Positions 1-64,000 of a stretch of 64,000 bases of DNA are shown piece after piece. Both the position numbers and the translations under genes were made by a program. The notes beneath the pieces were generated by a model that searched no databases, was not told the DNA's origin, and saw only the letters and a list, made by a program, of their open reading frames with translations. The stretch's first letter is position 1. Every line of letters begins with the position of its first letter. Source of the DNA: Planctomycetota bacterium (GTDB taxonomy: Bacteria; Planctomycetota; UBA1135; GCA-002686595); contig JAEUHZ010000013.1 of NCBI GenBank assembly GCA_016795205.1, positions 1 to 64,000 on the forward strand, given 5' to 3'.

Positions 1-1108
1 CCGCACCGGTGGACCGGTCGACGAATCGCAGCCAGCCCCCGCATGGGAAGACCGCGACCGTTCCGATTCCGTCGGAGGGCGCGGAGGGGTCCACGCGCAG
101 GATCGGCTCCGCGGGGCCGCCCAGGCCCACCAAGGACAACCCGGTCCCCTGCGGGGCGAGCGTGGATTCCCACATGGCGGTTCCGGCCGCACGGATCAAG
201 AGCGGCAGGTCCGACACGGCCAGCCGCACCAACCCGTGATCGTCGGTCAAGAGGCGTGACACGGGCTTCCGCGGGAGCTCCGGACTCCACGCCGCGAGCT
301 CGAGGGCTGGCAGCGGACGATCGCTGAGGCCGTCGACGAAGCGCAGCACGCGGAGGTCGGCGGACAGTCGGATCCGGCGGTCCTCGCCGGGCTCCAAGCG
401 CAAGCGGTGCTCGCTGCCCGTGTAGGGATCCGCCACGCGGACGAGTGCCACCCGCCCGATCGTGAGACGCGAGATCCCGTGCGTGTCCGTTGGAACCTCG
501 ACGCTGAACTGTCCGGGTCGTTCCGGTTCGTGGAGCCACCCCGCGCTCTGCTCGTTCGGCGCGAGGTCGGGAGCCGCGCTCCAGGCCACGGCGACGCCCT
601 CCAACGGCAGGTCACTGTCCCCGACCACGAGCAGGCTCGACGATCTCCCGGGCTCGAGCACGATGACTTGCTCCGCGTCGATCGCCGACGCCGTCAGCTC
701 ATGGATCCGCGGCGTGTGGCGCGGGCTCGAGGCCTCGAGGACGATGTCGCCCGCCGCGGCGATCGGCAGCCGGAACTCGCCCGAGGAGCCGGAAGTCGTG
801 ACGGCCGCCCCGCCGCGCACGCGCACCGTCGCGCGCAGCGGCGAGCGGAACGCGCTGTCGAGCACTCGGCCTCGCACAGTCCTCACCACATCGTGGTCCG
901 TGCCGCTCGTATCCGTCCGCGCGACGAGGCTCGCGGGACGCTCGAGCTCAGCGACCGGGGAGACCTGCTCCGACCGGCCCCCGGCGCGCGGCGCGTCGAC
1001 GTCGGGAACACTGGAGCGCGAGCGCCACAGGTGGAGCAAGCCCAGGGCCGAGACGAGCACGGCCGCCAGAACTGCCACGAGGGCCGATCGCGAGATTCGC
1101 ACTGCCAT
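1..1108 (-). CDS. Membrane-anchored protein with carboxypeptidase-regulatory-like domain (partial)
   Basis: The frame is open from an ATG at 1108 to the left window edge (about 369 codons), so the C-terminus lies outside the window. A GAGGAG sequence precedes the ATG by a short spacer and supports this start. Residues 8-27 form one hydrophobic segment (SALVAVLAAVLVSALGLLHL), a signal anchor or uncleaved signal. Residues ~75-115 read like a carboxypeptidase regulatory (transthyretin-like) beta-sandwich: a GRVLDSAFRSPLRATVRV stretch, then a GEFRLP strand. The rest is proline- and arginine-rich beta-type sequence with no catalytic motif I recognise. The likely location is the cell surface or periplasm. 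The protein at 31391 has a similar anchor-plus-regulatory-domain layout. The specific role is unknown. Confidence 0.7.
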   Translation of the reverse strand, partial: MAVRISRSALVAVLAAVLVSALGLLHLWRSRSSVPDVDAPRAGGRSEQVSPVAELERPASLVARTDTSGTDHDVVRTVRGRVLDSAFRSPLRATVRVRGGAAVTTSGSSGEFRLPIAAAGDIVLEASSPRHTPRIHELTASAIDAEQVIVLEPGRSSSLLVVGDSDLPLEGVAVAWSAAPDLAPNEQSAGWLHEPERPGQFSVEVPTDTHGISRLTIGRVALVRVADPYTGSEHRLRLEPGEDRRIRLSADLRVLRFVDGLSDRPLPALELAAWSPELPRKPVSRLLTDDHGLVRLAVSDLPLLIRAAGTAMWESTLAPQGTGLSLVGLGGPAEPILRVDPSAPSDGIGTVAVFPCGGWLRFVDRSTGA

Positions 1109-1160
1109 CCTCAGCTCCTCGGGTGTGCCTCGAGCGCCACTGCGTGCGCGGTCGCTTGGA

Positions 1161-1321
1161 GTCGGAGATCTCGCTGAACCGGTCGACCTCCGGAAAACGC
1201 GCCGCGAGATCCTGACGGAGGCGCTGCACGGGGCAGCCCGCGACGACGACGCGCTCGATGGCGCCGGGGCGCTTCTTCGCCAACAGGTCGCGGATCGCGC
1301 TCTCGGATTCCTCGCGCGCCG
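1161..1321 (-). pseudogene. Decayed duplicate of an internal piece of rimO
   Basis: This 161-nt stretch aligns without gaps to 4485-4645 inside the intact rimO gene, with 13 mismatches counted by eye (about 92% identity). In the matching frame it reads AREESESAIRDLLAKKRPGA, then VVVAGCPVQRLRQDLAARF, against LVQRFRQ in rimO. It lacks the N-terminus, the radical SAM cysteine motif and the TRAM domain. Similarity stops abruptly at both ends and a stop codon lies a few codons upstream in frame, so it cannot make a working enzyme. It sits between the stop of the gene at 1413 and the start of the gene at 1108. A partial duplication from the gene 3.3 kb away is the simplest origin. Confidence 0.85.
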
Positions 1322-1412
1322 ACCAACGCCTGGAAGATCAGACCACGCCAAGGTGCTCTCGGACTCCAAGCACGGTGGGGCATCTAGGCTGACGGTGAGG
1401 CGCCAAACATCT

Positions 1413-2363
1413 TCACGGAAAGTAGCGGGTGTACTTGCTCGTGTCCTGCCACGCTTCCTGCGCCCACAGCGCGCTGGACAACTCCCTGCAATGGTCGATG
1501 GCGCCATCACGATCGGAGTCGACGAACACGACGGCCTGGACGTCGATCGGCGTACTCCAGCCACTGCATCCCAGCACGTAGACGAAGCCCATGTCCACTC
1601 GGTCGGCCGCCCAGTAGGTCGAGAATCGGCTCGCCAGATTGGGATTGACGAACAAGGCCGAGCTCCCGCCGCTGGCCGAGGCCAGTAGCGTGAGTGTACC
1701 ATCCGTGACGCGTAACGCGTACACGTCGCGCGATGCCCAGAATTGCAGAAGCACCACGGACGGATCCCCACGGTTGGGCATCATCCACATGACGGTGTCG
1801 TGCGAAGCAAGGTCAGTCCGCAGTAGCTCCTTGGTCAGACTTCGTGCGGGCACTCTCCACTTGTAGGTCGTGACCCCAGCCTGCGAATCGATGACTGCCG
1901 TCGCGCTGGGCCCGTTGACGTCGTTCCGCTCGAACTGCCATTCCTCGACGATCGTGTGTCCTCGGTCTCCACGGCCCGCCACGAAGAGACGCAGGGTCGA
2001 GGTCGTCCCGTTGGGTGCAACGTCTGCCATCGGTGGGCTCACGACGGCGTAGGCGGTCGGAACAAAAGACGTGGAGAAGTGCTCCTCCTTCGTCGAGAGG
2101 TCGACACCTCCTGGCAAGGACGGCTTGTACCGCCACAGGATCGTGATTCCTCGGCGCTGCGCGCCAGAGACGTGAATGGCTTGGTAGACGTCACCAGGGT
2201 ACTCGAGGGTGATGTCCTCGGGCAGGAGCGCGCGGGATCCCGGCGCGGGCGGGCCTGGAGGCGCAGGCGGCTGCACGCCTTGAGCGCTCGCACTCGTGGC
2301 CAAGCCAACCACGAGCACGGCGAAGCCGATGAGTTGAAGTCCGGATGATCTGATTCGAGCCAC
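1413..2363 (-). CDS. Secreted protein of unknown function
   Basis: 316 residues from a GTG start, 3 nt after the stop of the gene at 2367, so probably co-transcribed with it. The N-terminus is a clear Sec signal peptide: MARIRSS, a hydrophobic core, and a TSASAQ cleavage region around residue 28. The mature part begins with a Pro-rich linker and continues as soluble, beta-rich sequence. Near the C-terminus, DSDRDGAID matches the calcium-binding DxDxDGxID loop found in EF-hand and thrombospondin type 3 repeats. I recognise no catalytic motif or family. An extracytoplasmic, possibly calcium-binding protein is the most that can be said. Confidence 0.75.
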   Translation of the reverse strand: MARIRSSGLQLIGFAVLVVGLATSASAQGVQPPAPPGPPAPGSRALLPEDITLEYPGDVYQAIHVSGAQRRGITILWRYKPSLPGGVDLSTKEEHFSTSFVPTAYAVVSPPMADVAPNGTTSTLRLFVAGRGDRGHTIVEEWQFERNDVNGPSATAVIDSQAGVTTYKWRVPARSLTKELLRTDLASHDTVMWMMPNRGDPSVVLLQFWASRDVYALRVTDGTLTLLASASGGSSALFVNPNLASRFSTYWAADRVDMGFVYVLGCSGWSTPIDVQAVVFVDSDRDGAIDHCRELSSALWAQEAWQDTSKYTRYFP

Positions 2364-2366
2364 AGG

Positions 2367-3143
2367 TCATTCCCCCTCTGTGCAGCAGCCGGTATCGTAC
2401 AACCCGAGAAGTGAGTACCAGTCCAGTGTGCCACACTCCTCGATGAACACATAGGCAGTCGTCCACGCCCTGTCGAGCGCACTGCACGGGACGCCGCCGA
2501 CGCCTTCGCTCGGACCCAGGCACGATCCCGCCCGCAACGTCTCGTACGTATGCGCCCAGGCTCGCGCTTCCTTGCATGCTTCGGTGTCGTGGAAGTATGG
2601 CCGCCCAACGTAGTCGTTCGCGCGGTGGTGTTGCTCGTGAGCCAGCCGTGCCGCGACCTGCACTGCCGTCGGGTTGTCACTCAACTTGATCGCGATCGTA
2701 TTGACATCGGACTCTGCTTTCCTGGTCGTGCTCTGGAGCTCACCGATCTGCAGGCCTCCGATCGCCAGATCGTGCAGGATGGCGGCGTGCGCCGCGGGAT
2801 CCAGGATGGACAACGCGGTCAAGCCCTGATCGATGGCGTGCTGGCCATGGTGGGAGAGCGCGCAGATCGGTCCTGTTTGCCCGATGGTCTCCAGATCGGC
2901 AGCGAACGCAGCGCCAGACCCAGCGATGAGCACCATCGTGAACACACCCGAGGATCGGAGAACGCCAGGTCTGCTAGCGGATGGGGGCGTCGTGAGGGGC
3001 GCGCGGTGCCAGCTCGCGCGGCCGAGCTCGTTTGCAGGAGTGGGAGCGTGACCACCCGCTCCGCCAGATCCCGAATCGAGGCGACGGGCGAGCCCCGCCG
3101 GAGTGACGGACGCCAGGCGCAGGGTGGCGCGATGCGCGAGCAT
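2367..3143 (-). CDS. Exported protein with an HExxH motif
   Basis: 258 residues. The ATG at 3143 is preceded by AGGAGG with a 5-nt spacer (AGGAGGTTCCCATG), an unusually good ribosome site for this window, which favours this long start. Residues 1-66 are basic and low complexity. A hydrophobic run ending GSGAAFAAD at about 72-83 looks like a signal or anchor displaced from the N-terminus. HEQHH at 169-173 fits the HExxH zinc-binding motif of gluzincin-type metallopeptidases, within LAHEQHHRANDY. A third metal ligand is not obvious. Six or so cysteines in the second half suggest an oxidising compartment. It is the first gene of a pair with the secreted protein at 1413. Protease activity is inference from one motif; a structural protein with a chance match is possible. 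Confidence 0.65.
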   Translation of the reverse strand: MLAHRATLRLASVTPAGLARRLDSGSGGAGGHAPTPANELGRASWHRAPLTTPPSASRPGVLRSSGVFTMVLIAGSGAAFAADLETIGQTGPICALSHHGQHAIDQGLTALSILDPAAHAAILHDLAIGGLQIGELQSTTRKAESDVNTIAIKLSDNPTAVQVAARLAHEQHHRANDYVGRPYFHDTEACKEARAWAHTYETLRAGSCLGPSEGVGGVPCSALDRAWTTAYVFIEECGTLDWYSLLGLYDTGCCTEGE

Positions 3144-3455
3144 GGGAACCTCCTGAAGTTGCTGGACCCGAGGACGCCGCGAAGAGGAACGGGAGAGATC
3201 TCGCTCGCGGCCGGGCCGGTTCTATCACGCCCCCCCGCCCCGCAAGCGAGAATCCGAGATTCCGTTGCACGCCCCTTTGCAGTGGCGCTCCGAGGGGTAG
3301 GCCGAGGCGCGTTCGGCCGCGCATCCGGCGAGTCCAGATCCGTTCGCGATCCAAGCCGTGCCTCGCGACCAAGCCTCGGACTCGACTCTGGCAGCCTGCG
3401 CTCGCTGCTCGGATCGCCAGCGCACCGCGGCCATCACGGCCCCGGCGTCGGAGCC
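3144..3455. other. Intergenic, no gene seen
   Basis: 312 nt between the stop of rimO and the ATG at 3143. The only feature I can support is the Shine-Dalgarno sequence just upstream of 3143. Short open frames here are arginine- and serine-rich, as expected of random GC-rich DNA. No convincing terminator hairpin was found after rimO. Confidence 0.6.
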
Positions 3456-4811
3456 TCACACGGTCTTGCGCACCACCCGGCACACGAGGTTCGACTCGCC
3501 GTCGAGCCCCTCGACCCGCGCGCGCACGACGTCCCCGACCGCGGCCGACTGCGCGCCGCGCACGACCGCCACCAGGTCGACCTCGGGCGCGTCGCTCGCC
3601 GGGCGACCCACGAGCACCTTGCCGCGCTCGTGGACCTCGTCGATCAGCACGTCGACTTCGGTCCCCACGCGCGCCTTTTGCGTCTTGGCGAGTACGCGGT
3701 CGCGCGCCGCCTGCACACGCAGCTCGCGTTCGCGCGCCACCGGCGCGGGCACCTCGCCAGCCAGCCCCCACGCGCTGGTGCCCTGCTCGGGCGAGTACGT
3801 GAACGTGCCCAGCCGGCCCAACTCGTACTCCTCGACGAAGCGCGCCAATTCCTCGGCGTCCGCGTCCGTCTCGCCCGGGAACCCGAGCAGCACCGTCGTG
3901 CGCAGCACGATGTCCGGCACGTCGCTGCGCAGGCGGTCCAGGATCTTGCGCACCTGGTCGCCCGATCCGTGACGGCGCATGGTGCGCAGCACGTTCGTCG
4001 CGATGTGTTGGATCGGGATGTCGAGGTAGTGCACCGCCGCCGGGTGCGCGCGCATGACCTCGGTCAGGCGCCAGGGGAAGCGGTTGGGGTAGGCGTACAT
4101 GACGCGCACGCGCAGCACCCCCGGCACCACGGCCAGCGCCTCGACCAGGTCCGGCAACTCCTCGCCGTGCTCGCGCCCCCAGGCGGTCGAATCCTCGGCG
4201 ACCAGCACGAGTTCGCGCACGCCGCTCGACACGAGCTCCTCGGCTTCGCTGACCACGTCCGCGCGCGACTTCGAGCGGTGCTTCCCGCGGATCGAGGGGA
4301 TCGCGCAGAACGCGCACTGGTGATCGCAGCCGTGGCTGATGCGCAGGTAGGCGTAGCTCTTCGGGGTGGAGAGCAGCCGCGCGCCCTCGCGTTCGGCGGG
4401 CTTGGTCGCGGGCCCTTCGAGGTAGCGCGGCACGCCGGCGCGGCCCTCGGTCAGTGCGCGCACGCCCTGCGCCAGCGCCCGGTAGTCGGAGATCTCGCTG
4501 AACAGGTCGACCTCCGGAAAACGCGCCGCGAGATCCTGGCGGAAGCGCTGCACCAGGCAGCCGGCGACCACGACGCGCTCGATGGCGCCCTGGCGCTTCT
4601 TGGCCAAGAGATCGCGGATCGCGCTCTCGGACTCCTCGCGCGCCGGGCCGATGAACGAGCATGTGTTCAGGACGACCGTGTGCGCCGAGCCCGGGTCGTC
4701 GGTCACGACGAGCCCCTCCTCCGCCATGCGGCCGAGCAGCACCTCGGAGTCGATCAGATTCCGGGCGCAGCCGAGGTGGACGAGGGTGACGTAGGGAGGT
4801 CGGTTCGACAC
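3456..4811 (-). CDS. rimO: Ribosomal protein S12 methylthiotransferase RimO
   Basis: Radical SAM enzyme that adds a methylthio group to an aspartate of ribosomal protein S12. The GTG start at 4811 gives 451 residues, close to the usual ~440; the frame runs further upstream but that part is Arg/Pro-rich and unlike the family. The N-terminal UPF0004 domain starts VTLVHLGCARNLIDSE, the LGCxxNLxDSE signature that separates RimO from MiaB. The cluster motif is CDHQCAFC (CxxxCxxC), followed by AIPSIRGKHRS. A C-terminal TRAM domain is present (EVDVLIDEV through the last ~60 residues). No Shine-Dalgarno sequence is seen; a TATCGT hexamer lies about 30 nt upstream. An internal piece of this gene is duplicated at 1161-1321. 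Confidence 0.95.
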   Translation of the reverse strand: MSNRPPYVTLVHLGCARNLIDSEVLLGRMAEEGLVVTDDPGSAHTVVLNTCSFIGPAREESESAIRDLLAKKRQGAIERVVVAGCLVQRFRQDLAARFPEVDLFSEISDYRALAQGVRALTEGRAGVPRYLEGPATKPAEREGARLLSTPKSYAYLRISHGCDHQCAFCAIPSIRGKHRSKSRADVVSEAEELVSSGVRELVLVAEDSTAWGREHGEELPDLVEALAVVPGVLRVRVMYAYPNRFPWRLTEVMRAHPAAVHYLDIPIQHIATNVLRTMRRHGSGDQVRKILDRLRSDVPDIVLRTTVLLGFPGETDADAEELARFVEEYELGRLGTFTYSPEQGTSAWGLAGEVPAPVARERELRVQAARDRVLAKTQKARVGTEVDVLIDEVHERGKVLVGRPASDAPEVDLVAVVRGAQSAAVGDVVRARVEGLDGESNLVCRVVRKTV

Positions 4812-5136
4812 GCGCAGGGCCCAGGTTCGAGCCCCCCACGATACCCAAGAAGCGTGGAGGAGCTGGCAGCCGGCGCGCAGCGAGGTCCCGGCCAGGTCAC
4901 GGTGGACGCGCCTTCGGTCCGCACGAAACGGCTCGCGGGCCAGCGCAAGTCGGGCCGCCGAGGCTGGACTTCGATCTCGGGGCCCGGGCAGCACGTACCG
5001 GATGGGAATTCCAGGTCGCTGGCCTGCTGGGGGGGCGGGAGGCGTGGTGCGGCGACCTGCGTACTCCCTTGCCAGGCGCCCGGGCGCGCCTTGCGGCTCC
5101 TGCCGCTCGGCGCGCCCGGAGGAGAATGCCCCAGCC
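4812..5136. other. Intergenic between rimO and the S8 protease gene
   Basis: 325 nt. It holds the strong hairpin at 5081-5118, which follows the protease stop codon, and presumably the rimO promoter. On the minus strand TATCGT lies about 30 nt before the rimO GTG. No open frame with plausible protein composition was seen. Confidence 0.6.
5081..5118 (-). terminator. GC hairpin after the protease gene, no U-tract
   Basis: A 10-bp outer stem (CGGGCGCGCC pairing with GGCGCGCCCG) encloses a 2x2 internal loop and a 5-bp inner stem, GCGGC/GCCGC, with a TCCT loop. It begins 18 nt beyond the protease stop. There is no T-run on the 3' side of either strand, so it would be a hairpin-only or Rho-assisted terminator, or an mRNA-stabilising element. 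Confidence 0.5.
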
Positions 5137-7254
5137 TCAGTAGTACGCCGACGCGAGGTCCGTAAGGAACCCATAGGCCGTGACCGAGTAGTCCGTCACG
5201 AGCTCGACCGTGATCGAGCTGCCCGGGACGATGGCCCAGCCGTCCGTGCGGCCGAAGGCCGAGCCGGTGCCGTTCGTGATCACGTTGCCCGACACGGACC
5301 ACACCACGGTGCCCGCGGCGTTCTTGATGCGCAGGAAGTCGTAGCCCGACTCCGTGCTGATGCGGTTGAAGTGGATCCCGACCTGGGTCGCGCCGGGGTA
5401 GCTGTAGGTGTACGTGTAGGTCTGGTTGTTGGCGTAGTTGTGCGGCGTCTGCCGCACCCAGGACACGTTGTTCCAGGTCGCTCCGCCCCCCACCGTCCAC
5501 TGCGCGCGGATCGTGCCCGAAGCCGCGCTGTAGCCGTGCACGAGCACGTTCCAGGTCGCGGCCGCCGGCGCCGGGAACGTGACGCTCTCCGCGCTGCCGC
5601 CGATGTAGGGCGACTTGAACTCGGCCTCGTTGTGCGCGCCTTGCTCGGCGGGCCAGTTGATCGCCGCGCGCTTCACGTACAGGTCGGCGTCGCCGGTGCC
5701 CGTGATCGTGACCGTGAAGTTCGTGGCGTTGGCCGGGATCACCACCTGGTAGTTCAGGACGGCCCCGGTGGCCACGCTGTAGTTGTAGGTCGTCCCGTTG
5801 GCGAGCTGCGTCGGCGAGCCGCCGCCGCCCGAGCCGTCGATGGCGGCGGTCAGGTTGACGCGCCGCTTGCTCGTGTCGCCCAGGACGCTCACGCCCGTGC
5901 TCTGGTACAGGCTGATCAGGCCGGCCTTGTTCGTGGAGTAGGCGGGCCGCGCCTGGAGGAACTGCGCCGTGAGCCCGGCCGCGGCCGGACAGGCCGAGGA
6001 CGTGCCGCCCAGCGCGAACGTCCCGCCGCCGCAGCGCGCGCAGATCACTTCTTCCGACGGGCAGTAGAAGTCGAGGAACGAGGCCGTGTCGCTGTAGCAC
6101 GTGCGCTCGTCGACGACGCGGCTCGTGTCGCTGCAGTTCGCCGGCGGGAACGGCGAGTAGGCCGCGCCGTTCGCGTCCCACGTCGCGCCGACCGCGATGC
6201 AGTTCGTCGAGGCGGCCGGCGAGCCCATCGAGTCCGTCCAACCGTCGTTGCCCGAGGCCGCGAAGCACAGGATGCCGTTGCTGACCGCGTTGCCGCAGGC
6301 GGTGTGCAGCGTCCCGGACGTCACGGCCGAGTAGTAGCGCCCGCCCCCCAGCGACATGCTGATGACCTTGATCGGCGAGCCGCCGCCGACGCCGTTCTTG
6401 TTCGTCACGCACCAGTTGATCGCATTGGCGATCACGCTGTCGTAGGCGTTGGGGAAGACGACCAGGGTGTACAGGTGACTGCCCGGCGCGTAGCGCCGCA
6501 CGATCGAGGCCGTGCCGGTGCCGTGGTAGCAGTCGTTGAAGTTCTGCGAGTGGATCGCCGCGCCCGGCGTGCTGTAGTTGTAGCCGCCCTTGACGACGCT
6601 GTTCGGCAGCGTCGTCGAGCCGCCCAGCTCCGGGTGCAGGAGGTCGAAGTTGCTGTCGATCACCGCCACGCCGACGCCACTGCCGGTGTAGCCGGCCGTG
6701 GCCTGGGCCGCGGAGCCGGTCACGGTCCGTCCCTGGACCGTGAGCAGCTTGTTCAAGCGATCCTTCCAGACGTACTTGACGTCCTGGAGCGATCCCAGCG
6801 CGCGCAGCGTCGGCAGATCGGCGACCTCCGCCGCGAACATGTACTGCAGGTCGAGCGGGAACAGCACGTCGAGGCCCGCGCGCTCGGCGGGCAGGAGCAC
6901 TGTGTCGAGCACCTCGAGGAAGGCCGCCTGGCGCAGCCGCACGCTGGCCTCGACGTCGCGCACGGCATCGCGCGCCGTGCTCGTCTCGAAGGTCACGTCG
7001 CCCGGCTGGCGGACGATCTCGATCACGACGCGGAAGTTCGAGCGGGCGCGCTGCTCCTCGCGGATGAAGCCGAACGCGGCGAGTTGCTCCGCGTCTTCGA
7101 GGAGCAACGGGTCGAGGCGCGCGTCGGCCGGGTGCTCGGCGATCGTCCGCGGGGGCGGGATGGCGTCCTGCTGCGCGGCGGCGGGGAAGGCGAACAGCGC
7201 GAGGCTGAACGCACACAAGGCCGCGGCGACGCGGCCGTGCGATCGAAGGGTCAT
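5137..7254 (-). CDS. Secreted subtilisin-family (S8) serine protease with PPC and CUB-like domains
   Basis: 705 residues. The ATG at 7254 is preceded by AGGAAGAGGAG, and a Sec signal peptide follows (RVAAALCAFSLALFAFPAAA). The catalytic triad is visible: Asp in AVIDSNFD (~200), His in YHGTGTAS (~243) and Ser in GTSSACPAAAG (~419). A propeptide probably occupies ~30-150. Residues ~465-565 resemble the pre-peptidase C-terminal (PPC) domain (TITGTGDADLYVKR, WNVLVHGYSAASG). The last ~115 residues (HNYANNQTYTYTYSYPGATQ, then SGYDFLRIKN) look CUB-like. The enzyme should be exported and processed, with the C-terminal modules binding substrate or matrix. Monocistronic, followed by a strong hairpin. 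Confidence 0.9.
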   Translation of the reverse strand: MTLRSHGRVAAALCAFSLALFAFPAAAQQDAIPPPRTIAEHPADARLDPLLLEDAEQLAAFGFIREEQRARSNFRVVIEIVRQPGDVTFETSTARDAVRDVEASVRLRQAAFLEVLDTVLLPAERAGLDVLFPLDLQYMFAAEVADLPTLRALGSLQDVKYVWKDRLNKLLTVQGRTVTGSAAQATAGYTGSGVGVAVIDSNFDLLHPELGGSTTLPNSVVKGGYNYSTPGAAIHSQNFNDCYHGTGTASIVRRYAPGSHLYTLVVFPNAYDSVIANAINWCVTNKNGVGGGSPIKVISMSLGGGRYYSAVTSGTLHTACGNAVSNGILCFAASGNDGWTDSMGSPAASTNCIAVGATWDANGAAYSPFPPANCSDTSRVVDERTCYSDTASFLDFYCPSEEVICARCGGGTFALGGTSSACPAAAGLTAQFLQARPAYSTNKAGLISLYQSTGVSVLGDTSKRRVNLTAAIDGSGGGGSPTQLANGTTYNYSVATGAVLNYQVVIPANATNFTVTITGTGDADLYVKRAAINWPAEQGAHNEAEFKSPYIGGSAESVTFPAPAAATWNVLVHGYSAASGTIRAQWTVGGGATWNNVSWVRQTPHNYANNQTYTYTYSYPGATQVGIHFNRISTESGYDFLRIKNAAGTVVWSVSGNVITNGTGSAFGRTDGWAIVPGSSITVELVTDYSVTAYGFLTDLASAYY

Positions 7255-7586
7255 CACGACTCCTCTTCCTGACTGGTGGGGAGGCAGAATCCGCGCGGCG
7301 CGGAGCCAGGAACGGGAGCCTCGCCGCGCACGCGCGATCCTCCGGAGCGGGGCGCGGCCCGGGAACGAAAAAGTGGATTCGTGCGCACGTCGCCGGCGCG
7401 GACCCTGGTCCGCGTCCGAGTCTTGGGAAGGCCGGATGCCAAGCCAGCCCGACGAGCGAGCGGCCCGAGCCCCGACGGGGCGCTCGGCGGGTGCGCCGGG
7501 GGTCACGCGCGCCCGCCCGCACCCCCCCAACGCGACGCGCCGGCGAGTCCTCGCCGGCGCGGGTCGAATCCCGCAGGTGCGGGGGC
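7255..7586. other. Intergenic upstream of the protease gene
   Basis: 332 nt. It contains the protease ribosome-binding site next to 7254 and, at the far end, the hairpin at 7536-7561 that follows the gene at 7587. No supported open frame. A short T-run on the minus strand (around 7369-7373, CACTTTTTCG) may be part of a promoter, but no clear -35/-10 pair was found. Confidence 0.55.
7536..7561 (-). terminator. 11-bp GC hairpin after the FtsK-like membrane protein gene
   Basis: A perfect 11-bp stem, CGCGCCGGCGA with TCGCCGGCGCG, and a 4-nt loop, 25-51 nt after the stop codon at 7587. A G-rich rather than U-rich stretch follows on the minus strand. Probable terminator of the ftsK operon. Confidence 0.55.
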
Positions 7587-9776
7587 TCAGGCCGCGCCGA
7601 CCTTCTCCAGCCACTCGTCCTTCGAGAGCAGGATGTCGCGACTCTTGCCGCCCAGGTAGGGCCCGATCAGGCCCAGCTCCTGGAGGTCGTCGAGCACGCG
7701 GCACGCGGCGTCGAAGTCCATCCCGTACTGGCGTTGCAGCATGGAGACCGCGACCCGGCCGCGGTCCACGAACATGCAGCCGACCTCGGCCAGCAGCTTG
7801 CGCTGCGGATCGAGGCCGCGGCCCGGGGACTTCTCGGCGCGCGAGGCCGGCACCGCGGCGTGGGGCTCGAGCACGACCTCGCGCTCCTCCTCGACCGCGT
7901 CGAACAGGCTCGGCGCCACGGGCTTGGCGCGCGGCACGGCCCCGGCAGCGCGGGCAGGCTCGGCCTCGGCGCGAGGCTCCGGCTCGAGCGCCAGCTCGGC
8001 GTCCAGCGCCGCCAGCGCGGCGTCGGCTTCCTCGAGCTCCGCGACGAGGTCCGCCTCCGAGGCATCGCTGTCCTCCGACGCCTCGAGCCCGTGCACGGCG
8101 GCGCCCATGCGCTCGGCAGCCGCGATCTCCGGCGCCTCGAGCGTCTCGACCCGAGCGGCCTCGGCCTCCTCGGCAGCCAGGACGGCCTCGAGCTCGGCGA
8201 TCGGATCGGACTCGAGCTCGGCCTCGACCTCCGCGAGCTCCGCCTCGAGGGCCTCGATCCCGTCGGGGTCGTGGGCCTCCCCGCGCAGGGCAGCATTCGA
8301 GGCGCGCAGCTCCTCGAGCAGCGACGCGGCCGCAGACCCGGAGTCCAGGGCCTCGTGCGCCTCGGGCGTGGCGCTGGACTCGGCTGCGGTCTCGAGGGAC
8401 ACCGTCTCGACCACGAAGCCCGCCACGACGCGACGCTCGACCGCGGTGAGCATGACCGGCGGCTCCTCGCCCGCCGATCCATCGTCCCCGGGGTGCTGCG
8501 CCTCGAGCGCGAGCTCCGCCTCGCGGTCGAGCTCGGCCTCCGCGACGAGTCCCTCGAACTCCAGCGCGGCGAGGCCCTCGTCCGCGGCCGGCGCCCCCGC
8601 GACGTTCGCGGGCACCTCGGCATCGACCTCGCGCTCCAGCGCCTCGAGCACGGCCTCGTCACGCGCCAGCGCGTCCGCATCGAGCGGTGCGTCGAGCTCG
8701 CGCGGCACCCGCGCGCTGGCTGCCGGAGCGGACTCCTCGGCTTCACGACGGGCCTTCTCGACGAGCGAGAGCGGCGTGCCGTAGGCGTCCACGGGCTCGT
8801 CGTCCTCGGTGAGCCCGGTCGTCTCCCACGTCGGCCGCGGAGGCCTGGGACGGGTCTCGAGTTCGTCGGCTTCGTCCGTGGTGGACTCGAGGATCCCGCT
8901 CGACTCCGCGAGGAACGCCACGGCGATCCGCTCGTCGTCCGCGGGCACTGGGGCGGGGGGCGCGTTGTCGGCCAGCGCCTCGATCTCCTCGGGAGCGATC
9001 CGCGTCGGGTCTGGAGCCGGGGTCGCGCGCGGCGCGGTCCAGCGATAGACGGCCGGCTCGGGCGCGCTCGCGGGCGCAGGCCCGGCGGGAGACGCGCTCG
9101 GAGCGCCGAGCGGCCGCGCACCGGCGGGGATCTCGCCCTTCTTGCGCACGTCCTCGGGGTAGAGCGGCTGGACCGGCTTGGCCGGGCGTGGAGCGGAGCG
9201 CACGGCGGCCGGGTCGGTGGCCTCGCGCTCGCCCGGGAACAGCATGGCGGACTCCGCCGCGCTGACTCCGTCGTCGCTCTTGGGCGGCGCGGGCGTCAAG
9301 CGCCGGGCCGGCGCGAGCTTGGCCGCGGCCGCGGGGTCCTCGCGCAGCCAGGCGAAGTAGGCCGCGCCGAACGCGACGATGGCGCCGAGCAGCACGCCGA
9401 CCGCCGCATGGGAGAGCTCCGCGACGCGGCCGCCGGTCATGGACCCCAGCGCCCCGCCGTGATCCCCTCCCATGGAACCGGCGACGACGGCCAAGCCGGC
9501 CGCGGTGCCCAGGACGCCCAGCACGCTCGCGAGCAACGACCCGCGCTCGCCGCTCAGGAACGCGCGAGCGCCCAGGAAGGCGACTCCCGCACCGGCGACG
9601 AGCGCCGGCCACGGACCGATCGCGCCCGCGATCCGTGCGGCCAGCGCCGCCGTGCCCTCGGAGCCGCCGGCGCCGGTCCACATGCCGAACACCATGAGCA
9701 CGGCCACGAGCATCCCGAGGAAGCAGGTGCCGATCGCCAGCCAGTCTCCCCCGGACAGGGACTTCCGCTCAGTCAT
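7587..9776 (-). CDS. FtsK-like membrane protein with C-terminal gamma-type domain but no motor
   Basis: 729 residues. The ATG at 9776 overlaps the ftsK stop by 8 nt (ATGACTGA), so the two are translationally coupled. About four hydrophobic segments lie in residues 13-140 (LAIGTCFLGMLVAVLMVFGM first, AAVGVLLGAIVAFGAAYFAW last). Residues ~150-655 are a long acidic Ala/Glu/Pro-rich linker. The final ~70 residues (LLAEVGCMFVDRGRVAVSML, RQYGMDFDAACRVLDDL, LIGPYLGGKSRDILLSKDEW) align by eye with the gamma winged helix of the neighbouring FtsK (LLQRALGVGYTRASRLIDLM, ILGPHKGSKVRDILVTLEQW). No Walker A or B motif is present. It copies FtsK architecture without the ATPase. In FtsK the gamma domain reads KOPS sites and activates XerD. 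A DNA-binding partner or regulator of FtsK is inference. Confidence 0.8.
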   Translation of the reverse strand: MTERKSLSGGDWLAIGTCFLGMLVAVLMVFGMWTGAGGSEGTAALAARIAGAIGPWPALVAGAGVAFLGARAFLSGERGSLLASVLGVLGTAAGLAVVAGSMGGDHGGALGSMTGGRVAELSHAAVGVLLGAIVAFGAAYFAWLREDPAAAAKLAPARRLTPAPPKSDDGVSAAESAMLFPGEREATDPAAVRSAPRPAKPVQPLYPEDVRKKGEIPAGARPLGAPSASPAGPAPASAPEPAVYRWTAPRATPAPDPTRIAPEEIEALADNAPPAPVPADDERIAVAFLAESSGILESTTDEADELETRPRPPRPTWETTGLTEDDEPVDAYGTPLSLVEKARREAEESAPAASARVPRELDAPLDADALARDEAVLEALEREVDAEVPANVAGAPAADEGLAALEFEGLVAEAELDREAELALEAQHPGDDGSAGEEPPVMLTAVERRVVAGFVVETVSLETAAESSATPEAHEALDSGSAAASLLEELRASNAALRGEAHDPDGIEALEAELAEVEAELESDPIAELEAVLAAEEAEAARVETLEAPEIAAAERMGAAVHGLEASEDSDASEADLVAELEEADAALAALDAELALEPEPRAEAEPARAAGAVPRAKPVAPSLFDAVEEEREVVLEPHAAVPASRAEKSPGRGLDPQRKLLAEVGCMFVDRGRVAVSMLQRQYGMDFDAACRVLDDLQELGLIGPYLGGKSRDILLSKDEWLEKVGAA

Positions 9777-12600
9777 CGTTCGTCGCTCCCGCTCGTTCAC
9801 CCGAGCCGCCGCTCCCTGCGGGCGAGGCTCCATGCAACTCTTCCCACTGCTCCAGCGTGACCAGGATGTCGCGCACCTTGCTGCCCTTGTGGGGCCCGAG
9901 GATCGCACGCTCGGTCATGAGGTCGATCAGGCGTGAAGCGCGCGTGTAGCCGACGCCCAGCGCGCGCTGCAGCAGCGAGGCCGAGCCCCGCTTGCTCTTC
10001 AGGACGACGCGCACCGCCTCGTCGAACATCGGATCCTCTTCGGCCTCGCCGTCGACGAGCCCGCCGCCGGTCGGGCGCGCCTCGCCCGTCGCGACCTGGA
10101 TCAGCTCCTGGCTGAAGCTCGGCGCGGATTCCTGGCACACGAACTCGACGAGGCGCGCCACCTCGGCGTCCTCGATGAGCGCGCCCTGCACGCGGCGCAG
10201 CTTGCCGCCGCCCGGGGGCATGAACAGCATGTCGCCGTGGCCGAGCAGCTTGTCGGCGCCGATCTCGTCCAGGATCACGCGGCTGTCGACCTTGCTGGCG
10301 ACCTGGAACGCGATGCGCGTGGGCAGGTTGCCCTTGATGACGCCGGTGATGACGTCCGTAGACGGGCGCTGCGTCGCGACGATGACGTGGATGCCGGCCG
10401 CGCGCGCCTTCTGCGCCAGGCGCGTGATGGCCAGCTCGGCCTCTTTCTTCGAGACCGCCATGAGGTCGGCGAACTCGTCGATGACGACGACCATGTAGGG
10501 CAGGTGGCGCGGCGTGCGCTCGGGGTCGAAGTCGTCGCCCAGGGCCTGGATCAAGCCCTCCTCGCCCAGGGCGTTGTAGCCCTTGATGTTCTTGACGCCC
10601 GCCGATTTGAAGAGCTCGTAGCGGCCCTCCATCTTCTCGACGGCCCACAGCAGCACGCCCGTCGCCTGCCGCGCGTCCGTCACGACCGGACACATCATGT
10701 GCGGCACGGCCGCGAAGGCCTGCAGCTCGACCATCTTCGGGTCGATCAAGATCAGCTTGACGTCGTGCGGCGAGCGCGTGAGGAGCAGGCTCGCGAGGAT
10801 CGTGTTGATGCACACCGACTTGCCCGAGCCGGTCGTGCCGGCGATGAGCAGGTGCGGCATGCGCGCCAGGTCTTCGACGATCGGACGCCCCTCGGCGTCC
10901 ATCCCGACGAAGAGCGGCAGTCCCATGAACTTCGGGTCGTAGGCCTTGGCGCTGACGAGCTCGCTGATCCGCACGACACGGCGCTTGCCGTTGGGGACCT
11001 CGACGCCGATCGTGTCGCGACCGGGGATCGGCGCGATCACGCGCACGGACTGAGCGCGCAGCGCGGCCGCGATCTCCTGGCTGAGCGCCGAGACCTTGTT
11101 CATGCGCGTGCCCTGCGCCACGGTCAGCTCGAACAGCGTGACTGCCGGCCCCACCTGGGCCGACACGACCTGCGCCTCGACGCGGAAGCTCCTGAGCGAG
11201 TTCTCGAGCTTGGCGGCGGCTTCCTCGAGCGCCTTGTCGTCGACGCCCAGGTTGCCCTCGGGCGGCAGGAGCAGGTCGAGCGGCGGGAACGACCAGGGCC
11301 CTGGCGGCGGCGTCGGCGGGTCGAAGACCGTCTGCGCGACCTTGGCCTTGACCGGCGCGGGCTTGGCCGCGACGGCCGCGGCCGGCGGCGGCACGAGCAC
11401 GGCCGGCGCGCCGTCGTCGGCTTGCTCGTCGTCCCCGTCCCCGTCCCCGTCCCCGTCCCCGTCCCCGTCGTCCTCGTCCTCGGCCTGCGCGGCCGCCAGC
11501 TCACCGGCCGCGATGCGCGCCGCGCGCTCCTCGGCCTCGAGTTCCGCGAGCGTCGCGGCGTCGAGCTCCTCGCCGTACTCGTCGTCCTCCGCGAGTTCCT
11601 CCTCGAAGTCGTCCTCGAGCTCGTCCTCGTCCATCTCCGGCAGCCCCTCGGGGTTGTCGGGATCGGGCTCCTTCCTCGCGCGCGGCTTGCGCCGGGGCTT
11701 GGCGGGCGCGTCCTCGGCCGGATCGTCGAGCACCACGGCCCCCCCCTCGGTCGCCAGGCGTCCGCGCAGGTCGTCGCCGCGCACGAAGGCCCACAGGCCA
11801 GCGGCGGTCCCGCGCAGGTACCCGAACACCGCGGCGGGCAGGCTCTCGCCGCGCTCCTCCCGGCGCCGGTCGAGCCAGGCGCCGAAGCTCTTGAGCACGG
11901 ACAGGAAGGCGATCTCGGTCGCCAGCAGGAACGACACGAGCGCCGTCACGCACAGGAGCACGAACAGGCCCAGGTTGCCGAACTTCTCGACCAGGAACGG
12001 GTTCCACGTCAGCGCCAGCCAACCGCCGGGACCGTAGGGAGCGATGCGGCTGTCGTAGCCTGCGCCGACCTCGGCGACGGCCGGCCCCGCGACGTGCTGG
12101 AGCAGGAACGCGAACGAGAACAGGAACAGCAGCCCGCCGAAGACGCGCAGGGACACGAACGAGATCGAGCGCCCGCCGATCAGGACCAGCCCCCACGCGC
12201 CCAGCAGGAACACGAGGAAGAAGCCGGCGTTGCCGAGCGCGATCTTGACGCCGTTCGCCAGGTAGAAGCCGACCTCGCCCGCCCAGTTCCAGCGCGCCTG
12301 GGCCGGGTCGTCGTAGGGGGTCGCGTAGGAGGCCAGGGCGCAGGCCAGGAAGGCCGCGAAGCCGACCATGCACAGCCCGCCGATCTCGCGCAGACGCGAG
12401 CTCGTGGCCTCGTCGACCTCGCGTCCGAACAGGAAGCTGCGCAGGACCGCGCTCCAGCGGGCGCGCGTCGGCGAGCGCGGGCCGCGCGAGCGACCGTCGC
12501 GCCCGCGGACGCGCGAGCCCTGCGCGGAGCGCGCGTCGCCGCGCTCGGGCTCGAACTCGTATTCCTCGGCCGTGGCCTCGGCCTTGCGCTTGTGTCCCAT
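9769..12600 (-). CDS. ftsK: DNA translocase FtsK/SpoIIIE
   Basis: 943 residues, ATG at 12600. A septum-located motor that pumps chromosome ends during division. Four membrane segments lie in residues ~72-235, followed by an acidic low-complexity linker (~300-440) that includes an Asp-Gly repeat. The motor domain carries Walker A GTTGSGKS (~587) and Walker B MVVVIDEFADLM (~705); RLAQKARAAGIHVIVATQRP is also typical. The gamma domain (LLQRALGVGYTRASRLIDLM) closes the protein at ~860-930. First gene of a two-gene operon with the FtsK-like protein at 7587, which it overlaps. Only a G-run, not a classical Shine-Dalgarno, precedes the ATG. Confidence 0.96.
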   Translation of the reverse strand: MGHKRKAEATAEEYEFEPERGDARSAQGSRVRGRDGRSRGPRSPTRARWSAVLRSFLFGREVDEATSSRLREIGGLCMVGFAAFLACALASYATPYDDPAQARWNWAGEVGFYLANGVKIALGNAGFFLVFLLGAWGLVLIGGRSISFVSLRVFGGLLFLFSFAFLLQHVAGPAVAEVGAGYDSRIAPYGPGGWLALTWNPFLVEKFGNLGLFVLLCVTALVSFLLATEIAFLSVLKSFGAWLDRRREERGESLPAAVFGYLRGTAAGLWAFVRGDDLRGRLATEGGAVVLDDPAEDAPAKPRRKPRARKEPDPDNPEGLPEMDEDELEDDFEEELAEDDEYGEELDAATLAELEAEERAARIAAGELAAAQAEDEDDGDGDGDGDGDGDDEQADDGAPAVLVPPPAAAVAAKPAPVKAKVAQTVFDPPTPPPGPWSFPPLDLLLPPEGNLGVDDKALEEAAAKLENSLRSFRVEAQVVSAQVGPAVTLFELTVAQGTRMNKVSALSQEIAAALRAQSVRVIAPIPGRDTIGVEVPNGKRRVVRISELVSAKAYDPKFMGLPLFVGMDAEGRPIVEDLARMPHLLIAGTTGSGKSVCINTILASLLLTRSPHDVKLILIDPKMVELQAFAAVPHMMCPVVTDARQATGVLLWAVEKMEGRYELFKSAGVKNIKGYNALGEEGLIQALGDDFDPERTPRHLPYMVVVIDEFADLMAVSKKEAELAITRLAQKARAAGIHVIVATQRPSTDVITGVIKGNLPTRIAFQVASKVDSRVILDEIGADKLLGHGDMLFMPPGGGKLRRVQGALIEDAEVARLVEFVCQESAPSFSQELIQVATGEARPTGGGLVDGEAEEDPMFDEAVRVVLKSKRGSASLLQRALGVGYTRASRLIDLMTERAILGPHKGSKVRDILVTLEQWEELHGASPAGSGGSGERAGATNDD
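11431..11466 (-). repeat. Hexanucleotide repeat (GGGGAC)x6 inside ftsK
   Basis: Six perfect GTCCCC units on the plus strand (GGGGAC on the coding strand) encode alternating Gly-Asp in the FtsK linker. Each unit is two codons, so gain or loss of units by slippage would change linker length without shifting the frame. Confidence 0.9.
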
Positions 12601-13120
12601 GCCCCCCCGTCGATGCGTCGGCGTCGAGCTGCCTCGGCGCGAGGGACGCGCGGGAGTTTCCGTCCCGCAGCGCGCACGGGACTCCGCGGCCGGGATCGGC
12701 GCGAGCGGAGCGTCCCCCTCGGACGCAGCTTCCAGCGCGGGATACCACGCCGGGAGGTCGAATCCAAGGCGACGTCAGCGTCGCGTCGTCGATGGAGGAG
12801 CGAACAGCGAGCCCCGGCCTGCGCTGCGCCGTGGAGACCGCGGCGCGCGTTCGATGCGGGGACCGGCGCAGGTGCAGGGGGAGCGCGGGACACGCCTGAC
12901 GTCTGCGCGGGAGCCTGGAGCAGACCTCGTTCGCAGCACGTCCGGCGCACGCCACGGAGTCCCGCCCCACCGGGTGCGCGGCCCGGCCCCGCCGATCACC
13001 GGGGATCGACGGCCACGAGGACCTCCGCCCCCTCCGCCCGCACGGGGTGGCCCCGACCCGTGCCGAGCAGACGACCTGGCTTGAAGCATAACTCTATGCA
13101 CACCAAGCCTTTCAGTCTGT

Positions 13121-13133
13121 CGTAACGGTTACG
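13121..13133. promoter_or_regulatory. Inverted repeat CGTAACGGTTACG
   Basis: A perfect 6+1+6 palindrome, 13 nt upstream of the TetR-type operator and about 90 nt before the tetR ATG. Candidate second binding site for a dimeric regulator. Its sequence differs from the downstream operator, so a different protein may bind it. Confidence 0.4.
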
Positions 13134-13146
13134 CGAAGCCGAATAC

Positions 13147-13162
13147 TTGACCGTTCGGTCAA
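13147..13162. promoter_or_regulatory. TetR-type operator overlapping the efflux promoter
   Basis: TTGACCGTTCGGTCAA: 7-nt arms separated by 2 nt, a form often seen for TetR-family operators that contain CGGTCA half-sites. Its first six bases (TTGACC) can serve as a -35 element, and 16 nt later TAGCTT (13169-13174) fits a -10. Binding here would therefore block transcription of the tetR-efflux operon. Confidence 0.65.
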
Positions 13163-13223
13163 CGGGTCTAGCTTGCTCCGGTCTGCGCACCCGCCCCCCG
13201 TTCCACACGCCGCCCGACCCACC

Positions 13224-13838
13224 ATGGGACGCACCTCCGACGCCCGCGACCGCCTGCTCGCCGCCGCGCTCGACCGCATCTGGTCGCAGAGCTACGGGTC
13301 GATCAGCGTCGACCAGATCTGCGAGAGCGCCGGGGTCAAGAAGGGCAGCTTCTACCACTTCTTCGCCTCGAAGGAGGACCTCGCGGTCGCGGCCTTCGAG
13401 CAGCACTGGCAGCGCGACATCCAGCCGATCGTCGACCGCGTGTTCCACCCGGATCGCACGCCGATCGAGCGGCTCGAGGGCTGGTGCCAAGCCATCTACG
13501 AGGAGCAGAAGCAGCGCTTCGCGGAGCGCGGGCACGTGCCCGGTTGCCCGTTCGCTTCCCTCGGATCCGAGGTCGGCACCTGGAACGAGCGCCTGCGCCG
13601 CAAGGTCGAGGACCTGCTCGAGCGCGGTCTCTTCCAGCTCGAGCGCGCGCTGCGCGATGGGCAGCGAGACGGCTCCCTGGTCGTCGCCGATCCCGCGGCG
13701 CGGGCCCGCGCGCTGCACGACATGGCCTTGGGCGCGATGCTGCGCGCCAAGGTCGAGAACGACCCCGAGGTCCTGCGCGGGCTGCGCGCGCAGGTGCTCG
13801 ACCTGGTCCGCGCCCCGCAACGCGTGGGCGAGACCTGA
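13224..13838 (+). CDS. TetR-family transcriptional regulator of the efflux operon
   Basis: 204 residues from the ATG at 13224. The N-terminal helix-turn-helix is typical: RDRLLAAALDRIWSQSYG, then ISVDQICESAGVKKGSFYHF and FASKEDL. The C-terminal ligand-binding part (~55-204) contains a WNERLRRKVEDLLERGLFQL stretch like that of other TetR_N/TetR_C proteins. It lies 65 nt before the adaptor gene of an RND pump and just after a palindromic operator, so autoregulation and repression of the pump, relieved by a pump substrate, is the likely role. The ligand cannot be predicted. Confidence 0.9.
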   Translation: MGRTSDARDRLLAAALDRIWSQSYGSISVDQICESAGVKKGSFYHFFASKEDLAVAAFEQHWQRDIQPIVDRVFHPDRTPIERLEGWCQAIYEEQKQRFAERGHVPGCPFASLGSEVGTWNERLRRKVEDLLERGLFQLERALRDGQRDGSLVVADPAARARALHDMALGAMLRAKVENDPEVLRGLRAQVLDLVRAPQRVGET

Positions 13839-13903
13839 CCCCGGACCCGCCCACACGACGCGATCTGCGACACCTGAGCTCCGGCGATCCCGCCACGATT
13901 CCC

Positions 13904-15076
13904 ATGCGAACCCGATTCCAGCCCTCCCACGCCGCCCTGGCTGCCGTCCTGGCCCTCACGCCCCTCGCCGCGGGCTGCGGACCCTCCGCCAAGGCGGGAC
14001 CGACCGGCGGCCCGCCCCCCGCGCCGCTCGTGACGGTCGCGGCCGCGGACGCCCGCGAGCTGGCCGAGACGGCCGACTTCACCGGCCGGCTGGGCGCGGT
14101 CGACGACGTCGAGGTCCGGCCGCGGGTGAGCGGACACCTCGAGGCGGTCCACTTCGAATCGGGCCAGCTCGTTGAGCGCGGAGACGTGCTCTTCACGATC
14201 GACGCGCGCTGGTACCAGGCGGCGCTCGCCGCGGCCGAGGCGGCGGTCACCCAGGCCAAGGTCCGCGCCGAGAGCGCCGACCGCGAGGCCGCGCGCTCCG
14301 AGCAGCTCCTCGCGGCGCGCGCGATCTCGGCCGAGGAGGCCGAGAGCCGCGCCGCCCGCCAGGCCGAGGCGCGCGCCGCGCTGCTCTCCGCCGAGGCGGC
14401 CCGCGACGTCGCGCGGCTCGACGTCGAGTTCACGCGGGTCACGGCGCCGGTCGACGGGCGCGTGTCGCGGGCCTTCGTCACGCCGGGCAACTTCGTGAGC
14501 GGCGTGCCGGGCGCGAACGCGCTCCTGACCACGATCGTGTCCGTCGACCCGATCCACGCCTACGTCGACCTGGACGAGAACACGCTGCTCCGCATGCAGG
14601 AGCTGCTCGCCGCCCGCGCGCTGCCAGCCGACGAGCAGGGCCGTGTGCGCGTCGAGGTCGGACTGGCTGACGAGCCGGGCTTTCCGCGCGCCGGCGTGAT
14701 CGAGTCGTTCGGGAACCGGCTCGACCCGGCCACGGGCTCGATCCTGATGCGGATCCTGCTCGAGAACCCCGACGGCGAGCTCGTTCCCGGCCTGTTCGCG
14801 CGCGTCCGCGTCCCGGTCTCGGCGCGCAAGCCCACCGTCCTGGTCGAGGCGCGTGCGATCGGGACGGATCAATCGCAGAAGTTCGTGTACGTCGTGGGCC
14901 CGGACGGGATCGCGCAGTATCGCCCGGTCCAGCTGGGCCCGGTCGTCGAGGGCCTGCGCGTGGTGCGTGCTGGCCTCGAGCCCGGCGAGCGCGTGGTCGT
15001 GAACGGCCTCCAGCGGGTCCGTCCCGGCGCGCCGGTCACGGCGGAGGCGCCCCACGACGCCACCCAGACGCGCTGA
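13904..15076 (+). CDS. RND efflux periplasmic adaptor (membrane fusion protein), lipoprotein
   Basis: 390 residues, ATG at 13904. The N-terminus is a lipoprotein signal with lipobox LAAGC and the lipidated Cys at residue 25. HlyD/AcrA-type order follows: first barrel-sandwich half (DFTGRLGAVDDVEVRPRVSG, HLEAVHFESGQLVERGDVLF), an Ala/Glu-rich alpha-hairpin (~105-165), the second half (VTAPVDGRVSRAFVTPGNFV) and a beta-barrel plus membrane-proximal domain ending in the GLEPGERVVVNGLQRVRPGA signature. It links the inner-membrane pump to the outer-membrane channel and acts in the periplasm. Encoded 21 nt upstream of the pump gene. Confidence 0.93.
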   Translation: MRTRFQPSHAALAAVLALTPLAAGCGPSAKAGPTGGPPPAPLVTVAAADARELAETADFTGRLGAVDDVEVRPRVSGHLEAVHFESGQLVERGDVLFTIDARWYQAALAAAEAAVTQAKVRAESADREAARSEQLLAARAISAEEAESRAARQAEARAALLSAEAARDVARLDVEFTRVTAPVDGRVSRAFVTPGNFVSGVPGANALLTTIVSVDPIHAYVDLDENTLLRMQELLAARALPADEQGRVRVEVGLADEPGFPRAGVIESFGNRLDPATGSILMRILLENPDGELVPGLFARVRVPVSARKPTVLVEARAIGTDQSQKFVYVVGPDGIAQYRPVQLGPVVEGLRVVRAGLEPGERVVVNGLQRVRPGAPVTAEAPHDATQTR

Positions 15077-15097
15077 GCGGGACGGACGACACGCGCC

Positions 15098-18000
15098 ATG
15101 AACTTCTCGCACTTCTTCGTGCGCCGGCCGATCTTCGCCGGCGTCCTCAGCGCGATCATCTTCCTGATCGGGCTCCTCGCCATGGGCCGCCTGCCGGTCA
15201 GCGAGTACCCGGAGGTCACGCCGCCGACCGTGGTCGTGCGCGCCCTGTACCCGGGCGCGAACCCCAAGACGATCTCCGAGACGGTCGCCGCGCCACTCGA
15301 GCAGGCGATCAACGGCGTCGAGAACTCGATCTACATGTTCTCGCAGTCGACCAGCGACGGGGCCATGTCGCTGACGGTCACCTTCAAGCTCGGCACCGAC
15401 GTCGACCAGGCGCAGGTGCAGGTCCAGAACCGCGTCAGCCAGGCGCTGCCGAAGCTGCCCGAGGAAGTGCGGCGCCTGGGGGTCACGACCGTCAAGCAGT
15501 CGCCGGACCTGACCTTGGTCGTGCACCTCTTCTCGCCGGCGGGCCGCTACGACGAGGTCTACGTCCGCAACTACGCCACGCTGCAGGTCAAGGACGTCCT
15601 GGCGCGCCTGCCGGGCGTCGGGCAGGTCGAGGTCTTCGGCGGTGGCGACTACGCGATGCGGATCTGGCTCGACCCCGAGCAGATCGCGGCGCGCGGCCTG
15701 ACGGTCGGGGACGTGATCGCCGCGATTCGCGAGCAGAACGTGCAGGTCGCGGCGGGCGCCGTGGGCAAGCCGCCGTCGACGCAGAGCGCTTTCGAGCTGC
15801 AGGTCGAGGCCAAGGGCCGACTCGTGGACGAGGAGGAGTTCCGCGACATCGTCGTCAAGCAGGGCCCGCACGGCGAGAAGGTGCTCTTGCGCCACGTGGC
15901 GCGGGTCGAGTTGGGCGCGGGCGAGTACGCGCTGCGCTCACTGCTCGACAACCGCACGGCGGTCGGCATCGCGATCTTCCAGCTCCCGGGCAGCAACGCG
16001 CTGCAGATCTCGCAGGACGTGCGCGCCGCGATGGCCCAGCTCGCGGCGAACTTCCCCCAGGATCTCGACTTCGACATCGTCTACGACCCGACGGTCTTCG
16101 TCCAACGCTCCATCGACGCGGTCGTGCTCACGCTGCTCGAGGCGATCGTGCTCGTGGTCCTGGTCGTGATCCTCTTCCTCCAGACCTGGCGCGCCAGCCT
16201 GATTCCGCTGGCGGCCGTGCCCGTCTCGCTCGTGGGGACGTTCGCGGTCATGCAGGCCTTGGGCTTCGGCATCAACGCCCTGTCGCTGTTCGGCCTGGTC
16301 CTCTCGATCGGCATCGTGGTCGACGACGCGATCGTGGTCGTCGAGAACGTCGAACGCAACATCCGCAACGGACTGTCGCCGGTCGAGGCCACCAAGAAGG
16401 CCATGACCGAGGTCACGGGCCCGATCATCGCCACCGCGCTGGTGCTCTCGGCGGTCTTCATCCCGACCGCCTTCATCAGCGGGCTCACGGGGCAGTTCTA
16501 CGAGCAGTTCGCGATCACGATCGCCATCTCGACGATCATCAGCGCCTTCAATTCGTTGACGCTGTCGCCGGCTCTCTCGGCGCTCTTGCTGCAGCCCCAC
16601 GGGGCCAGGAAGGACGCCCTGACCCGCATCATCGACGCCTTGTTCGGCTGGTTGTTCCGGCCGTTCAACTGGCTGTTCGAGCGTGGTTCGGCCTGGTACG
16701 GGCGCGCGGTCGGGCGCGTCATCCGTCTGGCCGCGATCGTGCTCGTCGTCTACGGCGGGCTCGTGGCGGCCACCTACTGGAGCTTCCAGAAGGTCCCCAC
16801 GGGTTTCGTCCCGACGCAGGACAAGCAGTACCTGATCGCGTTCGCCCAGCTCCCGGACGCCTCGTCCCTGGAGCGCACCGACGCAGTCATTCGTCGGATG
16901 TCCGAGATCGCGCTGGCCCACCCCGGCGTGGCCTCGAGCGTGGCGTTCCCGGGCCTCTCGATCAACGGCTTCAGCGTCAGCCCGAACTCGGGCATCGTCT
17001 TCGTCGGCCTCGACCCGTTCGAGGAGCGCCAGTCCCCCGAGCTCGCGGGCCTCGCCATCGCCGGCGCGTTGAACCAGAAGTTCGCGGTCATCCAGGACGC
17101 CTTCGTGGCGGTGTTCCCGCCGCCGGCGGTCAACGGTCTGGGACAGATCGGTGGCTTCAAGTTGTTCGTCGAGGACCGCGCCGACCAGGGGCTCGATGCG
17201 CTCTTCGGGGCGACCTGGGGGCTGATCGGGCGCGCCGCGCAGGCGCCCGAGCTCGACCCGCGCGCCACCTTCTCGACCTTCCAGGTCAACGTCCCGCAGC
17301 TCGCCGTCGACGTCGATCGCGACAAGGCCAAGACGCAGGGGGTCCCGCTGGCCGGCGTCTTCGAGGCCATGCAGGTCAACCTCGGGTCGCTGTACGTGAA
17401 CGACTTCAACCGCTTCGGACGCACGTACCAGGTCGTGGCCCAGGCCGACGCACAGTTCCGCGACGAGCCCTCCGACATCACCCGCCTCAAGGTGCGCAAC
17501 GATCGCGGGCAGATGGTCTCGCTGGGCACGCTGGTCGACGTGCGCGAGTCCTACGGCCCGGATCGAGTCAGCCGCTACAACGGCTACCCGGCGGCCGAGA
17601 TCAACGGCGCGCCGGCTGCGGGCTTCAGCTCCGGCCAGGCCGAGGCCGCCATGGCGCAGCTCGCGCAGGAGCACCTGCCGCCGGGCATGAAGTTCGAGTG
17701 GACCGACCTGACCTACCAGAAGATCCTGGCCGGCAACACGGCGGTCTACGTCTTCCCGCTCAGCATCCTGCTCGTGTTCCTGGTGCTCGCCGCACAGTAC
17801 GAGAGCTTCCGGATGCCGCTCGCGATCCTGCTCATCGTGCCCATGTCGCTGCTCTCGGCGATGACGGGCGTGATCCTGACCGAGGGCGACAACAACGTGT
17901 TCACCCAGATCGGCCTGATGGTGCTGATCGGTCTGGCGGCCAAGAACGCGATCCTGATCGTCGAGTTCGCCAAGGTGAAGCAGGACGAGGGCCTCGATCC

Positions 18001-19744
18001 CGCTTCCGCCGCGATCGAGGCCGCCAAGCTGCGTCTGCGGCCGATCCTCATGACGAGCATCGCGTTCATCGCCGGCGTGTTCCCGCTGGTCATCAGCGAG
18101 GGCGCCGGCTCCGAGATGCGCCGCGCGATGGGCGTCGCGGTGTTCGCCGGCATGATCGGCGTCACGTTCTTCGGCCTGCTCTTGACTCCGCTCTTCTACG
18201 CCCTGCTCCTGCGCATCGGCTGGAAGCGCAGTACGTCAGCGCGGGACGAGCCCGCGCCGGTTCCGCCGCGCGTCGACGGCGAGGGCGGCGCGCACGGCCT
18301 CCCGCAGGCGGCCGGAGGCGCCGCGGCCGTCCTGGTGCTGTCGTCCCTGCTGCTCGCGGGTTGCGCAGCGGTCGGTCCGGACTACCAGCGTCCCGAGACG
18401 GCCGCGGTGTCCGCCCCGGACTGGCGTGACGCCCCGGACCTGCCGCCCAGCGCGGCGGAGATCCCGCGCGGCGCCTGGTGGCGCGTGTTCGACGATGCGG
18501 GCCTCGACGCGCTCCAGGAGCGGGTGGCCGCTGCGAACCACGACCTCAAGGCGGCGCTGGCGCGGATCGAGCAGGCGCTGGCCGGCACCAAGGCCGTGCG
18601 CGCGAACTTGTATCCCAGCATCTCCGCGAACCCGACCTGGACGCGCACCGAGTACTCGCCCAACGCCGGACTGCCCTTCTCGTCCGCGACGGTCTCCGAC
18701 ATCCGCGTCCCGGTCGACCTGGCCTGGGAGATCGACCTGTGGGGACGCGTGCGCCGCGCCGTCGAGGCCGGCGAGCGCGAGACCGACGCGCTGGCCGCGG
18801 CGTACGAGTCCTTGAGGCTCTCGATCCACGCCGAGGTCGCCGCGAGCTGGTTCACGCTGCGAGCGCTGGACTCGGAGGTCGACGTGCTGCGCCGCTCGGT
18901 GGACGTGCGCCGCAACGCGCTCGAGATCATCAGCTCGCGCCTGGCTGCGGGCACTTCGAACGAGCTGGACCTGGCGCGTGTCGAGAACGAGGTGGCGATC
19001 GCCGAGGCCGATCTGGCCGACGTGACGCGCCAGCGCGAGGCCCTGCGCAACGCGCTGGCGGTCCTGGCCGGCGAGGCGCCCAGCGGCTTCCAGGTCGAGG
19101 TCGGTGCCTGGATCGCAGCCGAGCCGCCGGCGATCCCGGCCGGGTTGCCCAGCGAGTTGCTCGAGCGCCGGCCGGACATCGCGGCCGCCGAGCGCGAGCT
19201 GGCCGCCCGCAATGCGCGCATCGGCGTGGCGGTGGCCTCGTACTTCCCGAGCATCCGCCTGACCGGCAGCGCCGGGTACCAGAGCGGCGAGCTCGACGAC
19301 CTGTTCACGGCCGAGAGCCGCATCTGGAGCCTGGCGCCGTCGATCTCGATCCCGATCTTCGAAGGCGGCCGGCTGGAGGCCGAGGAGCAGCGGGCCCGCG
19401 CGGCGTACGAGGAGAGCCTCCAGCTCTACCGGCAGCGCGTGCTGCTGGCGTTCCGCGAGGTGCAGGACGCGCTGACCGCGACGCGACTCTTCGCCGAGCA
19501 GGCCGCCGCGCAGGAGCGCGCGACCGCGGCGGCCAAGCGCGTGTCGGATCTCTCGCGCACGCGCTTCGAGGCCGGCTTCGTGAGCTTCCTGGACGTCGTC
19601 GACGGCGCGCGCGCGCGCCTCGCGGCCGAACGTGCCAGCGTGCAGCTCCAGGGCCGCCGCTTCGTGAACGCGGTCGCGCTGGTGCGCGCATTGGGCGGCG
19701 GCTGGGACGCGACCGACCTGCCGCGGCTCGCGGCCGGCGGCTGA
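15098..19744 (+). CDS. RND multidrug efflux pump fused to outer-membrane channel lipoprotein
   Basis: One uninterrupted frame of 1548 residues. Residues 1-~1050 are a complete HAE1/AcrB-type pump: N-terminal MNFSHFFVRRPIFAGVLSAI, the TM4 proton-relay pair in GIVVDDAIVVVENVERN (Asp409/410) and Lys949 in LAAKNAILIVEFAK. After TM12 come ~20 charged and Gly-rich residues, a hydrophobic stretch (AAVLVLSSLLLAGC, Cys1089) and a full OprM/NodT-type outer-membrane factor of ~460 residues (GPDYQRPE, VDLAWEIDLWGRVRRAVEAG). The junction has no stop and no ATG; the only in-frame start-like codon before the lipobox is a GTG within the hydrophobic core. The hydrophobic stretch could be a thirteenth membrane span, with signal peptidase II freeing a lipidated channel. 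Normally these are two genes. Fusion could also be an assembly error removing a stop. Confidence 0.88.
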   Translation: MNFSHFFVRRPIFAGVLSAIIFLIGLLAMGRLPVSEYPEVTPPTVVVRALYPGANPKTISETVAAPLEQAINGVENSIYMFSQSTSDGAMSLTVTFKLGTDVDQAQVQVQNRVSQALPKLPEEVRRLGVTTVKQSPDLTLVVHLFSPAGRYDEVYVRNYATLQVKDVLARLPGVGQVEVFGGGDYAMRIWLDPEQIAARGLTVGDVIAAIREQNVQVAAGAVGKPPSTQSAFELQVEAKGRLVDEEEFRDIVVKQGPHGEKVLLRHVARVELGAGEYALRSLLDNRTAVGIAIFQLPGSNALQISQDVRAAMAQLAANFPQDLDFDIVYDPTVFVQRSIDAVVLTLLEAIVLVVLVVILFLQTWRASLIPLAAVPVSLVGTFAVMQALGFGINALSLFGLVLSIGIVVDDAIVVVENVERNIRNGLSPVEATKKAMTEVTGPIIATALVLSAVFIPTAFISGLTGQFYEQFAITIAISTIISAFNSLTLSPALSALLLQPHGARKDALTRIIDALFGWLFRPFNWLFERGSAWYGRAVGRVIRLAAIVLVVYGGLVAATYWSFQKVPTGFVPTQDKQYLIAFAQLPDASSLERTDAVIRRMSEIALAHPGVASSVAFPGLSINGFSVSPNSGIVFVGLDPFEERQSPELAGLAIAGALNQKFAVIQDAFVAVFPPPAVNGLGQIGGFKLFVEDRADQGLDALFGATWGLIGRAAQAPELDPRATFSTFQVNVPQLAVDVDRDKAKTQGVPLAGVFEAMQVNLGSLYVNDFNRFGRTYQVVAQADAQFRDEPSDITRLKVRNDRGQMVSLGTLVDVRESYGPDRVSRYNGYPAAEINGAPAAGFSSGQAEAAMAQLAQEHLPPGMKFEWTDLTYQKILAGNTAVYVFPLSILLVFLVLAAQYESFRMPLAILLIVPMSLLSAMTGVILTEGDNNVFTQIGLMVLIGLAAKNAILIVEFAKVKQDEGLDPASAAIEAAKLRLRPILMTSIAFIAGVFPLVISEGAGSEMRRAMGVAVFAGMIGVTFFGLLLTPLFYALLLRIGWKRSTSARDEPAPVPPRVDGEGGAHGLPQAAGGAAAVLVLSSLLLAGCAAVGPDYQRPETAAVSAPDWRDAPDLPPSAAEIPRGAWWRVFDDAGLDALQERVAAANHDLKAALARIEQALAGTKAVRANLYPSISANPTWTRTEYSPNAGLPFSSATVSDIRVPVDLAWEIDLWGRVRRAVEAGERETDALAAAYESLRLSIHAEVAASWFTLRALDSEVDVLRRSVDVRRNALEIISSRLAAGTSNELDLARVENEVAIAEADLADVTRQREALRNALAVLAGEAPSGFQVEVGAWIAAEPPAIPAGLPSELLERRPDIAAAERELAARNARIGVAVASYFPSIRLTGSAGYQSGELDDLFTAESRIWSLAPSISIPIFEGGRLEAEEQRARAAYEESLQLYRQRVLLAFREVQDALTATRLFAEQAAAQERATAAAKRVSDLSRTRFEAGFVSFLDVVDGARARLAAERASVQLQGRRFVNAVALVRALGGGWDATDLPRLAAGG

Positions 19745-19775
19745 GCGACCGTCCTGCGATCGGGCTCGCGCGTCC

Positions 19776-19799
19776 CGCGTCCCCGTGCCGTGGGACGCG
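19776..19799 (+). terminator. Hairpin after the efflux operon
   Basis: 8-bp stem CGCGTCCC/GGGACGCG with an 8-nt loop, beginning 31 nt after the stop at 19744. A second copy of the 5' arm at 19769-19776 allows an alternative fold. No U-tract follows. Confidence 0.4.
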
Positions 19800-19987
19800 A
19801 GCGCCGAGCACCGCGCCACGGCGCCGAACGCGTGCGGGTCGTGGCCCGCGCGTGCGCAGCGTGCTCCGGAGCGGCTACGCCCAAGTGCGCAAGCGCCGCG
19901 CGCGACCCACGGATTCTGCCGATCCTGCTCGACATCCGCGCACCGTCGTTTACCAAGGAGGGCCCTTTACCCCTGGAGGACAGCAGG

Positions 19988-20875
19988 ATGGCCCGCAAGC
20001 AGTCGATCGTCGCCGGAACGGATCTCTCGAAGCCCTCGCGCCTCGCCGCGCAGCGCGCGCAGCGCCTGGCGCGCACGCTGGACCTGCCCTTCGTGCTGGT
20101 GCACACCGTGGACGACTTCGCGACGGTCAGCGCCGCGGCGCCGGTGCACCCCGCCTGGGGCACGCACATCGGCGGGCGCGACACCGGCGGGGGTCGCGCC
20201 GCCCTGACCGCCTCCGCCAAGCTGGCCGGCGGGAAGCTCGAGTCGTGGATCCAGCGCTCGGGCACCGCGCCGGACCGCCGTCGCGTGCTGGTCGGCGCGG
20301 CGCACAAGTCGCTGACGACAGCCGCCAAGGCCGAGAACGCCATGCTCGTCGTGGCCGGCGTGCACCGCGCCTCCAACAAGCTCGCCTCCTTCTTCCTGGG
20401 CTCGACGGCCGAGCGGCTGTTGCGCGTCGGCCGCGTCCCGACCCTCCTCGTGCGCCGCGCAGCGGAGGCCGACTACAAGCACGTGCTGATCCCGGTCGAC
20501 TTCTCGGAGGTCGGCCTGCGCGCGCTGGCGCTGGCCGAGACGGTCGCGCCCAAGGCGCGCTACCAGATCGTCCACTTCGCGCGGCCGATGCCCGAGGACG
20601 ACCCGCTGCGCATGAGCCGACTCTCCAAGGTCGACCGCGAGCTCACCGAGTTCGTGAAGGCTGCCCGCATCCGGCGCGAGCGCTGCACGCTGCGCGTCGT
20701 CGAGGGCGAGCCGCGCCTGGGGATCCTGAACCTGGCCGGCCGGCGCGGCGTCGATCTCGTCGTCATGGGCACGCGCGGCCGCAAGGGCCTCGAGCGGTTC
20801 CTCTTGGGCAGCGTCGCGGACTACGTGCTGCGCGCGGCGCCGACGGACGTCCTGGCGGTTCCGCCGGCGAAGTGA
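19988..20875 (+). CDS. Tandem universal stress protein
   Basis: 295 residues with two UspA-type domains. The ATG at 19988 is chosen because GGAGGA lies upstream and the USP fold begins immediately (SIVAGTDLSKPSRLAAQRAQ). Domain 1 spans ~5-155 and domain 2 ~158-292 (KHVLIPVDFSEVGLRALALA). Domain 2 ends with the ATP-binding signature VMGTRGRKGLERFLLGS (GxxGx9G); domain 1 has a looser version (VAGVHRASNKLASFFLGSTA). Cytoplasmic, nucleotide-binding and stress-linked by family knowledge. It follows the efflux operon but has its own ribosome site and a hairpin after its stop, so it is probably a separate unit. Confidence 0.9.
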   Translation: MARKQSIVAGTDLSKPSRLAAQRAQRLARTLDLPFVLVHTVDDFATVSAAAPVHPAWGTHIGGRDTGGGRAALTASAKLAGGKLESWIQRSGTAPDRRRVLVGAAHKSLTTAAKAENAMLVVAGVHRASNKLASFFLGSTAERLLRVGRVPTLLVRRAAEADYKHVLIPVDFSEVGLRALALAETVAPKARYQIVHFARPMPEDDPLRMSRLSKVDRELTEFVKAARIRRERCTLRVVEGEPRLGILNLAGRRGVDLVVMGTRGRKGLERFLLGSVADYVLRAAPTDVLAVPPAK

Positions 20876-20899
20876 GCCCGCGGGGCTGGGGGCGCGTCG

Positions 20900-20921
20900 G
20901 GCTCGCGGGTGGGCGCGAGCC
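20900..20921 (+). terminator. Hairpin after the universal stress gene
   Basis: 8-bp stem GGCTCGCG/CGCGAGCC with loop GGTGGG, 25 nt beyond the stop at 20875. No U-tract. It ends 46 nt before the candidate -10 of the kinase gene. Confidence 0.4.
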
Positions 20922-20967
20922 GCGGCCGCGCTCCGGGACACCGCACGGCTCCCGTCCGAGCCTGGGT

Positions 20968-20973
20968 TAGACT
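20968..20973 (+). promoter_or_regulatory. TANNNT (TAGACT), 9 nt before the kinase start
   Basis: Candidate -10 element placed so that transcription would begin at or next to the TTG start at 20983; no Shine-Dalgarno intervenes. One of ten such sites in the window. Confidence 0.4.
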
Positions 20974-20982
20974 CGGGCGCGC

Positions 20983-23900
20983 TTGCCCCCCCGTTCGAAG
21001 CCGCGCGCGCCGACCGCCGCCGAAGCGCTCTTCGCGTCCTGGATCGCCGACCGCACGCGCGACTTCGAGGCGGTCGTGCGTGCTGCGCCCGAGCACGCTC
21101 GCGAGCTGCGGGCCCTGCACGCGCTGTGGTCGCGGCTCGAGCCGTTGCTCGCGCTGGCCGGCATCTCGGACACGGAAGCGGCGCGGCGACTCCACGCTGC
21201 CGCCGAGGACGGTGCGGCGCCGCCGACCCCGCTGGACCTGCTCCCGCCGACCGGCGCGGGCGCGGGCTCGGCCACGGACGACCTCCTGCGCCGGCTGGAA
21301 TCCAAGTCGCGCGGCGCGCGCTATCGCTTGGAGGGCGAGGTGGCGCGCGGCGGCATGGGCGCGATCCTGCGCGTCTGGGACGAGGACCTCCGCCGGCACC
21401 TCGCGATGAAGGTCGTGCTGGGCCAGGCGACGCCCGGCACGGGCACGCCGCCGGTCGACGCGCGTCTCCTGGCGCGCTTCCTCGAGGAGGCGCAGATCAC
21501 GGGTCAGCTCGAGCACCCGGGGATCGTCCCGGTCCACGAGCTGGGGCTCGACGCGGACGGCCGGGTCTACTTCACGATGAAGCTCGTCAAGGGCCGCGAT
21601 CTCGCCGCCGTCTTCGAGCTGGTCCGGGAGGGTCGCGAGGGCTGGTCGGAAACGCGCGCGCTGGGCGTGCTCCTCAAGGTCTGCGAAGCCTTGGCCTACG
21701 CGCACTCCAAGGGCGTCGTGCACCGCGACCTCAAGCCGCAGAACGTCATGGTCGGCGACTTCGGCGAGGTCTACGTCATGGACTGGGGGCTGGCGCGCGT
21801 GATCGGCGACGCGCGCGCCAGCCCGGCTCGGCCCGCTGGCGACGCGCCGCACGTGCGCACGGAACGCTTCCAGGAGCGCGAGTCGAGCCCGGCCTCCTCG
21901 CTCATGACGCTCGAGGGCGACGTGGTCGGCACGCCGGCCTACATGTCGCCCGAGCAGGCCCGCGGCGAGCTCGAGGCGCTCTCGCCACGCTCGGACGTGT
22001 ACGCGCTTGGCGCCATGCTCTACGACCTCCTGGCCGGCGCCCCGCCCTACACCACGCGCGGCGAGCACACGGGCGGCGCAGCAGTCTGGAAGCGCGTGCT
22101 CGACGGCCCGCCGCCGCCGCTCGAGGAGCTCGCGCCGCGCGCGCCTTCGGAGCTCGTCGCCATCCAGGCGAAGGCCATGGCCCGCGAGGCGTCGCAACGC
22201 TACGCGGACGTCGCAGCGTTGGCCGAGGACCTGCGCGCGTTCCTGGAGGGCCGCGTCGTCGGCGCGTTCGAGGCTGGTGCGCTGGCGGAAGCTCGCAAGT
22301 GGGTGCGGCGCAACCGGGGGCTCGCCGCCGCGCTCGCGGGCGCGGTGCTGGCGCTCATCGCGGGGCTCGTCGTGACCCTGATCCTCGCCGACCGCGTGCG
22401 GCAGAACGCGGTGCTGGCCGAGGCGAGCGCCACCGAAGCACGGCGCCAGGCGCGCGTGGCGGGCGAGGTCAACGCGTTCCTGAACGTGGACGTGCTCGCC
22501 GCGGTGGCACCCGAGCGCGAGGGCCTCGACGTCACCGTGCGCGAGGTCCTCGACCGCGCCTCCGCAAGCCTGGACGGCCGGTTCGCCGAGGACCCGGCGG
22601 TCGAGGCCGCGCTGCGCATGACGATCGGCACGAGCTACGAGAAGCTCGGCGTCACCGAGCCGGCTCGACGCCACTTCGAGCGCGCGCTCGAGTTGCAGCG
22701 CGCGAACTCCGGCGCGGAGTCGGAGCCGGCGCTGCTCGCCGCGGCGGCGATGGCCTCGACGTGGGCCAAGCTGGGACGGGTTACCGAGGCGATCGGGATC
22801 CACCGCGAGGTCGTCGCGGGGTTCGAACGACTCCATGGCCCCGAGCACCCGGCGACCCTCGCGGCGCGGGTGGATCTCGCCGTGGAGCTCTCGAACGACG
22901 GGCAGTACGAGGAGGCCCAGGCGCTGTGCGACAGCACCCTTTCGATCCTCGAGCGGGTCATGGATTCGCGGGACATGCTCGTGCTGACGGCCCGCAACAA
23001 CCGCGCGCTGCTCGCGGGACGGCAGGGACGCTACGCCGAGGCGGCGGCGGAGCTCGAGGACGTGCTCGAGTTGCAGACGCTGACGCTCGGCGAGCGACAC
23101 CCCGAGACGCTGACGACGCTGGGCAACGTGGCCTCGCTCATGTTCCAGCTCGGGCGCATCGGCGAGTGCGAGGAACTCGCACGCCGCGGCCATGCGCTGT
23201 GCGTCGAGGTCATCGGCCCGGCGCACCCGCGCACGGGAGCGCTGGCCGGATTCGTCGGCCACGCGCTGCTGCAACGCGGACGGGGCCAGGAAGCCGAGCC
23301 TTGGCTGCTCGAGTACTACGAGACCACGCGTGCCTCCGTGGGCGAGGACACCGAGCTGGCACAGCAGGCGCGCACGCTGGTCGCCGGCTCCATGGCTGCG
23401 CTGGGTCGCCTGGCGGAGGCCGCCGAGCTCCAGAGCCAGACGCTCGCGGTGCAGCGGCGCATCCTCGCGCCCGACCACCCCACGACGCTCTTGACGGCCA
23501 ACTCGCTCGCGACGTGGCTGCTCGACCTCGGGCGACTCGACGAAGCCGAGCCCCTGTTCCGCGACACGATCGAGGCCCAGTCACGCAAGCTCGGGCCCGA
23601 CCATCCGTCCACGATCGTCACGACCGAGAACCTCGCCAACCTGCTGCGCACGCGCGGCCGCCTCGAGGAGTGCCAGACGCTCCTGCGCACCGTGCTCGAA
23701 GCGCGTCGTCGAGCGCTGGGCGACGAGCACCCGGACGTGGCGAAGACCACGTACAACCTGGGGCTCGTGCTCTCCGAGGCCAAGCAGCCGGCGGAGGCGC
23801 TGCCGCTGCTCGAGGACGCCGCGCGCCGCTGCCGCGCGCTGGGCGGCGACGCACCGCCGGGGGTCCTGTCCGCGACGCTGCGCACGCTCGGCGACCTGCG

Positions 23901-24318
23901 GCTCGCCGCCAGGGAGCACGACGCCGCACTGCAGGCCTACCGCGAGTCCCTCGCGGAGCACCGGCGCTCGGTCGCCGACGACGCACGGTCGGGCTTCCTG
24001 CTCCATCAGATCGGGAGCTGCCTGCTCGCGAAGCAGGACTTCGAGAGCGCGCTGGCGGCATTCGAGGAGGCCTACCCGCTGCGGCTCCTCGGCACGGACG
24101 CCGACGGGACGAGTCCGCGCTACACGCGCATGGGCCTCGCGCGGACGCTGCTCGGGCTCGAGCGCTTCGCCGAGTGCGAGCTCGTGGGCCTCGATGTCCA
24201 CGAGCGCACCTCGCGCACGAAGGGCGCGGACCACGCCGAGACGCAGAACACGCGCAGGCTGCTGGGCGACCTCTACGCGCGCTGGGGCAAGCCCGACGAG
24301 GCCGCCAAGTACCGCTGA
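20983..24318 (+). CDS. Membrane Ser/Thr protein kinase with C-terminal TPR array
   Basis: 1111 residues. The TTG at 20983 is the first possible start after an in-frame stop at 20968. Residues ~112-400 form a Hanks-type kinase: glycine loop GEVARGGMGA, Lys143 in HLAMKVVL, HRDLKPQN (~247), DWG in place of DFG (~267), and GTPAYMSPEQARGELE. One membrane span lies at ~447-470 (LAAALAGAVLALIAGLVVTL). Residues ~480-1111 are tetratricopeptide repeats of the 42-residue kind (HPTTLLTANSLATWLLDLG; HPSTIVTTENLANLLRTRGR). The kinase faces the cytoplasm and the TPRs the other side. This layout is common in Planctomycetota. Substrates unknown. Confidence 0.92.
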   Translation: MPPRSKPRAPTAAEALFASWIADRTRDFEAVVRAAPEHARELRALHALWSRLEPLLALAGISDTEAARRLHAAAEDGAAPPTPLDLLPPTGAGAGSATDDLLRRLESKSRGARYRLEGEVARGGMGAILRVWDEDLRRHLAMKVVLGQATPGTGTPPVDARLLARFLEEAQITGQLEHPGIVPVHELGLDADGRVYFTMKLVKGRDLAAVFELVREGREGWSETRALGVLLKVCEALAYAHSKGVVHRDLKPQNVMVGDFGEVYVMDWGLARVIGDARASPARPAGDAPHVRTERFQERESSPASSLMTLEGDVVGTPAYMSPEQARGELEALSPRSDVYALGAMLYDLLAGAPPYTTRGEHTGGAAVWKRVLDGPPPPLEELAPRAPSELVAIQAKAMAREASQRYADVAALAEDLRAFLEGRVVGAFEAGALAEARKWVRRNRGLAAALAGAVLALIAGLVVTLILADRVRQNAVLAEASATEARRQARVAGEVNAFLNVDVLAAVAPEREGLDVTVREVLDRASASLDGRFAEDPAVEAALRMTIGTSYEKLGVTEPARRHFERALELQRANSGAESEPALLAAAAMASTWAKLGRVTEAIGIHREVVAGFERLHGPEHPATLAARVDLAVELSNDGQYEEAQALCDSTLSILERVMDSRDMLVLTARNNRALLAGRQGRYAEAAAELEDVLELQTLTLGERHPETLTTLGNVASLMFQLGRIGECEELARRGHALCVEVIGPAHPRTGALAGFVGHALLQRGRGQEAEPWLLEYYETTRASVGEDTELAQQARTLVAGSMAALGRLAEAAELQSQTLAVQRRILAPDHPTTLLTANSLATWLLDLGRLDEAEPLFRDTIEAQSRKLGPDHPSTIVTTENLANLLRTRGRLEECQTLLRTVLEARRRALGDEHPDVAKTTYNLGLVLSEAKQPAEALPLLEDAARRCRALGGDAPPGVLSATLRTLGDLRLAAREHDAALQAYRESLAEHRRSVADDARSGFLLHQIGSCLLAKQDFESALAAFEEAYPLRLLGTDADGTSPRYTRMGLARTLLGLERFAECELVGLDVHERTSRTKGADHAETQNTRRLLGDLYARWGKPDEAAKYR

Positions 24319-24325
24319 ACCGCGC

Positions 24326-24994
24326 TCAGCTCGCGGCGAGGACGTCGCCATGCCGCAGCAACGCCACGAGATCGCGCGCGGCGGCGCGCTTCGAGCGCTC
24401 GGGGATCGCGATCCGCACGCCGCTCGCGCCGAGCACGACGAGGCGCGTGGTGTCGGCATTCAGGGCGCCCGGCCCGTTCAGCACGATCCAGTCCGCGCCC
24501 TTCTTCCTCAGCTTGGCGCGCGCGCGGCGCTCGCCGTCACCGGTCTCCAGCGCGAACGCGACCACGGTGCGTCGCGGATCGCGGCGCCCGCGCGTCAGCG
24601 TCGCCAGCACGTCGGGGTTCCTCACGAGGTCGATCCGCGCGCGCCTGGCGCCGCCGTCCTTCGCGCGCCACTTGCCGGCCAGCACACGCGCCGGCCGCCA
24701 GTCCGCGACCGCGGCGGCCATGAAGAGCGCGTCGGCCGCGCGCCACTCCGCCCGCAGGGCGCCGAGCATCTCGCGCGCGCTCTCGACGTCGATGCGCCGC
24801 ACGCCCTTGGGCGTCGCCAGCGCGACCGGACCCGCCACCAGCACGACGTCGTGCCCGGCGCGCGCGGCCGCCTCGGCGAGCGCGAAGCCCATGCGGCCGC
24901 TCGAATCGTTCGAGAGGAAGCGCACCGGATCGACGCGCTCGCGCGTGGGACCCGCGGAGACCAGGACGCGCAGGCGAGGGCGGCGGCGGGCCAT
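24326..24994 (-). CDS. coaB: Phosphopantothenoylcysteine synthetase (CoaB domain as a separate gene)
   Basis: 222 residues, ATG at 24994. Joins cysteine to 4'-phosphopantothenate in coenzyme A synthesis. It matches the C-terminal half of the usual bifunctional CoaBC/Dfp: VLVSAGPTRERVDPVRFLSN, SSGRMGFALAEAAARAGHDV, AAAVADWRPA and a late DWIVLNGPGALNADTTR segment. The CoaC half is a separate gene at 25774, with one membrane-protein gene in between, all on the same strand. It converges on the kinase gene with only 7 nt between stops. Confidence 0.9.
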   Translation of the reverse strand: MARRRPRLRVLVSAGPTRERVDPVRFLSNDSSGRMGFALAEAAARAGHDVVLVAGPVALATPKGVRRIDVESAREMLGALRAEWRAADALFMAAAVADWRPARVLAGKWRAKDGGARRARIDLVRNPDVLATLTRGRRDPRRTVVAFALETGDGERRARAKLRKKGADWIVLNGPGALNADTTRLVVLGASGVRIAIPERSKRAAARDLVALLRHGDVLAAS

Positions 24995-25025
24995 GCGTGG
25001 ATTCTCGCGCCCCGGAGCGGGCTCG

Positions 25026-25769
25026 TCACGCGCCGCGCTTGCGACGACGGCGCCGGCGCGCGCCGGCCTGGGGGGCCTGGGCGGCGGCCGCGGCCGGCTC
25101 GGGAAACAGGACCGCGTGGAGCTCCTCGCCGAAGACCTCGTGCGCCGCGAGCACCAGCCCCGACACGATCAACGCGCCCAGGATCGCCGCGTTGCCCCAC
25201 AGGAACGAGAGCAGGCTGCAGGCGAGCCCGGCCAGGAGCAGCCGCCGCAGCAGGTAGCCCACGCGCGGCTCGAAGACGCTCTTGGCCGTCTTTCCGCTCG
25301 TGCCGGCCAGCAGGGCCGCCGCGCGCGGCGCCTGGGCCAGGAGCAAGCCCCCGAACGACCAGAACACCCAGCCGCCCTCGAGCAGCTCGCGTGGCTCGAA
25401 GTCCACGCGCTCCAGGAGGCCCGCGCCGAACACGAACACGACCACGCCGATCGCGAAGGTCATCAGCCCGGCCACGAGCCCGAACACGACCAGCCCGCCG
25501 ACGACGGCGTTGTACAGGTCGCCCTCGGGCTCGTACCACTGCTCGCGCGCCACGACGACGGCCGCGGCTGCGACCACGATCCACAGGCCGGCCAGCGTGT
25601 CGAGCGCGATCAGGCTGACCGCCTGGATCCCCGACCACCCCAGCCCCGCCACGCCCGCGACGGGGATCATGTGGCGCGCGACGATGCCCCAGGTGCGCGG
25701 CGAGCGCAGCGCCCCGCGCCAGTCGAGTCCGCGCCAGCGCGCGCGGTCGAGCTCCGGCCGCGGCCCCAC
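25026..25769 (-). CDS. Polytopic membrane protein between coaC and coaB
   Basis: 247 residues from GTG at 25769, 4 nt after the coaC stop, so co-translated with it. About five or six hydrophobic segments, beginning near MIPVAGVAGLGWSGIQAVSL and followed by LAGLWIVVAAAAVVVA, VVGGLVVFGLVAGLMTFAIG and others. The C-terminal tail is strongly basic (ARRRRRRKRGA) and probably cytoplasmic. The first segments remind me of the DUF6498 family, but I cannot confirm that. Its insertion between two steps of CoA synthesis may be only operon neighbourhood. No function assigned. Confidence 0.75.
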   Translation of the reverse strand: MGPRPELDRARWRGLDWRGALRSPRTWGIVARHMIPVAGVAGLGWSGIQAVSLIALDTLAGLWIVVAAAAVVVAREQWYEPEGDLYNAVVGGLVVFGLVAGLMTFAIGVVVFVFGAGLLERVDFEPRELLEGGWVFWSFGGLLLAQAPRAAALLAGTSGKTAKSVFEPRVGYLLRRLLLAGLACSLLSFLWGNAAILGALIVSGLVLAAHEVFGEELHAVLFPEPAAAAAQAPQAGARRRRRRKRGA

Positions 25770-25773
25770 GCCC

Positions 25774-26316
25774 TCAGCGTCCGAGCAGCGCTTCGAGCAC
25801 CTCGGCGATGCGCGCCGGCTCCGGCAGGCGGCCGGGTCCCACGTCGCCGCAGGCCAGCGTGCCCTCGTCGGGCTCCAGGACGCGCCAGCCGTCCTCGCGC
25901 AGGCGCCCCAGGTTGCGCTGCACGGCGGGCGCGACGAGCATCGCCGGGTTCATCGCTGGCGCGATGACGCGCGGCTTGTTCTGCGCCAGCGCGAGGGCGA
26001 CCGTGCTGAGCAGGTCATCCGCCAGCCCGTTCGCGAGCCGCCCCAGGAGGTCCGCGCTGGCGGGCGCCACGACCAGCGCGTCGCCCCAGCGGGCCAGCTC
26101 GATGTGGTCCATCGCCGCGTGCCGGTGCGCCCCGAACTCCTCGACGAAGGCCGGCTGACCGCTGACCGCCTCGAAGAGCTGCGGGTTCACGAGTTCCGCC
26201 GCGCGCCGCGTCAGGACGGCCCGCACCGCGTGCCCGCGCTGGGTGAGCTTGCTGGCGAGGTCACAGGCCTTGTAGACCGCGACCGAGGCGCTGGCGCCGA
26301 GGAGGACGTTGGCCAT
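25774..26316 (-). CDS. coaC: Phosphopantothenoylcysteine decarboxylase (CoaC as a separate gene)
   Basis: 180 residues, ATG at 26316. A flavoprotein of the HFCD family that decarboxylates phosphopantothenoylcysteine to phosphopantetheine. N-terminal FMN-binding MANVLLGASASVAVYKA; catalytic His in DHIELARWGDALVVAPASAD; the PAMN motif in VIAPAMNPAM; and the substrate-recognition Cys in ACGDVGPGRLPEP. The usual bacterial protein is fused to CoaB; here the frame ends right after the decarboxylase domain and CoaB is encoded 0.8 kb downstream. Confidence 0.92.
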   Translation of the reverse strand: MANVLLGASASVAVYKACDLASKLTQRGHAVRAVLTRRAAELVNPQLFEAVSGQPAFVEEFGAHRHAAMDHIELARWGDALVVAPASADLLGRLANGLADDLLSTVALALAQNKPRVIAPAMNPAMLVAPAVQRNLGRLREDGWRVLEPDEGTLACGDVGPGRLPEPARIAEVLEALLGR

Positions 26317-26410
26317 GGACCCATCCTCGCCGCCGGGCGCCCGCGGGGTCCAGCCTGCACCCTCGACCCGGTGGTCCTCGACTGGCCCGGGCCGCCGCGA
26401 GCCCGCCCGC

Positions 26411-26992
26411 TCAGCGCCCGCGGGCCGGCGTCGCAGCATCGAGCCCGACGAGCCGCCGCACCTCGCCCACCGCGCGCGCCAGGTCGTCGTTCACCACGAT
26501 GTGGTCGTACTTCACGCGCTCGCGCCACTCGTCCTCGGCCTTGTGCAGACGGCGCTCGAGGACCTCGGGCGCCTCGGTGCCGCGCGCCACGAGGCGCTTG
26601 CGCAGCTCCTCGAAGTCCGGCGGCGCGATGAACACGTACAGGCCCGGCTCGCCCAGCGCGCGCAATTGGTTGGCTCCCTGCACGTCGATCTCGAGCAGGT
26701 AGACCTTGCCCTGCGAGAGCGCCACGCGCACCGGCTCGCGCAAGGTGCCGTAGAGGTTCCCGTAGACCTCGGCATGCTCGAGGAAGGCGCCCTCCTGGAT
26801 CAGGCGGCGGAAGTCCTCGCGCGACAGGAACCGGTAGTCGCGGCCGTCCACCTCCCCCGGGCGCGGCTTGCGCGTGGTGGCCGAGACGCTGAACTCCACG
26901 CGCGGATCTTCCAGGAGCTTCTTGCAGATCGTGCTCTTGCCCGCCCCGGAGGGGCCGGAGATCACGAGCATGCGGCCGGCCGGTTCCGACAT
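26411..26992 (-). CDS. gmk: Guanylate kinase
   Basis: 193 residues. Phosphorylates GMP to GDP in the cytoplasm. P-loop GPSGAGKST at residues 13-21, the GMP-binding stretch SATTRKPRPGEVDGRDY, and LLEIDVQGA are all present. Length is typical (about 200). It starts 4 nt after the yicC stop, a common pairing in bacteria. rpoZ often follows gmk; the 94 nt downstream here are too short for it and hold nothing recognisable. Confidence 0.95.
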   Translation of the reverse strand: MSEPAGRMLVISGPSGAGKSTICKKLLEDPRVEFSVSATTRKPRPGEVDGRDYRFLSREDFRRLIQEGAFLEHAEVYGNLYGTLREPVRVALSQGKVYLLEIDVQGANQLRALGEPGLYVFIAPPDFEELRKRLVARGTEAPEVLERRLHKAEDEWRERVKYDHIVVNDDLARAVGEVRRLVGLDAATPARGR

Positions 26993-26996
26993 GGGA

Positions 26997-27881
26997 CTAC
27001 TCCACGTTCTGGACCTGCTCGCGCAGGCGCTCGACGAGCGTCTTGAGCTCCACGACGAGGTGCGCGGCCTGGGCGTCGTTGCACTTCGACCCGATCGTGT
27101 TCGCCTCGCGGAACAGCTCCTGCACGAGGAAGTCGAGCGGCCGGCCCGCGGGAGTGCCCGAGGCGACCAGCGCGTCGAGCTGCGCCAGGTGGCTGGCGAG
27201 CCGCGTCAGCTCCTCCGCGACGTCCGTCTTGTCCGCCAGGAGCGCCAGCTCGCGCGCCAAGTCGGCCTCCTTGGGCAGGCGCGCGCCGGGCGCGCCCTCG
27301 AGCAGGTCGGCGAGGCGCCGCCGCAACGCCGCGTGCTGCTCCTGGACCAGCTTGGGCAAGCGCTTTTCGAGCCGCTTCGCGACGCCGCGGATCGCCTGGC
27401 CGTGCTTCTTCAGGTCGGCGGCCAACGCGCGCCCCTCGCGGGCCCGCATCGTGTCGAGGCTCTCCAGCGCCGCACCGAGCGCCGCCAGGACCAGGCGCTC
27501 GTCGGCGCGGGCGCGCGCGTCGCCGTCGCCGGCGACCAGGACCCCCGGCAGCCCCAGGACGGTCTCGAGCCCGAACTCGGCCTCCAGGCCGGCGGCGCGC
27601 GTGGCCCGTTGGATCTCCACGCACCAGGCGCGCAGGGCCCGCTCGTCGATGCGCGCGCCGGCGCCGCGCTCGCGCTCGAGGTCGACGCCGACGGTCACCG
27701 AGCCGCGCGAGAGCTTGGCGCGCACGGCGGCCTCGATCTGCGGCTCGAGGTGCGTGAGCGACTGCGGCAGACGCGACTTGACCTGCAGATGCCGGTGATT
27801 GACCGAGCGGATCTCGACGCGTGCTTCGGCGCCCGAGCCCTTCGCAGCCGCGGCGCCGAAGCCGGTCATCGAGCGCAGCAT
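26997..27881 (-). CDS. yicC: YicC/YloC-family endoribonuclease
   Basis: 294 residues. N-terminal YicC domain: MLRSMTGFG and the family signature VEIRSVNHRHLQVKSRLP. The C-terminal DUF1732 region includes GRPLDFLVQELFREANTIGS, and the last residues (VVELKTLVERLREQVQNVE) are typical. Length matches the family (~290). Known members are Mn-dependent RNases acting in RNA turnover. Separated from pyrE and gmk by 4 nt each, so part of one operon. Confidence 0.93.
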   Translation of the reverse strand: MLRSMTGFGAAAAKGSGAEARVEIRSVNHRHLQVKSRLPQSLTHLEPQIEAAVRAKLSRGSVTVGVDLERERGAGARIDERALRAWCVEIQRATRAAGLEAEFGLETVLGLPGVLVAGDGDARARADERLVLAALGAALESLDTMRAREGRALAADLKKHGQAIRGVAKRLEKRLPKLVQEQHAALRRRLADLLEGAPGARLPKEADLARELALLADKTDVAEELTRLASHLAQLDALVASGTPAGRPLDFLVQELFREANTIGSKCNDAQAAHLVVELKTLVERLREQVQNVE

Positions 27882-27885
27882 CGGG

Positions 27886-28488
27886 TCAGGCCCCCGGCCG
27901 GCTGCCGGGCTTGACGGCCTGCGAGCCGGCCTTGCACAGCGGGCAGGCCGCCGGCTCCCAGGCCACCGCGTCGACCTCCGCCAGGGCGAACAGCGGCAGC
28001 CCGTCGCGCTCGAAAGGGTTGCCGCCCGAGCGGTTCACGATGCAGCCCGCCGCCAGCGGCCGCACCCCGAGGCGCGCGAGCAGCTCGATGACCTCGCGCG
28101 CCGAGCCACCCGTCGTCATGACGTCCTCGACGACGAGCACCCGGTCCGAGGGCTTGAGCGCGAAGCCGCGACGCAGCTCCATGACGTCGCCCTTGCGCTC
28201 GGTGAACTGCGCGCGCGCGCCGAGCGCGCGCGCCACCTCGTAGGCCCAGGTCACGGCCCCCAGCGCGGGGCCGATCACGACGTCGTAGGGCGTCGTGTGC
28301 ACGGCACGCACGCGCCGCGCGAACTCGACGGCCAGCGCCTCGGCCTTGCGCGGATGCTCCAGGAGCAGCGCGCACTGGAAGTAGCGGTCGCTGTGCTTGC
28401 CCGAGGAGAGCACGAAGTGCCCCTCGAGCATGGCGTTCGTCTCCCGGAACAGGTCCAGGATGCGATCCTTGTCCATCAGGGCGGTCAT
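27886..28488 (-). CDS. pyrE: Orotate phosphoribosyltransferase
   Basis: 200 residues. Transfers PRPP to orotate to make OMP in pyrimidine synthesis. PRPP motif VLVVEDVMTTGGSAREV; also DVVIGPALGAVTWAYEVA. The C-terminus has an extra CPLCKAGSQAVKPG tail beyond the catalytic fold, with a CxxC pair resembling a zinc knuckle; I believe similar tails occur in some other PyrE proteins. An ATG 4 codons into the frame is an alternative start. Confidence 0.94.
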   Translation of the reverse strand: MTALMDKDRILDLFRETNAMLEGHFVLSSGKHSDRYFQCALLLEHPRKAEALAVEFARRVRAVHTTPYDVVIGPALGAVTWAYEVARALGARAQFTERKGDVMELRRGFALKPSDRVLVVEDVMTTGGSAREVIELLARLGVRPLAAGCIVNRSGGNPFERDGLPLFALAEVDAVAWEPAACPLCKAGSQAVKPGSRPGA

Positions 28489-28511
28489 GCCGAGGGCTCC
28501 CGTGCGCGCGC

Positions 28512-28856
28512 TCAGCCGCCGGGGGGCGGCGTGCCCGCGTCACCGGCTCCCGGCGGGACGGCCGGCGCCTGGATCGTGGGCGGGTTGAAGATCGAGTCGT
28601 CGACGATCGTGTCGCTGGCCGCCTGGCGGTTCATGACGTGGATCAAGAGCGCGCTGACGATGAAGACCGCGCCCGTCCAGCCGGTGAACTTGTGGATGCC
28701 CGAGGCCGCCACGCCGAAGGTCTGCTGGCCGGCCGTGCCGAGCGCGTCCGTGAGCCCGCCGCCCTTGCCCTCCTGGAGCAGCACGACGATGCACAGGACG
28801 ATCGCCGAGACGATGAACACGATGTAGAGGAGCGTGACGACGAGATCGAGGTTCAT
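28512..28856 (-). CDS. secG: Preprotein translocase subunit SecG
   Basis: 114 residues with the two membrane spans of SecG: residues ~5-26 (VVTLLYIVFIVSAIVLCIVV) and a second ending SALLIHVMN. Between them is the conserved LLQEGKGGGL and an FGVAASG segment. The Pro/Gly-rich C-terminal tail is longer than in the E. coli protein. Lies directly after tpiA, a widespread arrangement. Works with SecYE in the inner membrane. Confidence 0.93.
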   Translation of the reverse strand: MNLDLVVTLLYIVFIVSAIVLCIVVLLQEGKGGGLTDALGTAGQQTFGVAASGIHKFTGWTGAVFIVSALLIHVMNRQAASDTIVDDSIFNPPTIQAPAVPPGAGDAGTPPPGG

Positions 28857-28877
28857 GGGGACGGGTCGCGAGACGCT

Positions 28878-29639
28878 TCAGCGGAACTCGAGCAGGGGCA
28901 GGAACGTTTCAGGCTTCAGCGAGGCGCCGCCGACGAGCACGCCGTCGACGCCCCGGACCGCCATCAAGGCGCGCACATTGTCCGGTTTCACGCTCCCGCC
29001 GTACAGGATGCGCGTGTTCTCCGCCGCCGGCTCGTTGTACAGGCCGGCCAGCACGCCCCGCAGGTAGGCGTGGACCTCGCCGGCCTGCGCCGGGGTGGCG
29101 GTGCGGCCCGTGCCGATGGCCCAGACCGGCTCGTAGGCCAGCGTGACCCGCGTCTGCAGCGCGCGGCCGTCCACGCCGGCGAGGCCGCGCGCGAGCTGCT
29201 CGCCCACGACCGACTCGGTGCGCCGCGCGTCGCGCTCCTCGAGCGTCTCGCCCACGCACAGGATCGGCGACAGGCCGTGCTCCAGCGCGAGCTGCACCTT
29301 GCGCCCCACGAGCTCGCTCCCCTCGCCGTAGAGGTGACGGCGCTCGGAGTGCCCCACGATCACGTGGGTCGCGCCGACGTCCACGAGCATGGCGGGCGCG
29401 ATCTCGCCGGTGAACGCCCCGGAGGGCTCGTCGGAGCAGTTCTGCGCGCCGCAGCGCACCCTGGACCCGGCCAGCGCGCGCGCGACCTCGTCCAGGTAGA
29501 CGAAGGGCGGGAACACGGCCACGTCGACGTCCTCGCGACGGCCCACGGCATCCCGCACCGCGAGCGCCAACCCGAGCGCGGTCTTGCGCTCCAGGTTCAT
29601 CTTCCAGTTGCCCGCGACGAACGGCTTGCGGGCGCTCAT
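28878..29639 (-). CDS. tpiA: Triosephosphate isomerase
   Basis: 253 residues. The ATG at 29639 overlaps the aroF stop (ATGA). Interconverts dihydroxyacetone phosphate and glyceraldehyde 3-phosphate. Active-site Lys in GNWKMN, His in VGHSERR, Glu in LAYEPVWAIGTG; phosphate loops ILYGGSVKPDN and VGGASL. Length is standard for the TIM-barrel enzyme. Confidence 0.96.
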   Translation of the reverse strand: MSARKPFVAGNWKMNLERKTALGLALAVRDAVGRREDVDVAVFPPFVYLDEVARALAGSRVRCGAQNCSDEPSGAFTGEIAPAMLVDVGATHVIVGHSERRHLYGEGSELVGRKVQLALEHGLSPILCVGETLEERDARRTESVVGEQLARGLAGVDGRALQTRVTLAYEPVWAIGTGRTATPAQAGEVHAYLRGVLAGLYNEPAAENTRILYGGSVKPDNVRALMAVRGVDGVLVGGASLKPETFLPLLEFR

Positions 29640-30673
29640 CGCTCGACCGCGGTCAGGGACGGCTCGACCACGCGGCGCCCGTCGAGCGCCGCGATGGCGC
29701 GCGCGTCGGCGGCGATGGCCCCGAACGTCTCGGGCAGGACCGCCTGCGAGCCGTCCGAGTGGACTTCGCTGGGATCGGGATGGACCTCGACGATCAGCCC
29801 GTCCGCACCGGCTGCCAGGCCCGCCCGCGCCAGCGGCCGCACGAGGTCGCTGCGGCCGGCGGCGTGGCTGGGATCCACGACGACCGGCAGGTGCGTGGCG
29901 CGCTTCAGGTGTGCCACGGCGCCGACGTCCAACAGGTTGCGCGTCGTGGGGTCGAAGCCGCGCACGCCGCGCTCGCACAGCACGACCTGCGTGTTGCCTT
30001 GCGCCAGCACGAACTCCGCGGCCAGCAGGAACTCGCGGAGCGTGGCCGAGAACGCGCGCTTCAAGAGCACCGGCTTGCCCGAGCGCCCGACTTCGACGAG
30101 CAGCGGCGCGTTGTGCATCGAGCGCGCACCGATCTGGAACACGTCCGCGACGAGCGCCACGGCCTCGACGTCGCGGGGGTCGAGCACCTCGGTCACGATG
30201 CCGATGCCGGTCTCGGCACGCACGCGGGACAGGAGTTCCAATCCGTCGTGCTTCATGCCCTGGAACGAGTACGGCGAGGTGCGCGGCTTCCAGGCGCCGC
30301 CGCGCAGCAGCGTCGCGCCGTGACGCTGGACCTCGCGCGCGATCTCCAACAGGCGCGGCCAGCTCTCGACGGCGCACGGGCCGGCGATCAGCGACACGGA
30401 CCCACCGCCGAAGCGCGCCTCGCCCGCGCTGACGACCGTGTCGGGCCGGCCCGCGCGCTCGTGGAGCTCGGTCGCGCCCCCGGCGTCGAGGATCGCCGCC
30501 ACGCCCACGAGATCCTCGAAGCGCGAGCGGTGCTCGGGTCGGCCGTGCCCGTCGAGGCCGAGCAGCGTCTTGCGCTCGTCGAGGAACTGCGGTCGGTAAC
30601 CGAGCTCGCGCGCGAGCTCGAGGACCGCCTGGAGCTGTTCGGGCGGGAGGGCCGGGCGCAGGCGCAGGAGCAT
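29636..30673 (-). CDS. aroF: 3-deoxy-7-phosphoheptulonate (DAHP) synthase, AroF type
   Basis: 345 residues. First step of the shikimate pathway: PEP plus erythrose 4-phosphate. Residues 1-65 resemble the ferredoxin-like regulatory domain of Thermotoga-type AroF; the barrel carries SLIAGPCAVESWPRLLEIA, RGGAWKPRTSPYSFQG, QIGARSMHN, and VVDPSHAAGR. The related KDO8P synthase lacks the N-terminal domain, which favours DAHP synthase. First gene of the aroF-tpiA-secG run; its promoter must lie in the 133 nt before 30807. Confidence 0.92.
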   Translation of the reverse strand: MLLRLRPALPPEQLQAVLELARELGYRPQFLDERKTLLGLDGHGRPEHRSRFEDLVGVAAILDAGGATELHERAGRPDTVVSAGEARFGGGSVSLIAGPCAVESWPRLLEIAREVQRHGATLLRGGAWKPRTSPYSFQGMKHDGLELLSRVRAETGIGIVTEVLDPRDVEAVALVADVFQIGARSMHNAPLLVEVGRSGKPVLLKRAFSATLREFLLAAEFVLAQGNTQVVLCERGVRGFDPTTRNLLDVGAVAHLKRATHLPVVVDPSHAAGRSDLVRPLARAGLAAGADGLIVEVHPDPSEVHSDGSQAVLPETFGAIAADARAIAALDGRRVVEPSLTAVER

Positions 30674-30806
30674 GGGCGGAGGGCTTCGCCGGGCGCCGGG
30701 CGCCGCAGTCGAATCCGGGGAGTATGGACCGGCTCCCCCGGACCGTCAACGCGGCCCGTGCGCCTCCCATGGCTTCCCGAGGCCGGGGTTGGCACGATCC
30801 GCTCGC

Positions 30807-31376
30807 ATGCGGGCCGGACTCTCCCTGATCGACTCCCTCCTGGCGCTCGGGACCCTCTCCGACCTGCCGCGGACGGGCTGGATCCAGCGCGGCGTCCGGG
30901 ACCCGGAGACGGTCGGGGCCCACGTCCTGTCGACCTGCTTCCTCGTGCTGGCCCTCGGACCGCGCGTCGCGCCGCGCCTCGACGTCGAGCGCGCGATCGC
31001 CCTGGCGCTCGTCCACGACGCCCCCGAGGCGCTGCTCGGCGACCTGCCGCGCACGGCCGCGCGGCTCCTGCCCGCCGGGGCCAAGGCCGCGGCCGAGGAC
31101 CGCGCGGCACGTGAGCTCCTGGAGCCGCTCTCCGAGGGTGCGCTGCGCCTGTGGGACGAGATCCGGGCCGGCGGGACGCGCGAGGCACGCTTCGTCAAGC
31201 TCGTCGACCGCCTGCAGCTCGGGGTGGAGCTCGTCGCGCTGCACCGCGCCGGTCGCCGCGGGCTCGAGGAGTTCGCCGAGACCGTGCTCGGGCTCGACTG
31301 CGCCGAGTTCGAGCCGGTGGCATCGCTGCGCGCGGAGATCCTCGGCGCCCTGGGCCAAGACGGCGCGCGGGCGTAG
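30807..31376 (+). CDS. HD-domain phosphohydrolase, YfbR-like
   Basis: 189 residues, ATG at 30807. HD-domain metal ligands are visible: His in PETVGAHVLSTCFLV, the HD pair in ALVHDAPEALLGDLPR and a later Asp in FVKLVDRLQLGVEL. This arrangement matches HD_3/5'-deoxynucleotidase YfbR-like enzymes, which remove phosphate from deoxynucleoside monophosphates. Divergent from aroF. The TAG stop is also the start of a TAGCCT hexamer that may be the promoter of the next gene. Confidence 0.82.
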   Translation: MRAGLSLIDSLLALGTLSDLPRTGWIQRGVRDPETVGAHVLSTCFLVLALGPRVAPRLDVERAIALALVHDAPEALLGDLPRTAARLLPAGAKAAAEDRAARELLEPLSEGALRLWDEIRAGGTREARFVKLVDRLQLGVELVALHRAGRRGLEEFAETVLGLDCAEFEPVASLRAEILGALGQDGARA

Positions 31377-31379
31377 CCT
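31374..31379 (+). promoter_or_regulatory. TANNNT (TAGCCT), 11 nt before the start at 31391
   Basis: Candidate -10 for a leaderless transcript. It overlaps the TAG stop of the HD gene, so part of the match may be coincidental. Confidence 0.3.
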
Positions 31380-31390
31380 CTGCCAGTGCG

Positions 31391-32416
31391 ATGAGCGCGG
31401 CCCCGACGCGACCGTTCTGGCGGAACTGGGTGGTGGTCGTGCCGCTCGGGACGCTCGCCGTGGCCGGCTTCGCGCTCTTGATCCACGAGCCGCGTGCGCC
31501 GCGCACGATTCCCGTCGAGCTCACGCCGCCGGCACAGGCGGAGCTGGCGGAGATCCCGCTCCCGGCCCGCGTGCGCTCCGTGGAGGGCCGCGTGGTCGAT
31601 CGCGAGGGAGCTCCCCAGGCTGGCGCGCTCGTGTGGTTGCTCTCGGGGGACGAGCCGCGCTGGACCAGCACGCGCGCCGACGGGTTCTTCCGCCTCGACG
31701 GCCTCCAGCGCGGGCCTTGGGACGTGCGCGTGCTCGCCGAGGGGCACCGCCCGTTCGCGCTCGTGCTGCGCGACGGGGCAGGCGAGAACGTGCTGCGCCT
31801 CTCCGACGCGCCGCGGGTCGCGCCCACCGTGCCGGCGCTGGTCCGCGCGCGGCTCGTGGGGACGCTGATCGGATCTGCGCGGCAGGAGCTGGCCGGCGCC
31901 GAGGTCGTGCTGACGCCCGTGCAGCCGCCCGAGTCCCTGGACGCTCCGCTGCCGCGGCGCGCGCGCGCCGACGCCACCGGACGCTTCGCCTTCGACGAGC
32001 TCGTGGCCGGCGCGTACCGCGTCTCCGTGCTGCCGGGTTGGGCCAGCGGCGGCACGTGGCCGGATCTGGCGCGCGCGGCCGGGGACGAAGGCAGTCCCGA
32101 GTTCGTGCACCGCGCCGACGGATCGGCGCCGCTCTCCGTGGACCTGATCGCGGGCTCGGCGGCCGGTGTCCTGGCCGACGAGGACGGCCGCGCGGTCGCG
32201 GGCGCGCTCGTGACGCTGGCACCCAGCGAGCGGCCCGACCGGCCCTGGCCGCCGGTCGCGACCGACGCGCGCGGCACGTTCGAGTTCCGCGGCCTGCCGC
32301 CCGGCGGCTACCGGCTCGAGGCGCGCGCCGGATCGGCGCGCGTCGCGCGCGACTTCCAGGTCACGGCGCGGGCCCGGATCGAGGTCGGCCGGCTGGCGCT
32401 GGCGGAGCTCCGATGA
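31391..32416 (+). CDS. Membrane-anchored protein with three carboxypeptidase-regulatory-like domains
   Basis: 341 residues, ATG at 31391. One membrane span at ~13-31 (WVVVVPLGTLAVAGFALLI) after a short N-terminus, then three similar beta-sandwich units. Each has the pattern of CarboxypepD_reg/SpaA-type domains: VEGRVVDREGAPQAGALVWL with GFFRLDGL; LVGTLIGSARQELAGAEVVL with GRFAFDELVAGAYRV; and AAGVLADEDGRAVAGALVTL with GTFEFRGLPPGGYRLEA. No enzyme motif. Such domains act as extracytoplasmic adhesive or spacer modules. The membrane glycosyltransferase-like gene follows 34 nt later. Confidence 0.85.
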   Translation: MSAAPTRPFWRNWVVVVPLGTLAVAGFALLIHEPRAPRTIPVELTPPAQAELAEIPLPARVRSVEGRVVDREGAPQAGALVWLLSGDEPRWTSTRADGFFRLDGLQRGPWDVRVLAEGHRPFALVLRDGAGENVLRLSDAPRVAPTVPALVRARLVGTLIGSARQELAGAEVVLTPVQPPESLDAPLPRRARADATGRFAFDELVAGAYRVSVLPGWASGGTWPDLARAAGDEGSPEFVHRADGSAPLSVDLIAGSAAGVLADEDGRAVAGALVTLAPSERPDRPWPPVATDARGTFEFRGLPPGGYRLEARAGSARVARDFQVTARARIEVGRLALAELR

Positions 32417-32450
32417 GCCTCACGGTGCGCGGAGCTGGGGGGGGCGCCCC

Positions 32451-34442
32451 GTGAACCGCCTGATCGCGCTGTTCGTGGCGCTGGCCATGCTCCTGGCGCA
32501 CGCGCTGGCGATCCACGACGACGGTGCAGGGCGCTTTGCGTTCCCGTACGACCAGGCCTACGCCGCGCTGCGCCTCGCCCGCAACCTCGTCTATGACGGC
32601 CAACTGGCCTGGAACCCGGGCTCGCCGGCCTTCGAGAGCTACCCCTCGATGCTGTGGGTCGCCGTGTGCGCGGCAGCCGAGCGCGTGGGCCCGGCGCTGG
32701 GTCTCTCGACGAACTTCCTGGTGCAGTCCGCGGGGATCGTGTGCGCCCTGGGAGCGATCACCGTGCTGTCTCGCTTCCGTGCCGACCGCACGGCGTCGTT
32801 GATCGCGCCCCTGTTCCTGGCAGCGAGCGGGGCGTTCGCGGCGGCCGCGGCCAGCGGGCTCGAGCACGCGCCGTTCGCCTGCCTCGCCGCGGCTGCGTTC
32901 CTGGCGCTCGAGCGCGGGCGCTCGGCCTGGTTCGGGGGACTTGCGGCGCTGTCGGTGCTGGCGCATCCGCTCGGGATCGCGCTGATCCTCGGCATGGGCG
33001 CGGTGCGCGCGTTCGGCCGCCCGAACGACGACGAGGGCGCGCCGCGCGTCGTCCAGTGGACCGCTTTCGCGGCGCCGATCGGCACCTTCGCCGGGGTGGC
33101 GCTGCTGCGGCACGCCGCCACCGGGTTCGTGCTCCCGCCCGAGATCCATGCGCTGCTCCAGCCGGCGCCCGGCCAGTGGCGCGAGGGCGCGGCCAGCCTG
33201 CGCGACTTCGCGCTGGTGGGCGTGATCCCCCTGCTGCTCGTCTTCCCGGCCGCCTGGCTCGTCCTGGGATCGCTCTCGCGGACGGGCGCTCACGCGGTGT
33301 TCTTGGCGCTGGTCTGGCTGGGGGTCGCCGCCGCGGCGGGCCGCAGCCCGCTCCCCTTCCACGTCGCCTTCGCACCGGCGCTGCCGTTCGTGGTCCTGGC
33401 CGTGCAGGAGGGCATGATCGTCGCGCTCGACGGCGTTTCCAGGCTGCGGCGACGCGTCACGTTGACCGTGTTCGGCGCGGCGCTCCTGGGGGCCGCGCTG
33501 GCCAGCCGTACGCCGGCCGACTTGGGCCCGCTGCCGCTGCAAGGTCTGCACGAGGCTTGGGTCCGGCCGCGCACGCCGGCGCAGTTCGACGTCGAGCAGC
33601 CGCTCGGACGCGGCGGACTCGTCGAGGAGATCGCCCTGGCGCGCCGCCTGCGCAAGGCCGGCATCTACTTGCGCGAGGAAGCCGAGCCCGGCGCGGCCGT
33701 CCTGACGCCTTGGCCCGGATCGATCGGCTACCTCTCGCGGATCACGGTCCACGACCTGCTCGCGCGCACGGATCCGGCCGACGTGAACGACCGACCCAAC
33801 CCCTGGTCCCGGCGCGTGCGCGCCGACGTGGTCCGCGCGCTGGCGCGCGACACCGACTTCGTCGTGCCCTTCGCCGCGCGCCGCGCCGAGCCCCCGTCGC
33901 CCCGCGACGTGGCCCGCGCCTGGCTCGAGGGCCTCGACGCGTACCCGCACGAGGCCGGCCGCCTCGAGGCGATCGAGCGCGCGCTCGCCGCCTACGAGCT
34001 CGTGACCGTGCCGATCGAGGACTACACCCGCGAAGGAGAGTCCCTGGGACGCGAGTCCTTCCTCCTGCTGCGCAACCTGCGCCTCGGCGCGCGGCCCGAG
34101 CTCGCCATCCGCGTCGAGGACGACCACCTGCGCGTGGGCCTGCGCCGCACGCGCACGCCCCAACTCGTCGAGCTGGAGATCCGCCTGCACGACGACGCCG
34201 AGCGCGCCTGGACGCTGCGGCCCACGGGCGAGCTCGATCCGACCTGCCGCGCCCGTGCGCGGATCGGGCTCCTGATCTACGACAGTGGCACGCGCGAGAT
34301 CGAGCTGTGCCGCGTCGGCCTGCCTGCGCACCCCACCGGCGGCCGCTGGATGCGCGCCACGGCGCGGCTGCTGAACCCCGGCTCGGCCGGCGCGGGGGGC
34401 GTGTGGGAGGCGGTCAGCGATCGGGCGACGCTGCAATTCTGA
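32451..34442 (+). CDS. Polytopic glycosyltransferase-like membrane protein (GT-C type)
   Basis: 663 residues from GTG at 32451, preceded by a G-run. A first span (IALFVALAMLLAHALAI) is followed by about ten more up to residue ~350, then a soluble C-terminal domain of ~310 residues. Just after the first span, AALRLARNLVYDGQLAWNPG and ESYPSMLWVA match the D-x-R-x-ARNL...NPG...EGYS...LW pattern of polyprenyl-phosphate-dependent arabinofuranosyl and mannosyltransferases. A lipid-linked sugar donor and transfer on the outer face of the membrane follow from the family; the actual sugar and acceptor are unknown. Confidence 0.75.
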   Translation: MNRLIALFVALAMLLAHALAIHDDGAGRFAFPYDQAYAALRLARNLVYDGQLAWNPGSPAFESYPSMLWVAVCAAAERVGPALGLSTNFLVQSAGIVCALGAITVLSRFRADRTASLIAPLFLAASGAFAAAAASGLEHAPFACLAAAAFLALERGRSAWFGGLAALSVLAHPLGIALILGMGAVRAFGRPNDDEGAPRVVQWTAFAAPIGTFAGVALLRHAATGFVLPPEIHALLQPAPGQWREGAASLRDFALVGVIPLLLVFPAAWLVLGSLSRTGAHAVFLALVWLGVAAAAGRSPLPFHVAFAPALPFVVLAVQEGMIVALDGVSRLRRRVTLTVFGAALLGAALASRTPADLGPLPLQGLHEAWVRPRTPAQFDVEQPLGRGGLVEEIALARRLRKAGIYLREEAEPGAAVLTPWPGSIGYLSRITVHDLLARTDPADVNDRPNPWSRRVRADVVRALARDTDFVVPFAARRAEPPSPRDVARAWLEGLDAYPHEAGRLEAIERALAAYELVTVPIEDYTREGESLGRESFLLLRNLRLGARPELAIRVEDDHLRVGLRRTRTPQLVELEIRLHDDAERAWTLRPTGELDPTCRARARIGLLIYDSGTREIELCRVGLPAHPTGGRWMRATARLLNPGSAGAGGVWEAVSDRATLQF

Positions 34443-34583
34443 CCCCAGGGGAAGCCGAGCTGGTTTCGTGGCCGTTCGCGGGTGCTCTCTGGCCGCGGCA
34501 GGAGGGCCCGTGACCGATCTGCTCGAGCGACTTGCCCTCCAGCCCGCTCGCAACCAGGGAGCGGAGGGTTGGGTCAGCTTTGC

Positions 34584-35297
34584 TCAGGCGCCGTCCCACA
34601 CGAGGCGGTACCCCACACCCGCCTCGGTCTCGAACACGGGTGGACCCGTGCGGCCGCGCTCGAGCTTGCGGCGCAAGTGGGTCATGTAGACCCGCAGGTA
34701 CTGACGCTCGTCGGCGCTCTTCGGCCCCCAGACCTCCGCGAGGAGCTGGCGGTGGGTGACGACCTTCCCGGCGTGGCGCACGAGCACCGCGAGCAGCCGG
34801 TACTCGATCGGCGTCAGCTTCACGATCTCGCCGTCGACGCGAACCCTGCGCGCGTCGAGGTCGACCTGCAGGGCTCCCGACTCGAACACGCCGGCCGGGG
34901 TCGCGGGCCCGGCCCGTGCCGCGTGGCGTAGCGCCACACGCATGCGCGCGAGCAGTTCGGGGAACCCGAAGGGCTTCGTCACGTAGTCGTCCGCACCGGC
35001 GTCCAGGGCAGCGACCTTCGCGCCCTCCGCCCCACGCGCCGAGAGCACGATGACGGGAGCCTGCGACCAGGCCCGCAGATCCGCGAGCACATGAAGACCG
35101 TCGCGATCCGGGAGCCCGAGATCGAGCAGCACGAGGTCCGGCACCCAGGCGGCCGCCTGACGCAGTGCCTCCTGCCCCGTTCGGGCCTCGACGACGCGGA
35201 AGCCCTGCAGTGGCAACCCCGTGGCGAGCAGGCGCATGACCTGGGGTTCGTCCTCGACCACCAAGACGAGCCGGTCCGACGTGGGAATCGCGCTCAA
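34584..35297 (-). CDS. kdpE: Response regulator KdpE
   Basis: 237 residues. The TTG start at 35297 overlaps the kdpD stop (TTGA). Receiver domain with phospho-acceptor Asp in LVLLDLGLPDRDG, acidic pair VVEDEP near the N-terminus and Lys in YVTKPFGFPELL. The C-terminal OmpR/PhoB winged helix includes LTPIEYRLLAVLVRHAGKVV and YLRVYMTHLRRKLE. With KdpD it should activate the kdp operon under potassium limitation. A tandem repeat upstream of the operon fits its binding-site architecture. Confidence 0.95.
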   Translation of the reverse strand: MSAIPTSDRLVLVVEDEPQVMRLLATGLPLQGFRVVEARTGQEALRQAAAWVPDLVLLDLGLPDRDGLHVLADLRAWSQAPVIVLSARGAEGAKVAALDAGADDYVTKPFGFPELLARMRVALRHAARAGPATPAGVFESGALQVDLDARRVRVDGEIVKLTPIEYRLLAVLVRHAGKVVTHRQLLAEVWGPKSADERQYLRVYMTHLRRKLERGRTGPPVFETEAGVGYRLVWDGA

Positions 35298-37969
35298 TGG
35301 GCGCGCTCCGTGGCGATACGCGCACCCGGAACGCTCACGCAGAACAACGCCCCACCGCCAGCGCGCGCACGGACCGTGGCCGTGCCGCCGTGCACACGGG
35401 CAATCGCCTGGACGACCGCGAGCCCGAGCCCCGAGCCCTCGACTCCGCGTGCCTCACTGCCGCGGTAGAAGCGCTCGAACACGCGCAGTTCCTCGTCGGG
35501 CGCCACGCCCCGGCCCCGATCGCCGACCTCGAACAGGACCGCATCGGCCTCGCGCCGCGCGGAAACCTCGATCGGCGTGCCGGCCGGCGTGTGGCGCGCC
35601 GCGTTCTCGAGCAGGTTCACGAGCGCGTCCTCGAGCAGTACCGGATCGACGTGGGCTTCCAGGATCTCCTTGGGCGTCCTGGTCGCGACCGGATGGCCCA
35701 CGAGCCGAGGCCGAGCGCGGGACAGCGCCGACTCGACGAGTTCCTCGACGGGCACCCATTCCCGCGAGGGCTCGGCGCGCCCGGAGTCCAGCCGTGTCAG
35801 ATCGAGCAGGTTGCCCACGAGTCGTCCGAGCCGATCGCTCTCGTCACGGATGGCCTGGAGCAGCTCGCTGCGCGCACGCGCCTGCGCCGGCCGGCTGTCG
35901 TCGAGCAACACCTCGGCCGCGCCACGAATCGCGGCGAGCGGGGTGCGCAAGTCGTGGCTCACCGATGACAGCAGGGAGCTACGCGTGCGCTCGTTCTCCG
36001 CCGCGATGCTGGCACGTGCGGCCTCCTCGCGCAGGTCCATGCGCTCGAGGGCGGCCGCCGTCTGCGCCACGAACGCCTCGAGGACCTGCCGCTGCGAGGG
36101 AGTGAGCTCCGCCCCGCCTTCGAGGGCGGCGACTCCCAGCACGCCAAAGGAGCCGCGCATGCCCGCGAGCGGTAGGTACAGCGCCGCCGCTCCGGGCAGC
36201 GTGTCCGTGCCGCGTCCCGCTGGGCGACCGACGTTCGCCGCGTGCTCGGCCACTGCGAGCTCGCGGGGTTCCACGAGCACGCCGTGCTCCGGGCCCGCGA
36301 GGCGCTCGAGCCGATCTGCGCCCCGCACGAGGACCAGGGCTTCGCGACCCGTCACCGCGTGCACGGATTCAGCCGCGATCCGGGCGATCGCGCGCGAGGA
36401 ATCGGCGACGGAGAAATCTCGGCTCATGGCGAACAGCGAGGCGGCGCGGCGCTCGCCTTCGCGCGCGGCGTCGGCGTCTTCGCGCATCCGCACCGTCCTG
36501 CGGCTCACGGCCACGCCGACGACGAGCATGACTCCGAAGGTCACGATGTAGCGCGTGCTCGACACCGCCAGCGTGAACTGCGGCGGGACGAAGAAGAAAT
36601 TCAGCGCGACGATGCTGCTGACGGCTGCGAAGAGCGAAGGTAGGCGTGAGATCCGGCTCGAGGCCACGAACACCCCGAACAGGTGGATCATGGCCTGATC
36701 GGCCAAGGTGAAGACATCGCGCGTGGCGAGACACAGGATCGTCGAGACCGCGACGCACAGGGCGGCCCAGGCGTACTCGCGCGCCGGCGCGGGGATCCGC
36801 GGCGGGGGCGGCCGAGCCGCGGCCGCACCGCGCTCCCCGCTCGTGACCAGCACGTCGATGCCGACGGACGCGCGGACGATGCGCTCGGTCCGGGACGGGA
36901 AGATCGCGGACAGCCAGCGCGGACGCCGCGGCCGGCCGACGAGGATACGCGTCGTGCCGCGCTCCTTGGCCATGGCCAGCACCTGCACGGCCACGTCGTC
37001 GCCGCGCACGACGAGCGCCTCGGCGCCGAGTCGCTGGGCAAGCGCGACGTTGGCGGCCAAGCGCTCGCGGTCGCTCTCGGGCAAGCGCGCGTGGCGCGGA
37101 TCCTCCACGGTCAGCGCGGTCCAGGGCGCCCGCAGCGCCACGGCCATGCGCCGACCTGCCCGCAGCAGATCCGCCGAGCCCTCCGAATGGTCGAACGCCA
37201 CGAGCAGGCGCTCCTGCGTGCGCCAGGTCTCGTCGATCCCGTGCTCACGCTTGTACTCGGTGGCCTGGGCTTCGACGCGCTCAGCCGCGTGCCGCAGCAC
37301 GAGTTCGCGCAGCGCGATCAGGTTGCCCTTGCGGAAGAAGTTGGTCGCTGCCTGCTGGGCTTGGGCAGGCAGGTAGACCTTGCCTTCGCGCATGCGCTCC
37401 AGGAGCTCGTCGGGCGGGAGATCGACGACCTCGATCTCGTCGGCAGCCTCGATCAGCGAGTCGGGAACCGTCTCGCGCACGACTACCCCCGTGATTCCGG
37501 CCACGACGTCGTTCAGGCTCTCGATGTGCTGGACGTTCAGGGTCGACCAGACGTCCACGCCGGACTCGAGTAGCTCCACGATGTCCTGCCAGCGCCGTGC
37601 GTGCCGGGATCCTGGAACATTCGTGTGTGCCAGCTCGTCGACGAGCAGGAGCTCGGGACAACGCGCAATCGCAGCATCGAGGTCGAACTCCAGCATCTGG
37701 ATCCCGCGGTGCACCATCGAGCGCGGCGGCAGGCGTTCGAGCCCGTCGAGCAGGCGGGCGGTCTCCGCCCGGCCGTGCGTCTCCACCAATCCGACGACCA
37801 CGTCGACTCCCTGCGCGCGCTGGACCCGCGCGGCCTCGAGCATCGCGTACGTCTTGCCCACGCCCGGAGTCGCACCGAAGAAGATCTTGAGTCGCCCACG
37901 GCCGGCCTTCGCGGCCTCGCGCCGCGCGCGATCGAGCATCTGCTCGGGGGATGGGCGCGTCGCATCCAT
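35294..37969 (-). CDS. kdpD: Potassium sensor histidine kinase KdpD
   Basis: 891 residues, ATG at 37969. Order: KdpD N-terminal domain with Walker A ATPGVGKTYAML and LLVDELAHTNVPGSRH; a USP-like domain (~245-370); four membrane spans (~390-500, e.g. YIVTFGVMLVVGVAVS); a GAF-like region; HisKA with the phosphorylated His in SSVSHDLRTPLAAIRG; and HATPase (LLENAARHTPAGT, GSGLGLAVVQAIARVHGG). Length equals the E. coli protein. It is 23 nt after kdpC, and a TACGAT hexamer sits 9 nt before the ATG, so kdpDE may have its own promoter. Confidence 0.96.
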   Translation of the reverse strand: MDATRPSPEQMLDRARREAAKAGRGRLKIFFGATPGVGKTYAMLEAARVQRAQGVDVVVGLVETHGRAETARLLDGLERLPPRSMVHRGIQMLEFDLDAAIARCPELLLVDELAHTNVPGSRHARRWQDIVELLESGVDVWSTLNVQHIESLNDVVAGITGVVVRETVPDSLIEAADEIEVVDLPPDELLERMREGKVYLPAQAQQAATNFFRKGNLIALRELVLRHAAERVEAQATEYKREHGIDETWRTQERLLVAFDHSEGSADLLRAGRRMAVALRAPWTALTVEDPRHARLPESDRERLAANVALAQRLGAEALVVRGDDVAVQVLAMAKERGTTRILVGRPRRPRWLSAIFPSRTERIVRASVGIDVLVTSGERGAAAARPPPPRIPAPAREYAWAALCVAVSTILCLATRDVFTLADQAMIHLFGVFVASSRISRLPSLFAAVSSIVALNFFFVPPQFTLAVSSTRYIVTFGVMLVVGVAVSRRTVRMREDADAAREGERRAASLFAMSRDFSVADSSRAIARIAAESVHAVTGREALVLVRGADRLERLAGPEHGVLVEPRELAVAEHAANVGRPAGRGTDTLPGAAALYLPLAGMRGSFGVLGVAALEGGAELTPSQRQVLEAFVAQTAAALERMDLREEAARASIAAENERTRSSLLSSVSHDLRTPLAAIRGAAEVLLDDSRPAQARARSELLQAIRDESDRLGRLVGNLLDLTRLDSGRAEPSREWVPVEELVESALSRARPRLVGHPVATRTPKEILEAHVDPVLLEDALVNLLENAARHTPAGTPIEVSARREADAVLFEVGDRGRGVAPDEELRVFERFYRGSEARGVEGSGLGLAVVQAIARVHGGTATVRARAGGGALFCVSVPGARIATERAH

Positions 37970-37978
37970 GGCAGACGG

Positions 37979-37984
37979 ATCGTA
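37979..37984 (-). promoter_or_regulatory. TANNNT (TACGAT), 9 nt before the kdpD start
   Basis: It lies in the 23-nt gap between kdpC and kdpD. Candidate -10 for separate, leaderless expression of the sensor and regulator. Confidence 0.35.
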
Positions 37985-37992
37985 GCCGCGGG

Positions 37993-38559
37993 TCAGCGCA
38001 GCTGCTCCAACGCCAGGTTCAAGGCCAGCACATTGACACGTGGTTCGCCCAGGAGACCGAGCGCGCGCCCCTCGACCTGCGCTTCGACGAGACTCGCGAC
38101 CCGTTCGCGCGGGAGCCCGCGCGCGCGGGCCACGCGCTCGATCTGGAACCGGGCTCCGTCCGGAGTCACGTGCGGATCGAGACCGCTCCCGGAAGCGGTC
38201 AGGAGCTCGACCGGCAGCGGCCCAGCGATGCGTCCCGTCCGCAGCGCCGCAGCTCGCTCCAAGATGTCCGCCGTGAGCTGCGGACTCGCGGGACCGAGGT
38301 TCGAGCCCCCCGAGGCTCGCGCGTCGTACGGACGCTTGCCTGTCGCAGGAGGTCGGCCATGGAACCAGCGGTCGCCACTCCACGACTGGCCGACGAGCAT
38401 GGAACCGCGGGTGCGCCCGTCGACCACGACCAGGTTCCCCCCGGCCTGACGCGGGAACGCGAGCTCGGCGATCCCGGTCACGAGCAGCGGGTAGCCGAGA
38501 CCCGTGAGCAGCGTGAACAGCGCCACGGCGAGGATCGAGATGCGCAGGTCCTTCAGCAT
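37993..38559 (-). CDS. kdpC: Potassium-transporting ATPase subunit KdpC
   Basis: 188 residues, typical size. One N-terminal membrane span (ILAVALFTLLTGLGYPLLVT), then a periplasmic domain with QSWSGDRWFHGRPPATG, ASGGSNLGPASP, PVELLTASGSGLDPHVTPDG and the terminal LGEPRVNVLALNLALEQL, all characteristic of KdpC. It assists assembly and ATP affinity of the KdpB pump. Starts 9 nt after kdpB. Confidence 0.96.
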   Translation of the reverse strand: MLKDLRISILAVALFTLLTGLGYPLLVTGIAELAFPRQAGGNLVVVDGRTRGSMLVGQSWSGDRWFHGRPPATGKRPYDARASGGSNLGPASPQLTADILERAAALRTGRIAGPLPVELLTASGSGLDPHVTPDGARFQIERVARARGLPRERVASLVEAQVEGRALGLLGEPRVNVLALNLALEQLR

Positions 38560-38568
38560 GCTGATCTC

Positions 38569-40647
38569 TCAGACGAGGTGCAGCGCTCCCAGGGCCAAGT
38601 CGATGGCCTTGATTCCGAGGAAGGGGACGAGGATGCCGCCGAGCCCATAGACGATCAGGTTCAGCCGCAGGACGGCGGAGGCGCCGCCCGGTCGGTAAGC
38701 CACGCCCCGCAGCGCGAGCGGGACGAGCGCCACGATGACCAGCGCGTTGAAGATCACCGCGGAGAGGATGGCCGACGAAGGTGTGGCGAGGTCCATCACG
38801 TCCAGCACCTCCAGCTCGGGATAGGTGGTGGCGAACGCGGCCGGCAGGACCGCGAAGTACTTCGCGACGTCGTTCGCGAGGCTGAAGGTCGTGAGGGATC
38901 CGCGCGTCATCAGGATCTGCTTGCCGATCTCGACGATCTCGATGAGCTTCGTGGGATTCGAGTCCAGGTCGACCAGGTTCCCGGCCTCCTTGGCCGCCTG
39001 CGTGCCACTGTTCATCGCGACGGCGACGTCGGCCTGGGCCAGAGCCGGTGCGTCGTTCGTGCCGTCTCCAGCCATCGCGACCATGTGCCCTTTCGACTGG
39101 TAGTCGCGGATCAGCTCGAGCTTGGCCTCGGGAGTCGCCTGCGCCAGGAAGTCGTCGACGCCTGCCTCGGCCGCGATGGCCGCAGCGGTCAAGTGGTTGT
39201 CGCCGGTGATCATCACCGTCTTGATCCCCATGCGGCGCAGCTCACCGAAGCGCTCGCGGATGCCGCCCTTGACGACGTCCTTCAGTCGTATCGTCCCGAG
39301 CACCCGCTCCTTCTCCGCGACGACCAGCGGCGTGGCGCCGGCCATCGCGATCGCTCGCACGGACTCTTGGACCTCGCGCGGGAAGGTGCCACCGTGCCAT
39401 GAGACGTAGTCGGCGATGGCGTCTGCCGCGCCCTTGCGGAACTCGCGACCGCCGATGTCGACGCCGCTCATGCGCGTCTGAGCGGTGAAACGGATGAACT
39501 GCGCGTCCAGTCCGTGCAGATTGCGCTCGCGCAGACCGTGACGTTCCTTCGAGAGTACGACGATGCTCCGGCCTTCCGGTGTCTCGTCGGCCAGCGACGC
39601 CAATTGGGCTGCGTCCGCCAGCGCCTCGAGTGTCACGCCAGGGGCCGGGTAGAACTCGGTCGCCTGACGGTTCCCGAGCGTGATCGTGCCAGTCTTGTCG
39701 AGCAACAGTACGTCCACGTCGCCGGCAGCCTCGACGGCGCGACCCGAGCTGGCAATCACGTTGGCGCGGATCATGCGGTCCATGCCCGCGATGCCGATCG
39801 CCGAGAGCAATCCCCCGATCGTCGTCGGGATCAGGCACACGAGCAACGCCACGAGCACCGTGATGCTCACCACCGCGCCGGCGCCACGCGCCTGAACCGC
39901 GTACTCGGAGAACGGCCGCAACGTCGCCGTGGCGAGCAGGAAGACGATGGTCAGGCCCGCGAGCAGGATCGCCAAGGCGAGCTCGTTGGGCGTCTTCCCG
40001 CGTCGCGCCCCTTCGACCAGCGCGATCATGCGGTCCAGGAAGGCCTCGCCTGGGTTGACGGACACGCGGATCACGAGCCAGTCCGACAGCATGCGCGTGC
40101 CGCCGGTAACCGAGCTGCGGTCGCCGCCGCTTTCCCGGACCACCGGCGCGCTCTCCCCCGTGATCGCGCTCTCGTCGACGGTCGCGGCGCCGTCGAGCAC
40201 CTCGCCGTCGCACGGAATCACGTCGCCGGCCTCGACGAGCACGAAGTCCCCCTTGCGTAGTGCAGGGGCCGGGACGTGCTCGACGTTCGCGTCGCGCCGC
40301 GCCTCCTCGAGGCGCTTCGCCACGACATCGCGACGCGTGGCGCGCAGGGAATCCGCTTGCGCCTTCCCGCGGCCCTCGGCCAGGGCCTCGGCGAAGTTCG
40401 CGAAGACAACGGTCGCCCACAGCCACGACGCCACGGACAAGACGAAGCCGAAGCCCGCTTCTCCCGAGCCGAGCCTGGCTTGCACACCCAGCGCCGAGGT
40501 CAGGACCGCGCCGATCCAGACCACGAACATGACCGGGTTCCTCGCCTGGACTCGGGGGTCGAGCTTGCGGGCGGAGTCGAGGATGGCTCCCCGCAGGATC
40601 GGGCCGCGAAGCCACGTGCTGTTCGCGCGCTGGCGGTGGGTGCTCAT
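38569..40647 (-). CDS. kdpB: Potassium-transporting P-type ATPase subunit KdpB
   Basis: 692 residues. P-type ATPase motifs: phosphorylation site [16 protein letters not shown], actuator [15 protein letters not shown], nucleotide-binding FRKGAADAI and hinge [19 protein letters not shown]. Seven membrane spans are expected and visible in clusters near residues 40-95, 225-290 and 580-690. It drives K+ uptake through KdpA by ATP hydrolysis. Starts 10 nt after kdpA. Confidence 0.97.
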
Positions 40648-40657
40648 GCGTGCTCCC

Positions 40658-42394
40658 CTACCGACTGCAAGTCTGGAGGTGGTCGGCGATGGGACCTAGC
40701 GCCAGCGCCGGAACGAACGTCAGGGCACCGACCAGCAGCACGGTCCCGAGGAGCAGCAGCACGAACAGCGGCGTGTGCGTCGGCAACGTACCCGGCCCCA
40801 CGGGCACGGCGGTCTTCCTGGCGAGCGAGCCTGCCAGCGCCAGGACGGCCACAATTGGCAGGTAGCGCGCGATCAGCATCGCGACGCCCAGCGTCACGTT
40901 GTAGAAGGGCGTATCGGCCGCGAGCCCGCCGAACGCGCTGCCATTGTTGTTCCCGGCCGACGAGAAGGCGTAGAGGATCTCGCTGAACCCGTGCGCGCCT
41001 GGATCCTGGACTCCGACGCGTCCAGCGTCGAGCGCGGAAGCGAAGGCGGCGCCCCCGAGCGTCGCGAGGCACGGCCCGAGGATGGCCAGCGACGCCATCT
41101 TCATCTCGAACGCGCCGATCTTCTTCCCCAGGTACTCCGGCGTGCGTCCGACCATGAGCCCGCACAAGAAGACCGTGACGATCGCGAAGACCAGCATCCC
41201 GTACAGCCCAGAACCGACGCCGCCGAAGATGACCTCGCCGATCTGCATGAGCACCATGGGCACGAGACCACCCAGCGGGGTCAGCGAGTCGTGCATGCAG
41301 TTCACCGAGCCATTCGAGGCAGCGGTGGTGGCCACGACCCAGATCGCCGATTGCGCCACGCCGAAGCGCACCTCCTTGCCCTCGAGATTCCCGCCGGTCA
41401 TACCCGGATCCGACTCCAGCCCTGCGCCGGCGGCGATCAGCGCAGGCGTGCCGGCGCTCTCGAACACCTCGACGAGCAGCATGCATGGAACGAGGACGGC
41501 GAGCATGGCCGCCAGCAGCGCGTATCCCTGCCGGCGATCGCGCACGAGTGCGCCGAACGTGATGCACAACGCGGCTGGAATCCACAGGATCGAAAGGGCC
41601 TGGAGGAAGTTGCTGATGGGATCCGGATTCTCGAGCGGGTGCGCCGAGTTCGCGGCGTAGAAGCCACCGCCGTTCGTGCCGAGTTGTTTGATCGCGACCT
41701 GGGAGGCCGCGGGCCCGAGCGGGATCGTCTGCTCGGTGATCAGCACGCCGTCCACGCCTGCCTGTGGGTCGAGGAGCTCGACGCGCGCTGGGCCATCGAG
41801 GGTCTGTACGACACCGCGTGCGACCAGTGCGATGGCCAGGACCAGTGACAGTGGAAGCAGCACGTGCACGACCGATCGAACGAGGTCGACCCAGAACGAC
41901 CCGATCGTCGTCGCGCCGCGCCGCGCGAACCCGCGCGTCAGCGCTACGAGCACCGCCATCCCGGTCGCCGCCGACACGAAGTTCTGGACCGTGAGGGCCA
42001 GCATCTGCGTCGCGTAGCTCAGCGTGCTCTCGCCGCCGTAGCCCTGCCAGTTCGTGTTCGTGGCGAAGCTGACCGCGGTGTTGAACGCCGAGTCGGGCGC
42101 GACGGGGCCGAACCCGAGCGGATTCCAGGGCAGGAGCTGCTGCAGACGCTGCAGGGCATAGACGACGACGAAGCACACCAGGTTGAACAGCAGGAGTGCC
42201 CGGCCGTAGTCCTTCCAGGTCAGCTCCTCGGAGGCCGGAACGCCGAGGATGCGGAGCAACCCGCGCTCGAGGCACCCGAGGACCGGACCGAGGAACGTCC
42301 GCTCGCCTGCGTACACGCGCGCGAGGTGCTCACCGAGACACGTGGCCGCGGGGATCAGCACGATCACGTAGATGGCGATCTGGAGTGTGCTCAT
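40658..42394 (-). CDS. kdpA: Potassium-transporting ATPase subunit KdpA
   Basis: 578 residues with about ten membrane spans. The K+-selective channel-like subunit: filter regions [50 protein letters not shown] and [14 protein letters not shown] are the conserved glycine loops of the four M1-P-M2 repeats. Size and order agree with the family. It begins 10 nt after kdpF. Confidence 0.97.
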
Positions 42395-42404
42395 GGCCCG
42401 CGCC

Positions 42405-42497
42405 TCAATCGAAGAGTTCAGGGCGCAGGAGCGCCGCGAAGAGGTACACGAACAGGCCGAAGCACAAGAGCAGGGCGACCCACTCGGTGGCGGTCAT
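42405..42497 (-). CDS. kdpF: Potassium-transporting ATPase subunit KdpF
   Basis: A 30-residue protein: MTATEWVALLLCFGLFVYLF followed by AALLRPELFD. One membrane helix ending in the (Y/L)LRPE motif typical of KdpF, which stabilises the KdpABC complex. Position directly before kdpA and 3 nt after the previous micro-ORF supports translation. Confidence 0.88.
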   Translation of the reverse strand: MTATEWVALLLCFGLFVYLFAALLRPELFD

Positions 42498-42500
42498 GGC

Positions 42501-42602
42501 TCAGCGCCTGCGGTCCAGCCCGCGCTCGTCGAAGAGCGAGAGCAGCGCGACGAGTGCGAGATACAGGCCAACGCCCAGCGCGACGAAGAGCGTGTCGTTC
42601 AT
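42501..42602 (-). CDS. Single-span micro-protein at the head of the kdp operon
   Basis: A 33-residue frame, ATG at 42602, stop 3 nt before the kdpF ATG: MNDTLFVALGVGLYLALVAL then LSLFDERGLDRRR. One predicted membrane helix with a charged C-terminus. It is not KdpF itself, which follows. From memory, comparable short frames precede kdpF in other kdp operons, usually unnamed. A structural or regulatory subunit of the Kdp complex is possible but unproven; only GAG is available as a ribosome site. Confidence 0.65.
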   Translation of the reverse strand: MNDTLFVALGVGLYLALVALLSLFDERGLDRRR

Positions 42603-42638
42603 GAGGGTCTCGCGCGGGTGCGCCCGCGCCTCCACGAG

Positions 42639-42644
42639 AGCCTA
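42639..42644 (-). promoter_or_regulatory. Candidate -10 (TAGGCT) of the kdp operon
   Basis: Minus-strand TAGGCT, 36 nt before the first kdp micro-ORF. The expected -35 position falls inside the tandem repeat at 42655-42672, as in promoters activated by OmpR/PhoB-type regulators. Confidence 0.4.
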
Positions 42645-42654
42645 GGCCTGCGAG

Positions 42655-42672
42655 GCGCTAAGGAAGCGCTAA
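42655..42672 (-). promoter_or_regulatory. Tandem direct repeat, putative KdpE box
   Basis: GCGCTAA occurs twice on the plus strand, with starts exactly 11 nt apart (42655 and 42666). On the coding strand the units read TTTAGCGCTTC and CTTAGCGCCTC (9 of 11 identical). OmpR/PhoB-family dimers bind direct repeats with 11-nt spacing, and the site lies 10 nt upstream of the candidate -10 of the kdp operon. KdpE is the obvious ligand. Confidence 0.55.
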
Positions 42673-42786
42673 AGCAGGAGGCTCCAGCATCGACTCCCCG
42701 TTGAGATGGCGCGGCAGCGGCGCCTCTCCCCGGACCCGGGCCCGCGGTCGCGCGCCATGTGACTCGCCCGCGGCGAGCGAAGCGGG

Positions 42787-44565
42787 TCAGTGTCCGAGGA
42801 TCTCCAGCTCTGGCCCCAGCCTCGCTGCCCGCACCACGCGCCACACGAACCACGCCTCGGGCGCATGCGGCCCATCGAGCATGTACTCGATGGGCCTCGA
42901 CCACGCATCACGAGCAGGCAGCGGATCGAACACCGCAAGCGGCGGCGCGCGCCGTACCAGCTCGTCGCGCACCGCCCGCAGGACCCGGCGTCGCCCGTCG
43001 CGGTGGCGCTCGAGCACGACCGAGCCCGTCCCGAGGGCGTCGACCCAGGCAGCCGGATCACGCGCGAACTCTGCGCGCGCCTCGGGAGACAGCAGCGGCA
43101 GCTCGCGGAGGTCCTGGCCCAGCCGTGCCCGCGTCGCCGCATCGAGGCTCAGCGTCGCGGCCTGCCACGGCACGAAGTACATCCGTGCCGAGACGAATTC
43201 GGCGCGGAACGCCGCGTCGCGCGGCACGAGCGGCAACTGCACCGTCGGGTCGATGCGGAAGGGGCCGCGCTCGGGATGCTCCTCGATCCAGCGCGCGACG
43301 AGCTCCTGCGTGTCGTCGCGCGTCCGCAGCACGGCGATCTTCACGGCGATCGCCGCCTGGGCGAGCACCAGCACGACCGCTCCCGCGAGCGCCACGCGCT
43401 GCGGGAGGCTGGGGCGAGCGCTGGCGACGCGTGCGACTGCCAACGACGCCAGGACCGCGAGGTAGGGCACGAGCGGCAGCCAGAAGCGCTGGAAGCTGTT
43501 CGAGTACAGGCCGAACACGAGCACATGGGCGAGCGGGTGCGCGCCCACGACGAGCAGCGGAACCCACGGCTCCGCCCCGGAGCGGCCGCGGATCGCCGCG
43601 ACCGCGAGCGCCGCGAGGCCCGCGGCGGCGAGCACGGTGAGCACGGGCTCGTAGTCGCGCAGCGCGCGGGCCAGGCGTGCGAAACCGCCGCCGTCGAAGA
43701 AGCCCGCGTCGACCTGGTGCGCGCCCATGCCCAGGAACGACAGCAGCCTGTCGGCGAGCGTCGCGCCCTGCTCCAGGTCCGGCAGGCCCTCGCCGCGCAG
43801 GAGCAGCGCGAAGGACGCCAGGCACAGTGCGGCCGCGGTGCACAGGCCCAGGAACGGAGCACCCCACCGCGGGCGAGCGCACCACCACCAGGCTGCGGCG
43901 ACCGCGGCGAAGGCGCAGGCGCCGCTGTGCAAGGTCCCCAGGGCCAGCGCCGCCAGACCGCCGGCCAGCACGAAGTCGCCGAAGCGCCCGGTCGAGCGAG
44001 CGCGCAACGAGGCGGCCACGCAGGCCACGGCCAACGTGGTGACGACCGCGTGCGGTCGCCCCATGGACGAGTACCACACCGCGAGCGTGCTCGTGCCGGC
44101 CAGGAAGGCCGCGAGCAGCGCCCAGCGGGCGCCGACGAGGGGGCGCGCGAGCAGCCAGGTCAGAGGGACCATGAGCGCCGAGAAGGCGGCGATGATCCGG
44201 CGGATCCCGAGCACGTCGTGCGCGACCGACGCGCGCAGCGTCTCGAGGCTCGGGTCCTCGGGCACGGGCGCGACCCCGACCAGCGCGTGCGCGGCGAGGC
44301 CGAGCAGTCGCGGGTAGCAGCGCGCGAGCTGGGCCTCCTCAGGGGTCACGGTCTCGCCGCGCGCCACCTGGAGCTGGAGCCACAGGATCTTCTCGTCGCC
44401 CTGCGGGTAATGCGGCAGGTGCCAGTCGAGGCCCACGCAGTGCAGCGCCAGCGCCAGCAGCGTCAGCGCCGCGAGCGCGCCCCACGTCGCCCGCTCCCCC
44501 GCGCCGCTGGCGACCCCGTGAGGCACGGCGCGGCCGGTCTCAGGCCCCGGCGCGCGCGCTGCCAT
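42787..44565 (-). CDS. Polytopic membrane protein, GT-C glycosyltransferase-like
   Basis: About 592 residues with ~10-12 membrane spans over the first ~400, then a soluble C-terminal domain. After the first span (WGALAALTLLALALHCVG) the external loop reads DWHLPHYPQGDEKILWLQLQ, the acidic-pair position of PMT/ArnT-like (GT39/GT83) enzymes that use polyprenyl-phosphate sugars. SSMGRPHAVVTTLAVACV is also typical of the group. Start uncertain: the ATG at 44565 overlaps the DUF2007 gene by 26 nt; a GTG at 44526, 14 nt after that gene's stop, is the alternative. Donor and acceptor unknown. Confidence 0.7.
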   Translation of the reverse strand: MAARAPGPETGRAVPHGVASGAGERATWGALAALTLLALALHCVGLDWHLPHYPQGDEKILWLQLQVARGETVTPEEAQLARCYPRLLGLAAHALVGVAPVPEDPSLETLRASVAHDVLGIRRIIAAFSALMVPLTWLLARPLVGARWALLAAFLAGTSTLAVWYSSMGRPHAVVTTLAVACVAASLRARSTGRFGDFVLAGGLAALALGTLHSGACAFAAVAAAWWWCARPRWGAPFLGLCTAAALCLASFALLLRGEGLPDLEQGATLADRLLSFLGMGAHQVDAGFFDGGGFARLARALRDYEPVLTVLAAAGLAALAVAAIRGRSGAEPWVPLLVVGAHPLAHVLVFGLYSNSFQRFWLPLVPYLAVLASLAVARVASARPSLPQRVALAGAVVLVLAQAAIAVKIAVLRTRDDTQELVARWIEEHPERGPFRIDPTVQLPLVPRDAAFRAEFVSARMYFVPWQAATLSLDAATRARLGQDLRELPLLSPEARAEFARDPAAWVDALGTGSVVLERHRDGRRRVLRAVRDELVRRAPPLAVFDPLPARDAWSRPIEYMLDGPHAPEAWFVWRVVRAARLGPELEILGH

Positions 44566-44842
44566 CCGCGGTCGGCCCCGGTTCCTCACGGCGGACCACG
44601 GCGTCCTCGCCCCAGGCCTCGACGAGCGCGGCACGGGCTGCCGCTCGGGCGCCGCGTGGGACCAGCAGGTTCCCGCGGCGCAACTGCCCGTAGGCCGCCG
44701 CGCCGAACTCGGCGATGTCGAAGTCGGGCCCGTGCACGAGGGACGGGATCCCGGCCTTGGCCAGCACGTCCCGCGCGAGCTCGGCCTCCACCGTGTCGAC
44801 GCCCACGAGGACCACGTCGAACTCGTTCTGGAAGCGCTTCAT
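44540..44842 (-). CDS. Small DUF2007-like protein
   Basis: 100 residues, ATG at 44842. FDVVLVGVDTVEAELARDVL, AKAGIPSLVHGPDFDIAEFG and LLVPRGARAAARAALVEAWG match the pattern of DUF2007 (putative signal-transducing) proteins: a strand, an EAE-containing helix, a short ligand-like loop, then a VP-x-xxAxxA helix. Cytoplasmic. A TAGCCT hexamer 8 nt before the ATG suggests leaderless expression; the glycosyltransferase-like gene overlaps or follows directly. Function unknown. Confidence 0.75.
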   Translation of the reverse strand: MKRFQNEFDVVLVGVDTVEAELARDVLAKAGIPSLVHGPDFDIAEFGAAAYGQLRRGNLLVPRGARAAARAALVEAWGEDAVVRREEPGPTADGSARAGA

Positions 44843-44850
44843 CCGTTCCC

Positions 44851-44856
44851 AGGCTA
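44851..44856 (-). promoter_or_regulatory. TANNNT (TAGCCT), 8 nt before the DUF2007 start
   Basis: Minus-strand hexamer with no Shine-Dalgarno between it and the ATG at 44842. Candidate -10 of a leaderless mRNA. Confidence 0.4.
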
Positions 44857-44980
44857 CCGCGGCGTGCCGCGCCTTGCCGGTGCGGCGGACCTGCGAGTAG
44901 CCTGTTCGCCCCCGAAACTCGGCCGGGCCACGCTCTGGGCGCCGCATCCGGCCCCTGGGCCGACCCGAACACCCCCACCC

Positions 44981-45733
44981 ATGAAGATCGTCGCCACCTT
45001 CAAGCGCGTCCCCACCACCGAGGCCCAGGCCAAGGTCGGCGGCGACGGCAAGACCTTGGACCCGGCCGGCTGGCAGTACATGGCGTCGTTCTACGACGAG
45101 ATCGCGGTCGAGGCCGCGTTGCAGACCAAGGAGAAGCACGGCGGCGACGTGACCGTGCTGACGCTCGGGCCGAGCGAGGCGTCCAAGGAAGTGCGCGAGT
45201 TCCTGGCGCGCGGCGCCGACAGCGGTGTGATCCTGAAGGATGCCGACCCCGCGGCGCGCGACCCGCGCTGGACCGCCAAGGCGCTCGCTGCGAAGGTCCA
45301 GGCGCTGGGCGCCGACGTGGTGTTCACCGGCCGCGTCGCCACGGACCGCGACAACGCCGCGGTCGGCCCGATGTTGGCAACCTACCTGGGCTGGGCCTGC
45401 GTCACCGAGGTCGTGGCGCTCGAGATCTCCGGCGCGGCGGGCACGGCGCAGCGCGAGACCGAGCACGGCGTGGAGACGGTCGCATTCTCGCTCCCGGCGG
45501 TGATCACCTGCAACAAGGGCTTGAACGAGCCGCGCCGCCCGAATCTCAAGGGCATCATGGCCGCCAAGTCGAAGCCGATCGCCGAAGAGTCGCCGTCGGA
45601 CGCCGGCGCACAGGCGGTCGTGCTCTCCGTCGAGCTCCCCCCGGCCCGCAAGGCCGGCCGCATCGTGGGCGAGGGCCTTGCGGGCGTCCCCGCGCTGGTC
45701 GACGCGCTCAAGAACGAAGCCAAGATCCTCTGA
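44981..45733 (+). CDS. etfB: Electron transfer flavoprotein subunit beta
   Basis: 250 residues, ATG at 44981. Starts MKIVATFKRVP as usual for EtfB; the AMP-binding segment includes TGRVATDRDNAAVGPMLATY and the C-terminal half has ITCNKGLNEPRRPNLKGIM, where the family has the recognition-loop region L-x-EPRYP-x-LKGIM. With EtfA it carries electrons from acyl-CoA and related dehydrogenases to the quinone pool. No dehydrogenase or ETF-QO gene is adjacent. A TAGCCT at 44898-44903 could be the -10 of a leadered transcript. Confidence 0.94.
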   Translation: MKIVATFKRVPTTEAQAKVGGDGKTLDPAGWQYMASFYDEIAVEAALQTKEKHGGDVTVLTLGPSEASKEVREFLARGADSGVILKDADPAARDPRWTAKALAAKVQALGADVVFTGRVATDRDNAAVGPMLATYLGWACVTEVVALEISGAAGTAQRETEHGVETVAFSLPAVITCNKGLNEPRRPNLKGIMAAKSKPIAEESPSDAGAQAVVLSVELPPARKAGRIVGEGLAGVPALVDALKNEAKIL

Positions 45734-45743
45734 GAACAGCGCC

Positions 45744-46697
45744 ATGAGCACGATCCTCGTCTTCGTCGAGCAGTCCCACGGCGCGCCGCGGCGCGCGAGC
45801 CTCGAGTGCCTCTCCGCCGCGCGCGCCACCGGGCTGTCCGTGGCCGCCGTCGTCGCCGGCGAGGGCGCCGAGCAGGCCGCGGCCGGGCTCGGCGCCTTCG
45901 GCGCCACGCGGGTGGTCGCGTTGACCGGCGCTGCGCGCTGGAGCGCCGACGCGGTGGCGTCCGACGTCGCCGCCGTCGCGCGGGAGTTGGGCGCGAAGGC
46001 CTTCCTCGCCAGCGCCACCTCCACGGGCAAGGACATCGCCCCGCGGGTGGCCGCGCTGCTCGATTCGACCCTGCTTTCCGATTGCACGGCGCTCACCGCC
46101 GAGGGCGGCACGCTCGTCGCCACGCGTCCGTGGCTCGCGGGCAAGGCGCTCGCCAAGGTCACCTCGACCGCGCCGGTTTTCTGCGCCACGACGCGCCCGA
46201 ACGTGTTCCCGGCTGCGGAATCGGGCGGGACGGCAGAGGTCGTGTCGCGCCCGGCCTCGAACGGCGGGCGCGCCAGCGTGAGCGCCGTCGCCGAGAAGTC
46301 GGGCGGCAAGCTCGACGTGAAGGAAGCCCCGATCGTCGTTTCCGGCGGGCGCGGGCTGCGTGGGCCCGAGAACTTCCACCTGCTCGAGGAGCTGGCGGCG
46401 GCCTTCGGGTCGGCGGCGACCGGCGCGTCGCGCGCGGTGGTCGACGCCGGGTGGCGCCCGCACGCCGAGCAGGTCGGACAGACCGGCAAGACGGTCAGCC
46501 CCAAGCTCTACGTGGCGGTCGGCATCTCGGGCGCGATCCAGCACCTGGCCGGCATGCGCACGTCGAAGGTCATCGTGGCGATCAACAAGGACGCCGACGC
46601 CCCGATCTTCAAGATCGCGGACTTCGGGCTGGTGGGCGACGCGCTCGAGGTCCTCCCGGCGCTGACCAAGGCCGTGGCCGCGGCGCGCGCGCGCTGA
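45744..46697 (+). CDS. etfA: Electron transfer flavoprotein subunit alpha
   Basis: 317 residues, ATG at 45744, 10 nt after etfB. N-terminal domain [21 protein letters not shown]-terminal FAD domain with [40 protein letters not shown] and [18 protein letters not shown], then [20 protein letters not shown]. These are the standard FAD-contacting segments. Forms a heterodimer with EtfB. Confidence 0.95.
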
Positions 46698-46765
46698 ACG
46701 CTGCGGCTGGACCGGGGAGCGCCGCGCTGCACACCCGTCCCGGCGATCCGCGGCGCGGTCCCGGG

Positions 46766-46771
46766 TAGTCT
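46766..46771 (+). promoter_or_regulatory. TANNNT (TAGTCT), 6 nt before the start at 46778
   Basis: No ribosome-binding sequence lies between this hexamer and the GTG. Candidate -10 of a leaderless mRNA. Confidence 0.4.
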
Positions 46772-46777
46772 CCGCGC

Positions 46778-49045
46778 GTGAGCTTGGACGACGCCATCCC
46801 CCGGGGTCTCCCGCGCCGCGTGCTGCTGTGCGTGCTGGCGCTGGGAGCGCTGCTGCAGGCCGTGATCGTGGCCGATGGCTTCGCCTCGAACCCGCTGGCG
46901 CGCAATCCGCTCAACGACGCGGCCGAGTACTGGAGCTGGGGCGGCGAGATCGGTCGTGGACACCTCGTCGGCTCGACGCCTTTCCTGTCCGCGCCGCTCT
47001 ATCCCTACGTCGTGGGTGGGGTGCGCGCACTGGGCGGCGGCCTGCCGGCGCTGGCGGCGCTGCAGGTCGCGCTCCACGTGCTGACGGCCGCGCTGGTGGC
47101 ACGCTGCGCCGGCGCGCGCTTCGGTGCGCCGGCCGGGATCCTGGGCGCGGCGCTGTACCTGATCCTCCAGGATCCGGCCTTCCACACGGGCCGCGTGCTG
47201 AACTGCACGCTGCAAGCGCTCGCGACCGCCTGGATCTGGGAGCGCGCGATCGCCGCCGGCGAGCGTCTCGACCTGCGCCGCGCGCTGGGTCTGGGGGCCG
47301 CGATCGGCGTCGGGGCGCTGGCGAACCCGACCTACGCACCGCTCGCGGTGGCGCTCCCCGCGTGGCTCGTCTGGAAGCACGGGTTCGAGGCCGTGGTCGC
47401 GCGCCGGGCTGCGGCCTGCGCGCTGACGGCGGTGCTCGCCATCGCGCCGGCGACGCTGCACAACTGGCTCGCCGCGCGCGAGTTCGTGCCGCTCAGCGCG
47501 CAGGCCGGCTTGGGCTTCTACCACGGGAACCAGCCCAGCTCGCAGGGGCTCTTCACGGCCGCGGCGGGCGTGTCGACCGACCGCGTGAAGCAGAACCTGG
47601 ACGCGCGCGCGGCGGTGCGCGACGAGACCGACGGCACCTGGAAGGACACGAGCCGCGTCTACCTGCGCAGGGGCCTGGGGTTCTGGGCCGCCGATCCGCT
47701 GGCCGCGGCCGTCCTGACCGCGAAGAAGGTCTGGTGGTTCTTCGGCGGCCGCACCTACGGCGACGTCTACGTCGCGGAGCTGGAGGTCGAGGACGGCGCC
47801 GCACGCGCGCTGGCCTTGGCGCCGATGCCCGTGGCCTGGTGGACGATGCCGGGGGCACTGGTGCTCCTGGCGCTGGCGCGTCGGCCGCGTGAGCACGCGC
47901 CGGAGATCCTGCTGTGGCTCGCCACGTTCCTGGTCGTGGCTGCGTTCTGGTACTCGCCGCGCTACCGCTTGCCCGTCGTGCCACTCGTGGCCGGCTTCGG
48001 CGGCGCGGCGCTCGTGACGCTGGGTGCCTGGCAGCGCGACCGCGCCCGCGCCGCCGCGGTCGCGCTGGCGCTGGCGGCCTCGGCGGCCACGGCCGCGGCG
48101 CTGCGCGCCAGCGGTCGCGACGATCCCGCGGCGTTCAGGCCGCAGTTCGAGCTCCAGATGGGCGACGCGTACCTGGCCGAGGAGGCGCTGCCCGAGGCCG
48201 CCGCGCGCTACGAGCGCGCAGCCTCCTTGGGCGCGCCCGGAGCCGGCGCGCGGCGCGCGGACGTGCTCCGTCGCATGGGCCGCACCGAGCAAGCGCTCGA
48301 CGCGCTGCGGCGCGCGGTCGCAGCCGATCCGCGCAACCCGGTGGCGCGCCGCGGCCTGGCCATCGCGCTCGTGCAGGCCGGCGATCTGGCCGGCGCGCGG
48401 GCCGAGTTCGAGGCGGCGATCGCCAACGACGCGCACGATTGGGAGGCCTGGTCGGGGCTCGGCAACGTCCGGCTGGCGCAGGGCGACGCGCGCGGCGCGG
48501 CCGACGCCCAGCGGCACGCGCTGGCGCTGGCTCCGGGCTTCGTGAACGGGCACGCCAACCTGGCGCGCGCCCTCGAGGCGCTGGGCGAGCTCGACGGGGC
48601 CGAGTCGGCGTTCCGCGCCGCGCTGGCCATCGACCCGGGCTCGGTCAACGCCTTGGGCGGCCTGGGCGATCTGCTCGTGGCGCGCGGACGTTGGCGCGAG
48701 GGGCTCGAGCGCCTGCGCGAGCTGCGCCGGCGCGAGCCCACGAACCGCGGGCTGGCGCTGACCCTGGCCTGGTGGCTCGCCGCGTGCCCCGACCCCGCGG
48801 CGCGCGACCCGCGCGAGGCCTTGGCGCTCGTGGCGCGCGAGCTCGAAGCGCCCGTGGACGACCCACTCGTCCTGGACTCCCTGGCCGCCGTGCTGGCGGC
48901 CAACGGACGCTTCCAGGAGGCCCACGCGCTGGCGGAGCGCGCGCTCGCGCGCCTGCGCAGCACGGGGCCGAGCGAGCCGATCCCCGAGGTCGAAGCGCGC
49001 GCCGCGCTGTATGCCGCCGGCCGGGCCTTCACGCTCCCGCCTTGA
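46778..49045 (+). CDS. GT-C-like membrane protein with C-terminal TPR domain
   Basis: 755 residues from GTG at 46778. The first ~440 hold about nine or ten membrane spans. After the first span ([20 protein letters not shown]) comes [20 protein letters not shown] and then [20 protein letters not shown], the DAxxY...PLYPY pattern of GT39/GT83-like transferases. From ~455 to the end are tetratricopeptide repeats ([40 protein letters not shown]). The fusion suggests a membrane glycosyltransferase that docks proteins or substrates through its extracytoplasmic TPR part. It follows etfA by 80 nt and seems unrelated to it. Confidence 0.8.
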
Positions 49046-49052
49046 CCGCCGC

Positions 49053-49058
49053 TATCCT
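49053..49058 (+). promoter_or_regulatory. TANNNT (TATCCT), 9 nt before the phhB start
   Basis: Directly between the preceding stop and the ATG at 49068, with no Shine-Dalgarno. Candidate -10 of the phhB-yceH-channel unit. Confidence 0.45.
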
Positions 49059-49067
49059 GCGCGCCCC

Positions 49068-49355
49068 ATGGCCCGCGCGCTGCTCTCCGCCGAGGAAGTC
49101 CGTGCGCGCCTCGTGCGCGTCCCCGCGTGGACCGTCGCGGACGGCAGGCTGCGACGCGAGTGGCGCTTCGCCGACTTCTCGGCAGCCTTCGGCTTCATGG
49201 CGCGCGTCGCGCTGCTCGCCGAGCGGGCCGACCACCATCCGGACTGGTCCAACGGCTACGGACGCGTGACGATCGAGCTCGTGACGCACGCTGCCGGCGG
49301 GCTGACGGCGCACGATTTCGACCTGGCCGAGGCCATCGACCGCCTGGGTGCCTGA
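49068..49355 (+). CDS. phhB: Pterin-4a-carbinolamine dehydratase
   Basis: 95 residues, ATG at 49068. The family signature is complete: [20 protein letters not shown] followed by [18 protein letters not shown], with the HHP catalytic histidines. N-terminal [20 protein letters not shown] is also typical of PCD/DCoH. It dehydrates 4a-hydroxytetrahydropterin formed by aromatic amino acid hydroxylases; no such hydroxylase is in the window, so it may serve molybdopterin or other pterin chemistry. First gene of a three-gene run. Confidence 0.94.
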
Positions 49356-49365
49356 GAGGCAGCGC

Positions 49366-50082
49366 ATGGACGACGCACGCAAGCTGGATCCGATCGAGGC
49401 ACGGCTCTTGGGCGTGCTCGTCGAGAAGGAGCTGACGACCCCGGAGCAGTACCCGCTGTCGCTCAACGCGCTGACCGCGGGCTGCAACCAGAAGTCGAAC
49501 CGCGACCCGGTGCTCGAGTTCTCCGAGGCCGAGGTGCACGCGGCGACCGGCAAGCTGATCGTGAAAGGCTGGGCCGGAGCCGTGCACCCGGCCGGCAGCC
49601 GGGTCGAACGCTTCCGCCACAACGCGGCCGAGGTGCTGGGCGTCGGGAGGGCCCAGATCGCGATCCTGGCCGAGCTCCTGCTGCGTGGGCCGCAGCAGCC
49701 GGGCGAGTTGCGCGCCCGCGCCGCGCGCATGGTGGAGTTGCCGACGCAGCCGGCCCTGCTCGAGGCGCTCGAACCGCTGCTCGCGCGGGGCCTCGTCGCG
49801 CGGCTCGAGCGCGAGCCCGGCGCGCGGGCCGAGAGCTACGGGCAGACGCTCGCGCCGCTGGCCCACCCGCCGCGCACCGCGGCGGCCGGCGCGTCGCACG
49901 GGGCGGCTCCGCACCCGGCCGCCCTCCCCACGCCGCCGGTGGCGCCCGCGCCGGCCGTCACGCCGGGCGAGCTCGCGGCCGTGGACCGGCGCGTCAGCGA
50001 GCTGGCGGCCGAGATCCAACTGTTGCGTCGCCAGCTCTCGAACCTGGCCTGGAAGCTCGGCGAGAAGCTCGATCCGCAATGA
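49366..50082 (+). CDS. yceH: YceH-family (DUF480) protein
   Basis: 238 residues, ATG at 49366 with a GAGAGG just upstream. Two winged-helix units: LDPIEARLLGVLVEKELTTP, EQYPLSLNALTAGCNQKSNR and RFRHNAAEVLGVGRAQIAIL, AELLLRGPQQPGELRARAAR. These are hallmark stretches of the conserved YceH/UPF0502 family. A Pro/Ala linker then leads to a C-terminal coiled coil (AVDRRVSELAAEIQLLRRQL). Biochemical role not established; DNA binding is inferred from the fold. Overlaps the next gene by 4 nt. Confidence 0.93.
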   Translation: MDDARKLDPIEARLLGVLVEKELTTPEQYPLSLNALTAGCNQKSNRDPVLEFSEAEVHAATGKLIVKGWAGAVHPAGSRVERFRHNAAEVLGVGRAQIAILAELLLRGPQQPGELRARAARMVELPTQPALLEALEPLLARGLVARLEREPGARAESYGQTLAPLAHPPRTAAAGASHGAAPHPAALPTPPVAPAPAVTPGELAAVDRRVSELAAEIQLLRRQLSNLAWKLGEKLDPQ

Positions 50083-50915
50083 GCGCGCCCTCCGCTTCCG
50101 AGCCGCGCGCCGCCGCCGCGGCGCGCGCCTGTGTCGAGGCCCGCTGGTTCGGCCGCGGCGTCATCGCGCTGATCCTGGCCAACGCGGTGCTCATGGGCCT
50201 GGAGACCTGGCCCGAGATCACGCGCGGAAGCGAGGCGCTGTTCCGCGGCCTCCACGTGGCCTTCCAGGCCGCGTTCGTCCTGGAGATCGGCCTGCGCGTG
50301 GTCGCGCACCTGCCACGCCCGGGGAGCTTCTTCCGCGACGGCTGGAACGTCTTCGACTTCACCGTCGTCGCGCTGTCGTTGCTGCCGGCCGCCGGGCCGC
50401 TGGCGACCCTGGCGCGCGTGGCACGCGTGCTGCGCATCGCGCGGCTCGTCTCGGCGCTGCCGGACCTGCGGCTGATCATCGACACGATGCTGCGCTCGAT
50501 CCCGTCCATGGGCCACGTGCTGCTCATGCAGGGACTCTTGATCTACGTGTACGGGGTGCTGGGCTGGCACCTGTTCGGGGAGGCCGATCCCGAGCGCTGG
50601 GGCACGCTGGTCAGCGCCTGCGGCTCGCTGTTCCAGATCCTGACCCTCGAGGGTTGGGTCGAGATGGCCGAGGCGGTGCGCGGTTCGACGGCGGGCGTGT
50701 GGATCTTCTTCGGCAGCTACATCGTCATCGCGGTCTTCGTGCTGATCAACCTGTTCATCGCGGTGGTCTTGAACAACCTGGAGAAGACGCGGCGCGAGAG
50801 CGAGGACGAGGCCCGCAGCGCGGCGGTCGGCTCGGACCTGGGCGCGCGGCTGGCCGCGGCCGAGCAGGCGCTCGCGGACCTGCGCACGGCGCTCGAGCGG
50901 CGCGGGGCCGGCTGA
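50079..50915 (+). CDS. Voltage-gated sodium-channel-like ion transport protein
   Basis: 278 residues; the ATG overlaps the yceH stop (ATGA). One six-span domain: S1 ~26-45, S2 ~55-76, S3 ~90-105; S4 with arginines 113, 116, 119 and 122 at every third position (LARVARVLRIAR); S5 ~145-168; pore loop with TLEGW (189-193); S6 ~210-235. TLEGW occupies the place of the TLESW filter of NaChBac. A short C-terminal coiled coil (~253-275) resembles the tetramerisation helix of bacterial sodium channels. It should form homotetramers in the inner membrane. Sodium selectivity is inferred from the Glu in the filter; Ser-to-Gly makes the exact selectivity uncertain. Confidence 0.87.
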   Translation: MSAPSASEPRAAAAARACVEARWFGRGVIALILANAVLMGLETWPEITRGSEALFRGLHVAFQAAFVLEIGLRVVAHLPRPGSFFRDGWNVFDFTVVALSLLPAAGPLATLARVARVLRIARLVSALPDLRLIIDTMLRSIPSMGHVLLMQGLLIYVYGVLGWHLFGEADPERWGTLVSACGSLFQILTLEGWVEMAEAVRGSTAGVWIFFGSYIVIAVFVLINLFIAVVLNNLEKTRRESEDEARSAAVGSDLGARLAAAEQALADLRTALERRGAG

Positions 50916-50925
50916 GCCACGACCG

Positions 50926-51717
50926 TCAGCGCACCGGCTCGGATGCCAGCACGTCGGCCAGCTCGGCCGCCACGGAGAGCGCGATCGAGGCCGGCTCCTT
51001 CGAGCGCTTCGAGAGCCCGATCGGACAACGCACACGCGCGAGTTGATCCGCGGGGATTCCACGCTGCGCGAGACGCTGCCGGAAGCGCGCCCACTTGCGC
51101 TCGGAGCCGATCAGCCCGACGTAGGGGAAGCCGCGGCGCACGGCGCGCGCCAGGACCTCGAGGTCCAAGGCGTGGCTGTGCGTCATGACCAGCACCAGCG
51201 CGTCCTCGGGCAGTGCGTCGACCTCCGCCTCGGGGGCGTCGACGGACAGCAGCTCGTAGGGCCGCTGCGCCGCGAGGCGCGGCTGGATCTCGGCCTCCTC
51301 GCGTGGGTCGATCAGCACGACGTCGGCCTGGAGCCACGGCGCGAGCCCGGCGAGCGCCTGGGCCACGTGACCCGCTCCGAACACCGCCACGCGTCGGCGC
51401 GTCCAGGGAAAGGTCTCGTAGAACACGGTCACGCGGCCCCCGCAGCACTGTCCGGCCGATTCCCCGAGCGGGTAGGACACGGACTCCGAGACGGGCTCAC
51501 GCCGCCGCAAGAGCGCGGCCGCGTGCTCGATCGCGAGCCGCTCCAGGTTGCCCCCGCCGATCGTGCCGAACGCGAGGCGACCGCCCGACACGACCATGCG
51601 CGCACCGGGGTCGCGCGGGCCGCTGCCGTCGAGGTCGGTCACGACGACCAGCGCGCACGGCTCGCGACGGGCCTTGTGCGCGGCGAGGGCCTCGATCCAG
51701 TCCTGGGGATGATCCAC
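50926..51717 (-). CDS. XdhC-family protein (molybdenum cofactor insertion)
   Basis: 263 residues from GTG at 51717. N-terminal XdhC/CoxI domain with TDLDGSGPRDPGARMVVSGG, GTIGGGNLE and the paired Cys of ESAGQCCGGRVTVFYE; C-terminal Rossmann-like XdhC_C domain with VAVFGAGHVAQALAGLAPW, VMTHSHALDLEVL and YVGLIGSERKWARFRQRL. Known members bind and sulfurate the molybdenum cofactor for xanthine dehydrogenase-type enzymes. No such enzyme is nearby. Divergent from the flavoprotein at 51781, with only 63 nt between. Confidence 0.92.
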   Translation of the reverse strand: MDHPQDWIEALAAHKARREPCALVVVTDLDGSGPRDPGARMVVSGGRLAFGTIGGGNLERLAIEHAAALLRRREPVSESVSYPLGESAGQCCGGRVTVFYETFPWTRRRVAVFGAGHVAQALAGLAPWLQADVVLIDPREEAEIQPRLAAQRPYELLSVDAPEAEVDALPEDALVLVMTHSHALDLEVLARAVRRGFPYVGLIGSERKWARFRQRLAQRGIPADQLARVRCPIGLSKRSKEPASIALSVAAELADVLASEPVR

Positions 51718-51727
51718 GGCAGCAGCG

Positions 51728-51733
51728 AGTGTA
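51728..51733 (-). promoter_or_regulatory. TANNNT (TACACT), 10 nt before the xdhC-like start
   Basis: Minus-strand hexamer in the 63-nt divergent gap; no Shine-Dalgarno before the GTG at 51717. Candidate -10 of a leaderless mRNA. Confidence 0.45.
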
Positions 51734-51768
51734 GCGGCGGCGTATTCCGGCGCGGGCGTGTCCGCCCC

Positions 51769-51774
51769 TAGGAT
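51769..51774 (+). promoter_or_regulatory. TANNNT (TAGGAT), 6 nt before the flavoprotein start
   Basis: Plus-strand partner of the site at 51728-51733. The two hexamers are about 35 nt apart, so their polymerases would compete or be co-regulated. Confidence 0.45.
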
Positions 51775-51780
51775 GCCGCG

Positions 51781-54042
51781 ATGCGCGTCTCGATCCTCGG
51801 CGGCGGCCCGGCCGGCTTGTACTCCGCGATCCTGCTCAAGAAGGCCTGGCCGGACGCGGTCGTCGACGTCCACGAACGCAACCGGCCCGACGACACGTTC
51901 GGCTGGGGCGTCGTGTTCTCCGACGAGACGCTGGGCCACTTCGAGGCCGCCGATCCCGAGACCTACGCGGAGATCCGGCGCGCTTTCGCCTACTGGACCG
52001 ACATCGAGACCTGGCTCCGCGGGACGTGGACGCGCTCGACCGGCCACGGGTTCTGCGGCCTGTCGCGCCGCCGGCTCCTGGAGATCTTCCAGGAGCGCGC
52101 CCGCGGGCTGGGCGCACGGCTGCATTTCCAGAGCGACCTGCGCGACGAGACCGCGCTGCCGGCCAGCGATCTCGTGATCGCGGCCGACGGGATCCAGAGC
52201 GCGGTGCGGACCCGCGACGCCGAGTGGTTCCGGCCCTCGCTGGACTGGCGCAAGTGCAAGTTCACCTGGCTCGGCACCACGAAGCCGCTGGCGGCCTTCA
52301 CGTTCGTGTTCCTCGAGACGGAGTGGGGCGTGTTCGCCGTGCACGCCTACCCGTTCGAGGCCGGGCTCTCGACCTGGATCGTCGAGTGCCGCGAGGAGAC
52401 CTGGCGCCGGGCCGGCCTGGAGCACGCCAGCGAAGCCGACACCGTGGCCTTCTGCGAGCGGCTCTTCGCCCCGTTCCTGGACGGGCACAAGCTGCTCGCC
52501 AACCGTTCGATCTGGCGCACGTTCCCCACCGTGCGCTGCGAGCGCTGGAGCCGGGGGAACGTCGTGCTGCTCGGCGACGCGGCCCACACGGCGCACTTCT
52601 CGATCGGCTCGGGCACGAAGCTCGCGATGGAGGACGCCATCGCCCTCTGCGACGCCTTCCGCGCGCATGGCTGGGCGGACGTGCCGGCGACGCTCCAGGC
52701 CTACGAGCGCGCGCGACGGCTCGATGTCCTGAAGCTCCAGCGCGCGGCCCAGACCAGCCTGGAGTGGTTCGAGAGCACGGAGCGCCACGTGCGTCAGGGG
52801 CCGGTCGAGTTCACGTTCAACCTCATGACGCGCAGCAAGCGCATCACGTTCGCGAACCTCGCCAAGCGCGATCCCAAGCTGGTCGAAGCCGCAGCGCGCG
52901 ACTTCGCCGCGCGCAACGGCGCGCCGGTCGCTCCGGGAGCTCGCGTGCCGCCCCCGGCCTTCACGCCGATCGACCTGCGCGGCCTGCGCCTCGCGAACCG
53001 CGTGGTCGTCTCGCCGATGTGCCAGTACTCGGCGACCGCTGGCCTGCCCGGCGACTGGCACCTCGTGCACCTCGGCAGCCGCGCGTTGGGCGGCGCCGGG
53101 CTGGTCATCGCGGAGGCGACGGCCGTGGCGCCGGAGGGCCGGATCACGCTGGGCTGCACGGGCCTGTGGAGCGCGGCGCACGCCGCGGCCTGGAAGCGCA
53201 TCGTCGATTTCGCGCACCAGGAGGCGCGCACCAAGATCGGCATCCAGCTCGGTCACGCGGGACGCAAGGCGTCCTGCAACCTGCCGTGGGAAGGCGACGA
53301 CCCGCTGCGCGACGCGCGCGCCTGGCGCACGCTCGGGCCGTCGGCGGCCGCCTTCGGGCCCGACTGGCCGGCGCCGAAGGCCATGGACGCCGACGACAGG
53401 CGGCGGGTCGAGACGGACCTCGTGCGCGCCGTGCAGCTCGCGGACGCGGCCGGCTTCGACCTGGTCGAGCTGCACATGGCGCACGGCTACCTGTTCTCGA
53501 GCTGGCTCTCGCCGCTCGCGAACCAGCGCAGCGACGAGCACGGCGGGAGCCGCGAGAACCGCATGCGCTGGCCGCTGCGCGTGTTCGAGCTGGCGCGCGC
53601 GGCGTGGCCGGCCGCGAAGCCGATGTTCGTGCGCATCTCCGCCTCGGACTGGCTCGAGCCGCGCGGCTGGACCGTCGACGACTCGGTGGCGTTCGCGCGC
53701 GAGCTCGGCGCCCGAGGCTGCGACGTCGTGGACGTCTCGTCGGCCGGCAACAGCCCCGAGTCGCGGCCCGAGTACGGTCGCATGTACCAGGTCCCCTTCG
53801 CCGAGCGCATCCGCGCCGAGGCCGGCGTGCGCGTCATGGCGGTCGGCGGCATCCAGAGCGTGGACCACGTCGACACGGTGCTCGCCGCCGGGCGCGCGGA
53901 CCTGTGCGCGCTGGCGCGGCCGCACCTGTTCGACCCGTACCTGACGCTGCACGGCGCCGCGGAGGCCGGGGTCGACGTGCGCTGGCCCGACCAGTACCTG
54001 GCCGTCAAGCCGCGTGGGCGCGCTGGGGCCGGGGCCGACTAG
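51781..54042 (+). CDS. Two-domain flavoprotein: aryl-CoA monooxygenase fused to Old Yellow Enzyme reductase
   Basis: 753 residues. Residues 1-~385: FAD monooxygenase with the dinucleotide motif SILGGGPAGLYSAILLKKAW, DLVIAADGIQSAVR and VLLGDAAHTAHFSIGSGTKL. Residues ~395-753: FMN-dependent Old Yellow Enzyme, with LRLANRVVVSPMCQYSA, ELHMAHGYLFSSWLSPLANQ and RSDEHGGSRENRMRW. This exact order is known from 2-aminobenzoyl-CoA monooxygenase/reductase and from proteins annotated as bifunctional salicylyl-CoA 5-hydroxylase/oxidoreductase, which hydroxylate and partly reduce an aromatic CoA ester. No CoA ligase lies nearby, so the substrate is open. Divergent from the XdhC-like gene. Confidence 0.88.
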   Translation: MRVSILGGGPAGLYSAILLKKAWPDAVVDVHERNRPDDTFGWGVVFSDETLGHFEAADPETYAEIRRAFAYWTDIETWLRGTWTRSTGHGFCGLSRRRLLEIFQERARGLGARLHFQSDLRDETALPASDLVIAADGIQSAVRTRDAEWFRPSLDWRKCKFTWLGTTKPLAAFTFVFLETEWGVFAVHAYPFEAGLSTWIVECREETWRRAGLEHASEADTVAFCERLFAPFLDGHKLLANRSIWRTFPTVRCERWSRGNVVLLGDAAHTAHFSIGSGTKLAMEDAIALCDAFRAHGWADVPATLQAYERARRLDVLKLQRAAQTSLEWFESTERHVRQGPVEFTFNLMTRSKRITFANLAKRDPKLVEAAARDFAARNGAPVAPGARVPPPAFTPIDLRGLRLANRVVVSPMCQYSATAGLPGDWHLVHLGSRALGGAGLVIAEATAVAPEGRITLGCTGLWSAAHAAAWKRIVDFAHQEARTKIGIQLGHAGRKASCNLPWEGDDPLRDARAWRTLGPSAAAFGPDWPAPKAMDADDRRRVETDLVRAVQLADAAGFDLVELHMAHGYLFSSWLSPLANQRSDEHGGSRENRMRWPLRVFELARAAWPAAKPMFVRISASDWLEPRGWTVDDSVAFARELGARGCDVVDVSSAGNSPESRPEYGRMYQVPFAERIRAEAGVRVMAVGGIQSVDHVDTVLAAGRADLCALARPHLFDPYLTLHGAAEAGVDVRWPDQYLAVKPRGRAGAGAD

Positions 54043-54073
54043 CCGGGACGCGGTCCCTCGACGGCCGCCACGC

Positions 54074-55300
54074 TCACAGCGTGACGCCGCGGAACACGGG
54101 CGTGTAGCCCGGGAAGACCTCCGAGACGTTCGTGCACCCCATGCGGCGCACGAGCAGCTCCGCCAGCACGTCGCGGTAGTCGATCGTGATCGCCAGGTCG
54201 CCGTCGTGGAGCTGCGAGGGCGCGAGCCCGGGCCAGCTCGTCAGCACGCGCCCGCCGGACACGCCGCCACCCAGGAGCAGCATGCAGGTTCCGCGCCCGT
54301 GGTCGAGGCCTTGGTTCGCGTTCGGCATCACGCGCCGGCCGAACTCGGTCATCACGATCACGTTCACGCCGTTCATCCCACCGCCCAGGTCCGTGCGGAA
54401 CGCGGCCAGAGCCTGCGCCAGCTCGCCGGTGAGCGCCGCGAAGGAGCCGCCGATCGCGCCCAGGTCCGTGTGGTGGTCCCAGCCATGCAGGTCGATCTCG
54501 ACGGCCCGCACGCCGAGGTTGGCCTTGAGCAGCGCCGCGGTGTCCTTGAGGTGCGACCCGAACGGCGTGGCGGGATACACGGCGCCACCGGAGGGCACGT
54601 ACCCGGCGAAGTCGACCGTCCCGAGCAGGTCGATCGTCGCGAAGGTGTCGTCGGCCGCGGCGGCCAGCTCGGGCCCCGAGAAGCGGTAGGCGGCCTGCAG
54701 GACCTGCCGGCGCGCCGCGACCGAGGCCGGGTCGCCCGGCATGCGGAAGCCGGCCGGATCGCGGATCGGCAGCACGCCGGCCGAGCCCGTCAGACCGCGC
54801 GTCAGCGCGTCGCCCGCGAACAGCCCGCGCAGCAGGCCGCCCTGCGCCGCGAGGTGGCGCGCCAGCCAGCCGGTCGGGAGCCCGAAGCCGCCGGATCCCG
54901 GCGCTCCCGATTCCATGCGCGCCTGCGCCTCGAAGTGCGAGCGGGTCGATTCGGGCGAGCCGCACGCGTGGACGAACAGCAGCTTCCCCGACTGGTACGC
55001 GGGCAGCAGCGGCGCGGCGGCCGGGTGCAGGCCGAAGAACCCGGTCAGGTAGAGCACGCCATTCGGCTGCCCCGGCCGGGGCATGGCGAGGCCGGGCCGC
55101 GCGCTGTCCAGGTGCGGGTCGGCGAAGGGCGAGCACAGGGACAGCCCGTCCATGCCACCGCGCAGGAACACGAGGACCAGGGCGTCGGTCCCGGGCGGCA
55201 TGCTGCTCGAGAGCGTCACGCGCGGCAGCGCGAGCGCGCCGGCGACGGCGCCGGCCCCGACGAGGAACGAGCGGCGATCGATCTCGGGTTGCAGCCTCAC
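54074..55300 (-). CDS. DUF1501 family secreted protein
   Basis: 408 residues from GTG at 55300, with AGGAG at a 9-nt spacing. N-terminus IDRRSFLVGAGAVAGALALP is a twin-arginine-type signal. The sulfatase/alkaline-phosphatase-like DUF1501 fold shows LVLVFLRGGMDGLSLCSPFA, LHGWDHHTDLG and VIVMTEFGRRVMPNANQGLD, then HGRGTCMLLLGGGVSGGRVL. It starts 11 nt after the DUF1800 stop; the two families are partners throughout Planctomycetota and some other phyla. Function unproven; the protein is probably periplasmic or surface-located. Confidence 0.93.
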   Translation of the reverse strand: MRLQPEIDRRSFLVGAGAVAGALALPRVTLSSSMPPGTDALVLVFLRGGMDGLSLCSPFADPHLDSARPGLAMPRPGQPNGVLYLTGFFGLHPAAAPLLPAYQSGKLLFVHACGSPESTRSHFEAQARMESGAPGSGGFGLPTGWLARHLAAQGGLLRGLFAGDALTRGLTGSAGVLPIRDPAGFRMPGDPASVAARRQVLQAAYRFSGPELAAAADDTFATIDLLGTVDFAGYVPSGGAVYPATPFGSHLKDTAALLKANLGVRAVEIDLHGWDHHTDLGAIGGSFAALTGELAQALAAFRTDLGGGMNGVNVIVMTEFGRRVMPNANQGLDHGRGTCMLLLGGGVSGGRVLTSWPGLAPSQLHDGDLAITIDYRDVLAELLVRRMGCTNVSEVFPGYTPVFRGVTL

Positions 55301-55311
55301 GAGCGCGCTCC

Positions 55312-56691
55312 TCAGTAGGTCTGGAAGGACGGGGCCGAGACGGTCAACGCCAGGGTCTCCGCGCGCAGCGCGTCGCTCGGCACCGGGGAGGCGTCGAGGT
55401 ACTGCTGGATCGGGTGGACCTCGGCCGGGAACGGGCTCGGGCCGCGCAGGAGGCGCGCGGCACGCCGAGCCCAGGTCGACTTGGGTGCCGATCCGAACAC
55501 GGCGCCCAGGTCGAGCTGCACGCCCGGCACCTGGTTCGCGAACAGTCGCGCGGCGAACGCCCAACGCCGCTGGAGCCCGCCCACCCAGGCCGCGCTCGTG
55601 TCCGGGTAGCCGTCGGGAGCCGGCCAGTGGAACGGGCGGTGGCCCATGGCAGCGAGCTCGGCCGCCAGCGAGCGCGGATCGGCGTGCTGGAACGGCAACG
55701 CGCGCAGGATCCCGGCCGCGAAATGGAACGGGCGCTTCGTGCGGCGCACCTCGATGGGCGCGGCCGCGAAGGCCTGGGGCGCGAGCAGCGCGCGCAGCAC
55801 GGCGCGCAGGTCACCCTGGGTCGCGGCCCACTCCGTGCTCGCCGCGGTCACGAGGCTGTCGACCTCGACGCCGTGGAACCAGCGGCACAGCTTGCGCGCC
55901 AAGCGCTCCGCGGTCGCGGGGTGCAGGGCCAGCGTGCGGATCATCTGCACCCCGTGCTGGACGCCGAGCCCGCCCGGGAGCGACAGGCCCAGCAGGTGGC
56001 GCGGGCCGTCGTCGTGCATCGAGGGCTCGAAACGGAACGCGCCGGCGGAGGGATCGCTGAACGGGCGGAAGGTCCAGCCCGTGAGGCAGCGCGCGGCCTC
56101 GCGCACGTCGTGCTCCGTGTAGTGCCCGATGCCGAGCGAGTGCAGCTCGAGGATCTCGCGTCCGTAGTTCTCGTTGGGAGACTGCCAGGTGCTGCGGTAG
56201 TTGCCCAGGCTGAAGAGCATCGCCGCGCTGCGCGCCGACGCGCGCAGGAGCTCGGGGAAGCTCGACAGCGCGTGCGCGCGGATCACCTCGCGGTCGTCCT
56301 GCGTCTTCAGGATGCCGGACTGCGAGTCGGCCTGGTCGATGCTGAAGTGGTCGCTCCAGAACTCGACCAGGCGCTCGTGGAGCTGTCGCCGCGAGAGCGC
56401 CGCACGCAGCAGCGCGGCGGTCTGGAGCTCGACCATCGGCACGTGGAGCGCGCCGTGCACGCCGTGCGCCAGCCAGATCTGGCGCGTCGTCATCGTCAGC
56501 GTCGGAAACAGCCCCACGACCGCGTCGCCGGCCGGATCGGGGAGGCTCGCGGGATGCAGTTGCTCCTCGAGGAAGGCCGCGTGCCCCAGCGCGTGCGCGC
56601 GCTCGCGCAACGCCGGCTCGTGGCCGTAGGTGATGCGGGAGAGGAGTCGGTCGATCCCGCCGAGGGCGGTGCGAGACGCTGCGGCGTGCAT
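55312..56691 (-). CDS. DUF1800 family protein
   Basis: 459 residues, ATG at 56691. Family-typical segments: RLLSRITYGHEPALRERAHA near the N-terminus, LVEFWSDHFSI, SPNENYGREILELHSLGIGH, YTEHDVREAARCLTGWTF and AERLARKLCRWFHG. No signal peptide is obvious, unlike its DUF1501 partner. First gene of the pair, head to head with the radical SAM gene at 56790. CATCCT lies 4 nt before the ATG, a poor match to the TANNNT sites. Function unknown. Confidence 0.93.
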   Translation of the reverse strand: MHAAASRTALGGIDRLLSRITYGHEPALRERAHALGHAAFLEEQLHPASLPDPAGDAVVGLFPTLTMTTRQIWLAHGVHGALHVPMVELQTAALLRAALSRRQLHERLVEFWSDHFSIDQADSQSGILKTQDDREVIRAHALSSFPELLRASARSAAMLFSLGNYRSTWQSPNENYGREILELHSLGIGHYTEHDVREAARCLTGWTFRPFSDPSAGAFRFEPSMHDDGPRHLLGLSLPGGLGVQHGVQMIRTLALHPATAERLARKLCRWFHGVEVDSLVTAASTEWAATQGDLRAVLRALLAPQAFAAAPIEVRRTKRPFHFAAGILRALPFQHADPRSLAAELAAMGHRPFHWPAPDGYPDTSAAWVGGLQRRWAFAARLFANQVPGVQLDLGAVFGSAPKSTWARRAARLLRGPSPFPAEVHPIQQYLDASPVPSDALRAETLALTVSAPSFQTY

Positions 56692-56775
56692 GGCGAGGAT
56701 GCGGGGGAACGGGGTGGGCGGCGCGCTGGATTCCAGCCCGATCCGCCGCGCAGCGCAATACGGCCGGTGACGCCC

Positions 56776-56781
56776 TAGGAT
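56776..56781 (+). promoter_or_regulatory. TANNNT (TAGGAT), 8 nt before the SPL-like start
   Basis: Same hexamer as at 51769-51774. No Shine-Dalgarno precedes the ATG at 56790. Candidate -10 of a leaderless mRNA. Confidence 0.45.
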
Positions 56782-56789
56782 GGCGCAGA

Positions 56790-57812
56790 ATGGCGCCCCG
56801 CCGCGTCTCGAACCCCCGCAATCCCTGGCTCACGAGCCACGTCGAGTGGCTCGAGGAGCCGCCCGCGGCCGAGTTGGAGGTCTACGAGGAGGAGGCGGTC
56901 TCGGTGCTCACCGGGAACGACAGCCCCGACGTCGGCTTCACCTGGAGCGTGAACCCCTACCGCGGCTGCTGGCACGCCTGTGCCTACTGCTACGCGCGGC
57001 CCTCGCACCAGCACCTGGGCTTCGGCGCGGGCACCGACTTCGATCGGCGCATCGTCGTGAAGACCAACGCTGCCGAGCGGCTCGCGCTCGAACTCGCGCG
57101 GCCGTCCTGGAGGCGCGAGACCGTGGTCTTCTCGGGGAACACGGACTGCTACCAGCCGCTGGAGGCGACCTACGCCCTCACGCGGCGCTGCCTCGAGGCC
57201 TGCCTGGCGCGTCACACGCCGGTGGGGATCATCACGAAGAGCGCGCTGGTGCTGCGCGACGTCGAGCTGCTGGCGCGCCTGGCGCGCGGTCCGGGCGCGC
57301 ACGTGACGATCTCCATCCCCTTCCAGGACGCGCAGGTCGCCCGCGCGCTGGAGCCCGGCGCGCCGACGCCCGAGCGCCGCTTCGAGACGATGCGGGCGCT
57401 GCACGAGGCCGGCGTCGAGGTCGGCATTTCGCTCGCTCCGCTGATCCCGGGTTTCAACGACAGGGACCTGGCCGGCCTGCTCGAACGCGCCGTGGCCTGC
57501 GGCGCGGTGAGCTCGTTCACGGTCCTCTTGCGGCTCGCGGCCGAGGTCGCGCCGGTGTTCGAGGAGCGCTTCCGGGCCGCGTTCCCCGACCACTGGACCA
57601 AGGTCGAGCGCGCGCTGCGCGAGATGCACGGTGGCGCGTTGCACGACCCGCGCTTCGGCCACCGCATGCGCGGCAGCGGCCCGCGCTGGGACGCGCTGAT
57701 GCGCCTCTACGAGCTCCAGCGCCGCCGCCTGGGCCTGGACGACACCGATCGGCGCCTGGGCCGCCCGCGCGATCCGGTGCAGGCGACCCAACACGAGCTG
57801 TTCGAGGCCTGA
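56790..57812 (+). CDS. SPL-like (PA0069-family) radical SAM protein
   Basis: 340 residues, ATG at 56790. Radical SAM cluster motif in NPYRGCWHACAYCYARPSHQ (CxxxCxxC), preceded by TWSVN. Further matches are VFSGNTDCYQPLEATYALTR, PVGIITKSALVLRD and VEVGISLAPLIPGFND. This group is related to spore photoproduct lyase but occurs in non-sporulating bacteria (the PA0069 type), where its substrate is not settled. Cytoplasmic iron-sulfur enzyme. Converges on the thioesterase gene with 15 nt between stops. Confidence 0.9.
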   Translation: MAPRRVSNPRNPWLTSHVEWLEEPPAAELEVYEEEAVSVLTGNDSPDVGFTWSVNPYRGCWHACAYCYARPSHQHLGFGAGTDFDRRIVVKTNAAERLALELARPSWRRETVVFSGNTDCYQPLEATYALTRRCLEACLARHTPVGIITKSALVLRDVELLARLARGPGAHVTISIPFQDAQVARALEPGAPTPERRFETMRALHEAGVEVGISLAPLIPGFNDRDLAGLLERAVACGAVSSFTVLLRLAAEVAPVFEERFRAAFPDHWTKVERALREMHGGALHDPRFGHRMRGSGPRWDALMRLYELQRRRLGLDDTDRRLGRPRDPVQATQHELFEA

Positions 57813-57827
57813 GCGCCGAGCGCGCCG

Positions 57828-58292
57828 TCAACCCCAGCGGTGGTAGGCAGGGTGACCCTCGCGCACGGCCACGAACGTGCCGCGGCACGTGGCGGTGATC
57901 TTGCCGCCGGCCTCGAGCTCGGCCTCGACGACCGCACGGTCTCCCGTGGACTCGACCACGCGCGCTCGCAGATGGAGGGGACCGTCCATGGGCGTCGGGC
58001 GCTTGAGCTTCACGTGGAAGTCGGCGGTCACGGTGCAGGGCGGCGCAGAGGCACCGGACTGCTTCATCAGGTGGATCGCGGCGGTCCAGTTGCTGTGGCA
58101 GTCGAGCAGCGCGCCGCAAATGCCGCCGTTGAGCATCCCGGGGAAGGCCGCGTGATGCGGCTGTGGCGTCCAGGTCGCGACCAGGGCCTCGCCCACGTCC
58201 AGGCTCTGGATCCGCAGTCCCTTGGCGTTCGCAGGCCCGCAGCCGAAACAGATGCTGTTCGGTGCGAATCGTTCCTGGACGCTCTGCGTCAT
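57828..58292 (-). CDS. PaaI-type hotdog thioesterase
   Basis: 154 residues, ATG at 58292. 4HBT hotdog fold: FPGMLNGGICGALLDCHSNW holds the catalytic-helix region (usually HGG; here NGG), then TVTADFHVKLKRPTPMDGPL. N-terminal CFGCGPANAKGLRI is a small Cys motif common in a subgroup annotated as PaaI-like thioesterases. Likely hydrolyses an acyl- or aryl-CoA. The Asn in place of His fits PaaI members, where Asn or Asp varies. Immediately downstream of the tRNA on the same strand. Confidence 0.85.
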   Translation of the reverse strand: MTQSVQERFAPNSICFGCGPANAKGLRIQSLDVGEALVATWTPQPHHAAFPGMLNGGICGALLDCHSNWTAAIHLMKQSGASAPPCTVTADFHVKLKRPTPMDGPLHLRARVVESTGDRAVVEAELEAGGKITATCRGTFVAVREGHPAYHRWG

Positions 58293-58354
58293 GGGCGGCT
58301 GGCGAGATGCGCGTCGTGGAACGCGCGCCGACGCGGGGTGCGCCGGAGGGAGGC

Positions 58355-58430
58355 TGGTGGGCTAGACAGGATTCGAACCTGTAACCTCCACGCTGTGAAC
58401 ATGGCACTCTGCCGATTGAGTTACTAGCCC
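58355..58430 (-). tRNA. tRNA-Val (anticodon CAC), CCA encoded
   Basis: A full cloverleaf on the minus strand: 7-bp acceptor GGGCTAG/CTAGCCC, D-stem ACTC/GAGT, anticodon stem CCATG/CGTGG with loop TTCACAG, and T-arm ACAGG-TTCGAAT-CCTGT. Anticodon CAC (58395-58397) reads the Val codon GUG. Discriminator A and a genomically encoded CCA follow. 73 nt plus CCA. Confidence 0.93.
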
Positions 58431-58581
58431 GTCAGGGGCGGAGAGGATAGGGCCCACGTGCCCGCGGGGCAAGCGCTCACCACGGGCAACGCACCCGCGA
58501 TGGGCTCATCCCAGCTCGGCCGTCAGGGGGCGGCACCAGCCGCCACGCAGCGCGATCGAGCTCGCAGCCCGCGCACGGCGC

Positions 58582-59286
58582 TCAGGGCCGCAGGTCCTTG
58601 CCCAGCGTGCGCCGCAGGATCTCCCCGAGCCGGCTCTCCGCGCGCCGCAGCATCATGCGGACGGCGTCCTCGGTGCGCCCTCCCATGATCTCCCCGGCCT
58701 CGCGCAGTTGGCGACCCTCGAAGAAGACGAGCGTGATCGCCTGGCGGTGATCGGGCGACAGCTCCTCGAGGGCGCCGCGCAGCACGCCGAGGCTCTCGTC
58801 GCGCGTGACCTGCATCGTGACCGACAGGTCGGTGCTCTCCGGTTCCGAGGTGCGCGGTCCCTCGGGATCTCCGCCCAGGGGCGCGTCCATGGACCGCTCG
58901 CGCCCGTAGTCGCGCTTGCCAGCCGCATAGAACTCGGCCTTGTCGCGGATCTTGTTCTGCAGGATCTGCTGGAACCAGCGCACGAGCGAGGCCTCGCCCC
59001 GGTACTCGTAGTTCGGGAAGTCGCGCGCCGCCTCGCGGAACGTGGTCTGCGCCAGATCGTCCGGCTCCTCCTTGAGCCGCAGCTTCGGCCCGATCTTGCG
59101 CCGCGCGATCTCGACCATCATGTGGTGGTAGCGCCGGAACAGGTCATTCAGCGCGCCCGCGTCGCCGGACTTCGCGCGCGCGACGAGCTGGGCGGTCTCG
59201 TCGTTCGCAAAGCCCTCGGGGAGCTGGAACGGGACCGGGTCCGGAGCGGATCCGGGCGGTACGTCGTGTTCCTCGGGTGCCGCCAT
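58582..59286 (-). CDS. ECF-type RNA polymerase sigma factor
   Basis: 234 residues, ATG at 59286. Sigma region 2: DLFRRYHHMMVEIARRKIGP, EPDDLAQTTFREAARDF and GEASLVRWFQQILQNKIRDK. After a ~45-residue acidic linker, region 4 reads LEELSPDHRQAITLVFFEGR, QLREAGEIMGGRTEDAVRMM. Regions 1.1 and 3 are absent, as in ECF sigma factors of the Planctomycetota type. No anti-sigma gene is adjacent. A TATCCT 10 nt before the ATG suggests leaderless expression. Confidence 0.9.
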   Translation of the reverse strand: MAAPEEHDVPPGSAPDPVPFQLPEGFANDETAQLVARAKSGDAGALNDLFRRYHHMMVEIARRKIGPKLRLKEEPDDLAQTTFREAARDFPNYEYRGEASLVRWFQQILQNKIRDKAEFYAAGKRDYGRERSMDAPLGGDPEGPRTSEPESTDLSVTMQVTRDESLGVLRGALEELSPDHRQAITLVFFEGRQLREAGEIMGGRTEDAVRMMLRRAESRLGEILRRTLGKDLRP

Positions 59287-59296
59287 GAGCCTGCCG

Positions 59297-59302
59297 AGGA
59301 TA
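59297..59302 (-). promoter_or_regulatory. TANNNT (TATCCT), 10 nt before the sigma factor start
   Basis: Minus-strand hexamer with GC-rich sequence and no Shine-Dalgarno before the ATG at 59286. Same hexamer as before phhB. Confidence 0.45.
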
Positions 59303-59567
59303 CGTCGACCGTTCGGGGTGGGCCAGATGAGCCCAGGGAGCCTTCACGGGCCAAGCGTCCCGCAGCTCCCCCCAGCGTGTGGCTGGGCCACTCTTCGGGC
59401 GCGCAAGTCGCACTCGCGTTCTCGCCGGGCAGTACCTGGGCGATCGGCTGTGTCGTGCTCTGCTACACCACGCACGTCCGTCTCGCGTGCCACGGGTGGC
59501 GAGGGGCGGCCTGGCCCGCCGAGGCGCGCCGAGCGTGCACGCGATCGCCGTCACCCGACCTGGGGGC

Positions 59568-62190
<2,623 letters not shown>

Positions 62191-62753
62191 GCGCGCCAGC
62201 GTCCTCGCCGTCGTCCCATCCGTCAACGCCGGGGTCCTCCCCGCCCGTGAGCTCGGGCCGGGCGCCACCCTCCAAGGGCTCGTAGCCCAGGTACGGCACG
62301 CGCATGCGCACCTGCCGCTTGCCCGAGATCGGATCCTCGCGCTCCTCGGGCTGGACCAGCACGCGAGCGCGCAACCCGACGAGGTCCTTGGGCTCGACCT
62401 CGACCTCGCCCGACACGTCGATCCCCAGCGCCGCGAGCACCTTCTTCACGCGGTAGATCCCGCGCTCGCTCCAGGTCAGCGAGTCCCACGCCGCGGTGCG
62501 CCCGGCGTGGTCGCCGTCGAGGACCTCGAGCCGGAAGGTCCAGCGCGTGCTGCCGTCGCGCGCCCGCCCCTCGCGGACCTCGGCGACGCGCACGGCATGG
62601 ACGCCGGCAGGGACGGACACGAACGACTCGACGTCGTCGACGTTGCTGAAATCGAAGCGCATGGTGGTTCCTCGGCCGGAGGGCCGCAGCGCCCTCCCGC
62701 TCGTCACGACGCTCGCGCCGCGCCACGGTCGCGGGTGAATCTCGCAATTTCTC

Positions 62754-62781
62754 CGCCGCGGCCGCCGGTCGGGCCGCGGCG
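62754..62781 (-). terminator. 10-bp GC hairpin between the dipeptidase and DUF669-like genes
   Basis: Perfect stem CGCCGCGGCC/GGCCGCGGCG with an 8-nt loop, 67-95 nt after the dipeptidase stop and about 90 nt before the next ATG. It is followed on the minus strand by GAGAAATTGCGAGATT, the most AT-rich part of the gap, which may hold the next promoter. Confidence 0.45.
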
Positions 62782-62848
62782 ACCCCACGCCCCGCCGACG
62801 CCGCGAGCCGGCGCGACCTGGCGGTGGAGCCGGTGCGGGGCCAGGACC

Positions 62849-64000
62849 TCAGCGAGCCCCGGCACGCGCCAGCGGCGCGAGCTCCGCGCCCGCCGCCGCA
62901 GTCCCCGGTCCTGTCACGGCACGGAAGACCCGTTCCATGTTGCCTCCCAGCACCTTGGCCACGTCCGCGAGCCCGAAGCCGCGCTCGACGAGCGCCTCCG
63001 CGATGCGACCGTAGCAGCCAGCGTCCTCGAGCCCCTGCGGCGTGCGACCGATCCCGTCGTAGTCCGATCCGAGTCCCACGTGATCGACGCCGGCCACGCT
63101 GCAGGCGTGCACGATGTGATCGACGACCACGCTCATCGGGAGTGGCTCCGCGTGCGCTTGCAGCCATTCCCCTTGCCGGAGGAAGACCTCCGTGTCGTTC
63201 GGACCCGCGATCGCTTGGAAGGCCGGCGACGCGCGCCAGCGTGCGTCCTCGCGCTGCGCCTCGTCCTTCAGGAACGCCGTGCAGAACACGATGCCCACGA
63301 CCCCGCCGTTCGCGGCCAAGGCGCGGAGCTGGTCGTCGGTCAGGTTGCGCTGGTGCGCGTGGAGTGCCTGGCAGCCCGAATGGCTGGCGATGACGGGTCG
63401 CGCCGTCGCTTCGAGCGCGTCGTAGAAGCTGCGCTCGCCGGCATGCGAGAGGTCGACGAGCATCCCGAGCTCGTTCATGCGCCGCACGACCGCCCGCCCG
63501 AACGGCGCGAGCCCGTCGGGCACCCCGGCGCCCGCGCCGGATTGGCAGGAGCGGATCCAGTCCAGGTGGTTGTTCCAGACGAGCGTGAGGACGCGCACGC
63601 CGTGCGCGAAGAAGCGCTCGAGGTCGCCGAGCGAGCCCTCCAGGCTGTGTCCGCCCTCGATGCCGGGGATTCCGGCGATGCGGCCTGAGGCGCGCGCCGC
63701 GTCGAGCAGCTCGCCGTTGCCGGCCCAGGCGATCTGGTCCGCGTGCTTCGAGGCCAGCGCGTGGAACTGCCCGAGCAGCGCCTGGGTCCGCCGTCGCGCG
63801 CCGCCCGGCCCTTCGGCGATGTGCTTGGGATCGACCCAGTTCACCAGCACGACCGCGCCGAGCCCGCCCGCGCGCCCGCGCACGAGGTCCAGGTGCCCGC
63901 GCGTGCGCGTGCCGAGGTCGTGGCCCAGGTCGAGTTGTCGCTGCAGGGAGTCGACGTGCGCGTCGAACACGGGCCGGCGCGCGAGCAGCGCGGTGAGTGC
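62849..64000 (-). CDS. Membrane dipeptidase, M19 family (partial)
   Basis: At least 384 residues; the frame stays open to the right edge (…LTALLARRPVFDAHVDSLQ), so the true start lies outside. A GTG at 63970 falls inside the conserved N-terminal VFDAHVD motif and is probably too late. Zinc ligands of the renal dipeptidase family: HxD in DAHVD, Glu in GIEGGHSL, His in LVDLSHAGE and ASHSGCQALH, and Asp in LGSDYDGI. Also NLTDDQLRALAANGGVVGI. Removes dipeptides, often with D-residues; may be periplasmic if a signal peptide lies beyond the edge. Confidence 0.92.
   Translation of the reverse strand, partial: ALTALLARRPVFDAHVDSLQRQLDLGHDLGTRTRGHLDLVRGRAGGLGAVVLVNWVDPKHIAEGPGGARRRTQALLGQFHALASKHADQIAWAGNGELLDAARASGRIAGIPGIEGGHSLEGSLGDLERFFAHGVRVLTLVWNNHLDWIRSCQSGAGAGVPDGLAPFGRAVVRRMNELGMLVDLSHAGERSFYDALEATARPVIASHSGCQALHAHQRNLTDDQLRALAANGGVVGIVFCTAFLKDEAQREDARWRASPAFQAIAGPNDTEVFLRQGEWLQAHAEPLPMSVVVDHIVHACSVAGVDHVGLGSDYDGIGRTPQGLEDAGCYGRIAEALVERGFGLADVAKVLGGNMERVFRAVTGPGTAAAGAELAPLARAGAR

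Follow-up and report, generated by a model that had tools for sequence, protein, structure and literature searches.

A planctomycete gene encoding an RND efflux pump and an outer-membrane channel as one polypeptide with a lipobox at the junction

Tripartite efflux requires pumps and channels that are matched and that sit in two different membranes. The window analysed here is a stretch of 64,000 nucleotides of planctomycete DNA, and its positions 15098-19744 (+ strand) hold a single frame of 1548 codons, running from ATG to TGA with no internal stop, that encodes a complete RND pump followed by a complete outer-membrane channel. A hydrophobic segment ending in a lipobox joins the two halves. 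We give an even chance to the wider reading that this genus has, at least twice independently, made pump and channel one precursor, in which the last segment of the pump would double as the lipoprotein signal of the channel and signal peptidase II (SPase II) would mature a polyprotein destined for two membranes at a 1:1 ratio set by gene structure. If this is true, the cell can recognize and cut a lipoprotein signal that lies internally, behind a 12-span transporter, the 1:1 ratio is genetically fixed, and the roles of stoichiometry and of channel lipidation become testable with one gene.

Results

A complete pump and a complete channel in one frame

The block to which the fused gene belongs, and the parts of the gene itself, are as follows.

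13224..13838, + strand: TetR-family regulator, with which the conserved block begins (NCBIfam TetR models; the congener's orthologue, in the same position, is 77% identical)
13904..15076, + strand: periplasmic adaptor, MexE/OqxA-like, with lipoprotein signal peptide LAAGC (MexE the best NCBIfam model; RND_mfp over cut-off)
15098..18217, + strand: RND pump part, residues 1-1040, MexF/OqxB/AdeG type (profile matches, solved relatives)
18218..18313, + strand: predicted cytoplasmic linker, residues 1041-1072 (without a start codon, low-complexity, disordered, near-neutral evolution, in-frame gaps)
18314..18361, + strand: predicted 13th hydrophobic helix and putative internal lipoprotein signal sequence, residues 1073-1088 (hydropathy 2.24, AlphaFold2 helix 1073-1087)
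18350..18364, + strand: lipobox L-L-A-G-Cys1089 (PS51257-like pattern; identical in the congener)
18362..19744, + strand: outer-membrane channel part, NodT/OprN type, residues 1089-1548 plus stop (TIGR01845 at 400 bits, model pLDDT, Foldseek OprN)

The pump half matches the profile ACR_tran (PF00873) over residues 3-1037 at 1160 bits and NF000282 (RND_permease_1) over residues 4-1037 at 1428 bits, against a cut-off of 1250, and the OqxB model gives 1388 bits. The solved structures nearest to it (8yr0, 7wlv, 8zxs and 7cz9) are stand-alone chains of about 1038-1067 aa. The channel half matches TIGR01845 (NodT) over residues 1081-1535 at 400 bits, against a cut-off of 210, and OEP (PF02321) matches it twice. 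The last stretch of strong hydrophobicity covers residues 1074-1092, with a mean Kyte-Doolittle value of 2.24 that lies within the range of the pump's own transmembrane (TM) helices. The lipobox LLAGC at 1085-1089, which fits the pattern [LVI][ASTG][AGS]C, closes this segment, and Cys1089 is the sole cysteine of the 1548-residue protein. A sequence-only reading of this DNA had claimed a pump running into a channel as a single polypeptide, with a hydrophobic junction ending in a lipobox, and both claims stand. The same reading had called the pump AcrB-type; it is an RND pump, of the MexF/OqxB/AdeG branch and not AcrB proper. The protein of a congener (genome G001) has two additional cysteines, both in the pump.

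Upstream, the adaptor finds its best match in the MexE model, at 348 bits and below the equivalog cut-off of 714, and scores 258 bits with RND_mfp (cut-off 95). It is 75% identical to the congener's adaptor and 44% identical to that of Acinetobacter baumannii AdeFGH, and 21 bases separate its gene from the pump start. The congener has the identical layout of regulator, adaptor and fused pump and channel. Thus, with two structural genes the block would supply all three parts of a tripartite system. Scans for promoters and terminators gave nothing above chance.

The fusion is present in two species

At 73% GC, other frames are often open by chance, so an open frame alone is weak evidence for a fusion. 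The earlier reading had suggested looking in relatives for the same domain order with the junction intact, and it occurs in the congener, a second species of the genus, where the fused protein has 83% identity over residues 1-1547 and no stop. The two genomes are separately assembled, and their linkers differ by in-frame gaps only. The pump frame has no alternative stop. Between the end of TM12 and the cysteine, the window has a single ATG, GTG or TTG codon, a GTG nine codons before Cys1089 that is too close to it to serve a signal peptide. The congener has none of these codons from -64 to +64 codons around the lipobox cysteine, and the channel is thus without an ordinary start.

Next, we compared substitution rates between the window and the congener (NG86). 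The pump had a dN/dS of 0.19, the channel one of 0.165 and the linker, which is 43% identical between the two species, one of about 1.0. The lipobox region gave 0.18, a value drawn from a small sample of 21 codons. By this comparison, the lipobox is constrained in both species even though the adjacent linker drifts.

That the true stop and start were lost, through an error of sequencing or assembly or in a pseudogene under decay, would fit with both genomes being draft MAGs and with the frequency of chance-open frames in DNA of this composition. We consider it very improbable, given that two separate assemblies carry the fusion with nothing other than in-frame gaps between their linkers and that purifying selection acts on pump and channel alike. 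Furthermore, the two other forward frames are free of stops through the window's linker, so one indel there could not conceal a pump stop. On these stop-free frames and the agreement of the congener, a frame error was rejected; a channel start hidden in another frame was also rejected, there being no usable ATG in the junction. Taken together, the lack of another pump stop and of an ordinary channel start, the agreement of two assemblies and the pattern of selection lead us to regard the fusion as real.

Other RND pumps fused to channels

To see how common such fusions are, we surveyed 61 related genomes. Ninety-five NodT channels exceeded the cut-off, and for 12 of them the frame spans >=1300 codons. 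We checked each of these 12; three proved to be true fusions: the window, the congener and a locus in genome G089. The long frames at the nine other loci are chance-open high-GC frames in which pump and channel lie in different frames, and they were rejected. Two further fused genes were as follows.

G000:C58, about 43510-48003 (L054:3511-8004): second fusion in the same genome as the window (TIGR00914, OEP)
G089:C86, L052:1914-6455, - strand: third fusion (RND_permease_2/MdtC-like pump and NodT channel)

In the second fusion, a CusA/CzcA-type pump (TIGR00914) precedes an OEP channel of more divergent sequence, and the lipobox reads LAAGC. The counterpart of this fusion in the congener (G001:C16, L223) is 77% identical in the pump, 48% in the 25-residue junction and 56% in the channel and has the lipobox LVAGC. 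It shares with the window the domain order and the lipobox kept at the junction, whereas the RND family is another one and the junction is only about 20 residues long, directly after TM12. The second fusion is apparently of independent origin. The third fusion, from another family of the order, has the junction TFAGC. Thus, three unrelated RND types are fused to a channel in the same order, each keeping a lipobox. That two unrelated fusions occur in one genus, both kept across species, suggests that the arrangement is useful and no accident. In the G089 fusion, a TTG 36 codons before the cysteine could be an internal start.

A 2203-aa frame at G000:C39 was rejected as a fusion because a second RND pump begins inside a chance-open frame. 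This locus (L226:3023-9942) holds two different RND pumps in tandem, and a matching pair seems to be present in the congener (G001:C54).

Bacteroidota databases may contain CusA-TolC proteins of about 1450 aa; these would resemble the protein described here in joining an RND pump to a TolC-family domain and differ in being metal pumps. Every Bacteroidota plasmid example that we inspected had separate genes, with no CusA-TolC fusion found, and a search of a library of open-access papers found no report of a natural RND-OMF fusion.

Predicted topology places the lipobox outside the inner membrane

AlphaFold2, given residues 948-1548 and 44 channel relatives, predicted a disordered linker at about 1042-1075, a helix at 1073-1087 that stops just short of Cys1089, a loose tail up to about 1126 and a confident channel (pLDDT mostly >90) whose first ordered helix starts at residue 1127. 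In a Foldseek search with the channel model, OprN (5iuy) ranked first, with a TM of 0.86 on the target, followed by CusC and OprM. The channel had been described as OprM-type; it is a complete channel, as claimed, with OprN as its nearest fold and OprM ranked lower. OprN is the partner of MexF, so the fold of the channel fits the identities assigned to pump and adaptor.

In RND pumps, 12 membrane spans leave both termini on the cytoplasmic side. A helix after a cytoplasmic linker must therefore be oriented N-in/C-out. The lipobox would then face outward from the inner membrane, which is where SPase II acts, and the channel would lie in the periplasm. The thirteenth membrane span that had been proposed earlier is backed by hydropathy and the AlphaFold2 helix.

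Discussion

Candidate routes from one precursor to two proteins

We consider it probable that the gene encodes an RND-OMF precursor that is cut by SPase II after translocation, freeing pump and channel. One precursor would be translated from the fused gene, and its 12-span pump would insert with the C terminus in the cytoplasm. The linker would lead to the 13th helix, which would act as the channel's lipoprotein signal sequence and move the channel to the periplasm. Lgt would then lipidate Cys1089, and LspA would cut just before it. The released channel would travel to the outer membrane as a lipoprotein, leaving a pump with a short extra C-terminal helix and thus 13 spans, and the equal amounts of pump and channel would assemble trimer on trimer (3:3). 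The genome encodes one LspA (SPase II; G000:C80) and one Lgt (G000:C60), both over cut-off. It has been shown that CusC lacking its lipidation feature misfolds its barrel (PMC4486845). Lipidation and SPase II cleavage at Cys1089 are thus the best reading of the predicted topology, the presence of LspA and Lgt and the misfolding of CusC. The sequence-only reading holds as to one continuous polypeptide with a 13th span and a lipobox, while we infer the cleavage, the equal product amounts and correct sorting.

Cleavage by SPase II has to be weighed against several features of the junction. The short positively charged N-terminal n-region usual in SPase II lipoproteins is absent from this internal segment, which follows 12 TM helices, and upstream of the hydrophobic stretch no positive charge comes closer than about 15 residues. 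The lipobox could also persist merely as the homologue of an ancestral lipoprotein signal. The near-neutral drift beside it speaks against such inertia, albeit from 21 lipobox codons in two draft genomes, and a lipobox is retained in both copies of the genus's second fusion and in G089. That the motif is kept in three unrelated fusions also bears on an uncut protein, in which TM13 and the flexible tail would be a permanent tether from the pump to its own channel, because such a tether would not require the motif. A tether between a trimeric pump and a trimeric channel (3:3) is formally possible, and cleavage being our interpretation, so is an intact form. The tether would have to pass the periplasmic part of the pump, about 70 A, the gap bridged by the adaptor and half of the channel's alpha-barrel, up to the equatorial ring. 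It consists of about 38 residues, from Cys1089 to the first ordered channel helix (1127), and spans at most about 135 A when fully stretched. The alpha-barrel measures 100 A, and the ring lies mid-barrel (PMC8277102). By these dimensions the tether would be at or beyond full stretch. A permanent tether thus looks geometrically strained in the model, and we judge it unlikely.

Two products could also arise if a cytoplasmic protease cut the linker or if the channel had an internal start at a nonstandard codon such as CTG. A disordered, unconserved linker should be easy to cut, CTG codons occur upstream of the lipobox in both species, and the G089 and C58 fusions have in-frame TTG, GTG or ATG codons upstream of their lipoboxes, so internal starts are possible there. 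However, the unconserved linker holds no kept protease site or ribosome-binding site, and the standard start codons near the cysteine are confined to the GTG of the window, with none within 64 codons in the congener. We regard these routes as quite unlikely.

The proposed maturation by SPase II has a parallel in fbcH, the cytochrome b/c1 precursor of Bradyrhizobium, a membrane polyprotein that is cut at an internal signal into two subunits. In fbcH, as proposed for the fused protein, a polytopic membrane protein is followed by an internal signal sequence and a signal peptidase cut that yields two subunits of one complex. They differ in that fbcH is processed by signal peptidase I, belongs to a respiratory complex and leaves both products in the inner membrane.

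Unfused relatives and origin

The nearest unfused systems all have a pump stop and a start of the channel's own. The closest pump found, about 70% identical, is from Verrucomicrobia (L074 and L075), with a channel of about 41% identity; A. baumannii AdeFGH is 65% identical in the pump and 38% in the channel, and Cupriavidus/Mycetohabitans systems are 65-66% and 41-43% identical. Pump and channel are separate in AdeFGH, Verrucomicrobia and Cupriavidus, in line with the earlier statement that tripartite pumps normally use separate genes. A channel start at this place in relatives had been named as evidence against the fusion; such starts exist only in these more distant unfused relatives, whereas the congener's junction is intact. 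By this comparison, the channel's own start in distant relatives shows what was probably the ancestral state. Among genome_contigs loci, 67 have a pump immediately before a related channel, and in 66 of these a pump stop also precedes the channel. The exception, L077 (a Syntrophaceae MAG), was rejected as a fusion and read as a frame slip at the pump end, because its channel retains an ATG behind an RBS-like GGAGG.

The fused system resembles MexEF-OprN, OqxAB and AdeFGH in its MexE-best adaptor, its pump of the NF000282/OqxB group and its OprN-fold channel, and differs from them in having one gene where they have separate pump and channel genes. It probably works like these systems and descends from their kind. 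A. baumannii AdeFGH has the same gene order, adaptor-pump-channel, but there TAA ends the pump gene, and GGAGG and another start codon come after it. In both A. baumannii and Verrucomicrobia, pump and channel share a reading frame though separate. At the junction, A. baumannii has ...PHDH-stop-GGHLVITSK..., and the fused gene of the congener has ...TPDHGAGGHGLKAAGG..., with a nearly equal length to the lipobox. The old stop and GGAGG ribosome-binding site are perhaps now Gly/Ala codons, although this one comparison is only suggestive. In Verrucomicrobia, the channel likewise lies directly downstream of the pump, but it has a stop before it and its own start, and its signal ends in FGQ or LAQ with no lipobox. 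Channel lipidation has thus been lost or gained among close relatives.

One A. baumannii plasmid of 135 kb (L152, NZ_CP098797.1) is recorded as carrying adeFGH with the regulator adeL; RGI names its pump adeF and its adaptor adeG, which are apparently swapped.
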